Below, in pieces: positions 1 through 54,271 of a stretch of DNA of 54,271 nucleotides (the first letter of the stretch is position 1; every line of letters begins with the position of its first letter). A program made the position numbers and the translations under genes. The notes under the pieces were generated by a model, which was given only the letters and a program-made list of their open reading frames with translations, was not told where the DNA came from and did not search any database. Source of the DNA: Patescibacteria group bacterium. GTDB lineage: Bacteria; Patescibacteriota; Doudnabacteria; UBA920. The stretch is taken from contig WARV01000012.1 in assembly GCA_013387205.1 (NCBI GenBank), positions 1 through 54,271 on the forward strand, in the 5' to 3' direction.

Positions 1-632
1 AACGAACTGCCGAACAGCTGCTCGTTGATTTTGTTTATTTCCAGCTGCTTGCGTTTTATGCGCGTGGTAAAAACATAAGTCACCAGAAAAAACAGTGGAA
101 CGAACCCGAACAGGGCCAAACCCATGCGCCACGATTTCACGAACACGATAATGAATACCGCGGTTATGGAAAAAGCATTCTGGAATATCTTGTCGAAAAT
201 CACGGAAAATAAATTTGTCACGTCATCGCGCGCTTTGGAAATCTTCCTGAACACTTCCCCGCTCTTAAACCTGCTATGGAAACTCATGGGCAGAGATATA
301 AGATGGGAATAAGAATGCTCCATTACCCTTATGCCTATCCTGTCCGCAACTGTCTGGACATAATACTGCTGAAAATTCTTAAAAGTCCTTGCCGCAAAAG
401 CCACCGCTATCCACCCTAAGACAACGGCCGTCAGTTCTTTAAAGAAAACCTGCTCGGTAGGAAATCTTTGCAAATTGTGTGATTGCCTTAAAAAATCATC
501 TAAGATTTTAGCAAAGAAAAAAGGCTCAGCCAATGAAAACGACTGGCTTAAAACTACAAAAACAAAAATAAGGGAAATTTTGCCTTTCTCCCCTTTCCAA
601 AACTGGGATAAAAATTTGAGATATTTAAACAT
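1..632 (-). CDS. ABC transporter permease/ATP-binding protein (N-terminal TM part; runs off the window edge)
   Basis: Reverse-strand translation from ATG at 632: MFKYLKFLSQFWKGEKGKISLIFVFVVLSQSFSLAEPFFFAKILDDFL...MEHSYSHLISLPMSFHSRFKSGEVFRKISKARDDVTNLF, typical of ABC exporter TM domains; not in the ORF track because it is open at the edge. Confidence 0.8.
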   Translation of the reverse strand, partial: MFKYLKFLSQFWKGEKGKISLIFVFVVLSQSFSLAEPFFFAKILDDFLRQSHNLQRFPTEQVFFKELTAVVLGWIAVAFAARTFKNFQQYYVQTVADRIGIRVMEHSYSHLISLPMSFHSRFKSGEVFRKISKARDDVTNLFSVIFDKIFQNAFSITAVFIIVFVKSWRMGLALFGFVPLFFLVTYVFTTRIKRKQLEINKINEQLFGSS

Positions 633-832
633 GATACTAAATATATGATACTAATATGCTAATTTGAATACTAATGATACTAATAATACCAATGATATAT
701 AAAGGATAATCTTCTTTAGAGAATTAGTATTATTAGCATCATTAGCATGCTTTCGTATATTGGCATCTCTTATTAAAAAACACCCGGAATACCAGGTGTT
801 AGTATTATACTAGACGATAGAGATAAAGAAAA

Positions 833-2098
833 CTATTCCAAAACCTTGTGCTTTAACATAATAATATCGCGGAACGACACGACCCCGAGCAATTTTTCAT
901 TTTTGTCAGTGACAGGCAAAGCACGGTGCCCATACCTCATAAACATGCCAATCGCTTCTTTTAACGTGCTATCCGGCATCAAACTGACAATAGATGTCGA
1001 CATGACATCCGAAAGCTTGGCGCTGTCATCTGCCATCAATAGCTCCTTCAGCCCTATTATGCCAATAAGCTTGCTGTTTTTGTCGGTAATATAAACATAT
1101 GCGATAACATCTTTGCCTTTGGCTAGTTTCGGGTAATTATCCTGCACCTCCCCGACTGTTTTTTCCGGATCCATATTAAGAATATCCATGGTAGCATAGT
1201 TGATAATCTTCTGCTCCTGCTGTTCCATGATTGATTCGACTTTCTTCCTGTTTTCAGGATCCAGCAGCTTAAGCAAGGCTTCCGATTCCGAACTCGGCAA
1301 AACCGACAAAACGTCCGCTGCCTGCCCAGGTGTCATCTCGTTTATAAGCTGCCCCGCGCGTTCAATTTTCAGCGAAGCCACCAAAGACCTTTGCACGTTC
1401 GGATCAATTTCTTCCAAAATATCCGACGCCTGTTCCGTATCAAGCTCGCTAAACAGCGCCATGCGCTGGTCGTGGTCCAACTCTTCCAAAATGTCCGCCA
1501 AATCCATTGGAGGAATATCTTCCAGTCTTTCTTTTAATACTTTCAATTTAACATCGCCTTTAAAACTGCCGATATCAGTCGGTAAATGCTGGATATAGGA
1601 CCAGGGGATAATATCCTTGTTATTCCTGTATCCGGGATAAATCATTTCGGCCAACCATTTCAACCCCATTCTCCGAAACAGCCCAAACTTGCTGATATCC
1701 ACGTCACTGACAAACAGCTTACTGTCTTTATGCACCATCATAACGTCATAAACCACTTCTACGTCATTGTCTTCTATATCCAAAACCTTCTTGTCCAAAA
1801 CATGGTCCTTAAGGAAAATTTCCCTGCTTGCCAGTTCGCGCTCGTAATTTTTAAATTCCCCGATATCGACTATTATTTTCCCGGCATTCATGTATTCGAC
1901 TTTTTCAAAAGGAATTAGCAGGGATGGATAACCAAACGGCCTGCTGACAAAGAGGCTTTGCACTTCGGGAAATTTATCATGGTCAATAATAACAATATCG
2001 GTCAGCCTGCCGATTTTTTTGCCGCGGCAAAAAACTTTTACCCCGAGAATTTGGGTAAGAAAATAAACATCCCGGAACTGCGGCTTGTTTTTGTCCAT
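833..2098 (-). CDS. Soluble PRC-barrel-like / MgtE N-domain / CBS-domain protein
   Basis: MgtE-N-like repeats (PPMDLADILEELDHDQRMALFSELDTEQASDILEEIDPNVQRSLV) followed by paired CBS domains; no MgtE transmembrane domain. Confidence 0.85.
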   Translation of the reverse strand: MDKNKPQFRDVYFLTQILGVKVFCRGKKIGRLTDIVIIDHDKFPEVQSLFVSRPFGYPSLLIPFEKVEYMNAGKIIVDIGEFKNYERELASREIFLKDHVLDKKVLDIEDNDVEVVYDVMMVHKDSKLFVSDVDISKFGLFRRMGLKWLAEMIYPGYRNNKDIIPWSYIQHLPTDIGSFKGDVKLKVLKERLEDIPPMDLADILEELDHDQRMALFSELDTEQASDILEEIDPNVQRSLVASLKIERAGQLINEMTPGQAADVLSVLPSSESEALLKLLDPENRKKVESIMEQQEQKIINYATMDILNMDPEKTVGEVQDNYPKLAKGKDVIAYVYITDKNSKLIGIIGLKELLMADDSAKLSDVMSTSIVSLMPDSTLKEAIGMFMRYGHRALPVTDKNEKLLGVVSFRDIIMLKHKVLE

Positions 2099-2102
2099 AA
2101 AT

Positions 2103-2315
2103 TTACTGGTGAATTAATGTGATGAATTTATAAACCAAGATTATTACCAGAAGCAATAGATAAATCCTGAGCAACAAAAGCGCCAGCCTGACAAATGGGG
2201 TTGTTTTTAGCCTGGGGACCGAATATTTCCTGTTTAATTCGGCGATTACTTCAAATCTTTCCTTTAAAATTTTACCTACCCGGCTGTTCGCGATTTTTTT
2301 AAAAAGATATGACAT
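2103..2315 (-). CDS. Small single-TM hypothetical protein
   Basis: 70-aa ORF in operon position with one C-terminal hydrophobic helix. Confidence 0.5.
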   Translation of the reverse strand: MSYLFKKIANSRVGKILKERFEVIAELNRKYSVPRLKTTPFVRLALLLLRIYLLLLVIILVYKFITLIHQ

Positions 2316-2344
2316 GGCTTATAAATTATTTTGTATGGAAACGG

Positions 2345-3610
2345 CTATTTGAACAAATTCGGAAACAAAGCGCTTATCCCAAAAAGGGTTGATAAAATAA
2401 TTATCACGACCACGATTGCAATATTAATAACGTTCTGGGCAATGGTATTCTTGTAATCCCCCATCGTATCCTTGTCGTTAAGCAATAAAATTAAAAATAC
2501 CAAAGCAGCCGGCAATAAAGTTACGGCAATTACTTGCACAAACAGGGTGATAAGCACCAAAGGGGCGCCGGGGATTAATACCACTATCCCTGCAGTAATT
2601 AAAGTGAAAAAGTAGCTGGCATAAAACCACGGGGCTTCTTTTACTTTTTTATTCAGGGAGTGCGCCCAGCCGAACACCTCGCCGAAAGCCCATGAACTGG
2701 CCAGGGAGATGCAAATCGCGCCCAGGAAACCGGCATCGAAAAGCCCGATAGCTAAAAGTGTCCCCACATATTTGTTTATTCCCATTATGGTACGCGCTGC
2801 CTGGTCCGCGCTTTGAATATCCACTCCAGGCAGAAGCGTTCCGGTTACCACAATAACGAATAGCGCAACCAAGACGGTCAGTATGGAACCGACAGCGGTA
2901 TCAACCTTGCCCCAAGGAATATCTTTTTCCTGCATGCCTTTATCCACGACAGAGCTTTGCTGGAAAAAAACCATCCACGGGGCTATGGTGGTACCAATAT
3001 TAGCCATCAAAAAAAAGAACATCTGCCCGTTAAAGCCGCCGGGAAAAGACGGCTTTAGCCCTTTGACAATATCACCAACCTGGGGATGCACCAAAAACGC
3101 GGCAGGAATATATACCACGTTTAAAGCCGCAAATAGAAAAGCGATTTTCTCCCAAGTCCAATACCTGCCCTGCAAAACCATTGCCCCCATGATAACGCAA
3201 ACGACAATCACCGTAACTACCGGCGGCACATGGAAAATGCTCAAAGCGGCGGTCATTCCGATAAATTCGGTAATCAAGGTCAGCCAGTCGGAAAGTATGA
3301 GATCCAACAGAGAAAACCAGCCCCAAAAAGAGCCAAACGCGTCAAAAATCGCTTCGGCATGGCCGCGCTTGGTCACGGCCCCAAGCCGCACTGTCATTTC
3401 CTGCACAAAATAAGCCACGGGCCCGAGTATAACCAAAAACCAAATTAAGTTGTAACCGTATTTTGCTCCAGTTGCGGCATAAGTGGTAATACCACCCGCG
3501 TCGTTGTCAGCTACCATAACCAAAAGCCCCGGACCTGAAATTATAAAAAATAATTGTATGGCTTTAATTGTCCTGCGGTATTTATAAAAAAGTTTCGCCC
3601 AAAAACTCAT
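2345..3610 (-). CDS. NRAMP-family (NRAMP-related, possibly Mg2+) divalent metal transporter
   Basis: 421 aa polytopic; TM1 has GPGLLVMVADNDAGGITTYAATGAKYG and TM6 ANIGTTIAPWMVFFQQS, i.e. without canonical DPGN/MPH. Confidence 0.85.
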   Translation of the reverse strand: MSFWAKLFYKYRRTIKAIQLFFIISGPGLLVMVADNDAGGITTYAATGAKYGYNLIWFLVILGPVAYFVQEMTVRLGAVTKRGHAEAIFDAFGSFWGWFSLLDLILSDWLTLITEFIGMTAALSIFHVPPVVTVIVVCVIMGAMVLQGRYWTWEKIAFLFAALNVVYIPAAFLVHPQVGDIVKGLKPSFPGGFNGQMFFFLMANIGTTIAPWMVFFQQSSVVDKGMQEKDIPWGKVDTAVGSILTVLVALFVIVVTGTLLPGVDIQSADQAARTIMGINKYVGTLLAIGLFDAGFLGAICISLASSWAFGEVFGWAHSLNKKVKEAPWFYASYFFTLITAGIVVLIPGAPLVLITLFVQVIAVTLLPAALVFLILLLNDKDTMGDYKNTIAQNVINIAIVVVIIILSTLFGISALFPNLFK

Positions 3611-3799
3611 AAAACTACTTCTAGGTTAAAATCGATTTTGCACAATTTAAATCCAGCACATTCTTTGTTTGCTGTGATTTAATATCACTTAAAAAATATT
3701 TTTGCGCTGCCGGGTCGGCTATTTATATTTGCGCTGGATATTAATATTATATCATTTATCAGCAAAAATATCAATTATCTGCAATGGATATATTTAAAA

Positions 3800-6373
3800 T
3801 TATTCGTAACCATATTTCTTAATAAACCATTCCTTAGCAAACTGGACCATGAGCAGATAGCAAACCATCATAGCTGCCAAAATCGCGTAATAAAACGGCG
3901 GAGGGGCTACAAGGCCAAAAACCTTGGCCAGCGGAGTGTAAGGAACCACAAATGCGGCGGTCAGCACCAAAAATGTATTAATTACCAAATATTTCCCCGG
4001 CCGGCTTTCCAAAAACGGGATTTTCCTGGTCCTTATGACATAAATAACCAAAGTCTGGCTGAGCAAACTTTCCAAAAACCATCCGGTATGGAACAGGGCT
4101 TGGTTATTAAAACCCAAAAACACCCACCACATCACCCCGAAAGTCAAAAAATCAAACAAGGAACTAATAGGCCCTATAAGTACCATGAATTTTTTTACAA
4201 GGCCAATGTTCCAGGGCTTGGGCGATTGCAAATACCCTTCGTCTACATTATCGGTAGGCAAAGCCAATTGCGATAAATCGTAAAGGAAATTATTCAGCAA
4301 TATCTGTATTGGCAGCATCGGCAAGAACGGCAAAAACAGGCTGGCGCCGGTCATGGAAAACATGTTGCCAAAATTGGAACTGCTGCCCATACGGACATAT
4401 TTCAGGATATTGCCAAAAACTTTCCGGCCCTCAAGCACCCCGTCATAAAGCACAACCAGGCTTTTTTTGAGCAAAATTATATTTGCGGATTCCCTGGCGA
4501 TATCAACGGCATTATTCACCGATATGCTGACATCGGCCGCTTTCAAAGCCGGCGAATCGTTTATCCCGTCGCCCAAAAAACCGACCACATGCCCGTTGCC
4601 GTGCAGCATCCTAATAACCCTCTCTTTCTGCAAAGGCAGCATACGGGAGAACACTGTTACCTTTTCTACGAGTTTTTTTAACTCTTCGTCGGACATCTGT
4701 TCGACTTTTTCCCCGGTCAGCATCCCTTCTACGTTCAAGCCGATATCTTTGCAAATTTTTTCCGTGACCAGTTCATTGTCCCCTGTCAAAACTTTTATTT
4801 TAATCCCCACCTTTTCCAAAGATTCCAGTGCCTGTTTTGCCGTAGGCTTAGGCGGATCCAAAAAGGCTAAAAACCCTTTTAGTACCAGATCATTTTCATC
4901 AGCCGGCTCAAAAACCTTTTTTTCCGCGGCAAATTTTTTATAAGCCACTGCCAAAACCCTGAAACCCTGCTGGCTTAAAGCATGGTAAGCCTGGCTGGCC
5001 GATTTGTAAGCACAATCGTCAAAAACTTCCTCAGTACCATCTTTTTGGAACCTAGAGCATCTTTTGAAAATCTCTTCCGGCGCACCCTTAACGGCCATCA
5101 TTAAATTTTTCCCAGGGCTCTCCACCACCACTGACATAATCCTCCTGGTAAAATCAAAAGGAATCTCGTCAACTTTTTTATAATTAAGCAGGTGGTTATG
5201 TTCGTGCTTTAATACCGCCTGGTCAAGCAGGCTTTTTAAACCTGTCTGGTAAAAGCTGTTTAAAAACCCAAGTTCCAGCACCTCGCTGCTGTCTTTTTGG
5301 GAAACATCGCAATACTTTTCCAGCACTACCTGGTCCATGGTTAATGTGCCGGTTTTGTCCGTACACAAAATATCCATGGCCCCGAAATTCTGGATGGCAT
5401 CCAGCCTTTTGACCACGACTTTTTTCTTGGACATCAAAAGCGCACCCTTGGATAAATTGATAGTTACCAGCATGGGCAAGGTTTCGGGCGCAAGCCCTAC
5501 AGCCACGGCCAGCGCGAATAAAACGCTCTCAAAAAAGCTATGTTTGGTAATGACATTAATCGCTAAAATTATTATTACCATCGCCAAAATAGCCTTGATC
5601 ATCATCCAGGTAAAATCCTTTATCCCCTTGTCAAAAGACGTTTCGACATTAACCCCTAAAAGCTCTTTGGAAATTTTTCCGAATTCCGTATACACGCCGG
5701 TATGGATAACCACCCCTTCCCCGGTGCCGCTGACCACTGACGAACCCATAAAAGCCATATTGCAGAGCTCAATAAAATTTCCCGTTTTATTAATATCGCA
5801 CTGCGAAAATTTTTCCACGGGCATGGATTCACCGGTCAATGCCGACTGGCTGACAAACAAATCTTTACAGGAAATAAGGCGGATATCCGCGGGAACGACA
5901 TCTCCGGCCGACAGATTAATAACATCGCCGGGCACCAAATCCTTCATATTCTTTTCCTTGAGCCTACCGTCCCTAAGCACCGCGACAGTTGTCCTGACTA
6001 AGGCGTTTAAATCTTCCACGGCCTTTTCCGCCTTGTGTTCCTGGTAAAAAGACAGCAAGGCGCTCATAAAAGCCATCGCGTAAACGATTATCGCGCTGAA
6101 TTTTTCCCCGAAAAAGAGCGAGAAGGTCCCTATAAAAAGCAATAATATGATTAACGGATTGGTAAAACGGGATGCGATTTCGTGGATTAAAATTCTTTTC
6201 TTTTTTTTCGCCAGCTCATTCTTGCCGAATTCCATCACCCGCTTAACGCCTTCCGCTTCCGGCAATCCCTTCTGGGACGTTTTCAATTCCGCAAAGATCG
6301 CCTCAAGAGGAGACAAGGCATAATTAAAATTCCAGTTTTGGGGCTTATGGTTTGTGATGTTTTTCAAATGCAT
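3800..6373 (-). CDS. mgtA: Magnesium-translocating P-type ATPase
   Basis: 857 aa; CTDKTGTLT, TGES, GDGINDSPALKAADVSISV; C-terminal FGNMFSMTGASLFLPFLPMLPIQILLNNFLYDLSQLALPTDNVD typical of MgtA/B. Confidence 0.9.
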   Translation of the reverse strand: MHLKNITNHKPQNWNFNYALSPLEAIFAELKTSQKGLPEAEGVKRVMEFGKNELAKKKKRILIHEIASRFTNPLIILLLFIGTFSLFFGEKFSAIIVYAMAFMSALLSFYQEHKAEKAVEDLNALVRTTVAVLRDGRLKEKNMKDLVPGDVINLSAGDVVPADIRLISCKDLFVSQSALTGESMPVEKFSQCDINKTGNFIELCNMAFMGSSVVSGTGEGVVIHTGVYTEFGKISKELLGVNVETSFDKGIKDFTWMMIKAILAMVIIILAINVITKHSFFESVLFALAVAVGLAPETLPMLVTINLSKGALLMSKKKVVVKRLDAIQNFGAMDILCTDKTGTLTMDQVVLEKYCDVSQKDSSEVLELGFLNSFYQTGLKSLLDQAVLKHEHNHLLNYKKVDEIPFDFTRRIMSVVVESPGKNLMMAVKGAPEEIFKRCSRFQKDGTEEVFDDCAYKSASQAYHALSQQGFRVLAVAYKKFAAEKKVFEPADENDLVLKGFLAFLDPPKPTAKQALESLEKVGIKIKVLTGDNELVTEKICKDIGLNVEGMLTGEKVEQMSDEELKKLVEKVTVFSRMLPLQKERVIRMLHGNGHVVGFLGDGINDSPALKAADVSISVNNAVDIARESANIILLKKSLVVLYDGVLEGRKVFGNILKYVRMGSSSNFGNMFSMTGASLFLPFLPMLPIQILLNNFLYDLSQLALPTDNVDEGYLQSPKPWNIGLVKKFMVLIGPISSLFDFLTFGVMWWVFLGFNNQALFHTGWFLESLLSQTLVIYVIRTRKIPFLESRPGKYLVINTFLVLTAAFVVPYTPLAKVFGLVAPPPFYYAILAAMMVCYLLMVQFAKEWFIKKYGYE

Positions 6374-6408
6374 TTTTGTTTTTTTTGAAATTTAGGTATT
6401 TGGAGTGT

Positions 6409-6442
6409 TTGAATAACTTGAGTCCAGACTCAAGTTATTCAA
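6409..6442. terminator. 16-bp perfect stem-loop between the holin-like gene and mgtA
   Basis: ttgaataacttgagtc-ca-gactcaagttattcaa. Confidence 0.6.
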
Positions 6443-6447
6443 AAGAC

Positions 6448-6792
6448 TTATCTTGCCAGCCCGTTAAGCACCAACTTGCTAATTAATGAAAACACTGTTA
6501 CTACCAGTGCTCCAAAAAAAGCCGCTGAAAAACTGCTTACTGAAAAACCTTTCACGAAAGTTGCCAGTTGGAACATAAGCGCATTAATCACCAGCAAAAA
6601 AATCCCAAAAGTCAAAATGGACAGCGGGAAAGTGATGATTTTCAAAAACAAGCCCAGAGTGACGTTTAAGAAAGCCAGCACCAAAGCCACAATAAGCGCT
6701 GTGCCAAAACTCGCTACCCTTATCCCCGGCACAATTCTTGCTGCGAGCAAGACCGCAAGGGCGTTGATAATAAGGTTTAAAATTATTCCCAT
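6448..6792 (-). CDS. Phage holin family 4 / YvlD-like membrane protein
   Basis: 114 aa with four TM segments, pattern NALAVLLAARIVPGIRVASFGTALIVALVLAFLNVTLG. Confidence 0.75.
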   Translation of the reverse strand: MGIILNLIINALAVLLAARIVPGIRVASFGTALIVALVLAFLNVTLGLFLKIITFPLSILTFGIFLLVINALMFQLATFVKGFSVSSFSAAFFGALVVTVFSLISKLVLNGLAR

Positions 6793-6864
6793 AAATTTGA
6801 AGTTAATTATCTATATTTAATAATTTTAATCATTTGACTGTTTTTCCGTCTTTTAAATTATCAT

Positions 6865-7266
6865 ATGTTAAAAATAAGAGGGAAATATAAAGTTATATGC
6901 GTGGCGGTCTTAGTGGTATTTTTTATCCTTTTACCGCTGGCTTTTTCCTATGCCCTGACAGCCAACATCCCCTGCCCGCCAGGAATTGCATGCCCTGGCA
7001 CCAGCGGCACTGGCATTAACAGTGTAAACGATTTTATCGCCACCGTGATAAATTGGCTGATAGGAATTTCTTTCGGTATTGCCGTACTGTTCCTGATAAT
7101 CGGCGGATTCAGATATATAGTGTCCGGCGGTGATGTGGAAAGCGCGGAAGCAGCCAAGAACACCATCATTAATGCCATCATCGGTATTATAATTATAATC
7201 TTATCATACGTGATAATTAATGCCGTAGTAAACCTGCTAACCAGGCCTTCAGGCACCGGGCCTTAA
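6865..7266 (+). CDS. TrbC/VirB2-like pilin-type small membrane protein
   Basis: Signal peptide then two TM segments flanking GGFRYIVSGGDVESAEAAKNTIINAIIGIIIIILSYVIINAV. Confidence 0.7.
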   Translation: MLKIRGKYKVICVAVLVVFFILLPLAFSYALTANIPCPPGIACPGTSGTGINSVNDFIATVINWLIGISFGIAVLFLIIGGFRYIVSGGDVESAEAAKNTIINAIIGIIIIILSYVIINAVVNLLTRPSGTGP

Positions 7267-7423
7267 GTATCTAGCCGTTTGGTAAGATATTGACCAAGAC
7301 CAAACAGGCAAACCCTAATTTAATGAAACCATATTTTTTTAATTTTGGCAAAAGCTAATTCCAGATAGAAACAAAACATTTTTTCTAGCGTTATAATGTG
7401 TATAAAAATTAATTTGAAACAAT

Positions 7424-8932
7424 ATGCAAAAGAAAAATACTTTGGCTTTTGCTGCTTTGATGGCTATTGGGCTATTAGGCTTAACAATGTCACCATCCGC
7501 TTTAGCTGCAACAGTCACCACTCCCGCCACTTCTTCTGTCTCATCTGATAGTTACAGTGGCAGCTCAGTGTCCTTGCCGGCAATTGTTGTTACTGAAACA
7601 GCAGCCGGTGATATTCCTGCCGGCACATTAATTTTAGGTTTACCAGCAGGATTTATTTTTGATACCGCGTCTGCGGCAAATGTCAGCTATGCAGGGACAG
7701 GTTTGGCCGGATCGGCCAATGTCTTGTTTCCAGACAACACCCACGCAAGCGTAAATGTTACTGCCAGTTCAACTTCAACAGGAAGTTTGACAATTGGCTC
7801 GAGCGTTCCGCTTAAGGTTAAAGTTTCTGCTGGCGCGCCGGTTGCCGCGCCCGGCAATATTACTTTAAGCGCGGGAACAATTATTAGCCTCACCACTACT
7901 TCAAGCTTTGGCACTTTAACCCAAGTGCCGGGTGCGGCCACAAAACTTTCCTTTTCTGTCCAGCCTCCGGCAACAGTTGGCGTAAATACCGCTTTTGCAG
8001 CCTCAGTAAGCGCGCAAGACCAATTTGGCAATGTACTAACCTCTGATAGCGGCCGTGCAATAAGCATTACTGCTATCATGGCAACCGGTACAGCTACCCC
8101 GGCATCTTTGGGCGGCATGACTTCGGTCAATACCTCTTCAGGAATTTCGGCTTTCATCAGCCTCACCTATCCGCAAGCTGATACCATAAAACTGCAAGCT
8201 TCTTCAAATTCTTTACCATCAATTCAAAGCAATGCTATTGCCATAACCACAACCTCAACTTCCACTCCCCCGCTTTACCTGAAAAATGGGATGCTGGTAA
8301 AAGTAGAAGGCAAGGATACTGTTTACATGGTGGTCAACGGAAAACTCAGGCCGTTTTATTCCGCGGCGATTTTCCATGCACGCGGCAAAAAATTCCAAAA
8401 TATTTTAACACTAACCCAGGCGCAGTTCGCGCAAGTTACAGTCGGCAGCCCAATTGGCAAAGAAAAAGACCAGGACGAGAACGAGGGCGAACGAGACAGC
8501 AGCCGCATAATAATCGTCCTTCCGGCTGGTTCAACTACAACAACAAGCTCAAGCCTGGCAAGCCTAACCAATTTGCCGGAAGGGACTATTGTAAAAGTTT
8601 CCGGCAATCCGACAATCTACATTGTACAAGGCGGACAGCTCAAGCCGTTTACTTCCATGGCAATCTTTAACGCTTATAAAAAAGATTTAAATGCCCTTAA
8701 AGTGATTAGCGCTTCAGAGCTTAACACGTTAACTTTAGGCTCCCCTGCCGCTTTCCCGGACGGTACGCTTCTTAAAGGATCCGATTCCACAATTTACGTG
8801 GCGCGCGGCGGGCAGCTTTACGGAATCCCGAACATGCAGACTCTCAGTAAAAATGGATTGTCTTTAAAAAATCTGCTCAAAGTCAAAGACCAGGAAATTA
8901 AGGACATACACCACGCAGGAACGGAAGATTAA
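7424..8932 (+). CDS. Secreted surface protein with three C-terminal 'GNPTIYIVQGGQLKPF'-type repeats
   Basis: Signal peptide, Ser/Thr/Ala-rich beta domain, then three ~55-aa repeats (GMLVKVEGKDTVYMVVNGKLRPF / GTIVKVSGNPTIYIVQGGQLKPF / GTLLKGSDSTIYVARGGQLYGI). Confidence 0.75.
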   Translation: MQKKNTLAFAALMAIGLLGLTMSPSALAATVTTPATSSVSSDSYSGSSVSLPAIVVTETAAGDIPAGTLILGLPAGFIFDTASAANVSYAGTGLAGSANVLFPDNTHASVNVTASSTSTGSLTIGSSVPLKVKVSAGAPVAAPGNITLSAGTIISLTTTSSFGTLTQVPGAATKLSFSVQPPATVGVNTAFAASVSAQDQFGNVLTSDSGRAISITAIMATGTATPASLGGMTSVNTSSGISAFISLTYPQADTIKLQASSNSLPSIQSNAIAITTTSTSTPPLYLKNGMLVKVEGKDTVYMVVNGKLRPFYSAAIFHARGKKFQNILTLTQAQFAQVTVGSPIGKEKDQDENEGERDSSRIIIVLPAGSTTTTSSSLASLTNLPEGTIVKVSGNPTIYIVQGGQLKPFTSMAIFNAYKKDLNALKVISASELNTLTLGSPAAFPDGTLLKGSDSTIYVARGGQLYGIPNMQTLSKNGLSLKNLLKVKDQEIKDIHHAGTED

Positions 8933-8933
8933 G

Positions 8934-9139
8934 AAGTAGTTTCAAAAGCTGCTTTTCAGGCGAAATTACAGAATTTTGAGCAGATTGGCAGAAATAAATT
9001 TTGAGGTTTAGCTAAAGCTAAGCCGAACAAATTTTTTGTGACAAGATGAGCTTTAATGGCAATCTGGCTCTGCCAGTTGCCAGCTTAACCCCAAAATTCT
9101 GGGATTGCAGCCAAAATGAGATTTTGAGACTATTTCTAA
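8934..9139. repeat. Copy 1 of a dispersed MITE-like / structured intergenic element
   Basis: Shares aaataaatttt..gtttagct.aaagctaagc..aa..tttttt...caagatgagctttaatggcaatctggct and ctgccagttgccagcttaaccc with 41046-41336; ends form imperfect inverted repeats. Confidence 0.7.
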
Positions 9140-9224
9140 TATTTGGTTAGGCAACCCCTTCTTCCTTGAGGGAAGGAAAAGGGTTATAAATTAGGGTGAA
9201 AACCCCAATAAATGTAGGCCTATG

Positions 9225-9251
9225 AACACCTCAACCGACGGTTGAGGTGTT
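9225..9251. terminator. Stem-loop with CTCAACCG-A-CGGTTGAG core
   Basis: aacacctcaaccg-a-cggttgaggtgtt followed by tattttgg. Confidence 0.55.
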
Positions 9252-9308
9252 TATTTTGGTTTAAAATGCCAAACCTCTTTTTCGCCTAAATGATGTTTTA
9301 AAAACTTT

Positions 9309-9419
9309 ATGCTTAAAGGAACAGTTTATTTACTATCAGGATTCATCAAAAAATCGCAAAAAATTCCGCAAAGCGAACTGGCCAAAGCCAGTAATAAATA
9401 TCACGTTTTAACGTCTTGA
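9309..9419 (+). pseudogene. C-terminal remnant of a HigB/RelE-like toxin
   Basis: ORF MLKGTVYLLSGFIKKSQKIPQSELAKASNKYHVLTS* matches the C-terminal pattern of phage-derived Gp49/HigB toxins (LLhGF.KKsqKtP..El..A). Confidence 0.6.
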
Positions 9420-9447
9420 AATAATATAACCTATAGGTTATATTATT
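9420..9447 (+). promoter_or_regulatory. 28-bp perfect palindrome inside a sigma70-like promoter upstream of the XRE gene
   Basis: aataatataacctataggttatattatt; TTGAAA (9416-9421)-N17-TATATT (9439-9444). Confidence 0.7.
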
Positions 9448-9473
9448 CATGTAAGTCATTTTATGATACTACC

Positions 9474-9746
9474 ATGAACAACTACAAAAACTTCAAAAAG
9501 CAGTTACTGAAAGACAAAGAAATTAAGAAAGCCTACAAGGACCTAGGCCCAGAGTTTGCCGTGGTAGAAATGATTATCGAAAAAAGGCTAAAAGAAGGCT
9601 TAACCCAGAAGGAGTTGGCAAAAAAAGCCAAAACCAAACAGCCGGTAATTTCACGCCTGGAACGTGGCGATTTTAGCCCTTCCCTGCAATTCCTCTACCG
9701 CCTCACTGATGCTTTAGGCGCCAAACTCCACGTTTCTATTTCTTAA
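9474..9746 (+). CDS. XRE-family HTH regulator, HigA-like antitoxin
   Basis: KRLKEGLTQKELAKKAKTKQPVISRLERGDFSPSLQFLYRLTDALGAKLHV. Confidence 0.85.
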   Translation: MNNYKNFKKQLLKDKEIKKAYKDLGPEFAVVEMIIEKRLKEGLTQKELAKKAKTKQPVISRLERGDFSPSLQFLYRLTDALGAKLHVSIS

Positions 9747-9819
9747 AATGAAACTAATATTTGACTATATCGTCATTTGTATTACAATAATAATGCTTGA
9801 ATAAATAAAGTATAAATAT

Positions 9820-10080
9820 ATGCCCGAGCTTTCTTTAGAAAATATCGAAAAATTATTAGATAATAAATTAGAACCTGTTAACACTAAATTAGCGGCAATT
9901 GAAGAAATAGTGTCTGGCCACACAGAGATACTCGACAAACACACCGATATTCTTGACTCCATAGCCAAAGATGTTAAAAACTGGAATACGGAAATGACAA
10001 TGGTCCGTGCCAGACTCGACCGCCATGATATATGGTTCAAACAAGTGTCGGAAAAACTTGACTTAAAATTAGAGTCATAA
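9820..10080 (+). CDS. Coiled-coil hypothetical protein
   Basis: 86-aa amphipathic/coiled-coil ORF, followed by a stem-loop near 10091-10112. Confidence 0.6.
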   Translation: MPELSLENIEKLLDNKLEPVNTKLAAIEEIVSGHTEILDKHTDILDSIAKDVKNWNTEMTMVRARLDRHDIWFKQVSEKLDLKLES

Positions 10081-10132
10081 ATTTCTTCCTAAAATCGCCT
10101 AATCGGCGGTTTTTTGGTATGATTAATTAGCT

Positions 10133-10738
10133 ATGATTAAAGCAATTATTTTTGATATCGGCGGCGTGGTGACGTGCACAGATTTCCCAGCCATATACAC
10201 AAACTTTGCCAACCGGGTAGGAATCTCACCCGAATTTGTTTCTCGGTATAGTATTAATAACTGGAATGATATGATTTTGGGTAATATCAGCCCCAAACAG
10301 TTTTTTGAGGATATGAAAAACGCCGGAGCAAAGCCGAGTTTAGATTTGCAGGCTATATGGATAGAAGAGGCGTTAAAGGTTAGAAAAGTAAATACCAAAC
10401 TGCTCGATATAATCGCAAAATTAAAAAAGCAATACATTGTTGGTGTTCTGTCCAATTTAAGCTCGACTAGATTGATATTAGATGAGGCCTTGCATCTCTA
10501 TGACCACTTTAATTTTGTCATTTTGTCCTGCAAGGAGCATATAAAGAAACCAGACCCGCAATTTTATGAGCTGGCTTTAAAGAAAGCAGGTATTAATCCA
10601 GACGAAGCGATATTTATTGATGATAACGAGCGCAATACAATCGCCGCCAAAAATCTAGGCCTAATTGATATTTTATACACCAACAACCAACAGTTGTTGA
10701 TTGATTTAGAAAAATTGGGTGTTGAAATAAAGAATTAA
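10133..10738 (+). CDS. HAD superfamily hydrolase (HAD-IA)
   Basis: IIFDIGGVV, LSNLSS, KKPDPQFYELALKKAG...FIDDNERN. Confidence 0.9.
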   Translation: MIKAIIFDIGGVVTCTDFPAIYTNFANRVGISPEFVSRYSINNWNDMILGNISPKQFFEDMKNAGAKPSLDLQAIWIEEALKVRKVNTKLLDIIAKLKKQYIVGVLSNLSSTRLILDEALHLYDHFNFVILSCKEHIKKPDPQFYELALKKAGINPDEAIFIDDNERNTIAAKNLGLIDILYTNNQQLLIDLEKLGVEIKN

Positions 10739-10754
10739 TATTAAATCTTCATTC

Positions 10755-11273
10755 ATGAATTTGATACAAATTCTAAATCCTGAAAATGTAGCGGATGACG
10801 AAGTTGCCGAATACGAAACAAGGACGGCAGTAAGGGCGGTTGTTTTTGACGAAGAGAATAATATAGCGGTTTTAAGCGTATCAAAGAAAAATTACCATAA
10901 ATTACCTGGCGGCGGAGTGGAAGAAGATGAAGATAATATTTCTGCTTTAAAACGGGAATGCCGGGAAGAACTTGGTTGCGATATTAAAATTCTCGGCGAG
11001 GTCGGCCAAATTATCGAGTACAGGAAAATGTTCCAGCTTAAGCAAACTTCTTTTTGTTTTCTTGCCAGGGTTGTCGGCGAAAAAGGCGCGCCGATATTTA
11101 CGCAAGAAGAGATTGACGACGGATTCCAAATAAAATGGCTTTCGCTTGCCCAGGCAATTAAACTTTTAACTCCAGATGAATCCGCCAGCATCGAAGGCAA
11201 ACTATATATTGTTCCAAGAGATAAAACTTTTCTTGAAGCTGCTATAAAAAATAATGAGCAAAAACATGCGTAA
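10755..11273 (+). CDS. NUDIX hydrolase
   Basis: Nudix box GGGVEEDEDNISALKRECREELG. Confidence 0.9.
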   Translation: MNLIQILNPENVADDEVAEYETRTAVRAVVFDEENNIAVLSVSKKNYHKLPGGGVEEDEDNISALKRECREELGCDIKILGEVGQIIEYRKMFQLKQTSFCFLARVVGEKGAPIFTQEEIDDGFQIKWLSLAQAIKLLTPDESASIEGKLYIVPRDKTFLEAAIKNNEQKHA

Positions 11274-12030
11274 ACTAATCGCCATAGGCGGGGGTGAAAT
11301 TGGCAGGCCAGGATTTCCTATAGAAACAACAGCTATTGATAAAGAAATCATCAAGCAATCAGGCAAAAAACATCCGAAGCTGCTTTTTATTCCTACAGCC
11401 AGCAGGGACGCAGCTAACTATATAGAAACGGTTAACAAATATTTCGGCGGGAAACTTGGATGCAAAACAGACACTCTTCTGACAGTAAGGGAAAAACCGG
11501 GATTCAAAACATTGCGGGATAAAATTTTGGGCGCAGACATTATATATGTAGGCGGCGGCAACACTCTATATATGATGACAATCTGGCGCAAGCTCAAAAT
11601 CGACAAGCTCTTGCGCCAAGCTTATGAAAAAGGCACTGTGATGTCCGGCTTAAGCGCAGGGTCCATTTGCTGGTTTAAATACGGCAACAGCGATTCCCGA
11701 AAATTTTCTAACCCCGCCAGCAAAAACTTTATCAGGGTAAAAGGAATGAGCTGGTTCAAGCTTACCATGAGCCCGCACCATATACGCGAAAAGGAACGTA
11801 AAACAGAACTCTTACGCTTAATCAAAAAACACGGCGGAATTGGATTAGCTCTGGATGACTACGCAGCATTGGAAATTTTAGATGATAAATTCCGGATTAT
11901 CAGTTCAAAGCCCATCGCCCAAGCATACAAAGTTTATTTTAATAACAAAAAGTTCTCTTACATAAAAATCCCAAAAAACAAATTCCTGCCAATAAGTGTG
12001 CTTACTGAAAAACTATATCATAATTTTTAA
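11254..12030 (+). CDS. Peptidase E / S51 family peptidase
   Basis: IGGGEIG, YVGGGNTLYM, GLSAGSICWF (nucleophile elbow), SPHH. Confidence 0.85.
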   Translation: MSKNMRKLIAIGGGEIGRPGFPIETTAIDKEIIKQSGKKHPKLLFIPTASRDAANYIETVNKYFGGKLGCKTDTLLTVREKPGFKTLRDKILGADIIYVGGGNTLYMMTIWRKLKIDKLLRQAYEKGTVMSGLSAGSICWFKYGNSDSRKFSNPASKNFIRVKGMSWFKLTMSPHHIREKERKTELLRLIKKHGGIGLALDDYAALEILDDKFRIISSKPIAQAYKVYFNNKKFSYIKIPKNKFLPISVLTEKLYHNF

Positions 12031-12043
12031 ACTACCTAAGTTT

Positions 12044-12673
12044 ATGGCTCTTGAAGCAACACATATCCGTTTTGCCTTGGATTTGAAAGACAAATACCAG
12101 GCCAAAGATTTGGAAAAATACATCTCCGGCACGATTTATCCTGACAGCAGGTATATATCGGAGATTGGTCGCGAACTTACCCACCCCAAAGATTATGTGG
12201 ATTGGGATATTTTGAATGTGGATGATTTTAAAAAAGGCTGGTTCGTTCATCTGCTTTGCGATAAAATTCAAATTGCGGTTTTAAAAGAATTATTTCCAAA
12301 TGTTTTGAATATTATAGATGGCGGACAAGGAAGCGAATTTTGGATTCGTATAACTTCGATAAAAATATTACAAGATATAGACGACGCGCAAAAATTTGAT
12401 ATCAAGCAGCGTCTCCCCTATCTAAATTATATTGCCAACCCTAACGGCGAAGATATTGGAAAAGTTAGGCAGTATAACCAAGTCTTCCAAAAGATGTACC
12501 AAAACCCGGAAATAGTTTCCATAGAAAATTATTACGAAATGTGGAAGGAACTGGGAATTGGCGAAGAGCTTGCAATGCTAGTTAAAACTAAAACCGAAAC
12601 ATTTAAAAATGACGCCAAAACTATGGAACTTATACCGCGGATTTATAAGGAGATGATTAATAGAATGCAATAA
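12044..12673 (+). CDS. Hypothetical protein
   Basis: Internal ATG at 12044 (MALEATHIRFALDLKDKY) avoids overlap with the previous gene; coding-like composition. Confidence 0.65.
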   Translation: MALEATHIRFALDLKDKYQAKDLEKYISGTIYPDSRYISEIGRELTHPKDYVDWDILNVDDFKKGWFVHLLCDKIQIAVLKELFPNVLNIIDGGQGSEFWIRITSIKILQDIDDAQKFDIKQRLPYLNYIANPNGEDIGKVRQYNQVFQKMYQNPEIVSIENYYEMWKELGIGEELAMLVKTKTETFKNDAKTMELIPRIYKEMINRMQ

Positions 12674-12676
12674 ATT

Positions 12677-13300
12677 ATGATAAAAGCAGTTATATTTGAC
12701 ATCGACGGTGTTTTAATAGACTCTTTTGAATCTAACTTGAAGTTTTTTCAGGATATTTTTAAGACTGCCGGATATAAAGTTCCCACCAAAAGTGATTATA
12801 AAAAATGTTTTCATTTGTCTATGGTTCATACTATAAAAGCGATGGCAAAGACAGATGATGCAAAAGAACTAAAAAGGATTGAAAAAATCGCCCATAAAAC
12901 AGCGCGCCATCCTGAGTTATTCAAACTACCGGAACATTCTGATAAGGTTATTGAAAAATTGTCTAAAAAATATAAATTGGCATTGGTCACGAGCAGAATA
13001 AAAATTGGCGTAGATAGCTACTTGAATTTTTCTAAGACCAAAAAATATTTCAAAACCGTTGTCCACTTTGGCCATTATAAAAATCCCAAACCTCATCCTG
13101 AACCATTGCTGGTTGCCGCAAAAAAACTAAAAGTATTGCCTTCGGAAGCTGTATATATTGGCGATTCATTGACTGACATTCAGGCGGCAAAAGCCGCTGG
13201 CATGAAAATAATTTTATATTCAAAGAAAAAACTGCCCGGAGCAGACTTTAGAACTTCTCGTTTTAAAGATTTGACTGGCTTAATTACAAAGTATAAATAA
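12677..13300 (+). CDS. HAD superfamily hydrolase
   Basis: IFDIDGVLIDS, VTSRIK, KNPKPHPEPLLVAAKKL, YIGDSLTDIQAAKAAGM. Confidence 0.9.
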   Translation: MIKAVIFDIDGVLIDSFESNLKFFQDIFKTAGYKVPTKSDYKKCFHLSMVHTIKAMAKTDDAKELKRIEKIAHKTARHPELFKLPEHSDKVIEKLSKKYKLALVTSRIKIGVDSYLNFSKTKKYFKTVVHFGHYKNPKPHPEPLLVAAKKLKVLPSEAVYIGDSLTDIQAAKAAGMKIILYSKKKLPGADFRTSRFKDLTGLITKYK

Positions 13301-13309
13301 ATATTACCT

Positions 13310-14080
13310 ATGAAAAATATAATAAATTGGAAATTGTTTTTTATCCTGATTGGCGCTTGCATTATAGCGTCTTTACTTGTACTGCCTTATGAAATAGCGC
13401 TTGTTCCGGCGCTGGCAAAATTATTCAGTTCAAAATTAATAATTGCTGCATTTGTCCAGGCTGCCGTATTTTTTTCAATAGCTACCTTTTTCGGTCTGCT
13501 TTTAGCCAAGCGCACGGGTTTTAGCCTGCCGATTTTGGAAGGCGCCTTGAAAGGAGAAAAACAAGGCAATAATCTGAAATCTATCTTAGGCTTATCTGCC
13601 TCAATGGGCATTTTAGCAGGATTGTTGATAATTTTGTTAAGCTTATTATTTCCGCATTTATCTGTTACGTTTTTGAAAGCAGAAATGTCAGTTGCCACCT
13701 GGAAAAGATTTTTGGCGTCATTCTATGGCGGGATTGCGGAAGAAATTTTGTGCAGATTATTCTTGATGACTTTGCTCGCCTGGATATTTTCAAAAATCAA
13801 AAAGACTCCTGAAGGGCGCCCTATTAAAACCGGCATCTGGCTGTCTATAATCTTGGCAGCAATTTTATTCGGTCTCGGCCATTTGCCAATTACGGGCGAT
13901 TTAACAGTTATTACTCCGGTTGTTGTTCTCAGGGCGATTCTGTTAAATGGCGTCCCGGGCATCATTTTCGGCTGGCTATATTGGAAAAAAGGACTAGAGT
14001 CTGCCATAATCGCCCACTTTTCAGCTGATATTGTGATTCATGTAATTACCCCGCTTGTGGCCACATTATTTATACGATAG
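13310..14080 (+). CDS. CPBP-family intramembrane glutamic endopeptidase
   Basis: GGIAEEILCRLFLMTLLAWIF (EExxxR-like) and ILFGLGHLP. Confidence 0.8.
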   Translation: MKNIINWKLFFILIGACIIASLLVLPYEIALVPALAKLFSSKLIIAAFVQAAVFFSIATFFGLLLAKRTGFSLPILEGALKGEKQGNNLKSILGLSASMGILAGLLIILLSLLFPHLSVTFLKAEMSVATWKRFLASFYGGIAEEILCRLFLMTLLAWIFSKIKKTPEGRPIKTGIWLSIILAAILFGLGHLPITGDLTVITPVVVLRAILLNGVPGIIFGWLYWKKGLESAIIAHFSADIVIHVITPLVATLFIR

Positions 14081-14135
14081 GTTTATCCGCACTGAAAAAA
14101 ACTTCTGTTTGTATTAAGACCGCCTTTGGCGGTTT

Positions 14136-14936
14136 TTATTTGTTTCGGTTGATTATCAAACTGACGCAAAAAATTATCAAGGCGATTACCACAATAGTTC
14201 CACCGCTGGCCAAATTCAGGTAATAGGAAGCAAACAAACCGGAAATAACGCTGATTAGGGAAATAACGACAGCGGTAATTAGCGTTCTAAAAAAACTTAA
14301 TTTAAACTGGATGGCGCTGATTACCGGAATTATCATTAAAGCCCCTATCAGCAGCACACCCACTATGCGCATTGAGAGGGATACAGTGATGGCGGCCAGT
14401 ACTATAAGCAGGATGTTTAACGCCCTGACGTTCAGGCCGTTGGCTACTGCAAGCTCTTCATTAAACGAGATAAGAAACAACCGCTTATACAAAGCCATTA
14501 CAGCGGCCAGGATAAAAATACTGACCGTGCCGATAATGTAAATATCCAGGGCAGAAACCGTTGTAATAGATCCGAACAGGTAGCTGACCAAGTTAACGCT
14601 AAAGCCGTGCGATAGGCTGATTAACACCACGGCCAAAGCCAGGCCGCCGGATAAAAATAAAGCCAAAATACTTTCCCCGAACACTTTTTTGCTTTCCCGC
14701 AACCTTTCTACTATCACCGAAGCTACGACAGCAGTTACCAAAGAGGTAAAAACAGGGTTAAGGTTGGTTATCAAGCCAATAGCCACGCCAACCAAAGATA
14801 CGTGGGCCAAAGTATCAGCCATTAAGGAATACCGCCTGACCACTAAAAATATCCCGATTAACGGGGCAATGATGGCGGTTAGGCTGCCGGCGATAAATGC
14901 CCTCACGATAAAATCATATTGAAAAATACCAAGCAT
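14136..14936 (-). CDS. znuB: Zinc/manganese ABC transporter permease
   Basis: ABC-3 family permease features in a zur-znuACB arrangement. Confidence 0.85.
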   Translation of the reverse strand: MLGIFQYDFIVRAFIAGSLTAIIAPLIGIFLVVRRYSLMADTLAHVSLVGVAIGLITNLNPVFTSLVTAVVASVIVERLRESKKVFGESILALFLSGGLALAVVLISLSHGFSVNLVSYLFGSITTVSALDIYIIGTVSIFILAAVMALYKRLFLISFNEELAVANGLNVRALNILLIVLAAITVSLSMRIVGVLLIGALMIIPVISAIQFKLSFFRTLITAVVISLISVISGLFASYYLNLASGGTIVVIALIIFCVSLIINRNK

Positions 14937-14940
14937 AAAT

Positions 14941-15711
14941 TTAGTGTTTGTGGAAAGTAAAGTTAATTTTGTTTCCGTAAAGTTGTTCCAAATAATCTTT
15001 ATTGATTAAGTCCTTGGCTGGTCCAAAGCTAATGACTTTCTTGTTCAGCAGAAGCAAGCTATGGACTTCATTAGCAATAATATCTATATCGTGCGAAACA
15101 AACATAATAGTCAGGCCGTGTTTATGATTGAGATCGGCAAGGAATTGATAAAATTGTTCCTGTGAGGAAATATCGACCCCGGTAGTTGGCTCATCCAAAA
15201 TTAAAACTTTGGGGCTTCCGGCCAGCGCTCTGGCTATCATCACCCTCTGCCTTTCACCGCCAGACAGGCTATTGATAAGTTTGTCTCTGAATTGGGAAAT
15301 TTTCGCAATTTCCATTGCTTTCTCTATTTCTTCTTTGTCGTGTTTAGTAAACTGGTGGAATAAATTACCTAACGCTGTTCTGCCGCTACTAACTATTTCA
15401 TAAACAGTAGCCGGAAAATTTACGTCCAACTGGCTCAACCGTTGCGGCACATAGCCAATTTGCGCCCGTTCCTTTTTTAATTGCCCAACCGGCTTGCCAA
15501 ATACTACCACCTGCCCTGAAGTTGGTTTTAATAATCCTAAAATGATATTGAGTAAGGTTGTCTTGCCGCCGCCATTTGGGCCAATAATGCCGATATAATC
15601 CCCCACTTTCACCGAAAAACTAACGTCTTCCAAGACAGAATTAAAGCCATAGCTGAAATTGACGTTTTTCAATTCAATAAGGTTTTCGGTTTTTGATTTA
15701 AAAATGTTCAT
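14941..15711 (-). CDS. znuC: Zinc/manganese ABC transporter ATP-binding protein
   Basis: Walker A GPNGGGKTT, LSGGERQRVMIARAL, LDEPTTGVD. Confidence 0.9.
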   Translation of the reverse strand: MNIFKSKTENLIELKNVNFSYGFNSVLEDVSFSVKVGDYIGIIGPNGGGKTTLLNIILGLLKPTSGQVVVFGKPVGQLKKERAQIGYVPQRLSQLDVNFPATVYEIVSSGRTALGNLFHQFTKHDKEEIEKAMEIAKISQFRDKLINSLSGGERQRVMIARALAGSPKVLILDEPTTGVDISSQEQFYQFLADLNHKHGLTIMFVSHDIDIIANEVHSLLLLNKKVISFGPAKDLINKDYLEQLYGNKINFTFHKH

Positions 15712-15721
15712 TGGCGTAAAT

Positions 15722-16720
15722 TTACTTACATTGTAAGGCTGTTCTTAAAGCTGATAAATTATCCTGCATTACGGAAATATATGTCTTACCAGATTGGATT
15801 TCGTTGTCCGTTAACCCCTCAAGAGGGTTAAAGGCAATAATTTGCGCTCCGGTCGCATTAGCAATTGTCTGGGACAGTTTGGGACTGACCAAGGTTTCAA
15901 AAAAAACATACTTGATGTGATTTTGCTTCACCAATTGGACGATTTGGGCGAGCTGCTGGGATGAAGGTTCCGCATCTGGTGATAAACCTGCAATTGGGAT
16001 TTGGGTTAAGCCGTAACGCTTGGCCATATAGCCGAAAGCGGCGTGGGAAGTCACAATGTCGTGCAATTGACAGGAAGCCAAACCAGTCTTGTATTGATTA
16101 TCCAGATTTTTCAACTGGGTTATATAGTCACTGGCATTCTTATTGTAAGCATTAGCGTGGGCAGGATCAGCCTTAATTAAAGCATCCCGAATCAAACCGA
16201 CTTCCTGCTCTGCCAATACGGGGTCAAGCCAGATGTGCGGGTCGGCGGAAAACTCGGTTCCAGCCGGTGCTTCCATTAATTGAATATCCTTACTCATATT
16301 AACGACAATTACACCCTTGCTTTCCAAGTCGGTTTGGATTTTTTCCGCCCATGTATCTACCCCGCCGCCGTTCATAATAAACACTTTTGCGTTATACGCT
16401 TTGACAATATCCTGAGGGGTCGGCTCGTAGTCGTGCGGCTCTGCTCCGGCAGGAGTGATATTAACAACGTCCACATAATCCCCTCCGGCCTGTCGGGCAA
16501 AGTGGGCTAAAGGATAGAAAGTTCCCACCACCTGAATTTTGTTGGCAGGATTTGTCGTTGCCACTTGGGAAGCCCTGTTCTTGAATATGCCGGTGCGAAA
16601 TATATAAGCCAACGCGCCCATTAACAGAAATCCTAAAACGAAGGCTGTCAGCAGTTTTCCCCTGTTTGGCCTGCTGTCATTTTGTCCATTCATATTATTT
16701 ACAATTCCTGCATAGCCCAA
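15722..16720 (-). CDS. znuA: Zinc ABC transporter substrate-binding protein
   Basis: TFYPLAHFARQAGGDYVDVVNITPAGAEPHDYEPTPQD, ADPHIWLDP; start may be an internal ATG. Confidence 0.9.
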   Translation of the reverse strand: MGYAGIVNNMNGQNDSRPNRGKLLTAFVLGFLLMGALAYIFRTGIFKNRASQVATTNPANKIQVVGTFYPLAHFARQAGGDYVDVVNITPAGAEPHDYEPTPQDIVKAYNAKVFIMNGGGVDTWAEKIQTDLESKGVIVVNMSKDIQLMEAPAGTEFSADPHIWLDPVLAEQEVGLIRDALIKADPAHANAYNKNASDYITQLKNLDNQYKTGLASCQLHDIVTSHAAFGYMAKRYGLTQIPIAGLSPDAEPSSQQLAQIVQLVKQNHIKYVFFETLVSPKLSQTIANATGAQIIAFNPLEGLTDNEIQSGKTYISVMQDNLSALRTALQCK

Positions 16721-17117
16721 AGAATTCCAAAGAGTGGTTTATGATCTTGAAATTTTTGCGTTGGTTAATTTTTTGTTCAATGTGGGAAACATCATCTTCC
16801 ACGTGGACCTCTTCCACCTTTTTACAGTTGGTGCAAATTAAATGGTGATGGTGGTCATCCCCATTCAGTTCGTAACGCTTCTTGCCGTCGCCAAAATCTA
16901 CGTCCTTGATGATGTTTTTGGATTTTAAATGCTCCAGTTCCCGGTAGACTGTAGTTTTATTTACTTTAATTCCCTGTTTGGCAAGCCTTTCCCTGATTTC
17001 CAACTCAGCCAAAGGCAGGTTATTGTTTTGGAAAACGGCAACGATAAAATTGCGGGTTTTGGTCATCCTGGAGCCCTGTTCTCTAAGTTGTTTTAAAATG
17101 TCATTTGCCGATTTCAT
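16695..17117 (-). CDS. zur: Fur/Zur-family metalloregulator
   Basis: KQGIKVNKTTVYRELEHLKSKNIIKDVDFGDGKKRYELNGDDHHHHLICTNCKKVEEV. Confidence 0.88.
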   Translation of the reverse strand: MKSANDILKQLREQGSRMTKTRNFIVAVFQNNNLPLAELEIRERLAKQGIKVNKTTVYRELEHLKSKNIIKDVDFGDGKKRYELNGDDHHHHLICTNCKKVEEVHVEDDVSHIEQKINQRKNFKIINHSLEFFGLCRNCK

Positions 17118-17146
17118 ACAAACTTTGGTTCTGGTTATCTGATTAT

Positions 17147-17176
17147 ATAATAACGCAACCTAGTTGCATTTGTCAA
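17147..17176 (-). promoter_or_regulatory. Promoter of zur-znuACB with candidate Zur box in the spacer
   Basis: Minus strand TTGACA-N18-TATTAT; spacer holds AATGCAAC-TAG-GTTGCGTT (17152-17170 on +). Confidence 0.75.
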
Positions 17177-17501
17177 ACGGCCATTCAAAGCGGGAATAAG
17201 AGTTATTTTCTCCTCAACCAATCGCCTATCCCGAAAAAATATCCGGCTCTGAAAGACAACCAAATTACTGGAATGCGACAAGTACACACAATTACTTCGA
17301 ACTGTCTATAAGGGCAGTTTTTATATTACCAATAGACGACAAAGACCAAAAGTGACATAATTAAAAGGAGAAATGACCTAATAAAAGAAATTATTATATT
17401 TCATTTGGTAGGGAGACTTTATAAAACCCTTCGTCCAAGTGACCCTGTCGCAAGCAGGAGATATTTTAGCCTTTAACGATACCCACAACTATAGATAACC
17501 T

Positions 17502-18608
17502 ATGAAAAAACCAATCATCAGTTTAGTTGTCATATTTTTAATACTCCTAACGGGGAGTATTATTCCTAAAATTACTATAAAGAATCCCGATTTAAGCTCC
17601 AGCCCATGTGCGGAAAATGCCGTCAAAACCCAATCCAGGTTCCCCGCATCATTAGTCAAGACCATGAAGGTCAACCGCTTTACCATCAGCGAAGTCTGGA
17701 TGAGCTATTACACCCTGTTTGGGGTTAAAATCAACAAGGAAACTTACGTTTCCTGCCTATTACCAGCAAATAACGACAGCCAAAATTGGGCAACATACAA
17801 AAATTCCCAGTATGGATTTAGTTTTGATTATCCGGCAAGCCTTTTGGTTCAGAAAGAGACGGATGGACCCGATGCCGTATTTTTAATTAGCAAGGATTCT
17901 GGCAAAGCAGACAGTGTTTTGGTGAATATAAACCAGACCAATGCCGCTGATATTAATAAAGCGTATGCCGAAACTAATCCAGGCTGGGTTGTCGCCAATA
18001 ATCTCAGTTCAACTACTGTTGCCGGTCTCCCTGCCTTTAGAGAGGACCGGGAAGACGGTAGTTGCGCAGGCTGTCATATTTTCTTTTTTGTCCACCAGGG
18101 TTTTATTTACACGCTGAACATCCATCTACCTAAAGAAGAAGATGTACAAATGATTCAACAGAGCTTTCAGTTCACTAACGCCACGCCGCCAAATGCCCCA
18201 ACTGATTGTCGAAATTATCAAAATTTTAACCTCAAAATTTCTTGCCCGGAAGGGATATACGTTCGGCAATTCAGTGATAACACCATTACTCAATTAACCT
18301 TCTTTGATAAAAATAAAACCTACTATATAGAAGGCAGTGAAGCCTACATCCTTTATATCGGCATCAGGAAGGATATTTATAATGGTTTAATTGACGAATA
18401 CCTAAAAACTGCTCCCTCCCTGCAATTGTCCAATAAAGAAACTATCGACGGGCAGACTTCCTATAACCTAACGTGCAAGCCTCACTATATGTGCGGGGAG
18501 AAGCAGATAGTATTTTACAAAGGAAACGTCTACGAATTCAGCAACGGGCAAAACTTGCAAGCATTACCTACATACAACAAGTTAATTTCCTTAATAAAAT
18601 TTAACTAA
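17502..18608 (+). CDS. Secreted protein with PsbP-like 'YGFSFDYP' domain
   Basis: N-terminal hydrophobic signal; WATYKNSQYGFSFDYPASLLVQKE. Confidence 0.65.
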   Translation: MKKPIISLVVIFLILLTGSIIPKITIKNPDLSSSPCAENAVKTQSRFPASLVKTMKVNRFTISEVWMSYYTLFGVKINKETYVSCLLPANNDSQNWATYKNSQYGFSFDYPASLLVQKETDGPDAVFLISKDSGKADSVLVNINQTNAADINKAYAETNPGWVVANNLSSTTVAGLPAFREDREDGSCAGCHIFFFVHQGFIYTLNIHLPKEEDVQMIQQSFQFTNATPPNAPTDCRNYQNFNLKISCPEGIYVRQFSDNTITQLTFFDKNKTYYIEGSEAYILYIGIRKDIYNGLIDEYLKTAPSLQLSNKETIDGQTSYNLTCKPHYMCGEKQIVFYKGNVYEFSNGQNLQALPTYNKLISLIKFN

Positions 18609-18614
18609 AAAAAT

Positions 18615-20600
18615 ATGAGAAAAAAGTATATCCTCCTTGCAGTCCTGCTGGTAGTGACTGTGGTGGTTGCTGGCGTGGCAGTGAAATACAACAAAAGCAA
18701 ACCCTCTGCCAATATCGCACCAAGCGAGCAAACTAATTTCTCAAAAGATAATCCAGCCGCAGTGAAAAACTGGCCACTTAACCCTCCCGCTGGAACCGGG
18801 CTGTTTTATATGAAGACCATAGGCGGCAAAGCCCACGAGTTTTACAACGGCGTAGATCTTGACCCGTCAGGCAGTTTTGGTCAGATATCCCAACAAATCG
18901 CCCAGGATGGACACTTGGCGCAGGTTTTTTTAACGCACATTGGCCCTCCCCGGTATCAAATAGTGTACGATGGCCAAATCGTTCGTCCTGATTTTGATGC
19001 TGCCGGTTATCCCGAAATTGCCGTAAGCGGCAACCACTTCGCCTACACGGACGGAGGCTCTACAAATGCTACTATCTTTTACGACGGAAAGAAAATCGGC
19101 TACGGCAATAACCTCCGCCTATCCGGTTACCATTACGCATACACGGAAAACATCAGTCCCGTACCTTATGGAGAAACTCACGTCTTTTACGATGGCAAAG
19201 ACTTGGGTCCGTGCTGCAATGGCAGGCTCGGCAGCGCATCGGTTAGCGGCGACCATTTGGTTTACACCGGACTGCTTTCCAAGGGAGAAGTAGATATAAC
19301 CTACTCAAGCAATCCTCTCACATATATCAGCCACGTAATTGTCGATGGTAAAGACATCGGCAGTATCAAAGCGACTTCCTGGCCTCAATTTTCCGGCAAC
19401 CACATGGCTTACATCAAAGCCAACGGCGATTTGATATACGATGACAAGAAAATCGCCGAGAAAGTCAGGGACGTCAAGTTGTCCAGCGACAATATATTGT
19501 ACGTCACCGACGACTCGGACGTGTACTACAACGGCAAAAAGCTTGGCCAGGGAAACTACATACAACTGGACGGCAACGATTACGTCTATTTGAAAATGAT
19601 TAAAAACTTTAGCCAGAGTGAAGAGCCACTCTGCAACATCATCTTCAACGGTACTGACTTGGGCCAAAGCACGGAATGCCGTGTTTCGCTGTTTAAAGGC
19701 AATGCTGTGTTCCAGCGCGTAGTCAACGGTTCTACGCATATGATTCTAAACGGCCAGGATATCGGCGAAGGCGAGGGTGGACAACTGATAGAACCCCTGA
19801 AGATGCAAATATCCGTTCCCACTGCGGCAAAAAGCAATGATAAAATCTTTGCCAATATGCCGAATCAGCTCTTGCAGAAGGATTCAAGCGTGAGCCTGAC
19901 CCCTGACCAAGGCTATATTATTACTACTTCCATTTAATCCCGTACCGGCGACAAAATCGCTTACGCCGAAATCAGCGACTGCATACAAGCGGCTAACAAC
20001 TATGATATGACTGTAAGCGAAAGTTGCAAGGATTGGAAATATGATATTTTTGTAAAAGACTTCGCCACGGGAGCAATCAAAAAATTATACTCCTACCCCA
20101 AACCAATCACGTGGTATCAAAATCTCTTGATTAAAAAAGCACAGGCAGGAGGCTGTCCCCTTATACCCTTCCCCCTTGCTTGGTCCAAGAATGACCAAAA
20201 GGTAATTTTAAAATTAGGCAATCCCACCAGTTGTGGTTCTGGCGACTACACTCATTATTGGTATTTTTCCATAAACCCCAGTGGCGGCAAGTTGGAAGAC
20301 CTGGCATACGGCGATGGTATATTTTTGGACTCTTACAGCAAAGTTGTCTACACTGACTTTGACCCGGACAAAGGGCTATGCGGCACTATGGGCGGGAGCG
20401 TGGGTAAAGGTATTGTCTTAAAAGACATTGAAAGCGGCAAAATCACAAACCTTGTCGGCAAAACCGGATTAAGCTATAGCCTTGTAAAAGTTGATGACCA
20501 GCAAAATACCTTAACCTTTACGGCCGCTAAAATAACGCAAGCTCAGGACGGATGCTTTGAATCGATCCCTCCCGTTTCAACAGAAACCTTACCCTTATAA
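18615..20600 (+). pseudogene. Beta-propeller-like secreted protein interrupted by a single in-frame TAA at 19935-19937
   Basis: ORFs 18615-19937 and 20007-20600 are in the same frame; the 23 codons after the stop read SRTGDKIAYAEISDCIQAANNYD and join the second ORF without another stop. Confidence 0.7.
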
Positions 20601-20651
20601 TTACCAGACTATAAAAACTGCTATTAGAGCAGTTTTTATATTACTATGCCG

Positions 20652-20680
20652 TTGACTCCCTTACCAAAATCGATTATAAT
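20652..20680 (+). promoter_or_regulatory. Sigma70-like promoter upstream of tRNA-His
   Basis: TTGACT-N17-TATAAT. Confidence 0.7.
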
Positions 20681-20733
20681 ACTAATGCAATTGAATAAAT
20701 TGACTGTCTGACACAGCAGGCAGGAAGCGCAAA

Positions 20734-20763
20734 GCTCTTACCAAATCTGTGTAAGGGTTTTTT
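20734..20763 (+). terminator. Intrinsic terminator-like hairpin between that promoter and the tRNA
   Basis: gctcttac-caaatctgt-gtaagggt followed by tttttt. Confidence 0.55.
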
Positions 20764-20777
20764 GTAAAAGAGAATAT

Positions 20778-20853
20778 GGCGGCTATGGTATAATGGTTAT
20801 TACATCGCTCTGTGGCAGCGAGAATTCGGGTTCAATTCCCGATAGCCGCCCCA
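20778..20853 (+). tRNA. tRNA-His (GTG), with G-1, discriminator C73 and encoded CCA
   Basis: GGCGGCTATGGTATAATGGTTATTACATCGCTCTGTGGCAGCGAGAATTCGGGTTCAATTCCCGATAGCCGCCCCA; anticodon stem TCGCT/AGCGA, loop CTGTGGC. Confidence 0.93.
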
Positions 20854-20871
20854 AGTTTCAAAAAACAGGGT

Positions 20872-21873
20872 CTAAAGCCCTGTTTTTTGTTGCATTATTT
20901 CGTGCATTGCAGCAATTTCATGCGGACTATATCCTTCAAGTTCTTTATGCGGATAAATATTCCAGATCATGGAAATGAAATTCAAAAAGGCATTCCGCTG
21001 CTCCACCGAGTGTTCATCCAGGTTGATGGAATTATCGATAAGCTTTATTAATTCAGGAATGGGCAAATCGCCTTCATAAACCTTGGCAACAGTTTCTCGA
21101 AAATTAAATTGCGGATAACGCTCTTTTATGTCCGGCAGCATTTCTTTTTCCAGTTCTTCCCGCATCCGCTTGAGCTTGGATTGTACTAACGAAAATGCGG
21201 TTTGTTCCAGTATGCCGTTTTCTTTAAAACGGCTAATTAATTGCCCCCTATCTTCCATGATCCTGCTTTTGCGCAAAGAATCATGCAAACGGTCATAATA
21301 TTCCCTGCCGCAATCTTCCTCCATCTCGCTTAACAACATCTGGACTGACTTGTAAGGCCCGTTTGGCAAAGATGAAATATATTTATATTTTTTGTAGGAC
21401 GGTTTCCACAAATCCGCGGCGAGATCATTTAGATTGGCAAAAAGGCTAAACAAGATCATGTCGGACTGCTCCGGCGAAAGCTCGCGCAGATAACTGGATT
21501 TTTCATTGGGAAAGCGGAGATGTACGGTTAGTGGCCCCAGTTCGTGCCCTATCATGCGAACTGCGGCATGGCGGACATTGCCGTTTGGATGCTGCAGCAA
21601 ATGAAATAACCAAGGAAACAAAAAGTCCGGCTTATTTTCCTTGTCATGCAAAAAATACATAACCGAAACTGCCACTGCAAAATTTTCCTGCCGCCAGTCT
21701 TCTGTTATTTTTTTATACTCATTGGCGGCATTTTTGATAATAGAGGCAATGGACTTATACCCGCCACTTTCACCTGAGCCATAAACCAACTTCCTTATCT
21801 GCCGCGCCGCCTGGCGACTGGACTCCCTATCCCCTGCCAAGATTATTTTGAAACATTTATCAATTGTCGTCAT
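20872..21873 (-). CDS. Hypothetical HEAT-repeat-like protein
   Basis: Alpha-helical; FLFPWLFHLLQHPNGNVRHAAVRMIGHELGPLTVHL; ATGA overlap with upstream fic. Confidence 0.6.
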   Translation of the reverse strand: MTTIDKCFKIILAGDRESSRQAARQIRKLVYGSGESGGYKSIASIIKNAANEYKKITEDWRQENFAVAVSVMYFLHDKENKPDFLFPWLFHLLQHPNGNVRHAAVRMIGHELGPLTVHLRFPNEKSSYLRELSPEQSDMILFSLFANLNDLAADLWKPSYKKYKYISSLPNGPYKSVQMLLSEMEEDCGREYYDRLHDSLRKSRIMEDRGQLISRFKENGILEQTAFSLVQSKLKRMREELEKEMLPDIKERYPQFNFRETVAKVYEGDLPIPELIKLIDNSINLDEHSVEQRNAFLNFISMIWNIYPHKELEGYSPHEIAAMHEIMQQKTGL

Positions 21874-22922
21874 ATTTTTTTATATCTAGTAGCCCGGCCC
21901 AAACCAATGCGCTCAATCTTTTTTAGGCGAAGCAACTTATCTATCACCTGATTAACTGTCGGTCGCGGTGTGCCTGTTTTCTTGCTCATTTCCAAAGGAG
22001 TAGCTTCGCCTGCTTTTTGGATAAATTCCCAAACTTTAAGTTGGGCCGGTGAAAAAAGTTTTTCAACATTTTCCGCTGACAGTAACTCAACTGCCGATTG
22101 CACTTGCTTTTTAAGCACGTCCAAGAAAAAATCCATCCACGGATTTATATCTTCCTTAGCTGTCTTAAAAGTCTTTTGGCTTTTACGCAATGCCAAGTAG
22201 TAATCAGTTTTATTATCCTCCACCAATTTTTCGTGCGATACATAAGGAACGTAAGCATAACCAGATTTAAGCAACAACAAATTAGTTAAAATACGTGACA
22301 GTCTGCCATTGCCGTCTTGGAACGGGTGAATATTTAAAAACTCCACAGCAAAATTACCTATCACCAAAAGCGGATGATACTTTTCTTCTTTTAAAGCTGT
22401 CGCCGTCCAATCTACCAATTCTTGCATTTCTTTGGGTGTAAGGTAAGCTGGTGTCGGATTAAACATCACTGCAATAACGTTGCCGTTGACGTCTTTCATT
22501 TCTACTCTATTATCGCCAAACTTATATTCGCCCCTGTGTTTTTCGTCTTTTTTAACATACTTAAGCAACTCTTTGTGGAAATGCTTAATCGTGCTTTCGG
22601 TAAAACGGATATACCGCCAGTTGTCAAAAACATTTTGCAGCAACTCATAATAACCCTGCACTTCCTGCTTATCTCGGTCACGGAATTTATTAATACCAAT
22701 ACCCCGCATTAACTTTTCTACATCCTCATCACTAAGCCTTGCACCCTCAATGCGTGTAGAAGCTCCAGCCGAAGTTACCAGTACGGACTTCTTTAGCCTG
22801 CTTAACACCTGCGGGTTTAACTGCGCACCTGCCACCCACTGTCCTTTAAAAGCCTCAGCTTGCCCGATTTTTGCAACCACGGACGAACTTATCCTCTTTA
22901 ATCGTTTATCAAAATTAGCCAT
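21870..22922 (-). CDS. Fic family protein with C-terminal HTH
   Basis: HPFQDGNGRLSRI Fic motif; STRIEG inhibitory-helix-like motif; C-terminal winged-HTH-like region. Confidence 0.92.
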   Translation of the reverse strand: MANFDKRLKRISSSVVAKIGQAEAFKGQWVAGAQLNPQVLSRLKKSVLVTSAGASTRIEGARLSDEDVEKLMRGIGINKFRDRDKQEVQGYYELLQNVFDNWRYIRFTESTIKHFHKELLKYVKKDEKHRGEYKFGDNRVEMKDVNGNVIAVMFNPTPAYLTPKEMQELVDWTATALKEEKYHPLLVIGNFAVEFLNIHPFQDGNGRLSRILTNLLLLKSGYAYVPYVSHEKLVEDNKTDYYLALRKSQKTFKTAKEDINPWMDFFLDVLKKQVQSAVELLSAENVEKLFSPAQLKVWEFIQKAGEATPLEMSKKTGTPRPTVNQVIDKLLRLKKIERIGLGRATRYKKI

Positions 22923-23115
22923 ATATTTAAAGTAAATAATCGTATATTATAGCTATATAAGATTATATACGATTTATGATAATAAATCAAAGTGCCCATT
23001 CTTCAAAAAAACCAACCATACAACTTTTAATAAGGACGGTTTAATCACTTAAATTTTGTAAGAATTTTGCTGTTGGCTAGTCAATAAGTTCATTGAATAA
23101 CTTATCTTACTTTTT

Positions 23116-23526
23116 ATGAACGGAAAGATTAAGCAAAAATCCAGCATTTCTGAAGAGGAATGGAAAAAACGGCTGACTCCGGAACAATATCGGATTTTAA
23201 GGGAAAAAGGCACAGAAACCCCTTTTACCGGACAATACATCCATACCAAGGATAAAGGCATGTATATGTGCGCGGCTTGCGGCAGCCCCTTATTCTCTTC
23301 CAATGCCAAATTCGATTCCAAAACTGGCTGGCCGAGCTTTGACCAGGCTTTGCCCGGCAGCGTGGTTTTCCGCGAAGATAATTCCCACGGAATGAGGAGA
23401 ATTGAAGTAACCTGTGCCAATTGCGGCAGTCATTTAGGCCATGTTTTTGACGATGGGCCAATAGACAGCACAGGCAAGCGATTTTGCATAAATTCCGCAT
23501 GCCTGTTGCTTAATAGGGAAAAATAA
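23116..23526 (+). CDS. msrB: Peptide-methionine (R)-S-oxide reductase
   Basis: [41 protein letters not shown]. Confidence 0.95.
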
Positions 23527-23597
23527 TTATCCGATCCTAATCAACGAATTGTATCCGAATCAGAACATTTAAAAAACCATGGTTTTACCATGGTTTT

Positions 23598-23849
23598 TTA
23601 AATCACTTGCGCTTCGTAACCTGCAGATTTGATAACGTCACGAATTTTTTCCTGGGAAATCTTTTCCGGGTCGAATTTAACTTCCACTTCCTGTTTGGCA
23701 AAACTGGTATTAGCTTCAATTACCCCTTGGCTGTCTTCCAACTCGCCGTCGATATTCATGGCGCAGGAAGAGCAATGCATGTTGGATATTTTAAAAACGT
23801 TTGTCTGTATCATAGTTTTCTTGTAAGAAGCTTGTAAAATAAAATACAA
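23598..23849 (-). CDS. Heavy-metal-associated (HMA) domain protein, copper chaperone-like
   Basis: NVFKISNMHCSSCAMNIDGELEDSQGV; likely start MIQTNVF at 23812. Confidence 0.85.
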   Translation of the reverse strand: MYFILQASYKKTMIQTNVFKISNMHCSSCAMNIDGELEDSQGVIEANTSFAKQEVEVKFDPEKISQEKIRDVIKSAGYEAQVI

Positions 23850-23886
23850 TAATAAAAATTATTCTAATTTTTTTAACTCATCCTGC

Positions 23887-23987
23887 CCTTCTCTTTAGAA
23901 AAGAGAAGGAACTAGCTAAGCAAGACCTGATTGATAACTATCAGCTAACCTTTCTTAGCAGGTTCTCCCTCTTTAGTAAAGAGGGAG
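23887..23987. repeat. Two sister stem-loops (10-bp stems)
   Basis: CCTTCTCTTT-AGA-AAAGAGAAGG (23887-23909) and CTCCCTCTTT-AGT-AAAGAGGGAG (23965-23987). Confidence 0.6.
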
Positions 23988-24070
23988 ACAGAGGGAGTTA
24001 GTATTAGGAATTAGAAATTTGAGAACATACTAAATGGTTAAATATATTTTTTAGATTTTGTAATGTAAAT

Positions 24071-25117
24071 CTAATTAACATTAATCACTCCTCTATACAT
24101 CCCCATACTGCACATGAAAGATATCTCCCCTTTTTTGCTTGGTGCGGTAAAGACCACGTCTTCCTTGTCGCCTGGCCTGACAATTTTTTGGATCCCGAGT
24201 TTGGGTATAGTAAAAGCCTGAGCGCAGCTGTAACCGTTATTATTGACCAAATGCAAAGTAACCGTCGATCCCGCCTTAACGCTTAATTCTCTTGGCGTAT
24301 ATCCGTTGTTGTCTATGGTAATTGTAGCTTCGGAAACCGTAGCATTACCTCCTTTTTCCGCGGCAGCTGTCGTGCCGTTTGCCTGGCAATAAGCTACGGT
24401 ACAAAAAGTATTTTTTGCAAGCTTGTTTATAGTAAAACTGCTGCCGGTTAAAGCCACAGCATTGTTTAAATTAAATAAGGCCAGTAAAATAATTGCAAAC
24501 GCCGCAATTTTCATGAATCTGCTCTGCCAAAAATCTCCAAGTTTTGAAGCAAAGTATCCCAGTGCAAAAAACAAAGGGGTGGTTCCTAAAATAAACGCAA
24601 ACATTATGGCAGCACCGGCTACGGGACTGCCGGTGCCGACAGCCAAAGCCATCATGGCCTGCGTGGTGCCGCAAGGGATGAACACGGTAAAAGCCCCTAA
24701 AATTGCCGGAGCGAAAACATCTTTGCTTTTTGACTGGCTCCTAATTTTCCTGGTTAAAAATTTTGGCGGCTGGATAATGAAATAACGGAAGAAAGGATGA
24801 ATGTCCAACAAAGCCAGAGCGGTTCCCGCCATGAAAATTGCCACCAAAACCTGCAAAACCACCTGGGCTGTTAAAGACAGCTGAAACAATGAACCAAACC
24901 AGCCCAAAGCCAATCCCAATAAAGTGTAAGCAAAAAGTTTTGCGCCCAAAAAAATAAATATAGGAAAAGCGTGGCCAGCTTTGGCTTTATCTTTTAAATG
25001 TTCCTCTTCCCGCTGCGCCAAAGTCGCGGCCAGAAGCCCGCCCTGTACAGCCAGGCAAGTCAATCCGCCGGTAATTAACCCTGTTAAAAAAATTGCAACT
25101 AAATTTGCGCTATTCAT
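24071..25117 (-). CDS. TauE/SafE (UreH-like) membrane protein fused to a C-terminal cupredoxin-like domain
   Basis: GLITGGLTCLAVQGG N-terminus; C-terminal TITIDNNGYTPRELSVKAGSTVTLHLVNN...ISFMCSMGMYRGVINV. Confidence 0.85.
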   Translation of the reverse strand: MNSANLVAIFLTGLITGGLTCLAVQGGLLAATLAQREEEHLKDKAKAGHAFPIFIFLGAKLFAYTLLGLALGWFGSLFQLSLTAQVVLQVLVAIFMAGTALALLDIHPFFRYFIIQPPKFLTRKIRSQSKSKDVFAPAILGAFTVFIPCGTTQAMMALAVGTGSPVAGAAIMFAFILGTTPLFFALGYFASKLGDFWQSRFMKIAAFAIILLALFNLNNAVALTGSSFTINKLAKNTFCTVAYCQANGTTAAAEKGGNATVSEATITIDNNGYTPRELSVKAGSTVTLHLVNNNGYSCAQAFTIPKLGIQKIVRPGDKEDVVFTAPSKKGEISFMCSMGMYRGVINVN

Positions 25118-25174
25118 ATATTTTTAATTATACCAAATTATTTTTTGATTTTTTGCAAAACAACAAATTTCCGC

Positions 25175-27415
25175 TTAATCTGCAATATTAATTTTTGCCT
25201 TGCGCAGCCTTAAGGAGTTTAAAACTACTGAGATGGAACTTAAGGCCATGGCTAAGGATGCAAAAATCGGATTCAACAAAACATGGAAGAACGGATACAA
25301 AACACCCATGGCAACCGGAATTAAAATTATATTATAACCAAACGCCCAAAATAAATTTTGCTTTATGGCGCGCATGGTTTTTTTAGATAAACGGATAGAG
25401 GCGGCAACACTGGACAAATCTTTGTTGACCAAAGTAATATCCGCGGATTCCATGGCTATATCAGTCCCGCTGCCCATGGCAATTCCAACGTCGGATGCGG
25501 CCAAAGCCGGCGCGTCATTAATACCATCCCCCACCATAGCTGCAATTTTCCCTTCTGCCTGAATCTTCCTGACTTCCGCTTCTTTTTGGCCAGGCAATAC
25601 TTCTGCCAAAACTTTTTCAATCCCTAAACTTTGTGCAACCGCCTTGGCAGTGCGGATATTGTCGCCTGTAATCATGGCAGTTTGAAGCCTCATCGCCTTA
25701 AGTGTTGAAATGGCGTCCCTGGCACTGTCCTTAATAACATCCGCTACGGCGATAATGCCTGCCACCTTGCCGTTTAAGGCTAAAATCATTACTGTCTTTC
25801 CTTGATTTTCCAACAATTCGATTTGCGGTTCAATTGCGGCAATATCGATTTTATCCTGAAGCATCAGCCTGCGGTTGCCCAAAGTCACGCGCTTGCGGTT
25901 TAAAACTCCTTCTACCCCGTGTCCGGGAATTGAACGGAAATTTTCCATACTTTGCAGTTTGATATTTTCCGTATGCGCCATATTCACCACGCTCTCGGCC
26001 AAAGAATGCTCGGAACCGACTTCTAAAGAAGCGGAGATTATTAATATATCCCTGGTGGTCATGTTGCCGAAAGGCAGAATGTCCGTAACTTCGGGCTTGC
26101 CTTTGGTCAGCGTGCCGGTCTTGTCAAAAATAATCGAATCAATTTTATGCGCGGTTTCCAGGCTTTCCGCGTCTTTAATTAAAATGCCGTGTTCCGCGCC
26201 TTTGCCGGTTCCCACCATAATTGCTGTTGGAGTCGCCAGTCCCATGGCGCAAGGACAAGCGACAATCAAGACCGTCACGGCACTGAGCAAAGCAAACGGC
26301 AAATTCGGCTGCGGCCCGAAATCGTACCACAACACAAAAGTCGCCACAGACAGCATAATTACAATTGGCACGAAATATGATGAAATTTTATCCGCAATCC
26401 TCTGGATTGGCGCTTTGCTGCCTTGAGCCTGCTGCACTAATTTAACTATTTGCGCCAGCATGGTATCCTGCCCGACTTTGGTAGCCTGCATTAAAAAACT
26501 CCCGGTCTTATTTATGGTCGCGCCCACTATGATATCTTTTACCTGCTTATTTACCGGCATGCTTTCGCCTGTAACCATAGATTCGTCAACCAAGGAAGAA
26601 CCTTCGGTAACCACACCGTCCACGGGGATTTTTTCTCCTGGCCGCACACGCAAAATATCACCCAACTTAACTTCCATTATCGGTACATCAATTTCCTTTC
26701 CGCCAATCACCTTGCGCGCTGTTTTGGCCTGGAGCCCGACTAATTTCTTTATTGCTTCTCCGGTACCTGCTTTGGCTTTAGCTTCAAAATACCGGCCTAA
26801 TAAAATTAGACCGATAATGATGGTGGAAACGTCAAAATACGGCATTGGCTCAATGCCTAGACTTTTTACGACGCTTGGCCAAACTGTAATAAATACCGAA
26901 TAGGCAAAAGCCGTGGTCGTACCTAAGGCGACCAAGGTATCCATGTTAGCTGTACGGTGTTTTATAGATTTAACAGCTGCCGCGTAAAATTGCCAGCCGG
27001 CCCAAAACTGGACAGCGCCCGCCAAAACCAATTGCGTCCAATAGCTTTTAAGCAATTCCGGTGCGGTTTCCGAAACGGCCGGAAAACTTCCCCACAAAAT
27101 GAGGCCGCCCAAAACTAAACTTACGATTACTAAACCCTTGAGTTTCTTAAGTTCTTTTCTTTTTTCTTGCTGGATGGCTTCCTCGGATTTTTCCGCAGCA
27201 ATAAATTCAGCGCTATAACCAACCCGGCTAACTGCCTCTGACAATTGGCTTTCGTTTACCTGGCCTGGATCGTACGAAACCGTGGCCTGCTCCGTGGCTA
27301 AATTAACTCCCGCCAAAAAAACCCCGGGCACTTTTTTTAAAGACCTTTCAAGCACAGACACGCACGATGCGCAGTGCATTCCTTTTATTGAAAATGTTTT
27401 TTTAGCTTCGGCCAT
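25175..27415 (-). CDS. copA: Copper-translocating P-type ATPase
   Basis: GMHCASC HMA domain, [30 protein letters not shown]. Confidence 0.95.
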
Positions 27416-27421
27416 GTTTTG

Positions 27422-27793
27422 TTATTTAACGATAATTTTCCCATGGTACATATTCATGCCGCAGGATAAATCAAACTTCCCTTTTCTGGCTGGGTTTATG
27501 GCAATCTCGACTTTCTCATTCAGAGGCAAAAATTTCCTGACCTTGAACTCCGGAATGACTACTTCTTCCAGGCAGCTATTGGGATCTTTGCGGATGAAAT
27601 TCAACACTGTTGTTTTTCCATGCTGAACAGAAATTACCCCAGGAGAATAACCGCCTTCCACTACCACATCGGCCACCTCTTTTGCCTCAATCGCTTTCTC
27701 TTTTTTCATCAGGAAAAACCAATAGGTGAGCCCTATTCCCAAAGTACCGAAAATCGTCACTAAAATTTTATCCGCAGTCATATAAATTGTCAT
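27422..27793 (-). CDS. Membrane-anchored cupredoxin domain protein
   Basis: GGYSPGVISVQHGKTTVLNFIRKDPNSCLEEVVIPEFKVRKFLPLNEK...DLSCGMNMYHGKIIV. Confidence 0.8.
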   Translation of the reverse strand: MTIYMTADKILVTIFGTLGIGLTYWFFLMKKEKAIEAKEVADVVVEGGYSPGVISVQHGKTTVLNFIRKDPNSCLEEVVIPEFKVRKFLPLNEKVEIAINPARKGKFDLSCGMNMYHGKIIVK

Positions 27794-28233
27794 CAGTTAA
27801 AATTACGGCTGTTGTTTCTTATAATAAACCCTGTTATATAAAAAGTTAAAAGCGGTAAAATTGTCATTTGTAATGCCGGCGTCAAACCGATTTTCAACCA
27901 AGGCAGCACCGGCATTTTTTCTGCGTAGTACCAAGCATTAAGGCCCAGGCCGACCTTTTCGTTAATCACTATGGCTATAAACCCTAAAACTATCGACATG
28001 ATTCCTTTTTGCAATGAAAACGCTTTTAACCACATCGTATTCTTGAATATCGCCGCCATGATTGCATATATAACCATGATTATACAAACATCCACCAAAG
28101 TCCCCAGCGCCGTAACAATCGGTCTGGGATATAACGTGGTAGTCCCGCCATATAAAATAAACTGCGAATTCTCCCAAACAAAATTTAAAAAAAAGCCTAT
28201 TGCTAAAATATAAATAAAATATCTTGTCTTCAT
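27793..28233 (-). CDS. Hypothetical membrane protein of the copper operon
   Basis: 146 aa, 4-5 TM; overlaps neighbours by a few bp. Confidence 0.6.
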   Translation of the reverse strand: MKTRYFIYILAIGFFLNFVWENSQFILYGGTTTLYPRPIVTALGTLVDVCIIMVIYAIMAAIFKNTMWLKAFSLQKGIMSIVLGFIAIVINEKVGLGLNAWYYAEKMPVLPWLKIGLTPALQMTILPLLTFYITGFIIRNNSRNFN

Positions 28234-28502
28234 TTGTTTTTTTTGACTATCATCATAACTTCAGCTATGGCTTTTTTATCCTTCCCATCGCGGATAGCTT
28301 CAGCCACGCAGGACTTTAAGTGATTTTCCAAAATTAAGTTATCCGCTTCTTTTAAGGCCTTTTGTACGGCTTGCGACTGGTGGATAATATCAATGCAATA
28401 ATGATGGCTTTCCGCCATGTTTATGGTTTTTTGCAACTGGCCCAAAGATATTTTTAAGCGGTGCAAAATCCTCTCGTGGGTTGTTTTCGGTTTATAAGCC
28501 AT
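28230..28502 (-). CDS. csoR: CsoR/RcnR-family metal-sensing repressor
   Basis: HERILHRLKISLGQLQKTINMAESHHYCIDIIHQSQAVQKALKEADNLILENHLKSCVAEAI. Confidence 0.9.
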   Translation of the reverse strand: MAYKPKTTHERILHRLKISLGQLQKTINMAESHHYCIDIIHQSQAVQKALKEADNLILENHLKSCVAEAIRDGKDKKAIAEVMMIVKKNK

Positions 28503-28562
28503 GTTTTATGTTTAGAAATTAGATATTAGTAATTAGGAATTCCGCCCGCAGAGCGGGCGGTT

Positions 28563-28610
28563 ATATCTCCCCCCTGGGGATATAGTATCACACTAAAAAA
28601 CCCGAGTCAA
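28563..28610 (-). promoter_or_regulatory. Promoter with candidate CsoR operator
   Basis: Minus-strand TTGACT-N17-TACTAT; overlapping dyad ATATCtCCCCCCTGGgGATAT (28563-28583). Confidence 0.7.
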
Positions 28611-28638
28611 TTACTAAAAAACCCGCCAAAATAGCAGG

Positions 28639-29292
28639 TTATTTCTTTTTTATCCACTCTACAATTTTTCCGGTTTTGATTTCTATACCATCGGCCTTAC
28701 GAAGGTTTTTTATTTGCTCATCGGTAATAATTTTAAAATGTTTAGTATTTTCCAAAGCATAAGGGATATCCCATAAATCCTCTTCCGAAGTGCGCCAATC
28801 AAGTTTATTGAATTTTAACAAGTTAACGGGATTTGAATATTCCCTTAAATTTTTCCTGCCTTTGCCATCGAAATACTCATGAAAAAATGACACGGCTAAT
28901 TCGCGGATATCCCTATATATCGGTTCGCGATAACGCAAAACACCGTGATTGGTTTTACTTATCGATCCCCAACCCCCGTATTGCTTAAATACGGCAATGA
29001 CGTGGTCAAAATCGTGTTTTGCCGCACGCAAATCAACAAGCAACGGTTCAAACCCTAAAAATTCCAAAGCCGCTGCAGCAAACATGGCGCCTTCCATGCA
29101 ATGAGATGATTTTTTTCTCAATACCATCCTGGGCGAATAGCAAGTTTGCCCGTTTTCTTCAAAATTAAATCTTAAGGAATTTAGATAATCCTGGATTTTT
29201 GAAGGGGTATTAAGCTTTTTGAAAATTATAATTTCTTGCTTGGAAAAATTTCCATCCATGGCTTCGTACTGATTATTTTTTCTGGATACCAT
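28639..29292 (-). CDS. Transglutaminase/cysteine-protease-fold-like hypothetical protein
   Basis: SSHCMEGAMFAAAALEFLGFEPLLVDLRAAKHDFDHVIAVFK (Cys...His arrangement). Confidence 0.55.
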   Translation of the reverse strand: MVSRKNNQYEAMDGNFSKQEIIIFKKLNTPSKIQDYLNSLRFNFEENGQTCYSPRMVLRKKSSHCMEGAMFAAAALEFLGFEPLLVDLRAAKHDFDHVIAVFKQYGGWGSISKTNHGVLRYREPIYRDIRELAVSFFHEYFDGKGRKNLREYSNPVNLLKFNKLDWRTSEEDLWDIPYALENTKHFKIITDEQIKNLRKADGIEIKTGKIVEWIKKK

Positions 29293-30184
29293 GCCCGCCG
29301 AACTGTTTGCGCATTAATGCCACAATTTTATTGGAAAACTTGTCCTTGTTTTTTTCCTCTTTGGATTCCTGGCGGACTTTGAACGAGCCTTCAATTACGC
29401 GCGCGTCCACGCCGAATTCTTTGGCCGCATTAATGGTCCACTCCCCTTCTCCGGTGGCATCAATAAAGCCCGAAGTCGCATCAACATTTTCCTGTTCAAA
29501 AATATTTCTGGTTAAATCTATCAACCAAGACCTAATTACTGAGCCTTGTTGGTAAATTTTTGTCACTTGTGCTAAATCCAAATTAAACGGAGAAGCCTTT
29601 AGCACCCCGTAGCCTTCAGCTATGGCTTCCATCATGCCATATTCAATGCCGTTATGGACCATTTTTACGAAATGCCCGGCGCCGTGCCCGCCAACCAGCC
29701 CGTAATTTTCTCCGCTAGATAGCACTTTAAATACAGGTTCCACTTGCGGCCAAATTTCTTTTGGACCGCCGGCCATTAAGGCAAAGCCGTTTTCTTCGCC
29801 CCACACTCCGCCGGATGTACCGCTGTCAAAAAAATGAACGCCGATTTTATTGAGTTCTTCGGCCCTGCGGATTGAGTCTTTGTAAAATGAATTACCGCCG
29901 TCAATGACAATGTCGCCTTTTTTCAAAAACCCTCCAAGAAGCTCTTTATGGAATAAAAAATCATCTACGATTTTATGCGGCAGCATAACCCAAAACAGCC
30001 TTGGCTGGTCGCCCATTTGCGAAACCAGTTCGTCAATGCTGGCAAAAGCTTTTATTCCGCATTTAGCCGCTTCCTGCCTTGGTCCTTCCGACCTGTTCCA
30101 AGCCAAAACGTCAAACCCATTTTTTTGCAGCCTCTTGGCAATCTGCATACCCATTCTTCCTAACCCAAAAATCGCTATCTTCAT
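29273..30184 (-). CDS. gnd: 6-phosphogluconate dehydrogenase (decarboxylating), short form
   Basis: MKIAIFGLGRMGMQIAKRL; FFDSGTSGGVWGEENGFALMAGG; GAGHFVKMVHNGIEYGMMEAIAEGY. Confidence 0.9.
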   Translation of the reverse strand: MKIAIFGLGRMGMQIAKRLQKNGFDVLAWNRSEGPRQEAAKCGIKAFASIDELVSQMGDQPRLFWVMLPHKIVDDFLFHKELLGGFLKKGDIVIDGGNSFYKDSIRRAEELNKIGVHFFDSGTSGGVWGEENGFALMAGGPKEIWPQVEPVFKVLSSGENYGLVGGHGAGHFVKMVHNGIEYGMMEAIAEGYGVLKASPFNLDLAQVTKIYQQGSVIRSWLIDLTRNIFEQENVDATSGFIDATGEGEWTINAAKEFGVDARVIEGSFKVRQESKEEKNKDKFSNKIVALMRKQFGGHGIQKK

Positions 30185-30221
30185 TTTATTATTCTTAATT
30201 CTTAACTCTTAATTCTAAATT

Positions 30222-31685
30222 CTATTTTGTCCACCATTCCTTCAAATCTTTTTTTATGAATTCTTCGGCTATTTCAGGGCCGTTAGTGCCGGTCTGGTAT
30301 TTATGGAGCGGCGAGTTTTTTCCATTCCAGGTTTCTGAAATACTATCCACGAATTTCCAGGCAGCTTCTATTTCATCTGACCTGATGAATAAACGCTGAT
30401 CGCCTTCCAAAAAATCCAATAACAGCCTTTCGTAAGCCGGCGGAATTTCGCCTTTAAACGCTTTATGATAGGAGAAATCCAAATCCGCCTGGTAAAGCTG
30501 CGCTGTCAGTCCCGGCGTTTTGTTGTTTATCTGCAAATGCACAGATTCGTCAGGCTGTATCCTGAATGTTAAAATATTGCCCGCGCAGCCCTTAAATAAA
30601 CATCTGTCGAGTTCCTTGAAATGAATGGAAATTTCCGTAATCTTTTTCGACAACGCTTTGCCGGTCCTTAAATAAAACGGTACGCCCTGCCATCTTGGTA
30701 AATTGATAAAAGCCTTAAGCGCCAAAAAAGTTTCCGTACCGCTCGGTTTGCCCAAATCTTTTTCGTAATCTTGATACTGTCCGCGCACTAAATTTTCTGA
30801 AATCGCCTTTGGATCAAAAGGAACCAGTGATTTTAGAATTTTAACTTTATTGTCGCGGATCAGTTCGGTAGTCAAATTTTGCGGCTCATCCATTGCAACT
30901 AAGGCCAGCATCTGGAGGATGTGGTTTTGCAAAAAATCTTTCAACGCGCCGGTCTGGTCGTAAAACTCACCGCGGCTTTCCACGCCTTCGCCTTCCAGGA
31001 CGCTTATTTCCACATGGTCAATAAAATCTTTATTCCACAAAGGCTCAAAAATCCGGTTGGCAAAACGCACCACCATCAAATTTTGCACTGTCTCCTTGCC
31101 AAGGTAATGGTCAATACGGTAAATCTGATCTTCTGAAAAATATTTCAGGAAAAGCTTGTTTAGCGCTTTGGCCGAAGCCAAATTAAAACCGAACGGTTTT
31201 TCCGCCAGCACCCGGATTTTCCTTTCGTGATCGGCACAGCTGGTCAGCAGCCCGTAATTTTTTAAAATATGCGCAATGGAAGCAAAATATTGAGGGCTGG
31301 TGGCGAAATAATACAGGCGGTTATAGCAAATATGCCTGTCCCCTTCCTTGTCAGATAAAATATTTGCCATCGGGGCAAAAGAAGAAGGATTGTCAAAATC
31401 GCCTTTAAAGTATATGAGGTGTTTTAAAAAATGTTTTTTATCTTTCTGGCTGATTTTTTTTATGGCTTTGGATTTCTTGATGATGAAATCCAAATAGCTT
31501 TCATTGGTAAAATCCCTCCTGCCGACACAGACTAGTTTGAATTCCTTAGGCAAAAGTTTTTCCTGGTCCATATGGATTATGGACGGCAACAGATAATCCG
31601 AAGACAGCGCGCCGGTTGCGCCGAAAATCGTTAAAATCGTGGGAGGAAAATTGGATGTTTTATTGTGGACAGAAAGCTCAAACAT
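30222..31685 (-). CDS. zwf: Glucose-6-phosphate 1-dehydrogenase
   Basis: TIFGATGALS, RIDHYLGKETVQNLMVVRFANRIFEPLWN. Confidence 0.95.
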   Translation of the reverse strand: MFELSVHNKTSNFPPTILTIFGATGALSSDYLLPSIIHMDQEKLLPKEFKLVCVGRRDFTNESYLDFIIKKSKAIKKISQKDKKHFLKHLIYFKGDFDNPSSFAPMANILSDKEGDRHICYNRLYYFATSPQYFASIAHILKNYGLLTSCADHERKIRVLAEKPFGFNLASAKALNKLFLKYFSEDQIYRIDHYLGKETVQNLMVVRFANRIFEPLWNKDFIDHVEISVLEGEGVESRGEFYDQTGALKDFLQNHILQMLALVAMDEPQNLTTELIRDNKVKILKSLVPFDPKAISENLVRGQYQDYEKDLGKPSGTETFLALKAFINLPRWQGVPFYLRTGKALSKKITEISIHFKELDRCLFKGCAGNILTFRIQPDESVHLQINNKTPGLTAQLYQADLDFSYHKAFKGEIPPAYERLLLDFLEGDQRLFIRSDEIEAAWKFVDSISETWNGKNSPLHKYQTGTNGPEIAEEFIKKDLKEWWTK

Positions 31686-31760
31686 AACTCGTTCTTTTAT
31701 GCTTATATATTAATAGTATCCAAGATGGCATTAAAAAACAAGGGATATGTATGTCCCTTG

Positions 31761-34478
31761 TTAAATAGCGCTTCTAACTGGATTTAAGCTATGGTGCGGT
31801 AAAGCTTGTTTTTTCCTGCGGCGCTCCAAATGGCGATAAACGGCTTTCCTTGCCTCGTCGGCAAATATCACAACCAAGCCCAAAACCATTACCACGACCC
31901 AATCCATGAAAGACAGTGGTTTGATATGCAGCAAATTGTTAAACCATGGGCTATATACCGCCAAGGCTTGAAACAGCATATTGGCCAATATGGACAACCA
32001 GACGAACTTGTTGGAAAAAATTCTCTTGTTAAAAATACTCTTGGATATAAACCGGCAGTTAAGCCCATTATACCACTGGAAAACCGAAAGCAGGGTTAAA
32101 GCCATTGTTTGCGCTTTGACCGGATCAGCCTGGTAATAAACGTTGCAAATGGCCAGAGCGCCGATAGTCATAATTACACTGACCAGTACGATATGCGCGA
32201 GCATTTGCCAGTCTATAAAATACTTGGTGTATTTGCCTGCTTGCCTGTCTAAAATTTCGGATTCTTTTTTCTCCACAGCCAATGCTGCCCCAAGCAAAGG
32301 GTCAGTCACTAAATTCATCCATAAAATCTGCACAGCGGTCAAAGGCAAAGGCAGCTTAAGCGCCAGCGCCGCCACAATACTAAATAGTTCGCCCAAAGAA
32401 GTTGAAAATAAAAATTGCAGCGCTTTTTTTATGTTCTGGTACATGACGCGGCCTTCCTGGATAGCTGCCACAATACTGTTTAAGTTGTCATCGAGCAGGA
32501 CAATGTCGGATGCTTCCTTGGCCACTTCCGTGCCGATTTTGCCCATGGAAACCCCTAAATCAGCCGCTACCAAGGACGGCGCGTCATTTACCCCGTCTCC
32601 GGTCATAGCAACAATTAATCCCGCATGTTTGTATGCTTTAATGATTTTCATCTTGTCTTCCGGCGTAACCCTGGCAAACACGGAAACCCTCGGCAGTTTT
32701 TCCGCCAGTTGCTGTTCGGTCATTTCGGCAAGTTCGGGTCCGGTTATCACCAAATCCCCTTCATGGTATATGCCAGCCTCCCTGGCAATGGCTTTGGCAG
32801 TGCTTTTATGGTCGCCGGTAATCATGACGACTTTTACCCCGGCGCTTCCTGCGGCCAGCACGGATTTTTTCGCTTCCGGCCGTATCGCATCCTCAATGCC
32901 AAAAAATCCGCCGAACACCAGTTCGTTAATATTATCCAGCGGACGGTTTTTTGGAGCGTGCCTGAACCCGAAAGCCACTACCCTAAAACCTTTGGCGGAA
33001 AATTCTTCCAAAGCGCCATCTAAAAGTTTTTTGTACTGGGCTGTATTTTCATGGCTGGAGCCGCCTGCTAAAAAGTGGGAACAGTGCGGCAACAAGACTT
33101 CAGGCGCGCCTGCCACGCACGCCAAAACTTTGTTTTCGTGTTCATAGAAGACAGCCCGAAACTTATTTTTATAATCAAAAGGTATTTCTTCAATTTCACG
33201 GTAATGTTCCAGTTCAACTTCCTTGGGAAAACCGAATTTTTCCCCGAATACGATCATTGCCGCTTCGGTCGGATCACCGGAAACTTTATACTGGCCGGTG
33301 CTTTCGTCCAGCATTACAGTCGCGCGGCTGGCCAAGCTGGCGACCAATGCTGCAGTGGCTAAATCGGAATTATTTTTTTGCAGCTCTGCACCTAAGAATG
33401 CCTGGCCTTTTGGTTCGTATCCGTTGCCGGTAATATTATAAATTTTATCGCCTATATATACCTGTTTGATAACCATCTGGTTCTCGGTAACGGTGCCGGT
33501 TTTATCGACAGCCAAAACCCGGGCTTGCCCCAAAGCTTCCACGGCTTGGAGTTTTTTTACAAGGGCGTTTTTTTTGCTCATACGCCAGACTCCGGTTGCC
33601 AAAATGACGGTCAAAACCAAAGGCAACCCTTCCGGAATGACTGATACCGCCAAAGACACAACCAACGAAAAAATTTCCCGCAAAGGATGCCCTGCCCACA
33701 AGCCAAGGGCGAACAAAGCCGCAGAAATAATTCCAATGGCATAAATTATCACCTTAGACAGCGCTTTAATGTTGCGCTCTAAAGGGATATCATCATGCGG
33801 CTCCATTAAAGCCTTGCTGATTTTCCCTATTTCCGTCTCAATGCCTGTCCCCACCACCACTGCCCTGCCGTTTCCCGAAAGCACGGACGTGCCTTTAAAA
33901 ACCATATTATGCTGATTTGCTACGGCCAAATTTTGTTCGCTCAAGGTCTGGTCTTTTTTTAAGACAGCTCCGGATTCTCCGGTTAGCGACGACTCGTCCA
34001 GCCCCAAATTATAGCCAAATACAATCCTGGCGTCGGCCGCAACGCGCTGGCCTTCCTGCAAAATGACAATATCCCCTTTAACAACTTCTTTTTCAGGGAT
34101 TATAATTTCCGTCCCATCGCGGACCACGGTTGCTTCGGCTTGTGATAATTTTTTTAAGGATTGAAGGATTTTTCCCGATTTTCCTTCCTGCAACGTCCCG
34201 ATTACTGCATTAACCAACAGGACCACCAAAATTATAATGGCATCGGTCGTTTCCCCCAAAAAATACACAATCACTGAGCAGGCAATTAATATGTAAATTA
34301 ATGGGCTCTGGAACTGCCGCAGGAATACTAAAAACCAGCCGTCCGGCTGCTTTTCCGGCAAGGCATTAGGACCGCTCCTTATAAGGCGCTGCTTTGCTTC
34401 GCCAGACCCAAGTCCGGTTTCCAAACTGGTCTGCAATTCCGTTTCAATTTGTGTTTTTGTGAACTGATACCATCTCAT
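31761..34478 (-). CDS. Cation (Ca2+-type) P-type ATPase
   Basis: 905 aa; VDKTGTVTENQM, TGDHKSTAKAIA, MTGDGVNDAPSL, N-terminal cation ATPase domain. Confidence 0.9.
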   Translation of the reverse strand: MRWYQFTKTQIETELQTSLETGLGSGEAKQRLIRSGPNALPEKQPDGWFLVFLRQFQSPLIYILIACSVIVYFLGETTDAIIILVVLLVNAVIGTLQEGKSGKILQSLKKLSQAEATVVRDGTEIIIPEKEVVKGDIVILQEGQRVAADARIVFGYNLGLDESSLTGESGAVLKKDQTLSEQNLAVANQHNMVFKGTSVLSGNGRAVVVGTGIETEIGKISKALMEPHDDIPLERNIKALSKVIIYAIGIISAALFALGLWAGHPLREIFSLVVSLAVSVIPEGLPLVLTVILATGVWRMSKKNALVKKLQAVEALGQARVLAVDKTGTVTENQMVIKQVYIGDKIYNITGNGYEPKGQAFLGAELQKNNSDLATAALVASLASRATVMLDESTGQYKVSGDPTEAAMIVFGEKFGFPKEVELEHYREIEEIPFDYKNKFRAVFYEHENKVLACVAGAPEVLLPHCSHFLAGGSSHENTAQYKKLLDGALEEFSAKGFRVVAFGFRHAPKNRPLDNINELVFGGFFGIEDAIRPEAKKSVLAAGSAGVKVVMITGDHKSTAKAIAREAGIYHEGDLVITGPELAEMTEQQLAEKLPRVSVFARVTPEDKMKIIKAYKHAGLIVAMTGDGVNDAPSLVAADLGVSMGKIGTEVAKEASDIVLLDDNLNSIVAAIQEGRVMYQNIKKALQFLFSTSLGELFSIVAALALKLPLPLTAVQILWMNLVTDPLLGAALAVEKKESEILDRQAGKYTKYFIDWQMLAHIVLVSVIMTIGALAICNVYYQADPVKAQTMALTLLSVFQWYNGLNCRFISKSIFNKRIFSNKFVWLSILANMLFQALAVYSPWFNNLLHIKPLSFMDWVVVMVLGLVVIFADEARKAVYRHLERRRKKQALPHHSLNPVRSAI

Positions 34479-34499
34479 AAGCAGAATCTACTAATTTTT

Positions 34500-34634
34500 T
34501 TCTACTAAATACTAATATACTTCTACTAAATACTAAAATATACGAAAGGTACTAAATCTAATACCAGTATTGATATCAATTAAGCTTACTTGATGATATT
34601 TAGTACATTTAGTACTAATTAGTATTTAGTAGAA
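34500..34634. repeat. AT-rich ATTAGTA-type degenerate repeat with 17-bp perfect inverted ends
   Basis: ttctactaaatactaat (34500-34516) / attagtatttagtagaa (34618-34634). Confidence 0.7.
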
Positions 34635-34646
34635 CAGTATGAAAAT

Positions 34647-35675
34647 TTACTTTTCTAAATACACCTTTAAATCCGTGCGGTAAATATCCAGCAAAGTTAA
34701 AAATACCGCCATGATTATCGGTCCAAGCAGAAATCCGATTAATCCAAATAATTTTAATCCTCCGACTATACTGAACAAAACCAACAATGGGTGCATCTTG
34801 GCTTCAGTGCCGATAATGTGGGGACTGATTACGTTATCAATAGTACCGACAGCTGCCGCGCCCCAAATGACCAAGCCGATAGCCGGACCGGTAGATCCGG
34901 AAAGGAATAAAACAATTACCGCCGGGACCATAGACACAGTCGTACCGATATTCGGCACCAGCGCGGCTATAACAGTGAAAGCTCCCCACAAAAACGGCTG
35001 AGGCATTCCGAAAATTAAAAAACCCACCGTTGCCACAGTCCCCTGGACCAATGCAACCAAAAATAACCCTTTCAGTACTCCGCTTATGGAATGATTAAGC
35101 TTGCTTATGAGCCGGTTTTCATGGTCCTGGGACAAAGGAAAAACGGAATTGAAATAATTTATGATTTTTTCACTATCCCGCGTCAGGAAAAAGACGCTGA
35201 AAAATATCAAAACTAATGCCAAAACCAAAGAAGCTAAGTTGGAAATTATCGACTTTATCCCGGAAAAAATATTGGCCGCGTATGAAAGAATTTTTTGGCC
35301 CAAATCAGCAAACAAAGCGCCGGAAACCCCTTGCAGCTGGCTTGGCAAACGCTGAGCCAACGCAGACCAGCTTAACGTTGAACTGTTGGATTTAACATTG
35401 TTAATTAAGCTAAAAATTTCATTGTAAAAAGCCTGGCCGATAAAATACACAGGAATGGCTATTATAAGCAAAACCAATAAAGTAGTCAGCAATGCTGAAA
35501 ATGTCGGCGACTTGATCTTCTTTAAAAAATACTTATTGACGGGAGCGAACAAGATGGCCAAAATCGCTCCCATGGCCAGCATTTTTAAGTAAGGCAGCCA
35601 CATTAGGGCAACAACCAGTAAGACTAACAATAAAAGCGTAAAGAAACCGATAACCTGCATTCGTTGGTTGGTCAT
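34647..35675 (-). CDS. AI-2E family transporter
   Basis: PerM-like polytopic protein; PNIGTTVSMVPAVIVLFLSG...FGLIGFLLGPIIMAVFLTLLDIY. Confidence 0.85.
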   Translation of the reverse strand: MTNQRMQVIGFFTLLLLVLLVVALMWLPYLKMLAMGAILAILFAPVNKYFLKKIKSPTFSALLTTLLVLLIIAIPVYFIGQAFYNEIFSLINNVKSNSSTLSWSALAQRLPSQLQGVSGALFADLGQKILSYAANIFSGIKSIISNLASLVLALVLIFFSVFFLTRDSEKIINYFNSVFPLSQDHENRLISKLNHSISGVLKGLFLVALVQGTVATVGFLIFGMPQPFLWGAFTVIAALVPNIGTTVSMVPAVIVLFLSGSTGPAIGLVIWGAAAVGTIDNVISPHIIGTEAKMHPLLVLFSIVGGLKLFGLIGFLLGPIIMAVFLTLLDIYRTDLKVYLEK

Positions 35676-36004
35676 AAATCAATTGAACAAAAATGACAAA
35701 AATGACAAAAATGAGCAAAAATTTTCCACCCAAACATCATCTTGGTCAATTATTAATTTTTATTTCAAAGGTAAAATACTCTACCATTATTATAGCAAAT
35801 GATTGACTAAAATTGAAATTTATAGTATGATTAGTGCGCTGCCCGAAAGCCCGCCTCGGCGGAAGGGCATTTTATTTATACCGCGGAATAAAACAGACGC
35901 GGATAGCAACGCAGATAACACGCGGAAAACGGTTATCAGCGAGAGATCCGCCACAAAGTGGCCCCTTTGGGGCGTACTTACCCGCGAGAAATCAGCGACA
36001 AAAA

Positions 36005-37849
36005 ATGAAACGAGACAATATTAGAAACATTGCGATAATCGCCCATGTTGACCATGGCAAAACCACTTTAGTGGACGCCATGCTCAAGCAAACCCATGCT
36101 GTTAAGGAAAACCCCGAACAGCAGGATTTAATAATGGACAGTATGGACCTGGAGCGCGAACGCGGCATTACCATCAAAGCCAAAAACGCTTCCTTAATTT
36201 ATAACGACACGAAAATCAACATTGTTGACACCCCAGGGCACGCGGATTTCGGCGGCGAAGTTGAGCGTACCTTGAAAATGGCTGACGGAGTTTTGTTATT
36301 GGTTGATGCCAAAGAAGGCCCCATGCCGCAAACCAAATTCGTATTAAAAAAAGCCCTGGAACTCGGGCTTAAGGCCATTGTCGTTATAAATAAGATAGAC
36401 AAGCCCGACGCGCAGGTAGAAGAAACCACCAACAAAACTTTTGATTTGTTCGTAAAATTGAATGCCACGGATGAGCAGCTTGATTTCCCGATAATCTACG
36501 CCTCCGGCGTACGCGGCTTGGCTGATACTGATTTGGAAAATCTAAAATCTTCAATCTCAAATCAAAAATCCCCGGACGTTTCTTCCCTCTTTGAAGCAAT
36601 TATAAAATACATCCCTGCCCCGGAAGTCAGGCCCGAAGACCCATCTGCGCTTTTGGTATTAGCTCTGGCTTACGATAACTACAAAGGCCGCCTAGGGATT
36701 GGAAAAATCGAATCCGGCAGCATCAAGAAAAACCAGAACTTAATGCTGATTAAGCCAAACGGCGAAAAAACCACTGCCAAAGTCAGCAGCCTGCAAATGT
36801 ATGAAGGCTTAAAGCAAGTTGATGCTGAAGAAGCCTTGGCTGGAGATATTGTGGCCGTGGGCGGGTTTGATGATATCCATATTGGCGATACACTGACTGA
36901 CCCGAGCAACCCCCAACAATTGCCGCCAGTAGAAATTGAACCGCCGACCATAAAAATGACCTTTGGAGTAAATACCTCCCCTTTTGCCGGGCGCGAAGGC
37001 AAGCTGGTTACATCACGAAATTTGCGCGATCGCCTTATTAAAGAATTGGAAACCAATGTGGCTTTGAAAATTGAAGGCTTGGAACAAGGCAGCGATACGT
37101 TTTTGGTGGCAGGGCGCGGAGAACTGCATTTGGCGGTGTTAATTGAAACCATGCGCAGGGAAGGTTTTGAAATGCAGGTTTCCCAGCCGGAAGTTATTTA
37201 CCACGAAGAGAACGGGAAAAAATTTGAACCTTATGAAGTCGTTACAATTGACATCCCAAGCGAATACCAAGGAGTTATCATTGAAGAGCTCGGCCGCCGC
37301 GGCGGAGAGCTGCAGCACATGGACACTTCGGCTTCCGGAGAGCTTCACGCAGAATACTTAATTCCAACCAGGGGGCTCATTGGCCTAAAAAATTTGCTGA
37401 TGACCAGGACGCGCGGCACCGTGGTAATAAACAATTTATTTGACTCCTACAAGCCCATCCACGAAATTGATACCCACGCCAATGACCATGGCAGCCTTAT
37501 TGCTTCGGAAGCAGGAGTATCTAACGCTTATGGCTTAAACAACGCGCAGGAGCGCGGTATGCTGTTCATCGGCCCGGCAGTAGATGTTTACGAAGGCATG
37601 GTAGTCGGCAAAAATTCCGTTGATTCGGATTTGGAACTAAATGTCTGCAAAACTAAAAAACTGACCAACATGAGATCGAGCGGTTCTGATGACGCAATTA
37701 TCCTTACTCCCCCGCGTCCGGTTGAGCTCGATTTCGCTCTGGAATACATAGGCTCCGACGAACTGGTGGAAGTTACGCCGCAGTCCATTAGGATACGCAA
37801 AAAGACCCTGAGCGCCATTGAACGCAAGCGCCAAAAAAGAAGCCAGTAA
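36005..37849 (+). CDS. typA: GTP-binding protein BipA/TypA
   Basis: MKRDNIRNIAIIAHVDHGKTTLVDAMLKQ, RERGITIKAKN, DTPGHADFGGEVER; ATG at 36005 preferred over the ORF-track start 35834. Confidence 0.95.
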   Translation: MKRDNIRNIAIIAHVDHGKTTLVDAMLKQTHAVKENPEQQDLIMDSMDLERERGITIKAKNASLIYNDTKINIVDTPGHADFGGEVERTLKMADGVLLLVDAKEGPMPQTKFVLKKALELGLKAIVVINKIDKPDAQVEETTNKTFDLFVKLNATDEQLDFPIIYASGVRGLADTDLENLKSSISNQKSPDVSSLFEAIIKYIPAPEVRPEDPSALLVLALAYDNYKGRLGIGKIESGSIKKNQNLMLIKPNGEKTTAKVSSLQMYEGLKQVDAEEALAGDIVAVGGFDDIHIGDTLTDPSNPQQLPPVEIEPPTIKMTFGVNTSPFAGREGKLVTSRNLRDRLIKELETNVALKIEGLEQGSDTFLVAGRGELHLAVLIETMRREGFEMQVSQPEVIYHEENGKKFEPYEVVTIDIPSEYQGVIIEELGRRGGELQHMDTSASGELHAEYLIPTRGLIGLKNLLMTRTRGTVVINNLFDSYKPIHEIDTHANDHGSLIASEAGVSNAYGLNNAQERGMLFIGPAVDVYEGMVVGKNSVDSDLELNVCKTKKLTNMRSSGSDDAIILTPPRPVELDFALEYIGSDELVEVTPQSIRIRKKTLSAIERKRQKRSQ

Positions 37850-37865
37850 TAATATTCGTATTTCC

Positions 37866-37908
37866 AACCATGCCACTTTTTCCGAGGCCTAGAAAAAAGT
37901 GGCATGGT
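37866..37908 (+). terminator. typA intrinsic terminator
   Basis: aaccatgccactttttc...gaaaaaagtggcatggtttttta. Confidence 0.75.
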
Positions 37909-37962
37909 TTTTTATTAGCCAAAATTGATGAGAACTTGGATAATCCCCCATCAGCACAAAAC

Positions 37963-37997
37963 AAGGGGCAGCTTTTATCTGATAAAAGCTGCCCCTT
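37963..37997. repeat. Near-perfect 17-bp-arm palindrome
   Basis: aaggggcagcttttatc-t-gataaaagctgcccctt followed by tta. Confidence 0.75.
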
Positions 37998-38010
37998 TTA
38001 ACATTCACGA

Positions 38011-38035
38011 ATGGCTCAACCGTCGGTTGAGCCAT
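38011..38035. repeat. Stem-loop with CTCAACCG-T-CGGTTGAG core
   Basis: atggctcaaccg-t-cggttgagccat; same core as 9225-9251. Confidence 0.65.
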
Positions 38036-38121
38036 TCATTTGCCTGATTTTATTTGCTTTTCCGCTATTTGCCAAAACTTGAATGTTAGGGTAAAATCTG
38101 GAGGCAAAGGAGGAACTGCTT

Positions 38122-38277
38122 GTGAAAGGTTATATCTTGGCAGCCATTTTAGGCGCGATACTGCTGTACAGTTTTTATGGGATTTACAGGGACAGAGCGG
38201 AGCGCAAGAAAAACGAAGACGGAAAGGTGGAGATAATTATCTATGGCCCTAACAAGCCTGTCAAAAAAATCCGCTAG
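38122..38277 (+). CDS. Small (51 aa) single-TM protein, GTG start
   Basis: AAAGGAGGAA Shine-Dalgarno; VKGYILAAILGAILLYSFYGIYRDRAERKKNEDGKVEIIIYGPNKPVKKIR*; not in ORF track. Confidence 0.65.
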   Translation: MKGYILAAILGAILLYSFYGIYRDRAERKKNEDGKVEIIIYGPNKPVKKIR

Positions 38278-38279
38278 CA

Positions 38280-38317
38280 AAATATGTCCGATTCAAACAT
38301 TTGAATCGGACATATTT
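38280..38317 (+). terminator. 18-bp-stem terminator after the 51-aa ORF
   Basis: aaatatgtccgattcaaa-ca-tttgaatcggacatattt followed by ttt. Confidence 0.8.
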
Positions 38318-38444
38318 TTTAATCTTCATTCATTTCATAATCTAACTTGTTGTCCACGATCACCGATTTGTATCAGCTTACCCTACCCTGCTAATTTCTG
38401 CTTTCCTTTACTATCTCTAAAATTTTTTCCAGGTGATCTTATTT

Positions 38445-38678
38445 CTATTTTATCTGTTCAGGGTTAATAGGTTCCTTATCCCCCAAGGAACCATTCTGAG
38501 CCTTGAGCTTGCCGAAGGGCGAAGAATCTTTTCTCCTGTCCTCTATAAACTCCCAAATCGCCACCCCGACAAGCACCACCGCGGCAAAAATAATTGCCAT
38601 ATCCTGGCTAAACCTTTCGCTCAATACTACCAAAACTGCCGCAGCCATCAAAATTATCCCTTGTATTTTGTTTGTCAT
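38445..38678 (-). CDS. Small membrane protein
   Basis: 77 aa, two TM, ATGA-type overlap with upstream ORF. Confidence 0.5.
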   Translation of the reverse strand: MTNKIQGIILMAAAVLVVLSERFSQDMAIIFAAVVLVGVAIWEFIEDRRKDSSPFGKLKAQNGSLGDKEPINPEQIK

Positions 38679-39145
38679 ATTTTTTTTGTTTCTAATTGTT
38701 TTATTATCGGGATACTGGAAAAATATAGTAAAACATCACTTCCAGGAATATTTAATTCTAACATTTCAAAATTCGGCCGAACGATCAAAGAAAAATTTTC
38801 CTGGCCAAGATATTTTTCTTTGAAGGATTGGTAATCAGCAAGAGTATAATCTATATCGCCGCGTTGTGGTCTGGTGGCGTCTGGTTTGCGGATTTTTAAA
38901 ATTGATAAATCCCCTGCCTGAGTTTGAATTGCATCATCTAATTTAAAAATTGATCCAGTTGGAGTTTCTATCGCGACCTTGCCGAATTTTTCTATTTGCT
39001 TTAATAAATTTCGATACTCTATATCGCTATGGGCAAAAATAGCCACATAGTTTACTGGCGCTCCGCCCTGATCAGTATGCGCAGCTAAAATCTTATTGCA
39101 TTCGCCTACAATATAATTAACAATCTCAAATATTTTCAATTCCAT
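38675..39145 (-). CDS. Hypothetical protein
   Basis: 156-aa ORF, coding-like composition. Confidence 0.6.
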   Translation of the reverse strand: MELKIFEIVNYIVGECNKILAAHTDQGGAPVNYVAIFAHSDIEYRNLLKQIEKFGKVAIETPTGSIFKLDDAIQTQAGDLSILKIRKPDATRPQRGDIDYTLADYQSFKEKYLGQENFSLIVRPNFEMLELNIPGSDVLLYFSSIPIIKQLETKKI

Positions 39146-39259
39146 ATTTTGTTTTCATATGAATAATACCAACGGTCTAATTTAAGCATATACCTAAATC
39201 CATATATTTGTAAAATTGCCTAAGTTTAAACGCGGTAAGGAATTACCGCGTTTTGGGTT

Positions 39260-39769
39260 TTAAGTTTCTTGCACCTGCTTTCTCTTAAGCAGACTATAGG
39301 CAATGGCTGTAATTGACGCTGCTTCTACCAGGAATTCCGGCCATTTTGGCAACAGCCTGCCTGGACCCCTGCGGTACTCCCATACGCCCAGCAGCTTCCC
39401 CAGCTGCCACGGCAGCGGCCATAAATAAGTGGCTGTAAATTCCGAAGTTATGGTGTGCGTCAGCACATCTGCCACCGAATGGCTAACCATTCCCAAAGCC
39501 AAGGAACGGATACTTGGCTTACCCCAACCCGCAACAAGCAATATAAGGCAAATGGGTAATGAGTGGAAAGCGTCAGAGACAACAACGGTCGGTTTCCACC
39601 ACTTTATATCCCAAGGGTTCATTCCGCTTACCACCGTATAAACTATCTGTACTCCCATTGGAACATCCGGCAAAATTCCACCCACAGTTCCCATAACCAA
39701 GCAATGCCTGGAGTTTTTTACTGCAACACCCAAAGCTCCGCCCAAAAGCGCATGCGTGAAAACGTACAT
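39260..39769 (-). CDS. YdjM-like membrane-bound metal-dependent hydrolase family protein
   Basis: FTHALLGGALGVAV, GGILPDVP, DAFHSLPI, GMVSHSVADVLTH. Confidence 0.55.
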   Translation of the reverse strand: MYVFTHALLGGALGVAVKNSRHCLVMGTVGGILPDVPMGVQIVYTVVSGMNPWDIKWWKPTVVVSDAFHSLPICLILLVAGWGKPSIRSLALGMVSHSVADVLTHTITSEFTATYLWPLPWQLGKLLGVWEYRRGPGRLLPKWPEFLVEAASITAIAYSLLKRKQVQET

Positions 39770-40050
39770 TTTTCCCCCTATTTCCGATGGCCTGAATTCT
39801 TGTATGACGTTAGCAGGCGGCGAAATTTAGCCCCAAAACATACAAAACCCCGCCCTGAGCAAAGCCGAACGGGCGGGGTTAAATTTTCTGATTACTTAAA
39901 GTTTATTGTCCTGCTGGAATGGTGGTAGATGTTGCAGGTTTGGCAGGAGCTTTGCATGGAGCCCAGGCTGCTGTAACGACCTTGTTCCTATCTTAGCATG
40001 CATTAGTTGTCATTAGTAATATTAGTTACATTAGTTGATTGGTTAATATA

Positions 40051-41031
40051 TTAAAACAACTGTGCGACAATCATATCCAATAAAACCTTAGGCGGCGTGC
40101 TGGATGTTTTTAATTCTTCATCCAAATGTTCAAGTTTGCCCAAAAAATCCATGACTTTTTTTTGAGCGAACCTTCCCGCGACTTTTTTTATGATAAACAG
40201 CCGGCCGGGCTTCCAGGATGTTTTTTCCAAAATTTCCGCATCCGGCGTCCTGTCCTGCAAAAAGTCCTGGACCATTGCCACATTGCGGAATTGTTCCGCT
40301 AGCAGCGCATTAAGCATAATAATAGAGCCTTTCTCGTCAGTTCCGGATTCCGTGTCCAGAAAGCCGTGTAACAAGTTTAAAGATTCAAGCTTGTTTCCGT
40401 CAGCAATCGCGTTGACAATGGACAAGGCGTCAACTTCGAAATTTTCAAATGATAATTTTTCTACCGCATCTTCCCTTATTTCCTCCCCTCGGGAAAAATC
40501 TGCCAGTTTTTTTATTTCACTGTCTGCTTGCCATAAATTAAAGGCTTCTTTGACTTCGGCAACTTTGCCGCCGAACCTGGTTTCTTTAAATTCGTCACGG
40601 CCAAGTTTTTTTGCCAAAGCGTCAATGGCTTTAAGAGAAATTTTTGCCCCAAAAAATTTTGCCCGTTCCCCTATCCACTTGTCCAACTCCTTGCCATGGG
40701 GCAAAACGAATTCTTTTGCAGCAATATTCTTGTCAGCCAATAAATTTTTTAAATTCGCTTTTCTTTTATCAAGCTTTTCTTCAATAAAAATAATTTCGTT
40801 TTTACTCTTTGCTAATTTTACGGTAATATCCGGGCTGGCAAATTTTTCCACCAAGCCTTCCAGCACAAAAACTTTAGGCTTGGAAAAAAGGTTTTGCTGG
40901 GTCAACTCTTCCAAAGACGGCAAAGCCGCAGGATTTCGGAAAAATTCCAAATCAGCCTGCTGTTTCTTGGCCAGCTGGAAAACGTATTCTTTTTTAGTAA
41001 AATCATCCGGCCCAATTAACAAAGTAAGCAT
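40051..41031 (-). CDS. holA: DNA polymerase III subunit delta-like
   Basis: MLTLLIGPDDFTKKEYVFQL...KVFVLEGLVEKFAS...FEVDALSIVNAIADGNKLESLNLLHGFLD; length and order fit HolA. Confidence 0.75.
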   Translation of the reverse strand: MLTLLIGPDDFTKKEYVFQLAKKQQADLEFFRNPAALPSLEELTQQNLFSKPKVFVLEGLVEKFASPDITVKLAKSKNEIIFIEEKLDKRKANLKNLLADKNIAAKEFVLPHGKELDKWIGERAKFFGAKISLKAIDALAKKLGRDEFKETRFGGKVAEVKEAFNLWQADSEIKKLADFSRGEEIREDAVEKLSFENFEVDALSIVNAIADGNKLESLNLLHGFLDTESGTDEKGSIIMLNALLAEQFRNVAMVQDFLQDRTPDAEILEKTSWKPGRLFIIKKVAGRFAQKKVMDFLGKLEHLDEELKTSSTPPKVLLDMIVAQLF

Positions 41032-41045
41032 AATTCTTGATATGT

Positions 41046-41336
41046 TTCTAAGAACCTATTTGAAAAATAATTTTTAGGCAAAATGCGGGAATTTCGACTT
41101 GAGCTGTGCCCGGGCAGAGCCCGTGCCCATCAAGAACAGGCAGTCGGACAAAATAAATTTCGATGTTTAGCTGAAAGCTAAGCGGAGAATTTTTTTCTGG
41201 CAAGATGAGCTTTAATGGCAATCTGGCTTATAAGCGATGGCCTGCGAAGCAGGACAAGCTCGTTCTGCCAGTTGCCAGCTTAACCCAGAAATTCCAGAAT
41301 TGCAGCCAAGAAGGATTTTTCGAATAGGTTCTAAGT
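41046..41336. repeat. Copy 2 of the dispersed MITE-like element
   Basis: Terminal inverted repeats TTCTAAGAACCTATTTGAAAAAT ... ATTTTTCGAATAGGTTCTAAG; internal homology to 8934-9139. Confidence 0.75.
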
Positions 41337-41617
41337 ATAAAGCTACAAAGTTCTTTCAGCCACCATTATACTACAAAACCATCTTCTGCCTCAACTCTTA
41401 ATTAACCCTTGCGAGCGATAGCTTAAAGCGAGGCAACCCCAACTAGATTAATTTCCAACAAAATTCAAATTCTGAAAAATGCATAACTTAAAAAGGTTAA
41501 CTAAGTTGATAATCAATAGCTTTGCGTCAAATTTTCGGTGAATTTTTTTATTTTCTTCAAAAAAATTTTTAAAAATCATTTATTTATGATAGAATTTTAT
41601 AGTAGGCCTATTATCTT

Positions 41618-42280
41618 ATGAAAATTTTATTAGTTGAAGACGACGAATCAATAGCCAGCGTTATAAAAGCCGGTTTGCAGACCGAGCTTTTTGCTGTAGA
41701 TGTGGCTGACAACGGCGAAGAGGGTTCTTTGCTGGCACGGACTAACGATTACGATCTGGTTATTTTAGATGTCACTCTGCCGAGGAAGAGCGGGTCAGAT
41801 GTCTTGGCTGATATTCGAAATAAAGGAAAGACTGCACCCATTTTGGTACTGTCCGTAGAATCCGAAACAGATTTGAAAGTCAAGATGCTTGATGGTGGGG
41901 CAGATGACTATTTGAACAAACCTTTTTCGTTTAAGGAGCTCATGGCCAGAATTAGGGCCTTACTCCGCCGTCCCAAGAGGATCGAAGCCGAAGTACTTGC
42001 TGTTGATGACTTAAAACTTAATACGAAAACCCATGTAGTAACTAGGGATGGCAAAGATATCCGTTTGACCAGGAAAGAATTTATGCTGCTGGAATTGCTT
42101 ATGCACAATCACGGCGATGTAGTATCCCGGGGCATGATTGATGAGCATGTCTGGGATAACGAGGCTGACCCATTTTCCAAAACTATAGAATCCCATATTT
42201 TAAGCCTTCGCCGGAAGATAAACGAGAATGGGAAAAAGAAGCTGATAGAGACTTTATCGGGAAGGGGCTATAAAATATAG
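41618..42280 (+). CDS. OmpR/PhoB-family response regulator
   Basis: MKILLVEDDESIASVI...DLVILDVTLP...KPFSFKELMARIRALLRR; winged-helix RKEFMLLELLMHNHGDVVSRGMIDEHVWDN...VRDGK/IETLSGRGYKI. Confidence 0.93.
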   Translation: MKILLVEDDESIASVIKAGLQTELFAVDVADNGEEGSLLARTNDYDLVILDVTLPRKSGSDVLADIRNKGKTAPILVLSVESETDLKVKMLDGGADDYLNKPFSFKELMARIRALLRRPKRIEAEVLAVDDLKLNTKTHVVTRDGKDIRLTRKEFMLLELLMHNHGDVVSRGMIDEHVWDNEADPFSKTIESHILSLRRKINENGKKKLIETLSGRGYKI

Positions 42281-42345
42281 CCAGTCCGAACCAAATAGTA
42301 AGAGCCCTGACAAGCAGGGCTCTTACTATTTATATATAATAATTG

Positions 42346-43329
42346 TTATTTTAACCTAAACGAATCCAAGGCTTTTTGTAATTCCTCTTCGGGCACGCTA
42401 GCGCCAAGATCATAATAATAGCTAACTACGTACACCCTTCCAATATTCTCTAACACAAACGTCTTACCATGAGAGCCTATATTATTTAAGGAAAATTCTT
42501 TTGCTGGCTGGCCGTTAAGATGGCTGTCTTTAATAGGTATATCCTTTGAAATCCCCTGTAAATAGGAGTCTATACTTTTTTGTAAAACCGATATTTGAAT
42601 ATACTCAGTAGGTTGCCCCATAGGCGCCTTTATAGGATCAATCTGGTAATAACTCAAGGCGTAAGGAGCTCCTTTTGTCCCATCGGCACCGTTCCATGTA
42701 GATGGATAAGAAATTTGGTATCCGTAAATATTGGTATAAGTTGCCATGTCAGAACTTTTATTTACGGAAAGGTTCGAATCAACAAAGGTGAAGCTGTTAA
42801 GCATTTGCTGGGCATTAGTATTGTTTTTAATAACCGTTATATCAAGAACTTTCCCTCCGGGTTTTTGTATATAATAAAAATCAGAAACAACTCCTTGGTC
42901 AGACCCGTGATAAGAAAGCTTGTAACCGGTGATACCCCCGATTGTTACGGCGTCTATCGAGTAATCGCCTTGCCTAAATGTAGGGAATGGTGACCCAACT
43001 CCTTTCTCAACAGCATTTTTATCAAGTTGTATTATGCTATTGTCTTCACGAACGCCAAAGATGGATCCGTTGTCGCCTCCTGTTTTTATTACCATTACTT
43101 GTGTAGAAATTGGGGTTACGGGAACCATTACGCCAAATCCTTCAAACCCCCTTACATCATATCCGTCAGGATACTGAAAAGCATATTTTAACTTTGTGTT
43201 AGTATAGGTATGAACAAGTGTGTTTTGTGTGGTAGTTGGTACAGTAGGAGGCTGCTGGTTCTTGGCCGTGTTTTTGCTGCAGCCTACAGCCAGGAGCGTT
43301 ACCGATATGATGATGAAAAATTTTTTCAT
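42346..43329 (-). CDS. Lipoprotein with two PsbP-like segments
   Basis: Lipobox LLAVGCSK; YTNTKLKYAFQYPDGYDV and YTNIYGYQISYPSTW. Confidence 0.7.
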   Translation of the reverse strand: MKKFFIIISVTLLAVGCSKNTAKNQQPPTVPTTTQNTLVHTYTNTKLKYAFQYPDGYDVRGFEGFGVMVPVTPISTQVMVIKTGGDNGSIFGVREDNSIIQLDKNAVEKGVGSPFPTFRQGDYSIDAVTIGGITGYKLSYHGSDQGVVSDFYYIQKPGGKVLDITVIKNNTNAQQMLNSFTFVDSNLSVNKSSDMATYTNIYGYQISYPSTWNGADGTKGAPYALSYYQIDPIKAPMGQPTEYIQISVLQKSIDSYLQGISKDIPIKDSHLNGQPAKEFSLNNIGSHGKTFVLENIGRVYVVSYYYDLGASVPEEELQKALDSFRLK

Positions 43330-43514
43330 AAACTCGAAATCATATTTAAATTAATGTTTTACCTAAGCTGATTATACCCCTTTAGTCGGAAAACATCGAA
43401 AGACTAAAGGAGGCACGACTTTATTGCGTAATTGTTGATCCGTAACTGTTATGGTCCGAAACCTAGGCCATGCTACAAGCCAATTAAAAACATCAAATAC
43501 TCGTGTACAAATAT

Positions 43515-44240
43515 TTATAATTCTATTTGGATATTGCCAACGTCAGGTAAGTTGTAAACCTTACCATTGATTTTAATTTCGTTTACCTTTTCATAGTGAA
43601 TAAGAAAAGTTTTATATTTTTCAACGATCATTTGTATGTCGCTTTGCTGAATGCATGCCAAGGGATAGAATAGAAAACCTGTATTGGTAAAATCAGTCTT
43701 GGAACATACAGAATCCGCTTGGACGTCAAACGCCTTGATATTGACCGGCCCATCATGCTTGGTATTAAAACGAAGCACAATATTTTCTATCTTTCTAGAT
43801 ACTATACTTTTGCTCGGGATATCATATATTGCAATAGTATCATTATTATCACTGCGTAATCTTAATTGGGTATTGGAAATCCAATCCCTAAAGACGTAAT
43901 CAGGTTCGCCGAGCATAGTAATATGGCGAGCCTTTTTGCTTTGTGTTTCTATGATCCAAGTTCCAACGTTTTGCACATCAACTTGCTGATCTCGTCCTAT
44001 CAGCATAGTTACCCCGTAATAGCAATTATCAGGAGAATAACCATTAATATGCAAGTCGTATTTATTTGCTCCGTTTGGTAGGATGGAGATTATTTCAGAT
44101 GTGGCAAGTTGCGTACATTTTCTATTTTCTATACCTGTGTAGGATGGCGTTTCAGGATTATTAGACACTTGGGATTTTCCACAACCTGCAGCTAATAATA
44201 AAATAGACGGCACTAGGAAAAGTAATTTAATGTTTTTCAT
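43515..44240 (-). CDS. Lipoprotein
   Basis: Lipobox LLLAAGCGKS. Confidence 0.7.
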   Translation of the reverse strand: MKNIKLLFLVPSILLLAAGCGKSQVSNNPETPSYTGIENRKCTQLATSEIISILPNGANKYDLHINGYSPDNCYYGVTMLIGRDQQVDVQNVGTWIIETQSKKARHITMLGEPDYVFRDWISNTQLRLRSDNNDTIAIYDIPSKSIVSRKIENIVLRFNTKHDGPVNIKAFDVQADSVCSKTDFTNTGFLFYPLACIQQSDIQMIVEKYKTFLIHYEKVNEIKINGKVYNLPDVGNIQIEL

Positions 44241-44336
44241 AGTAATAAGATTAAGTTTAAGTTATAGTATAAGACGTTAAGGAAAGTAATTCAAACTAAG
44301 GGGAGGGTTGGTGAAAGTTTTCACCAGCCCGGTTAC

Positions 44337-45074
44337 TCACAAGACAGTGAAGGTGTAGGTGTTTGAAACTGCGCCGTTACCTATTACTTCTTGGATACTC
44401 CACGTTCCGGCCGTCCCAAAAGTAATGGTCAGATTGTACTGTGTTGGGGCTTGCCCCCAAATTTGACTACCAGTGAGAATGGCATAGCCGCCACCAGGGA
44501 AATTTACGCGCACTGCCGTCACCGTTCCTTGGGTGGGCCCATACACTGTAAGAGTGATAGGGCTCGAAGAGTGACTGGGAGTGGCAGGGTAAATATTGTT
44601 GATGTAAGGTGATCCAGGGTACAGGTTGGGGTATATGTAGCCTCGGTCAAAGAAGGTCGCCGAATGGTATACGCCAGTCTGTGTGTAGTTGGAGCCGCAA
44701 TTCTGTTCAGTGACGAGGACTGAGCCGTCGTTGTTCACCTGTGTTACATACGCTACGTGACCGTATGTGCCGTAACTACTCACCCCAATAGTGCCTACCG
44801 AGGGAATATTCGTTACAACTTGGAGTCCGCTAGCACGGGCACTGTTTGCCCAGTTGTTCGCGTTACCCCAGTTGGTGGCAGGATAGCCCCAAAGGTCGTG
44901 CATCATCTGCCACGCCTTCCAGGTACAATTGCCGCCAGGGTATGGCGGGTTGCAACAGGCGTAAATGTTGCCGGGTGATGATTCACCGCCGCAAGTATCG
45001 GCAGCCTTCACTTGATCTGCATAAAAGCAGAGCATAAATACGAACATCACCAAAGTCGTCAGTGACTTCTTCAC
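44337..45074 (-). CDS. Secreted CHAP-domain amidase/peptidase
   Basis: GGNCTWKAWQMM Cys and YGTYGHVAYVTQVN His; SD GGAGG 5 nt before GTG at 45074 (in-frame upstream GTG at 45143 also possible). Confidence 0.85.
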   Translation of the reverse strand: MKKSLTTLVMFVFMLCFYADQVKAADTCGGESSPGNIYACCNPPYPGGNCTWKAWQMMHDLWGYPATNWGNANNWANSARASGLQVVTNIPSVGTIGVSSYGTYGHVAYVTQVNNDGSVLVTEQNCGSNYTQTGVYHSATFFDRGYIYPNLYPGSPYINNIYPATPSHSSSPITLTVYGPTQGTVTAVRVNFPGGGYAILTGSQIWGQAPTQYNLTITFGTAGTWSIQEVIGNGAVSNTYTFTVL

Positions 45075-45140
45075 GTTTTCCTCCAATTGGAATTTTTGGC
45101 GAATCATTTTCAGGATCCGTCGTTTATGCGCAAGCGAGCG

Positions 45141-45205
45141 CACAAGGGAAGTATAACTTCGCGGTGGTAAAATAAAATCAAATAAAAAGTAAAATTTTGG
45201 TAAAA
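45141..45205 (-). promoter_or_regulatory. Module A promoter: four-heptamer array + TATACT -10
   Basis: + strand GGTAAAA-TAAA-ATCAAAT-AAAA-AGTAAAA-TTTT-GGTAAAA (45166-45205); -10 AGTATA (45150-45155), 10-nt gap. Confidence 0.85.
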
Positions 45206-45303
45206 TTGTGGATAAATAATATAATAAAAATGCAGAGAGACCTCTTTGTTGTAAGAGGTCTCTTTTTTGTTTGTGGAAATTATTTTTTTATCAAAAAAAT
45301 TTT

Positions 45304-45966
45304 TTAATTGGTACCGGACACGGCTTTAAAGCCGTTCAAAAATTTATTATAGTAATCCCGCGCCTCTTTCGTGCTGGTATCGTTTAAGTCAATACGCAGT
45401 AGATAACCCTGAGTCACAAAATAAATGTCTTCTGCGGCATACACTCCGGGAGTTGGTCGGCTTGTAATTTTAACGCATTGAATGTTATTGATTTCACAAT
45501 TTGGTTTACTCGGGAGAGGGTCAGTATTTTCAGACGGCGTATAGTGCTTTTTTACTTCGGTCAATAAATCGTAGTTGGCTGACAGCTTGTCGTTGGCAGT
45601 AAGATTGATACGGCCATCTAATTCTATTCTCGGCCACCCGATCCAGTCGTTAGTGGTTGTGGAGTTTCGGCCGGTATCAGACGATAATACTATCATTCTG
45701 GACGTTTCAAAGTCTTGCCTCATATAATTCATGTCCTCAAACGGCTTAAATTCGTAACCGCTTTGGTCGTCTCTGTACGTCACATTAGCTTTTAATGTGT
45801 CTTGAGCCGCCAACTGTTCAGGGGTAACTACGTTACCGGTTTGAGCAGAAGGCGGAGTTGAAGTTTTATTATGGTTACCGGCTTGTTTGTTGTATAGATA
45901 CACCTCTCCCAAGATGATAAGCGCTATAATTATACCTAAAAGAATTTTTTTTGATGATTTGTTCAT
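45304..45966 (-). CDS. Secreted/membrane-anchored hypothetical protein
   Basis: N-terminal TM then Ser/Thr linker and soluble domain. Confidence 0.65.
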   Translation of the reverse strand: MNKSSKKILLGIIIALIILGEVYLYNKQAGNHNKTSTPPSAQTGNVVTPEQLAAQDTLKANVTYRDDQSGYEFKPFEDMNYMRQDFETSRMIVLSSDTGRNSTTTNDWIGWPRIELDGRINLTANDKLSANYDLLTEVKKHYTPSENTDPLPSKPNCEINNIQCVKITSRPTPGVYAAEDIYFVTQGYLLRIDLNDTSTKEARDYYNKFLNGFKAVSGTN

Positions 45967-46364
45967 AAGAAGATTAAATTAGCTTTGTTAAATAAGATTC
46001 CGGAACTGGCAATAGTATATCATGCCAGTCCCGGGCCGGTCTATGAGCTCATCGCTCAGTTAACCGTGAAGTAAAACAGGCTGGAAAACACGCCATTCTT
46101 AAATTATGCCGCATCCCTGAACGAATAGGGTTTACCCAAAAAAAGCCGGCTTGGTTTATTCTACTTCGGAATTATCCGATCGAGAGATTTTGATGCAGAT
46201 TATGTTTTCCTGCGTGCGGTAGATAATCTTCTTCCTTGCTGGAAAAGTAGAACGAGAATACCATGCTAATCAGACCGAAGAATTGTTCTCTGGAGCTTCC
46301 CTACACCTAAGCTTGGTCCTTTTATTCTTTTGTAGAATTTCTTCCGCCATAAAAATAAATAGGT

Positions 46365-46432
46365 AAGCAAAAGTACAGGGCTACAACTTCAGCTGAGTTG
46401 AGGAGCGAAATTGTAGCCCTGTACTTTTGCTT
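46365..46432. other. 22-bp perfect inverted repeat with 24-nt loop
   Basis: aagcaaaagtacagggctacaa ... ttgtagccctgtacttttgctt. Confidence 0.85.
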
Positions 46433-46563
46433 CTCAAAAAAACGCCGCCTTGCTGTTAACTTTCGATTTACATATATTATTACATTGTGAATTTGTTACA
46501 GCAAGGGTTTTGTGTCCTTTTTCCTATATTGTATTGATTTAATGATAGACAATAATTTTTTTA

Positions 46564-47136
46564 CTATTTAAATTTTACTGAAGAAAGTATTGTGTTAAAA
46601 ACATTATCAATTTGTTGTTGCTCTACTGTTGTATTGCCTATATTTTTACTATTATTGGAAAAGTTAAATACTAAGTTATTGGCAAAGGTGATCCGAGAAT
46701 TCTGATAGACCGGTGGGGTAACCCCTTCAATCACGTACGTGACCTTTCCATCTATACGGACGGTTTCCTTTTTTATGAGATTGCGTACACTTTCGTTTGT
46801 TATATAGTTATTAACATTGCCACTATAGGTATCGTGACGGTATGTAAAAATAATTGGAGCAATTATTGATCCTTCAGCCATGTACTGTTTTTGTTTATTA
46901 CTAAAGGACAAGGTGGTTGTAGTGTCTTTTTGGCTGGCTTCAACTTTCCAGTCTTTAGGATACCTGAATTCCAGTGCTCCATTGCTAAATTTTTCCCAGT
47001 TCGTGGTGTCGAGCTTGGCCTGGAATGTCGTTTCGTTTGATGTTTGCGAGCTGTCTGGTTGGGCTGGCTGTTGGTTAAAGGTACATCCTGCAGCTATTAG
47101 GGATATAACACTAAGGCTGAATAGTATTTTTTTCAT
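46564..47136 (-). CDS. Lipoprotein with PsbP-like domain
   Basis: Lipobox SLIAAGCTF; WEKFSNGALEFRYPKDWKVEA. Confidence 0.7.
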   Translation of the reverse strand: MKKILFSLSVISLIAAGCTFNQQPAQPDSSQTSNETTFQAKLDTTNWEKFSNGALEFRYPKDWKVEASQKDTTTTLSFSNKQKQYMAEGSIIAPIIFTYRHDTYSGNVNNYITNESVRNLIKKETVRIDGKVTYVIEGVTPPVYQNSRITFANNLVFNFSNNSKNIGNTTVEQQQIDNVFNTILSSVKFK

Positions 47137-47240
47137 AGAATTAATTTGAACGTTTATTAGTATTTAGTATATAGTTTACCATGATGAGTTAAGTGTGGGA
47201 ACCCCTGCGTTTTTAGACGTAAGGGTTCCTAGTTGAACTG

Positions 47241-48305
47241 CTATTCCGTGACCGTGGACCCTACTGGATAGGAGTAGTAATCCGAGACACCGGCGATATT
47301 GCAAAACTGGTATGCCAGGTTGAGAAAGGCTTGGCCGGTGAAAGGCCGCCGCGTTCCATTGTCAGTGACAATAGACACCTCCGCCCCTCCCCATTGCTGG
47401 ATCAGCCTGCCGTCTGGTTGACTCCTGCCATTGCCAGTAAGGGCATCAATGACGTCGGCTCCGCGTGGGTATCTGTCCATCTCGGCTTGGGATATAATCA
47501 CGACATCTCTGAAGTCAAACCCTCGACCTGGTCCGTACAACTCCCAGAGCCTCTGCGGGCTGGAGATCATCCTCTTTTGGCCGTTCTGGAGGACGTAAAT
47601 AGCAGGGTTGCCATAGACCTGAACAATGGAACCATTGGGATGCAGGGGTAGGTTACCGTAGGGACGATACCTTTCCGCTGTCCCATTAGTACATTTTGGT
47701 GTGTTAGAAGTAATCCAACCCGTGGGATCTGTAAGACCGTTGGTACTCGGCCAAGAGTCATTTGGCATCGCCCCTAAGTTGTTGGAAGGAGGAGTGGTGT
47801 TTGGAACGATTCCGAAGTGGAGGTGATTTCCATTGCTCCAGTAACCGACTCTACCTATCTCAACTCCGCCCGTTACTCGGTCCCCAGCAACCAAGTTGGT
47901 GGTTATGTGCCCATAAAGTGCCAAGAACTCACTGCCGTTGCTTAGCGTATGCTTGATGAGAAGTCCCACATTACCTGTACCCCAATTGTTTGGACTTACG
48001 CTGTAGACCGTGCCGGGAGCTATCGCGTAAACGGGATTATTGAGACCATACATCATATCGTAGCCGATATGATAGTATTCGGGGAGATAGCATCCACCGT
48101 TAGCTGGATCCCGTCCGAGCCAAGTTCCGCAGGTGTAAGGGAAACTGCTCATCCCAGTGGGGTAAAAGAACCCTGTGCCGGTTTGGATAAAGGTCACTTC
48201 TTCTGCTCGAAGCAGATCAACACCGCTTCCAAACAGAAGAAAGAAAGCTGCCATAAACATGACGACGAAACCAACCTGGTGGTTAGTCCTAGAATAGAGT
48301 AACAC
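47241..48305 (-). CDS. Secreted M23-family peptidase with C-terminal surface repeats
   Basis: YHIGYDMMYG...VYAIAPGTVYSV...LYGHI...NHLHFGI; GTG start with GGAGG SD; C-terminal GNPAIYVLQNGQKR repeat. Confidence 0.85.
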   Translation of the reverse strand: MLLYSRTNHQVGFVVMFMAAFFLLFGSGVDLLRAEEVTFIQTGTGFFYPTGMSSFPYTCGTWLGRDPANGGCYLPEYYHIGYDMMYGLNNPVYAIAPGTVYSVSPNNWGTGNVGLLIKHTLSNGSEFLALYGHITTNLVAGDRVTGGVEIGRVGYWSNGNHLHFGIVPNTTPPSNNLGAMPNDSWPSTNGLTDPTGWITSNTPKCTNGTAERYRPYGNLPLHPNGSIVQVYGNPAIYVLQNGQKRMISSPQRLWELYGPGRGFDFRDVVIISQAEMDRYPRGADVIDALTGNGRSQPDGRLIQQWGGAEVSIVTDNGTRRPFTGQAFLNLAYQFCNIAGVSDYYSYPVGSTVTE

Positions 48306-48325
48306 TTTTTATCCTCCTGTGGATT

Positions 48326-48373
48326 TTAGCGAATCATTGTTAGGACTCGCTGTTTGTGCGCAAGTGAGCGCAC
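48326..48373 (-). CDS. Candidate leaderless 15-aa leader peptide upstream of M23 peptidase
   Basis: GTG 6 nt after TATACT; VRSLAHKQRVLTMIR*; near-identical peptide at module A. Confidence 0.5.
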   Translation of the reverse strand: MRSLAHKQRVLTMIR

Positions 48374-48435
48374 AAAAAAAGTATAACCTTGCAGTAGTAA
48401 GATAAAATCAAAGAAAAGATAAAATTTTGGTAAAA
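48373..48435 (-). promoter_or_regulatory. Module B promoter
   Basis: AGTAAGA-TAAA-ATCAAAG-AAAA-GATAAAA-TTTT-GGTAAAA (48396-48435); AGTATA 48380-48385, 10-nt gap. Confidence 0.85.
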
Positions 48436-48604
48436 TTGTGGATAAGGTACATAATAAAATGCACGGGGGTTCTTAGTTGGAAGAGGTATCTTGGTTGTCT
48501 AGCCATGTTAAAATTATGTCGCATCCCCATTGTTTACCACAAAAGAAGCCGGTTCTTCAAGACGCAAATCCTAAAAAGGACGCGCTTTCCGAACCGGCTA
48601 TGGA

Positions 48605-49036
48605 TTATTCTTGGCCCAACAATCTGCGGATTTTATCAAGAAGACGGCTGGAGGTGAACGGCTTACACAGAAAGTCGTGAACCCCGGCTTTAAGAGGGTC
48701 TTCGTTGGTAAAACCCGAAATACAAAGCACTTTTAGGCCAGGCTGGCGCTGCAAAAGCAGTTTTGCCAACTCTATTCCGCTCATGCCTGACATTTGGACA
48801 TCTGTCAGCAGAAGGGAAATCAGTTCTCCGCTGCTGTCGTATTTCATCAATGCCTCTTGGCCGCTTGAAGCTTCAATAACCTGATAACCCTTGGAAAGAA
48901 GCATTGAGCTAACCACTTTCCGGATACTGGCTTCGTCGTCTACCAGCAAGATAATTACGTTTTTTTGCTTTGGCTCAGTATTATTTGAGTCTAAAACCCG
49001 ACAACCTGCTTTTGGCGCATCGAATTGTGCGGCCAT
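48605..49036 (-). CDS. Receiver-domain-only response regulator
   Basis: VIILLVDDEASIRKVVSSMLLSKGYQV...LLTDVQMSGMSGIELAKLL...FLCKPFTSSRLLDKIRRLL; SD AAAGGAGGAG. Confidence 0.92.
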   Translation of the reverse strand: MAAQFDAPKAGCRVLDSNNTEPKQKNVIILLVDDEASIRKVVSSMLLSKGYQVIEASSGQEALMKYDSSGELISLLLTDVQMSGMSGIELAKLLLQRQPGLKVLCISGFTNEDPLKAGVHDFLCKPFTSSRLLDKIRRLLGQE

Positions 49037-49105
49037 TTATTTCTCCTCCTTTGAATTTTGTCGGGCCGTTGTCAGGTTCCGACGTTTACGCGCTCGCTTG
49101 CGCAC
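49037..49105 (-). CDS. Candidate leaderless 22-aa leader peptide upstream of receiver gene
   Basis: GTG 6 nt after TATACT; VRKRARKRRNLTTARQNSKEEK*; stop abuts the ATG. Confidence 0.45.
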   Translation of the reverse strand: MRKRARKRRNLTTARQNSKEEK

Positions 49106-49167
49106 AAGGAAAGTATAACCTTACAATGGTAAAATAAAATCAAAGAAAAAGTAAAATTTTGGTAAAA
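49105..49167 (-). promoter_or_regulatory. Module C promoter
   Basis: GGTAAAA-TAAA-ATCAAAG-AAAA-AGTAAAA-TTTT-GGTAAAA (49128-49167); AGTATA 49112-49117, 10-nt gap. Confidence 0.85.
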
Positions 49168-49250
49168 TATATTAAAATAGCCCGGCCACGAAAATCTGTG
49201 GCCGGGGTTTTGCGTAAGGCAAGTTCTCATCTTACGGCTTTGTTGCACTC

Positions 49251-49367
49251 TTAGTCTGTATCGAAAAAAGCCCAATGGCGCTGGCGTCCATGCTGCAACG
49301 GAAGACGCCGGTGCAGCTTAAACAAACCTCTCAACCTTCGGCAGATTGAAAGCAATAACGCTCTCAT
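49251..49367 (-). CDS. Candidate 38-aa highly cationic peptide
   Basis: SD AAAGGAGG then ATG; MRALLLSICRRLRGLFKLHRRLPLQHGRQRHWAFFDTD*; followed by CCCGGCCAC...GTGGCCGGG hairpin. Confidence 0.5.
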   Translation of the reverse strand: MRALLLSICRRLRGLFKLHRRLPLQHGRQRHWAFFDTD

Positions 49368-49398
49368 TCTTGGTCCTCCTTTCGTATTATGTTGTCAA

Positions 49399-51348
49399 TC
49401 AGTAGTTCTTTAAAAAATCCTGCATTTTGCGGCTTTCATCCAATGCTTGCCTGGCAGCAGCTTCTGGTTTGACCAGTAAGCCTAACAAGACATCCGGTTT
49501 TTCTATAATTGATATTCGGGACAAAGATTGCCGTGCGGATTTAACGTGCTGGAGAATTTTTTTGGCTATATTTGGGATGATTTTATTCCAAAACAATTTT
49601 TGCAGTTTTTGTTCATCGCGTTTGAGGTCTACGGCCTTTTTGTAAAAAATACCCAGAACTTCCGCGCCAACGTAATTGATTCTGCCTGCACGCAAATCCT
49701 CCAGCCAATCATGTGCGTCATCGTTCAATTGGCGGGCAATGAGATAATGCGTGAAAAAACTTTTAAGATTTTTTGCTTCTATTGAGCCGGCAGGATATCC
49801 AATCAACATCAAAATAGTAAGCGGACCCAAGGCGTGCCCCAAACTTTTGTCTGCCAGCTGCTGTAAATTTTTAAAATCAGGGAGATTTTTGGGAACCGAC
49901 AGCTTGCCGTCCATAATTTGAACGCTGCAGTTTTTGCTCTCCCAAGCATTGGCCGCGTCAATATTATTCAAAATACCATTAACTAAGCTGTAATTATTAT
50001 TACGGCCGAACAGCCCTGTATAACAAGCGGTGACTTCCCGCAGACCAATATTAGCCACAGGCAAAAAATCAATATTACCCTCGCCATCAAAAAAGTCATC
50101 ATAAATAGTGTAAGCAATCCAGCCAAAAAGATTTGCCGTCCCCAAATCAATCACCCGCCTGTCCGTGATTCGTTTTCCTCTATCCCCCAAGCTTTCCCTG
50201 AACCAAAAAGGCAAAAGCCCGATTTGCCGGTCAATATCCTTTTCCGTTGTTTTATCCAAAGCCATAAGCGCATAATCTTTTACTTCCGGCGGTAAAGAGG
50301 AAAGTCTTGTATTTGCCTGATTGACAATGCTTTGGTATATTTTTTCATCCTGGGCACGGGAATTGTTACCAGGCTGCTTTGCAGGTTTATCGAGCAGCGG
50401 CAGATATTTCACCAGAGCTTCAAGACAGAAAGCCGTGGTTACACTGCCGGTTCCGGCAAAGCGTTTTTTCCCATTTTCTTCCGGAGCCAAATAAAAGGCA
50501 TTAGCAGGCCAACCTTTGCCATCGAAATTTTGCAAAAGATAATCTATGCTTTTCTCCAGTTCTTGCGGATTTTGGCAATCCAGATTGATTAAGGCGGAGA
50601 CGCTGAGCGCCGTGTCCAATGGATTGCCCCAGGAAAAATCTGGCTGTCTTTTTGAAACCAGGTATTCTGCTAGCTTTTCTTTGTAGCTTCCCTGATAAGA
50701 CCGCGAGATGAAATATGCTATGGGAATAGCTGAATAATATAAGGAGGCAAATTTTTTTGCTTTTATCGCTTGGTCAAAAAATGTGAGTATTTTGGGCAAC
50801 CGCACTTTTTGCATTGAAAGGAAATACGCCACATTGGCATTTACGGCCAAGTCGACATCCTGCCAAACTTTTGGCGCTCTCCTATCTACCAACCAGGTAT
50901 TATAAGGTCCGCCCGGTTCTATTTCCGTGTTTGCCAGCAGTTTAACAATGTGGGCCAAAACTTCTCCGTTGATGGTGTTGGAATTATAGCCGGCCAAAGC
51001 CGTTAATGCACAAAAGGTATCATCCAAATCATCCGGGTATGGAGTTAATCCGGCCTCCTGGGATTTTCTCTGCCAATAGTTAAAAGACCATTGTTGGCTT
51101 TTTTGCGATAACAAAAATCGGACAGCTTTCTGTCTTACCTTATCCGCCTTGGCTGAACGGGGCAAAGAATTTAAGCAATGTAAAATATTGGAAGTAAAAA
51201 AGGGCGTACGGTGAATTCTTGCTTTTTTAAAGTCATCTTGGCGGCCAGAATCCAAACCCAAAAAACTGCCGTCCGATTGCTGTTCCCTAGCCAAAAAATG
51301 GACGCCTTGACTTAAAATTTTGCGGATTTTTCCAGGAATTGTATTCAT
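49399..51348 (-). CDS. Terpenoid cyclase-like fusion: class II-like alpha-toroid (DxDD) plus class I-like domain (DDxxD)
   Basis: TPYPDDLDDTFCALTAL (DLDD at about 51019-51030), IYDDFFDGEGN, RQLNDDAHDWLEDLRAGR; ATG at 51348 overlaps kinase stop as ATGA. Confidence 0.7.
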   Translation of the reverse strand: MNTIPGKIRKILSQGVHFLAREQQSDGSFLGLDSGRQDDFKKARIHRTPFFTSNILHCLNSLPRSAKADKVRQKAVRFLLSQKSQQWSFNYWQRKSQEAGLTPYPDDLDDTFCALTALAGYNSNTINGEVLAHIVKLLANTEIEPGGPYNTWLVDRRAPKVWQDVDLAVNANVAYFLSMQKVRLPKILTFFDQAIKAKKFASLYYSAIPIAYFISRSYQGSYKEKLAEYLVSKRQPDFSWGNPLDTALSVSALINLDCQNPQELEKSIDYLLQNFDGKGWPANAFYLAPEENGKKRFAGTGSVTTAFCLEALVKYLPLLDKPAKQPGNNSRAQDEKIYQSIVNQANTRLSSLPPEVKDYALMALDKTTEKDIDRQIGLLPFWFRESLGDRGKRITDRRVIDLGTANLFGWIAYTIYDDFFDGEGNIDFLPVANIGLREVTACYTGLFGRNNNYSLVNGILNNIDAANAWESKNCSVQIMDGKLSVPKNLPDFKNLQQLADKSLGHALGPLTILMLIGYPAGSIEAKNLKSFFTHYLIARQLNDDAHDWLEDLRAGRINYVGAEVLGIFYKKAVDLKRDEQKLQKLFWNKIIPNIAKKILQHVKSARQSLSRISIIEKPDVLLGLLVKPEAAARQALDESRKMQDFLKNY

Positions 51349-52787
51349 GCGGTGAACTCTACGGTAAACGTTGAACCTTGAACCGGCAGACTTTTTACGC
51401 AAATGTTCCCTCCGAAATCTTTTTCAACGATATTTTTTGTGGTGGAAAGCCCTATCCCAGTGCCTTTTTCTAAATTTTTGGTGGTGAAAAACGGGTCGAA
51501 TATTTTCTCCAAAATATCAGGCGCAATCCCGCAGCCCCAATCCTGTACTTCCAGCCTGACTATATGGTGATTCTCGGCAAGCCGTATTTCCACTGCCCTT
51601 TTCCCGTTATCTTGCGCGGGCATATCGTCATAAGCATCTATGGCATTGGCTACTAAATTAGACAGCATCTGATGGAATTTTACGGGACTGCCGAAAGCCT
51701 GCACTTCGTGCTGCCTGACAAAATTTAATTCCACGTTAGCCTTGCGAGCCTTAAAATCTAACAGTTGCATTACTTGGTGGATTTCCTCATTCAAAGAAAA
51801 AGAGATTTTGGTTTCCTGATGGGACAGCTGTTTGCGTATGGCTCGGATGAAATTTTCCATCCGCCTTGCCGCGGCAATGCTGCCGTCCAAATAACTTTGG
51901 GCTTCTTCCAAATTCTGTCCTTTAATTTCTGCCAGTTTTCTTACGCTGATGGACACGGCAGTCAAAGGATTAATCAGGTCATGGAAAAGCCCGGAGGACA
52001 ACCGCCCGAACTCCGCGAACCGGTATAGCTGCGACATTTTTTCTACCTGCATTCTCTTTAATTCCCGCGTTCGCTCTTCAACTTTTACTTCCAGCAAATC
52101 CCGTTCCCGCTTTAACTCCGCCTCTGACCTCCGCGCCCGGTGCAGAGATTTTTCTATTTCGCGATTAGAGAGCCATGCAATAGTAACAACCAAAATATAA
52201 GTTATGCAAAATACGATGCCGTCGTTCATCCTGAATTGATAGCTGCTCCAGTAAACCTTGTGGGAGCTTAAATCGTTTAATTGTAAATAGGAAAGTGAAA
52301 TTACGGTAATAATGGTTATTGCGGTTATTAAAAAACTGAACCTTGTATTAATTAAGATACTGCTCATTATAATGATAACTGCATAACTTAAAATCATTTC
52401 AGGAAGAAAGACGCCCCAATAATAAGACCCGCTCGTAACAGCAGCGAAGTAAATGGCTAATAGTATAAAAGATGCCCAAATGAATTTACCTTTTTTAGAC
52501 AAAAAATAAAGGAATACAAAAACGCCCAAAATCAGAATGGGCGAAGTGGCTCCAAAACCTCCGAAGTCAGGGTGGTGAAAAATCCTATAAAAATTATTTA
52601 AGTTGACAATAATCAATAGAATTATTACGGCAAAAAGAATTATATTTAAAATAAGTTCTCTGCGTTTTTTATCCTCCTGGACAGATTTAGCTTTAATGAA
52701 TTTTTCAAATAAAAAATGAGCACTTCGATAAATGAAAGTGCTGCTGAAATGCCGGCATTTTTTTAGTAATTCTGCGCGCGTGCCCAT
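51345..52787 (-). CDS. Membrane sensor histidine kinase
   Basis: Six hydrophobic segments, coiled coil, GRLSSGLFHDLINPLTAVS, HATPase N/G boxes (LVANAIDAYDD, DWGCGIAP, GTGIGLS). Confidence 0.93.
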   Translation of the reverse strand: MGTRAELLKKCRHFSSTFIYRSAHFLFEKFIKAKSVQEDKKRRELILNIILFAVIILLIIVNLNNFYRIFHHPDFGGFGATSPILILGVFVFLYFLSKKGKFIWASFILLAIYFAAVTSGSYYWGVFLPEMILSYAVIIIMSSILINTRFSFLITAITIITVISLSYLQLNDLSSHKVYWSSYQFRMNDGIVFCITYILVVTIAWLSNREIEKSLHRARRSEAELKRERDLLEVKVEERTRELKRMQVEKMSQLYRFAEFGRLSSGLFHDLINPLTAVSISVRKLAEIKGQNLEEAQSYLDGSIAAARRMENFIRAIRKQLSHQETKISFSLNEEIHQVMQLLDFKARKANVELNFVRQHEVQAFGSPVKFHQMLSNLVANAIDAYDDMPAQDNGKRAVEIRLAENHHIVRLEVQDWGCGIAPDILEKIFDPFFTTKNLEKGTGIGLSTTKNIVEKDFGGNICVKSLPVQGSTFTVEFTA

Positions 52788-53041
52788 TTTTTTATCCACT
52801 ATGGTAGTGGCTCTGGCGACCAAGGAAGAAGGATATCTTGCGAAAGCGCAAGATTTTGCAACTTTTCCTGTTTTCGCGCAGCCTTATCAGTGAGCAGAGT
52901 CTGCAAAATATTTTCCATATTTTTACTTTCTGGTTTTTAATTTCGTTTTTGTTTCAGGCCCTCGACCTTAGACCCTTAGATCTTACCTACATTAATTGTA
53001 ATGGAAAATTTAAATAATATCAATTACCACGCAAGTTAAGG

Positions 53042-53163
53042 CTTTCGCGTTCCATGCCGTTCCGGCCGGAAGAGCCGGGAATCCGCGCGTTATCAGCAGG
53101 ATAACCCCGGTTCCCGCCCTCGCGAAAATGACAGAAAATCAAGTTTTTCGTAAAACGCGAAAG
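53042..53163 (-). ncRNA. Candidate structured 5' leader RNA of the kinase operon
   Basis: Closing 10-bp stem CTTTCGCGTT/AACGCGAAAG; internal CGGGAA..GTTATC-CTGCT-GATAAC..TTCCCG and TTCC-GGCC-GGAA hairpins; begins ~3 nt after predicted TSS. Confidence 0.5.
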
Positions 53164-53164
53164 T

Positions 53165-53227
53165 CCTCTAAAGTATAGTTTTGCAATGGTAAAATAAAAT
53201 CAAAGAAAAAGTAAAATTTTGGTAAAG
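53165..53227 (-). promoter_or_regulatory. Module D promoter
   Basis: GGTAAAA-TAAA-ATCAAAG-AAAA-AGTAAAA-TTTT-GGTAAAG (53188-53227); AGTATA 53172-53177, 10-nt gap. Confidence 0.85.
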
Positions 53228-53532
53228 TATATTAAAAGTGTATAATTTATTCACGGAGGTAACCCTTCCATTTGGAAGGGGCCTATTCTTTTTCCCGCTT
53301 TTTCTGTCGACCGGCAAATTGACAAACAAGTTATTTTTTGAAATCAAAGCAACTTGCGACCCTAGCTCATCCAAGGCCATGTCTTTACCAAAGACATCCC
53401 TAAAGGACATCACTTCGTTGCCTTTACCAACTTTGCCGCCTGGATTCGCTGCAAACTTTCCTTGAGCCTATCCGTAAACAGTAAAGGTGTTATAATATAA
53501 ATACTGGTGAGATAAAACAAAATTTTAACAAA

Positions 53533-54126
53533 GTGACCAGAACACAAGCGTTAAAAAATCAAAAAAAGGGAAATACCTATAAAAAAAACGGGTTGCCGGA
53601 TTTTTCTGTTTTGGGGCACTGGCAAGGAATGCCTATCCCGCCGGAGCCTCGTATGAAAATAATCCGCAGGCTTGCCAGGAAGTTTGTTAAAATTTCTGTT
53701 TATATCGGAGTTCCTCTGTATATATTTTTCCATTATTTTTACTATATTGATATTCCTAATTCCTGCTATATTTCTATCCGTCCTTCTTTCATAAGCTTTA
53801 GCAACCTGGAAATGAAACGCGGATTAAATTTGCTCAAACAAGATTTGCCGGAGAATTATTTAAAAGTGTGCGCTAACGTAAATAGCATAGATCCAAATTT
53901 CGGATGCGGAGGGTTTGGCGGAGGCTGTTTTTTCCCCAACGAACAAAATTCCACCGAAAAGGGAATGATTGCCATTGGCACCATTCCCGGAAACGCCGCT
54001 AAAACAGCAGCCGCAATTATCCACGAAACTTGCCACGCAATACAGTATCACGAATACCGCGCTTTTAATGAAAAGGAGTGCTATACAATCCAAGACGAAG
54101 CTTATAACAAGCTTACTAGAAAATAA
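53533..54126 (+). CDS. Membrane-anchored HExxH zincin-like protein
   Basis: TM segment then AAAIIHETCHAIQYHEYRAFNEKECYTIQDEAYN (HETCH). Confidence 0.65.
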   Translation: MTRTQALKNQKKGNTYKKNGLPDFSVLGHWQGMPIPPEPRMKIIRRLARKFVKISVYIGVPLYIFFHYFYYIDIPNSCYISIRPSFISFSNLEMKRGLNLLKQDLPENYLKVCANVNSIDPNFGCGGFGGGCFFPNEQNSTEKGMIAIGTIPGNAAKTAAAIIHETCHAIQYHEYRAFNEKECYTIQDEAYNKLTRK

Positions 54127-54142
54127 TTCAATCGATGTTATA

Positions 54143-54176
54143 AAAAAGCGCAGCACCCAAAGGTGCTGCGCTTTTC
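54143..54176. terminator. Terminator-like stem-loop
   Basis: aaaagcgcagcacc-caaa-ggtgctgcgctttt. Confidence 0.75.
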
Positions 54177-54271
54177 TCTTGGCCCCGTACCACTCGCTAC
54201 GACATAAATATCGGCTCGGGTACAGGGCATGCACCATTCATTTTATTATGTCTATGGCACATGGCACGCCA

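Follow-up and report, generated by a model that had tools for sequence, protein, structure and literature searches.

Four arrays of direct repeats in the genome of an ultra-small, uncultured member of Ca. Doudnabacteria (1.30 Mb, 98.3% complete) are, in the reading that we prefer and to which we assign a probability of roughly 0.6, PhoB-class promoters of one OmpR/PhoB-family response regulator and, judged from the sequence, the output of a candidate ComQXPA/PalQXP-like autoinducer circuit, in which a Trp-containing peptide would be prenylated by a ChrPC-like enzyme. The circuit most likely represents a previously undescribed cell-signalling system; a literature search returned nothing that joins the candidate phyla radiation, a histidine kinase and a peptide pheromone, and such a system was absent among the matches listed for Patescibacteria and quorum sensing. 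The features found in the 54,271-nucleotide stretch of DNA that was analyzed (the window) are listed in Table 1.

Table 1. Features of the candidate circuit in the window
Feature	Coordinates	Strand	Details
Array 1 + N10 + TATACT	45150..45205	minus	Candidate CHAP hydrolase promoter; array 45166-45205, TATACT 45150-45155; TTTTACC-N4-TTTTACT-N4-ATTTGAT-N4-TTTTACC
Array 2 + N10 + TATACT	48380..48435	minus	Candidate M23 peptidase promoter; array 48396-48435, TATACT 48380-48385; 11-bp period, TTTTACC-TTTTATC-CTTTGAT-TCTTACT
Array 3 + N10 + TATACT	49112..49167	minus	Candidate promoter of the receiver-only protein; array 49128-49167, TATACT 49112-49117; TTTTACC-TTTTACT-CTTTGAT-TTTTACC
Array 4 + N10 + TATACT	53172..53227	minus	Candidate distal promoter of the peptide-kinase-enzyme operon; array 53188-53227, TATACT 53172-53177; CTTTACC-TTTTACT-CTTTGAT-TTTTACC
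OmpR/PhoB-family response regulator	41618..42280	plus	Candidate activator
Secreted CHAP hydrolase	44337..45074	minus	Under array 1; GTG 45074 after GGAGG
Secreted M23 peptidase	47241..48305	minus	Under array 2; signal peptide recognized by inspection
Receiver-only protein, 143 aa	48605..49036	minus	Under array 3
Two-domain enzyme, 667-aa ORF	49399..51348	minus	Class II terpene-cyclase-like + trans-isoprenyl-diphosphate-synthase-like
Histidine kinase, 6 TM (by inspection) + HisKA/HATPase	51345..52787	minus	Start ATG 52787 likelier than TTG 52823
Unannotated 39-aa ORF, candidate precursor peptide	52799..52918	minus	MENILQTLLTDKAARKQEKLQNLALSQDILLPWSPEPLP; Trp33
Sigma70-like promoter TTGATA-N17-TACAAT	52995..53023	minus	Consensus match only; candidate basal promoter directly 5' of the peptide gene

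An earlier sequence-only reading had reported four minus-strand arrays with an 11-bp period placed 10 nt before TATACT, and positions, period and gap all proved exact at the 4 sites. The arrays, described there as identical, are nearly so, with 7-mer variants at sites 1, 2 and 4 and a mean identity of 91% across array, spacer and -10 (66-column alignment). The reported lack of a -35 element also holds, as no TTGACA-like hexamer can be read 16-18 nt upstream of TATACT. The full 56-nt pattern, allowing up to 3 mismatches, matched 3 times in the window against 0.00 expected (100 shuffles); site 2 has 4 differences from this pattern and was found with a looser one only. Across the whole genome, the 40-nt array pattern (up to 3 mismatches) matched sites 1, 3 and 4 only, and a scan with a profile of all four sites, proposed earlier as a check, gave 65-70 bits at these sites and less than 15 bits elsewhere. 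Neither pattern nor profile search found another good array copy in the 1.30-Mb genome. Looser-pattern matches elsewhere (G070, G005:C8, G111 and G000:C11) look like chance.

The leaders of sites 1-3 can be aligned (80% identity), and the upstream flanks share extra sequence between sites 1/2 and between sites 3/4, so that partial common ancestry by duplication is likely and the four sites may not count as four independent observations. It is nevertheless very improbable that the arrays are nothing but recent duplicates of one AT-rich promoter segment, devoid of specific regulator binding. Such an origin would account for the alignable leaders, the common flanks and the confinement of all four arrays to 8 kb, but the arrays are more conserved than the leaders, and other genera show the architecture with a different sequence and a specific enrichment of period 11 (see below). 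The leaders of sites 1-3 (45080-45148, 48305-48378 and 49036-49110) open with a hairpin, GTGCGC-loop-GCGCAY; the hairpin-loop segment of site 3 is the reverse complement of that of site 1 (TCGCTT/AAGCGA), and a second possible hairpin follows. The sole Rfam match in the window was a tRNA; hence, the leaders are not explained by any known riboswitch. A long, near-perfect intergenic inverted repeat at 46360-46440 (AAAAGTACAGGGCTACAA...TTGTAGCCCTGTACTTTT) could be a terminator or a miniature mobile element.

The regulator matches the receiver domain PF00072 (92.7 bits) and the OmpR-type DNA-binding domain PF00486 (83.6 bits), both above cut-off, and is the only PF00486 protein of the genome. Its orthologues in genomes G010, G009 and G020 are 83%, 84% and 79% identical, respectively, and share an identical recognition helix, SKTIESHILSLR; those genomes carry the same type of 7-mer. 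The protein thus keeps the place of candidate activator that it had been given. The proposed kinship to WalR did not survive, since the regulator scored 128.8 bits against a YycF/WalR equivalog cut-off of 340 and the 7-mers of the window, TTTTACC/CTTTGAT, do not fit TGTWAH-N5-TGTWAH. What resembles WalR/YycF is the OmpR-type regulator family, the CHAP and M23 hydrolase targets and the TGTTAWC unit of a more distant genome (G002), which is similar to the WalR motif; the linked kinase, by contrast, is a 6-TM NtrB-like protein rather than WalK. In the E. coli pstS pho-box, the -35 element gives way to 7-mer direct repeats with an 11-bp period, placed some 10 nt 5' of the -10. The arrays in the window share this 11-bp arrangement of 7-mers, the gap of about 10 nt, the replaced -35 and a PhoB-family regulator, but differ in the 7-mer itself and in lacking linkage to phosphate genes, and the regulator is not a PhoB equivalog (TIGR02154; 175.8 bits versus a cut-off of 296.2). 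Spacing in PhoB/pho-box promoters is known to be strict (PMC10294691). The OmpR/PhoB-class geometry noted earlier, with direct repeats at an 11-bp period adjoining the core promoter, recurs in related genera; together with the presence of a single OmpR-type protein and recurrence at orthologous loci, it makes the assignment of the arrays as putative OmpR/PhoB-class operators well supported.

A search of 117 genomes with the pattern of four repeats, N10 and -10 recovered the orthologous kinase operon of G010 and the spacer between regulator and recombinase genes in G010 and G009, with 1 control match; G020 has a weaker array in the same spacer. Upstream of the G010 kinase operon, the array reads TTTTGAT-TTTTACC-CTTTGAC-TTTTACC-N10-TATTAT, and between the regulator and tyrosine recombinase genes of G009 and G010, units of the YTTTACC/CTTTGAC type precede N10 and TATAAT. 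These units show that CTTTGAT in the window truly belongs to the repeats and that the unit approximates YTTTRMY. In three related genomes, the array promoter beside the regulator gene faces the recombinase (L046:11052-11107, L047:2082-2137 and L048:2902-2957), which has a Cys-rich C-terminal segment and is absent from the window genome.

In more distant loci, the sequence profile (R1) misses the arrays, which are found by period- or 7-mer-based scores alone. When a 7-mer matrix trained on G000, G009, G010 and G020 only was applied to ten more distant, held-out loci, the best site of the whole locus lay 80-100 nt upstream of the peptide or kinase start in L083, L087, L088 and L089; the trained matrix alone was weak in a second set of loci. 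TTGTAAG-N4-TTGTAAG-N10-TATGAT was recognized by eye in L139. A motif-free test of three repeats in 20 loci gave a Fisher chi2 of 96-121 for period 11 and of 64-86 for periods 9, 10, 12 and 13 (expectation, 40); it singled out the period only and did not separate N10 from neighboring distances. In G002 (L089), TGTTAWC units with the same N10 are found between the regulator and kinase genes and upstream of a pilin-like gene, and G001 contains a three-repeat relic in the absence of a detectable PF00486 protein. No convincing array was seen in L082, L086, L091, L134, L137 or L140-L142. Taken together, the sequences suggest that the 11-bp repeat geometry is conserved across patescibacterial operons and that the 7-mers drift with the regulator. 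Several arrays were seen beside other genes: the four-repeat TGTTAWC array of L089:4840 (minus strand; G002:C79, ~7148), with N10-TATACT, precedes a type IV pilin-like gene (N_methyl); the G001 array, TTTTACC-TTTTACC-CTTTAAT (L017:1501-1533; G001:C26:21499), lies directly 5' of a RelE-like toxin gene and is either a relic or the product of an assembly gap; and CTTTACT-CTTTATT-CTTTATA-N10-TATTCT (L106:1501-1545; G194:C37) precedes an rpsF-like gene in the Magasanikbacteria genome that also contains L084.

The genes under the arrays had been taken for an envelope regulon. This fits the two secreted hydrolases (the alternative start of the CHAP ORF, 45143, is merely 7 nt from the -10) but not as a generic envelope stress response, and it leaves the array-4 operon unexplained. 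The kinase and cyclase-like genes of that operon had been recognized, and the 39-aa ORF had been overlooked. The products of this operon, namely a small peptide that ends in a Trp motif, the 6-TM kinase and the terpene-cyclase/prenyltransferase, point to peptide signalling rather than to envelope homeostasis. Kinase, regulator and enzyme genes are clustered across Patescibacteria, and peptide, kinase and enzyme genes are packed tightly into a single operon at almost every locus; viral contigs yielded distant kinases only.

The peptide ends in ...LLPWSPEPLP. Substitutions between its ORF and the G010 counterpart (MEKLLQALLTDKAARKPASAEKLALSQSVMEPWAEEPTM) favor the third codon position (16/10/26 at positions 1, 2 and 3). 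A small PW-ended ORF on the same strand, at most 500 nt upstream of the kinase, is present in 18 of 22 loci versus 10 of 1320 background windows (0.8% per window; p ~5e-35), and in 8 of the 10 loci retrieved with the enzyme profile alone; in L085 and L135, the ORF is Trp-ended and lacks the Pro. G002, which has no enzyme, also has no peptide. A loosened N-terminal peptide motif, defined post hoc, was too unspecific (32 matches versus 20.7 expected) and was therefore replaced by the PW-position test, which, with the loci found through the enzyme, is the fairer one. Seven peptides compared with the ComX family (PF05952) at E up to 5 gave no match, and sequences so short may escape such a comparison.

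The sequence-only reading had called the enzyme terpenoid-cyclase-like, which describes its N-terminal domain and misses the C-terminal one. In the AlphaFold prediction (pLDDT 87), residues 20-339 match drimenol synthase (Z 31.8) and squalene-hopene cyclases and keep PDDLDD (DLDD), and residues 342-651 adopt a trans-polyprenyl diphosphate synthase fold (Z 25.4 to polyprenyl synthase 4jyx) with the Asp-rich motifs DDFFD (DDxxD) and QLNDDAHDW (QxNDDxxDW). A survey of 379 Patescibacteria genomes turned up the family in 17, and DxDD is kept in 8 of 11 homologues. The similarity of the N-terminal domain to drimenol and squalene-hopene cyclases, its intact DxDD and the hairpin-like element with a GGTCGA loop in several operon leaders could suit a scheme in which the enzyme makes a free terpenoid that serves as signal, with the small ORF acting as leader peptide or attenuator. 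We regard this as improbable, since the amino acids at both ends of the peptide, and not a Trp codon run alone, are conserved across families, most peptides have a single Trp codon, presence of the ORF tracks the enzyme, and the peptides of L084 and L086 persist although their enzymes lack the DxDD part.

ChrPC-type prenyltransferase-cyclase fusions, the original description of which is reportedly that of Hubrich et al. (2024), are reviewed in PMC13290415. Known Trp prenyltransferases of peptides with a trans-IDS-like fold include ComQ, PalQ and the P domain of ChrPC; ChrPC, which acts on the Trp of a RiPP, joins prenylation to a cyclase domain (PMC13290415). The enzyme of the window is likened to ChrPC by domain make-up, as both unite trans-IDS-like and class II cyclase domains in one protein; unlike in ChrPC, its cyclase-like domain is N-terminal and the enzyme is tied to a kinase-regulator pair. 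As in Bacillus ComQXPA, an isoprenyl-synthase-fold enzyme, a short precursor with a near-C-terminal Trp, a membrane kinase and a response regulator share one locus. However, the host is a patescibacterium rather than a member of the Firmicutes, outside which a 2014 census found no ComQXPA-like loci (PMC4008528), the gene order differs, and the enzyme has an additional class II cyclase domain. Because the regulator is OmpR-type rather than LuxR/GerE-type like ComA and the precursor has no ComX match, we do not class the system as ComQXPA. PalQ of Paenibacillus alvei is found beside a kinase and a Trp-ended precursor, and PalP-PalX-PalQ, like the locus here, co-encodes a kinase, a Trp-ended precursor and a trans-IDS-like Trp prenyltransferase (PMC10853753). 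PalX differs from the 39-aa peptide in its NHLP leader and exact Trp end, a cyclase domain is lacking, and the system is not known to include an OmpR regulator or operator array.

In the autoinducer circuit that we favor, the array promoters would be activator-dependent: dimers of the phosphorylated regulator would line up head to tail on the four direct repeats, the last of which, 10 nt before TATACT, would substitute for the -35. The enzyme would recognize the 39-aa peptide through an N-terminal leader of the LLTDKAARK type and prenylate the near-C-terminal Trp, perhaps also cyclizing the chain, and the modified peptide would then be exported and trimmed; neither an exporter for the peptide nor a protease to process it was identified. 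The 6-TM kinase would sense the modified peptide and relay the signal by phosphotransfer to the regulator, with the CHAP and M23 murein hydrolases, the receiver-only protein and the peptide-kinase-enzyme operon as output. Array 4, located on the circuit's own operon, would provide positive feedback, the sigma70-like promoter could supply basal peptide expression, and the receiver-only protein might serve as a phosphate sink or side branch. More tentatively, and at somewhat less than even odds, Patescibacteria may signal from cell to cell with a pheromone, a terpene-cyclized Trp-peptide produced by a cyclase-prenyltransferase fusion and acting via the 6-TM kinase and the OmpR-family regulator with its co-evolving operator; in the present genome this system would drive murein hydrolases.

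The arrays could also be OmpR-family operators of a circuit that senses envelope or metabolite state, the peptide being incidental, for instance a modified antimicrobial or membrane-active RiPP. The link between regulator and arrays stands without the peptide, two murein hydrolases and the receiver-only protein are among the targets, and G002 retains regulator, kinase and arrays in the absence of enzyme and peptide. We nonetheless consider this alternative unlikely, because the tight peptide-kinase-enzyme operon has the comQXPA/palPXQ layout, in which ComX is a kinase ligand and PalX is encoded beside a kinase.

Signalling in Patescibacteria is very poorly understood. A cassette that unites peptide, kinase, regulator and enzyme in a self-contained form, and whose operator can be read, would supply concrete components for testing: the 39-aa substrate, a two-domain, putatively prenylating enzyme of a new kind, and a defined regulon with secreted murein hydrolases, of possible relevance to the action of these small and often epibiotic cells on their neighbors. 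If the proposal is true, Trp-prenyl-peptide signalling would extend beyond Firmicutes and be coupled to another regulator family.

Three further observations concern the surroundings of the kinase operons. The window encodes DsbD/cupredoxin and copper P-type ATPase proteins at 24071-27415, and a similar gene pair (L046:878-6069) lies directly upstream of the G010 kinase operon. The leader that separates array 4 from the peptide gene contains a GC-rich, strongly palindromic segment (53020-53165, minus strand), possibly a REP-like insertion. Finally, the peptide-operon leaders of the window (52950-52985, minus strand), L046, L084, L086, L091 and others have GGTCGA within or close to the loop of a small hairpin at their predicted 5' ends, and this feature, absent from Rfam, may be an RNA element.

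Follow-up and report, generated by a model that had tools for sequence, protein, structure and literature searches.

It is proposed that modules A, B, C and D in the window (the whole stretch analysed, 54,271 bases, which is an entire contig of the 1,302,885-base genome) are copies of one promoter under local two-component control. On balance we consider it somewhat probable that transcripts A-C of this local regulon open with RNA that stabilises the message or tunes its translation, the leader being mainly non-coding. The modules look like an ordinary, tidy small regulon, in which the TTTTAC repeats, a single OmpR-family regulator, the predicted hairpins and the Shine-Dalgarno (SD) sequences are computed features. 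The preliminary description had seen in it a regulon controlled by leaderless upstream open reading frames (uORFs); the small regulon, the shared promoter and the separate SDs stand, but not the GTG as the start of a peptide; the GTG probably belongs to a hairpin formed at the first base of the RNA instead of opening a tiny protein.

A promoter present in four copies

Three copies of the pattern TATACT-N6-GTG are present in the window, each on the minus strand, against 0.12 expected, and none of 100 shuffles reached three; a pattern search for TATACT-N6-GTGCG across the 1,302,885 bases returned these three sites alone. The -10 boxes are:

45150-45155, minus strand: -10 box A, TATACT (pattern count); TATACT-to-GTG span 45155-45141, GTG at 45141-45143
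48380-48385, minus strand: -10 box B, TATACT (pattern count); TATACT-to-GTG span 48385-48371, GTG at 48371-48373
49112-49117, minus strand: -10 box C, TATACT (pattern count); TATACT-to-GTG span 49117-49103, GTG at 49103-49105
53172-53177, minus strand: -10 box D, TATACT (promoter comparison)

The GTG had been placed exactly six nucleotides past TATACT in A, B and C, which is exact in all three, and the probable common start site and shared promoter suggested on that ground are supported, with the start predicted from promoter spacing. Leaders A, B and C align without gaps across +1 to +46. The best-conserved part of the modules is the operator block upstream of the start (82-91% identity between copies); identity among A-C is 59-80% in the leader and 47-63% over +47 to +76. 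Recent duplication of a promoter-leader cassette might explain the likeness of the leaders with no selection on them, and this would be in keeping with the A/B similarity that reaches upstream into a terminator-like stretch and with the clustering of the four operator copies inside 8 kb, with no further full copy genome-wide and no leader homologue in the other genomes searched. We regard this explanation as unlikely, however, as similarity is generally higher in the leader than in the segment behind it, most leader changes preserve base pairs, and the SDs are retained though strong SDs are rare in this genome.

Operator block and candidate regulator

The four copies of the operator are located as follows:

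45162-45205, minus strand: operator A, TTTTAC hexamers at 0, 11 and 33 bp, -62 to -19 (alignment of copies)
48392-48435, minus strand: operator B (alignment of copies)
49124-49167, minus strand: operator C (alignment of copies)
53184-53227, minus strand: operator D, the fourth copy, without GTG leader (genome search with promoter C and alignment)

The block is 44 bp long, and in C and D it reads TTTTACC AAAA TTTTACT TTTT CTTTGAT TTTA TTTTACC, with A and B slightly altered. Its final seven-base unit stops 10 bases ahead of TATACT, and a good -35 hexamer is absent. Repeats phased at 11 bp are the general form of OmpR/PhoB-family sites; the lag-11 autocorrelation of the operator is not above the AT-rich background. 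The PF00486 (Trans_reg_C) model has one match genome-wide, above the curated cut-off, at 42050-42274 of the window, and the gene concerned sits 3 kb from module A:

41618-42280, plus strand: OmpR-family response regulator, REC and Trans_reg_C domains, presumed regulator (Pfam matches)

The product of this gene is the likeliest candidate for the regulator that would bind the TTTTAC repeats. OmpR-family regulators were detected in 14 of the 22 genomes of the family.

The arrangement resembles the WalR/VicR regulons of Firmicutes, with an OmpR-family regulator, 11-bp-phased direct hexamers and hydrolase genes among the targets. The WalR/VicR site is TGTWAH-N5-TGTWAH, with a 5-bp spacer and an 11-bp phase (PMC4168254). 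The repeats described here, in contrast, are TTTTAC-N5-TTTTAC and depart from that consensus at position 2 (T instead of G); there are three or four repeat units rather than two, and the regulon is seen at four local promoters only. The regulator itself was matched at family level, by Pfam.

Downstream genes and their Shine-Dalgarno sequences

The genes behind promoters A-C and their SDs are:

44337-45074, minus strand: gene A, CHAP-domain protein with a signal-peptide-like N-terminus and a GTG start with its own SD (PF05257, E 1.3e-17)
47241-48305, minus strand: gene B, M23 peptidase with a signal-peptide-like N-terminus (PF01551, E 2.2e-12)
48605-49036, minus strand: gene C, stand-alone response-regulator receiver (REC) protein (PF00072, E 6.6e-22)
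45080-45084, minus strand: SD of gene A, GGAGG (sequence)
48313-48317, minus strand: SD of gene B, GGAGG (sequence)
49045-49049, minus strand: SD of gene C, GGAGG (sequence)

A separate SD had been claimed for each downstream gene, and GGAGG is indeed found shortly upstream of the start in A, B and C. Of the 39 putative genes listed for the window, no other has GGAGG within 20 bases of its start, which hinted that SDs might be wholly missing elsewhere in the genome; this idea was dropped on a larger sample (420 kb of the genome, loci L240-L259), where GGAGG or AGGAG precedes the first ATG of 15 of 201 long ORFs (about 7%) versus 2.0 in shuffles. With strong SDs on only about 7% of long ORFs, those of A-C are notable. 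They are also usable, because the 3′ end of the 16S rRNA is canonical (ACCTCCTTTC), the 16S terminating in GGATCACCTCCTTTC; this intact end rules out loss of the anti-SD in this lineage. That the CHAP protein normally starts at the in-frame GTG, with a longer N-terminus, was rejected, since the N-terminus starting at 45074 looks like a signal peptide and has an SD of its own.

Predicted hairpins in the leader RNA

The conserved 46 nucleotides coincide with two predicted hairpins:

45126-45143, minus strand: leader A hairpin 1, from the predicted +1, contains the GTG (pairing and folding)
45098-45121, minus strand: leader A hairpin 2 (pairing and folding)
48356-48373, minus strand: leader B hairpin 1, from the predicted +1 (folding z -4.4)
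48328-48351, minus strand: leader B hairpin 2 (folding z -4.9 including the AAAC linker)
49088-49105, minus strand: leader C hairpin 1 (folding weak alone, z -0.5)
49060-49083, minus strand: leader C hairpin 2 (folding z -1.3 including the AAAC linker)

In hairpin 1, +1 to +6 would pair with +13 to +18, and in hairpin 2, +23 to +30 with +39 to +46. Over the three paralogous sequences on which the leader analyses rest, 39 of 42 pair cells form (92.9%); changes on both sides occur at three pairs, all in hairpin 2, and the variation in hairpin 1 consists of G-U and U-G changes only, all compatible with pairing. Sliding the partners by 1-3 bases drops pairing to 14-45%, a control that favours a structure which was itself drawn from these sequences, and the column-shuffle control was not significant, 78-93 of 500 shuffles matching the observed pairing or covariation (93 of 500 for covariation); the three leaders are therefore suggestive, but no proof, of structure. 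Folding of the leaders against shuffles is strong in B (z -6.0) and moderate in A (z -2.3), and in C it is no better than in the shuffles (z -0.8). Changes between B and C keep the pairs better than random placement does (P 0.02-0.04); between A and B the retention is not significant, random placement equalling it in 23-27% of trials (P 0.23). No credible Rfam match was obtained for the leaders, the window's only match above the gathering score being a tRNA.

The GTG belongs to the 5′ arm of predicted hairpin 1. Its predicted unpaired probability is at most 0.10 in A and B and reaches 0.8 at the first base in C, where the first two bases are often unpaired in the prediction; folding thus predicts no accessible, unstructured start codon but one that is paired in A and B and partly open in C. 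The hairpin-1 loops of A (TCGCTT, within 45126-45143) and C (AAGCGA, within 49088-49105) are exactly or nearly reverse complementary to each other, as though by inversion of the hairpin centre.

The same bases might act as DNA rather than RNA, +1 to +18 (GTGCGC-N6-GCGCAC) being a palindromic repressor site that blocks the start of transcription. Module B does have a perfect palindrome with 6-bp arms at the start site, and loops that are reverse complements in A and C are what a site readable both ways would allow; however, the asymmetric positions of A and C would form wobble pairs (G-U, U-G) in RNA, whereas a DNA palindrome would have mismatches there, hairpin 2 is left unexplained, and genome-wide there are no further copies of the palindrome beside a -10 box. 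This makes a DNA site improbable in our view.

Coding potential of the GTG leader

The leader translations in the preliminary description are correct, including that of B (15 codons, then TAA), and so is the remark that the stop of leader C directly abuts the ATG of the REC gene. In the reading built on them, 70S ribosomes would start at the 5′-terminal GUG and make a short basic peptide (in A, a CHAP protein lengthened at its N-terminus) coupled to the SD-led gene or modulating it. The exact GTG-TATACT spacing in three copies, the abutting stop in C and the at least 15 open codons of all three gap-free leaders would suit such a peptide, but random mutation leaves the frame stop-free in 57-80% of trials, and the openness of the three frames is not independent because they are related.

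The codon signal is weak and inconsistent. Differences at the first, second and third codon positions number 1, 2 and 5 between A and B (45 coding bases), 2, 7 and 4 between A and C, and 3, 7 and 8 between B and C. Against random placement of the differences, the P values for a third-position excess and for peptide identity are 0.07 and 0.10 (A/B), 0.71 and 0.41 (A/C), and 0.17 and 0.04 (B/C). The synonymous A/B bias that had been taken to favour coding is thus seen in five of the eight differences but has no counterpart in A/C, and leader differences do not clearly favour synonymous sites. Peptide similarity moreover ends where the hairpins end, the GTG lies in a predicted stem in A and B, and promoter D lacks it. 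In a sample of 263 genes there is no clear excess of -10-like boxes at 6-7 bases ahead of the first ATG (5 and 1 versus a background of about 3), a rough measure given its reliance on first ATGs. A translated and conserved leaderless peptide is consequently not supported, the hairpins describing the same 46 nucleotides as well or better, although weak coding selection may still act on the three paralogous copies.

A leaderless GTG start is possible in principle, given that genuine 5′-terminal uAUGs lie upstream of SD-led genes in Escherichia coli (PMC4965119) and that a +1 GTG is sufficient for leaderless initiation, and freely used, in mycobacteria (PMC4633059). Like the E. coli uAUG mRNAs, transcripts A-C have a start-type codon at the predicted +1 and then an ordinary leader with an SD; unlike in them, the codon is GUG and lies in a predicted hairpin. 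With the mycobacterial leaderless RTG small ORFs they share the GTG at the predicted +1, but the organism is unrelated and a genome-wide leaderless signature was not detected in the 263 sampled genes. Taken on all these points, initiation at the GUG seems unlikely. Less likely still is a leaderless GUG uORF embedded in the hairpin as a switch, in which opening of the hairpin would give 70S ribosomes access to the terminal GUG, and initiation there would alter use of the downstream SD.

The fourth promoter and the histidine kinase gene

A genome search with promoter C found promoter D at 53170-53225, 93% identical over 56 bases, with a predicted transcript start at 53165. It has no GTG, leader peptide or hairpin 1, so the promoter is common to four transcripts and the GTG to three. 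The fourth promoter apparently drives an unannotated folded RNA (53030-53227, minus strand, promoter included), and the histidine kinase gene lies about 350 bases from its start:

53030-53165, minus strand: strongly folded 136-base RNA that promoter D would transcribe, located ahead of the histidine kinase gene (-54.7 kcal/mol, z -4.7)
51345-52823, minus strand: histidine kinase, coordinates of the listed ORF; translation may in fact begin at 52799 or 52787 (PF02518, E 1.4e-22)

The RNA has no Rfam match, and no counterpart was detected in 60 relatives; a role as antisense RNA to the leaders was rejected, the duplex energies being no better than those of shuffles. A small ORF at 52800-52920 (minus strand), MENILQTLLTDKAARKQEKLQNLALSQDILLPWSPEPLP, has a TAG that overlaps the possible histidine kinase GTG start at 52799, and it is possible that the two are translationally coupled.

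Occurrence in related genomes

A covariance model of the leader detected no homologue in about 240 genomes, the best matches in relatives having E values of 0.06 or worse; nucleotide searches in relatives and pattern searches in the family found none, and viral contigs contained neither leader nor promoter. The operator has one truncated copy in relatives, in genome G001, without -10 box or leader; a search of G001 for OmpR-family regulators found none. There, at about 1440-1540 of L075, a terminator-like stretch and the truncated operator stand directly before a RelE-like/HTH gene pair. A CHAP relative in G007, of the same family, is 39% identical, but the sequence ahead of its gene is unrelated; for the M23 peptidase the family yielded weak partial matches only, so that no orthologous upstream region was available for comparison, and a contig scan with the REC protein found distant receiver domains only.

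A long inverted repeat (AGTACAGGGCTACAA...TTGTAGCCCTGTACTTT) lies at 46362-46435 beside a ATGGCGGAAGAAA-like stretch. L075 of G001 has a similar arrangement just ahead of a phage-portal-like gene, and the repeat in the window may therefore be a phage remnant.

Proposed model

We propose that the OmpR/PhoB-family regulator, most likely the product of 41618-42280, binds the 44-bp TTTTAC block, which covers the poor -35 region, and brings RNA polymerase to the TATACT box, and that transcription would begin at the G six bases past it. Transcripts A-C would then open with hairpin 1 at the first base, and hairpin 2 and an A-rich spacer would separate it from the strong SD. Hairpin 1 may shield the 5′ end from decay and keep ribosomes off the terminal GUG, with no translation from it; hairpin 2 may set the spacing or bind a factor; and initiation would thereby fall to the SD in front of the hydrolase or REC gene. 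Of the roles open to the leader, protecting the 5′ end and guiding ribosomes towards the SD seem the likeliest, given the analogy with 5′-terminal stem-loops. According to Emory et al. (1992), as cited in PMC7509114, a 5′-terminal stem-loop can stabilise E. coli mRNA. The layout is that of the E. coli ompA leader, a stem-loop at the 5′ end, more structure and then the SD; unlike in that case, stabilisation here is presumptive, and the two have no known relation in sequence.

The window holds a self-contained candidate regulon, in which a single OmpR-family regulator would serve four promoters and the genes concerned encode a receiver protein, a histidine kinase and two cell-wall hydrolases. 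The lineage has small genomes, and strong SDs are uncommon in it. Should the leader RNA set expression, it would be a compact example of layered control. Use of the GTG would make it a rare case of a leaderless uORF beyond the well-studied groups, and a GUG-hairpin switch, if real, would be one RNA element both structural and coding in a small-genome bacterium.

Follow-up and report, generated by a model that had tools for sequence, protein, structure and literature searches.

Introduction

Trans-prenyl diphosphate synthases make up the superfamily to which the peptide prenyltransferase ComQ belongs, and the cyclase MstE cyclises a prenyl chain that is already attached to its acceptor, a small aromatic. 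In ComQXPA, the competence pheromone system of Bacillus, ComQ prenylates a tryptophan of ComX; its first motif binds the prenyl donor, the tryptophan lies near the second, and N/GDxxx within the second aspartate-rich motif (SARM) is needed for tryptophan prenylation (PMC5331326). A census in 2014 found no ComQXPA outside the Firmicutes (PMC4008528). According to a review, the fusions ChrPC and NctPC (Hubrich et al. 2024) prenylate a peptide tryptophan and then cyclise the chain, and trans-IDS-like tryptophan prenyltransferases have a glutamine in common just before the SARM (PMC13290415).

Here we analyse a contig of a Patescibacteria group bacterium (54,271 nucleotides, the whole of which we call the window), for which a two-active-site isoprenoid enzyme coupled to a sensor kinase had been predicted. 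Motifs, fold and gene order bear this out. The candidate phyla radiation (CPR) is a huge group of mostly uncultured organisms living on other cells, and in the open-access literature searched for Patescibacteria/CPR nothing relevant turned up on ComX or on peptide pheromones. We consider it likely that the locus encodes a self-contained cell–cell signalling module, namely a ComQXPA-like system with a terpene-modified tryptophan peptide as its pheromone, in which the modification and the signalling are predicted steps. The features of the locus are collected in Table 1.

Table 1. Features of the module and of its predicted regulon in the window
Feature	Position	Strand	Evidence or remarks
OmpR-type response regulator, probable kinase partner	41618..42280	+	Response_reg and Trans_reg_C
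Secreted CHAP amidase/peptidase, predicted regulon member	44337..45143	−	CHAP 1.6e-17
Promoter element copy 4, upstream of CHAP protein	45143..45204	−	
Secreted M23 peptidase, predicted regulon member	47241..48305	−	Peptidase_M23 2.2e-12
Promoter element copy 3, upstream of M23 peptidase	48378..48434	−	
Receiver-only (CheY-like) protein, predicted regulon member	48605..49036	−	Response_reg 6.6e-22
Promoter element copy 2, upstream of receiver-only protein	49105..49166	−	
Fusion enzyme gene	49399..51348	−	ATG at 51348, stop at 49399, 649 aa
Fusion enzyme domains			aa 1-320, beta class II terpene cyclase; aa 328-649, trans-IPPS-like prenyltransferase
DDAHD, second aspartate-rich motif (aa 543-547), after invariant Q540	49708..49722	−	Alignment, profile comparison
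DDFFD, first aspartate-rich motif (aa 417-421)	50086..50100	−	Alignment, profile comparison
DLDD, class II acid motif (aa 107-110)	51019..51030	−	Alignment
Membrane histidine kinase, predicted pheromone receptor	51345..52799	−	HATPase_c 1.4e-22, HisKA 6.9e-4
Small ORF, predicted pheromone precursor	52799..52918	−	39 aa, MENILQTLLTDKAARKQEKLQNLALSQDILLPWSPEPLP; conservation and HMM
Leader hairpin with GGTCGA loop	52956..52975	−	Common to many relatives without a Shine-Dalgarno sequence
57-bp promoter element of the peptide-kinase-enzyme operon	53170..53226	−	TTTAC at 0/11/33 bp, TATACT at 3' end

Results

Fold and active sites of the fusion enzyme

The open reading frame of the enzyme has the coordinates and length given for it in the original prediction, and its ATG overlaps the stop codon of the upstream histidine kinase (ATGA). 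An AlphaFold model built with an 18-sequence alignment has a pLDDT of 91. Fold searches with this model match residues 2-319 to the terpene-cyclase domain of the HAD-type drimenol synthase AsDMS (Z 32, rmsd 2.5, 286 aligned residues) and the N-terminal domain also to MstE (Z 28), and they match residues 328-633 to polyprenyl diphosphate synthases (Z 24.7, 284 aligned residues). From the model, the N-terminal part is predicted to be a stand-alone, gamma-less class II beta domain, as in AsDMS and MstE, and the C-terminal domain to have a trans-prenyl-diphosphate-synthase fold rather than that of a diterpene-synthase alpha domain. An alpha fold, whose absence had been named as the structural ground for doubting the original prediction, is thus present in the model, and the proposal of a metal-binding C-terminal domain holds as far as its alpha-type fold is concerned; its closest matches, however, are the trans-prenyl diphosphate synthases.

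Sequence searches recognise the beta domain alone (9mhs, profile E 2e-19). No family was found for the C-terminal domain in Pfam, NCBIfam or PDB sequence searches. That of the window enzyme has no match to PF00348 (polyprenyl_synt) in Pfam, and among 50 relatives this family was matched by two, at E 0.02 or weaker, and Terpene_syn_C_2, weakly, by the C-terminal domains of three. TRIM21 and LegK7 also appeared in the PDB searches, at chance level, and were rejected. A profile comparison of the C-terminal domain with CPR prenyl diphosphate synthases gave E 2e-5 with both aspartate-rich motifs in register, and in that alignment the GGKRxR motif for IPP binding is absent from the domain. With two DDxxD motifs and no GGKRxR, the enzyme does not class as an IPP-elongating trans-prenyl diphosphate synthase.

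PYPDDLDDTF, IYDDFFDGEG and NDDAHDWLEDLRAGR are all found in the window enzyme. The first contains the DxDD-type class II motif that had been recognised in the N-terminal half (YPDDLDDTF), and it sits in the beta domain. The second is the DDxxD-like motif expected in the C-terminal half; in an alignment of 83 enzymes, D417 is kept in 80/81 and D421 in 81/81. Q540, D543, D547 and D551 are each likewise present in 81/81. The third, taken earlier for an NSE/DTE motif, is indeed a metal-binding motif but a SARM of the DDxxD type and not NSE. Since the residues aligned to DDFFD and DDAHD are kept across relatives, these motifs are not due to chance. Most of the 83 enzymes have an intact class II DxDD. 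In around 15 shortened or degenerate members this motif, or all of the first part of the beta domain, is gone; the C-terminal domain persists in these, almost always together with the tryptophan peptide described below, which argues that the C-terminal domain and the peptide form the core and that cyclisation is optional.

The DxDD and DDxxD motifs are also what speaks for the reading first offered for this gene, a shortened bifunctional class II/class I diterpene synthase. We regard this as very improbable, as the gamma domain of an alpha-beta-gamma architecture is missing, the beta domain alone precedes the C-terminal domain, and the latter ranks with prenyl diphosphate synthases; furthermore, such an enzyme would leave the peptide unexplained, and its host lacks isoprenoid genes among those searched. 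The product of the enzyme is probably a modified peptide and not a free diterpene.

A conserved tryptophan peptide upstream of the kinase

The gap upstream of the kinase contains a small ORF that did not figure in the original prediction, and its TAG overlaps the GTG of the kinase (TAGTG). Trp33 of the encoded peptide is the predicted modification site. Such an ORF was found in 68/68 assessable loci out of the 75 related loci described below, the other seven being without upstream sequence. The 71 distinct peptides are 33-40 residues long, and all of them carry the tryptophan, at position 2-8 from the end, with proline preceding it in 60/71. The leader is conserved as LIxKxLTDKxxRN, with the arginine in 62/68 and the anchor leucine in 68/68, although at the latter position the anchor pattern itself requires L or F.

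Peptide HMMs were cross-validated by training on half of the loci and testing on the other half, and recovered 35/35 and 36/36 held-out loci (71/71). Dinucleotide-shuffled regions, 1,420 in all, gave no match, and each locus had a single true site among the 14,833 small ORFs. The window peptide (E 1.8e-12) is the sole match among the small ORFs of the window. A locus from viral contigs that was outside HMM training (L128) carries the peptide with E 3.4e-18, and in one locus (L051) the peptide is in frame without a standard start. PF05952 (ComX) had no match in the genome itself nor for six of the peptides; this Pfam model is weak, with no control genome over the cut-off.

Kinase, response regulator and gene order

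The GTG start of the kinase is in frame with a longer mechanical ORF beginning at 52823. The protein has 5-6 predicted TM segments and H281 is invariant (61/61). The kinase lies directly upstream of the enzyme in 71/71 loci, the remaining four of the 75 ending at a contig edge, and the two genes overlap in 48 of these 71; the coupling to the kinase proposed for the window is conserved. Enzyme and kinase distances correlate with r 0.66, or 0.52 with the regulator removed. An OmpR-type regulator is found near the module in 60/75 loci, and the usual order among relatives is regulator, gap (peptide), kinase and enzyme. The regulator of the window, whose orthologs adjoin the module in most relatives, stands 7 kb from the module and is divergent, and is the probable partner of the kinase. 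The peptide would be the ligand of the kinase, which conserved gene order does not by itself prove.

An enzyme that makes a free small terpenoid as the signal for the kinase, in the manner of CqsA/CqsS, with the small ORF serving as a leader peptide or encoding a small regulatory protein instead of a substrate, would suit a beta domain closest to drimenol synthase, the three weak Terpene_syn_C_2 matches, and the sensor domain of the kinase, which is membrane-embedded and without a large extracellular part. This reading seems to us quite improbable given that an invariant C-terminal tryptophan in a variable surround behind a conserved leader has the look of a modified precursor, that a single tryptophan codon makes a poor attenuator, and that one locus (L029) keeps peptide and enzyme together with no kinase detected beside them.

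The conserved unit is regulator-peptide-kinase-enzyme alone. We found neither a dedicated exporter nor a leader peptidase for the module, and immunity or export genes are not conserved alongside it; ABC and MFS genes recur beside some modules, mostly as synteny of one clade.

Promoter element and candidate regulon

The whole 1.30-Mb genome contains the promoter-like 57-bp element exactly four times, each time inside the window (Table 1). The suggested wiring of the enzyme to cell-wall hydrolases thus has a basis in this genome in the four copies of one promoter element. BLAST found no relatives of the window's M23 and CHAP proteins near other modules, and hence the hydrolase link is limited to this genome. 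Upstream of the peptide, direct repeats spaced 11 bp are present at 14 loci versus 2.4 expected, and repeats spaced 22 bp at six versus 2.4 expected. Such spacings are like those for OmpR-type regulators, and the 11-bp repeats fit autoregulation by a regulator of this type, which is probable for the operon. If the signal controls wall hydrolases, it would recall competence fratricide or predation.

Probable autoregulation and a promoter element shared with wall hydrolases would also be expected if the modified peptide were mainly antimicrobial, a terpenoid lipopeptide bacteriocin whose two-component system provides immunity or autoinduction as for lantibiotics, and lipidated peptides are common among RiPP antimicrobials. 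The restriction of the conserved unit to four genes, with no immunity or export gene among them and with ABC genes mainly in one clade, makes an antimicrobial role unlikely.

The leader hairpin is not significant by folding energy alone. GGTCGA or AGTCGA lies at most 110 nt from the peptide start in 25/39 loci without a Shine-Dalgarno sequence as against 7/32 with one, and a hairpin stem of at least 6 is found in 15/32 as against 4.6% in shuffled flanks. The stems of the GGTCGA-loop hairpins (for example at L104, L106 and L099) differ in sequence between loci. All Rfam matches in the region are below the gathering score. Separately, positions 53533-54126 (+) encode a 197-residue protein with no Pfam match; it has a HETCH motif (IIHETCHAIQYHE) and may be a small metalloprotease.

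Distribution and isoprenoid supply

Enzyme matches were present in 18/379 sampled genomes of the phylum, and a scan of 84,980 GTDB species genomes gave the 75 related loci, whose lineage, where given in the record, is always Patescibacteria/CPR. Because the contig scan relied on motifs taken from CPR members, it would miss distant relatives elsewhere. The module is spread sporadically over the major CPR lineages, and neither Pfam nor NCBIfam annotates the four genes as a module.

Only two loci came from a scan of viral contigs. One contig classed as viral (L128, IMGVR_UViG_3300025012_001675) has a complete module, and in the other (L129) an enzyme fragment adjoins phage-tail-like genes; these represent either a mobile element or mis-binned host DNA. 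A scan of plasmids gave distant beta-domain matches only. Among these, a large 'tetratricopeptide repeat' protein on Nostoc sp. C052 plasmid pC052_D (L130, 6001-7071; 26.5%, E 3e-14) adjoins a 60-residue ORF and could belong to a terpenoid-peptide cluster. Another CPR genome encodes a membrane-anchored, stand-alone beta-type cyclase-like protein with SPDLDD (L032:8054-9076), which we rejected as a module member as it is beta-only, membrane-anchored and without a kinase.

At 14/75 loci a polyprenyl synthase gene lies next to the module, in one case (L088) between regulator and peptide, and the seven of these 14 genes that were scanned all match PF00348. The host genome of the window (98% complete) has no polyprenyl synthase (PF00348), UPP synthase, GcpE or HMG-CoA reductase, and neither do three carriers of the same family. 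The prenyl donor would therefore be scavenged, or made by genes outside those searched; its source is the main unexplained point of the pheromone reading.

Discussion

Gene content and order, the preserved leader with its single tryptophan, and the preserved metal-binding residues are evident from the sequences and the model, and are consistent with the following mechanism for a pheromone system. The C-terminal trans-IPPS-like domain would ionise a prenyl diphosphate and attach the chain to the C-terminal tryptophan of the 39-residue precursor, the conserved leader serving for recognition by the enzyme. The N-terminal class II domain, with its DxDD intact, would protonate and cyclise the chain before or after transfer. 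We infer this division of labour, attachment by the C-terminal domain and cyclisation by the beta domain, from the precedent of ComQ and ChrPC/NctPC. After trimming, the precursor would leave the cell as a terpene-modified peptide and be sensed by the membrane kinase, which would phosphorylate the OmpR-type regulator. The regulator would activate the peptide-kinase-enzyme operon in positive feedback and, in this genome, may also activate the two secreted cell-wall hydrolases and the receiver protein via the shared promoter element.

More tentatively, the module may represent a Patescibacteria-wide form of quorum sensing by a ribosomal peptide with a cyclised terpene on its C-terminal tryptophan. 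Members that lack isoprenoid synthesis might take the terpene from host or neighbour cells, and the signal would therefore report access to the host and switch on cell-wall hydrolases.

The module would be a two-component pheromone system built on a fusion of terpene cyclase and prenyltransferase, in bacteria not known to use peptide signalling; the enzyme chemistry of prenyltransferase-cyclase fusions has known precedent, and the genome mining of Hubrich et al. 2024 may already list some of these enzymes. The module would join two recently described ideas, ComX-type tryptophan prenylation and prenyl cyclisation on peptides, in one signalling system. It offers defined candidate ligands that can be synthesised, together with their candidate receptors, and it prompts one to ask where organisms lacking isoprenoid genes get the prenyl donor.

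Comparison with known systems

The closest known beta domain is that of AsDMS, by profile as well as by fold, and it has the same gamma-less class II site. The module enzyme is without the HAD phosphatase domain and has instead a C-terminal prenyltransferase domain; it begins with the beta domain, the match starting at about AsDMS residue 230, and so it is not a HAD-type drimenol synthase. MstE shares the fold of the beta domain at about 17% identity.

ComQXPA has the same four parts, an isoprenoid-synthase-fold enzyme, a short precursor with a tryptophan near its C-terminus, a membrane kinase and a regulator, likewise in a compact overlapping cluster. The position of the tryptophan agrees in 71/71 peptides. 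In contrast, the module enzyme has an added class II cyclase domain and resembles the polyprenyl_synt family by fold only, its SARM reads (N)DDxHD where ComQ has N/GDxxx, and the peptide is unrelated to PF05952. ComP is of the HisKA_3 type (PF07730) with 8-10 TM segments whereas the module kinase is of the HisKA type (PF00512) with about six, and ComA has a LuxR-type HTH (PF00196) whereas the module regulator is OmpR-type (Trans_reg_C, PF00486). As four defining features fail, in the enzyme family, the peptide family and the types of kinase and regulator, the module is not a ComQXPA member; it is ComQXPA-like, but its peptide, kinase and regulator are not homologous to those of comQXPA.

Ordinary prenyl synthases also often have a glutamine before the SARM. 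The review describes the P domain of ChrPC as trans-IDS-like and as having a conserved glutamine at that place, to which Q540 of the module enzyme corresponds. By comparison with ChrPC and NctPC as described in the review, the module cyclase is N-terminal and lost in many relatives, and the module enzyme is tied to a kinase and a regulator. What they have in common, by the model and the fold searches, is the fusion of a domain for isoprenoid transfer with a class II cyclase like MstE, which in ChrPC and NctPC, according to the review, acts on a peptide tryptophan.
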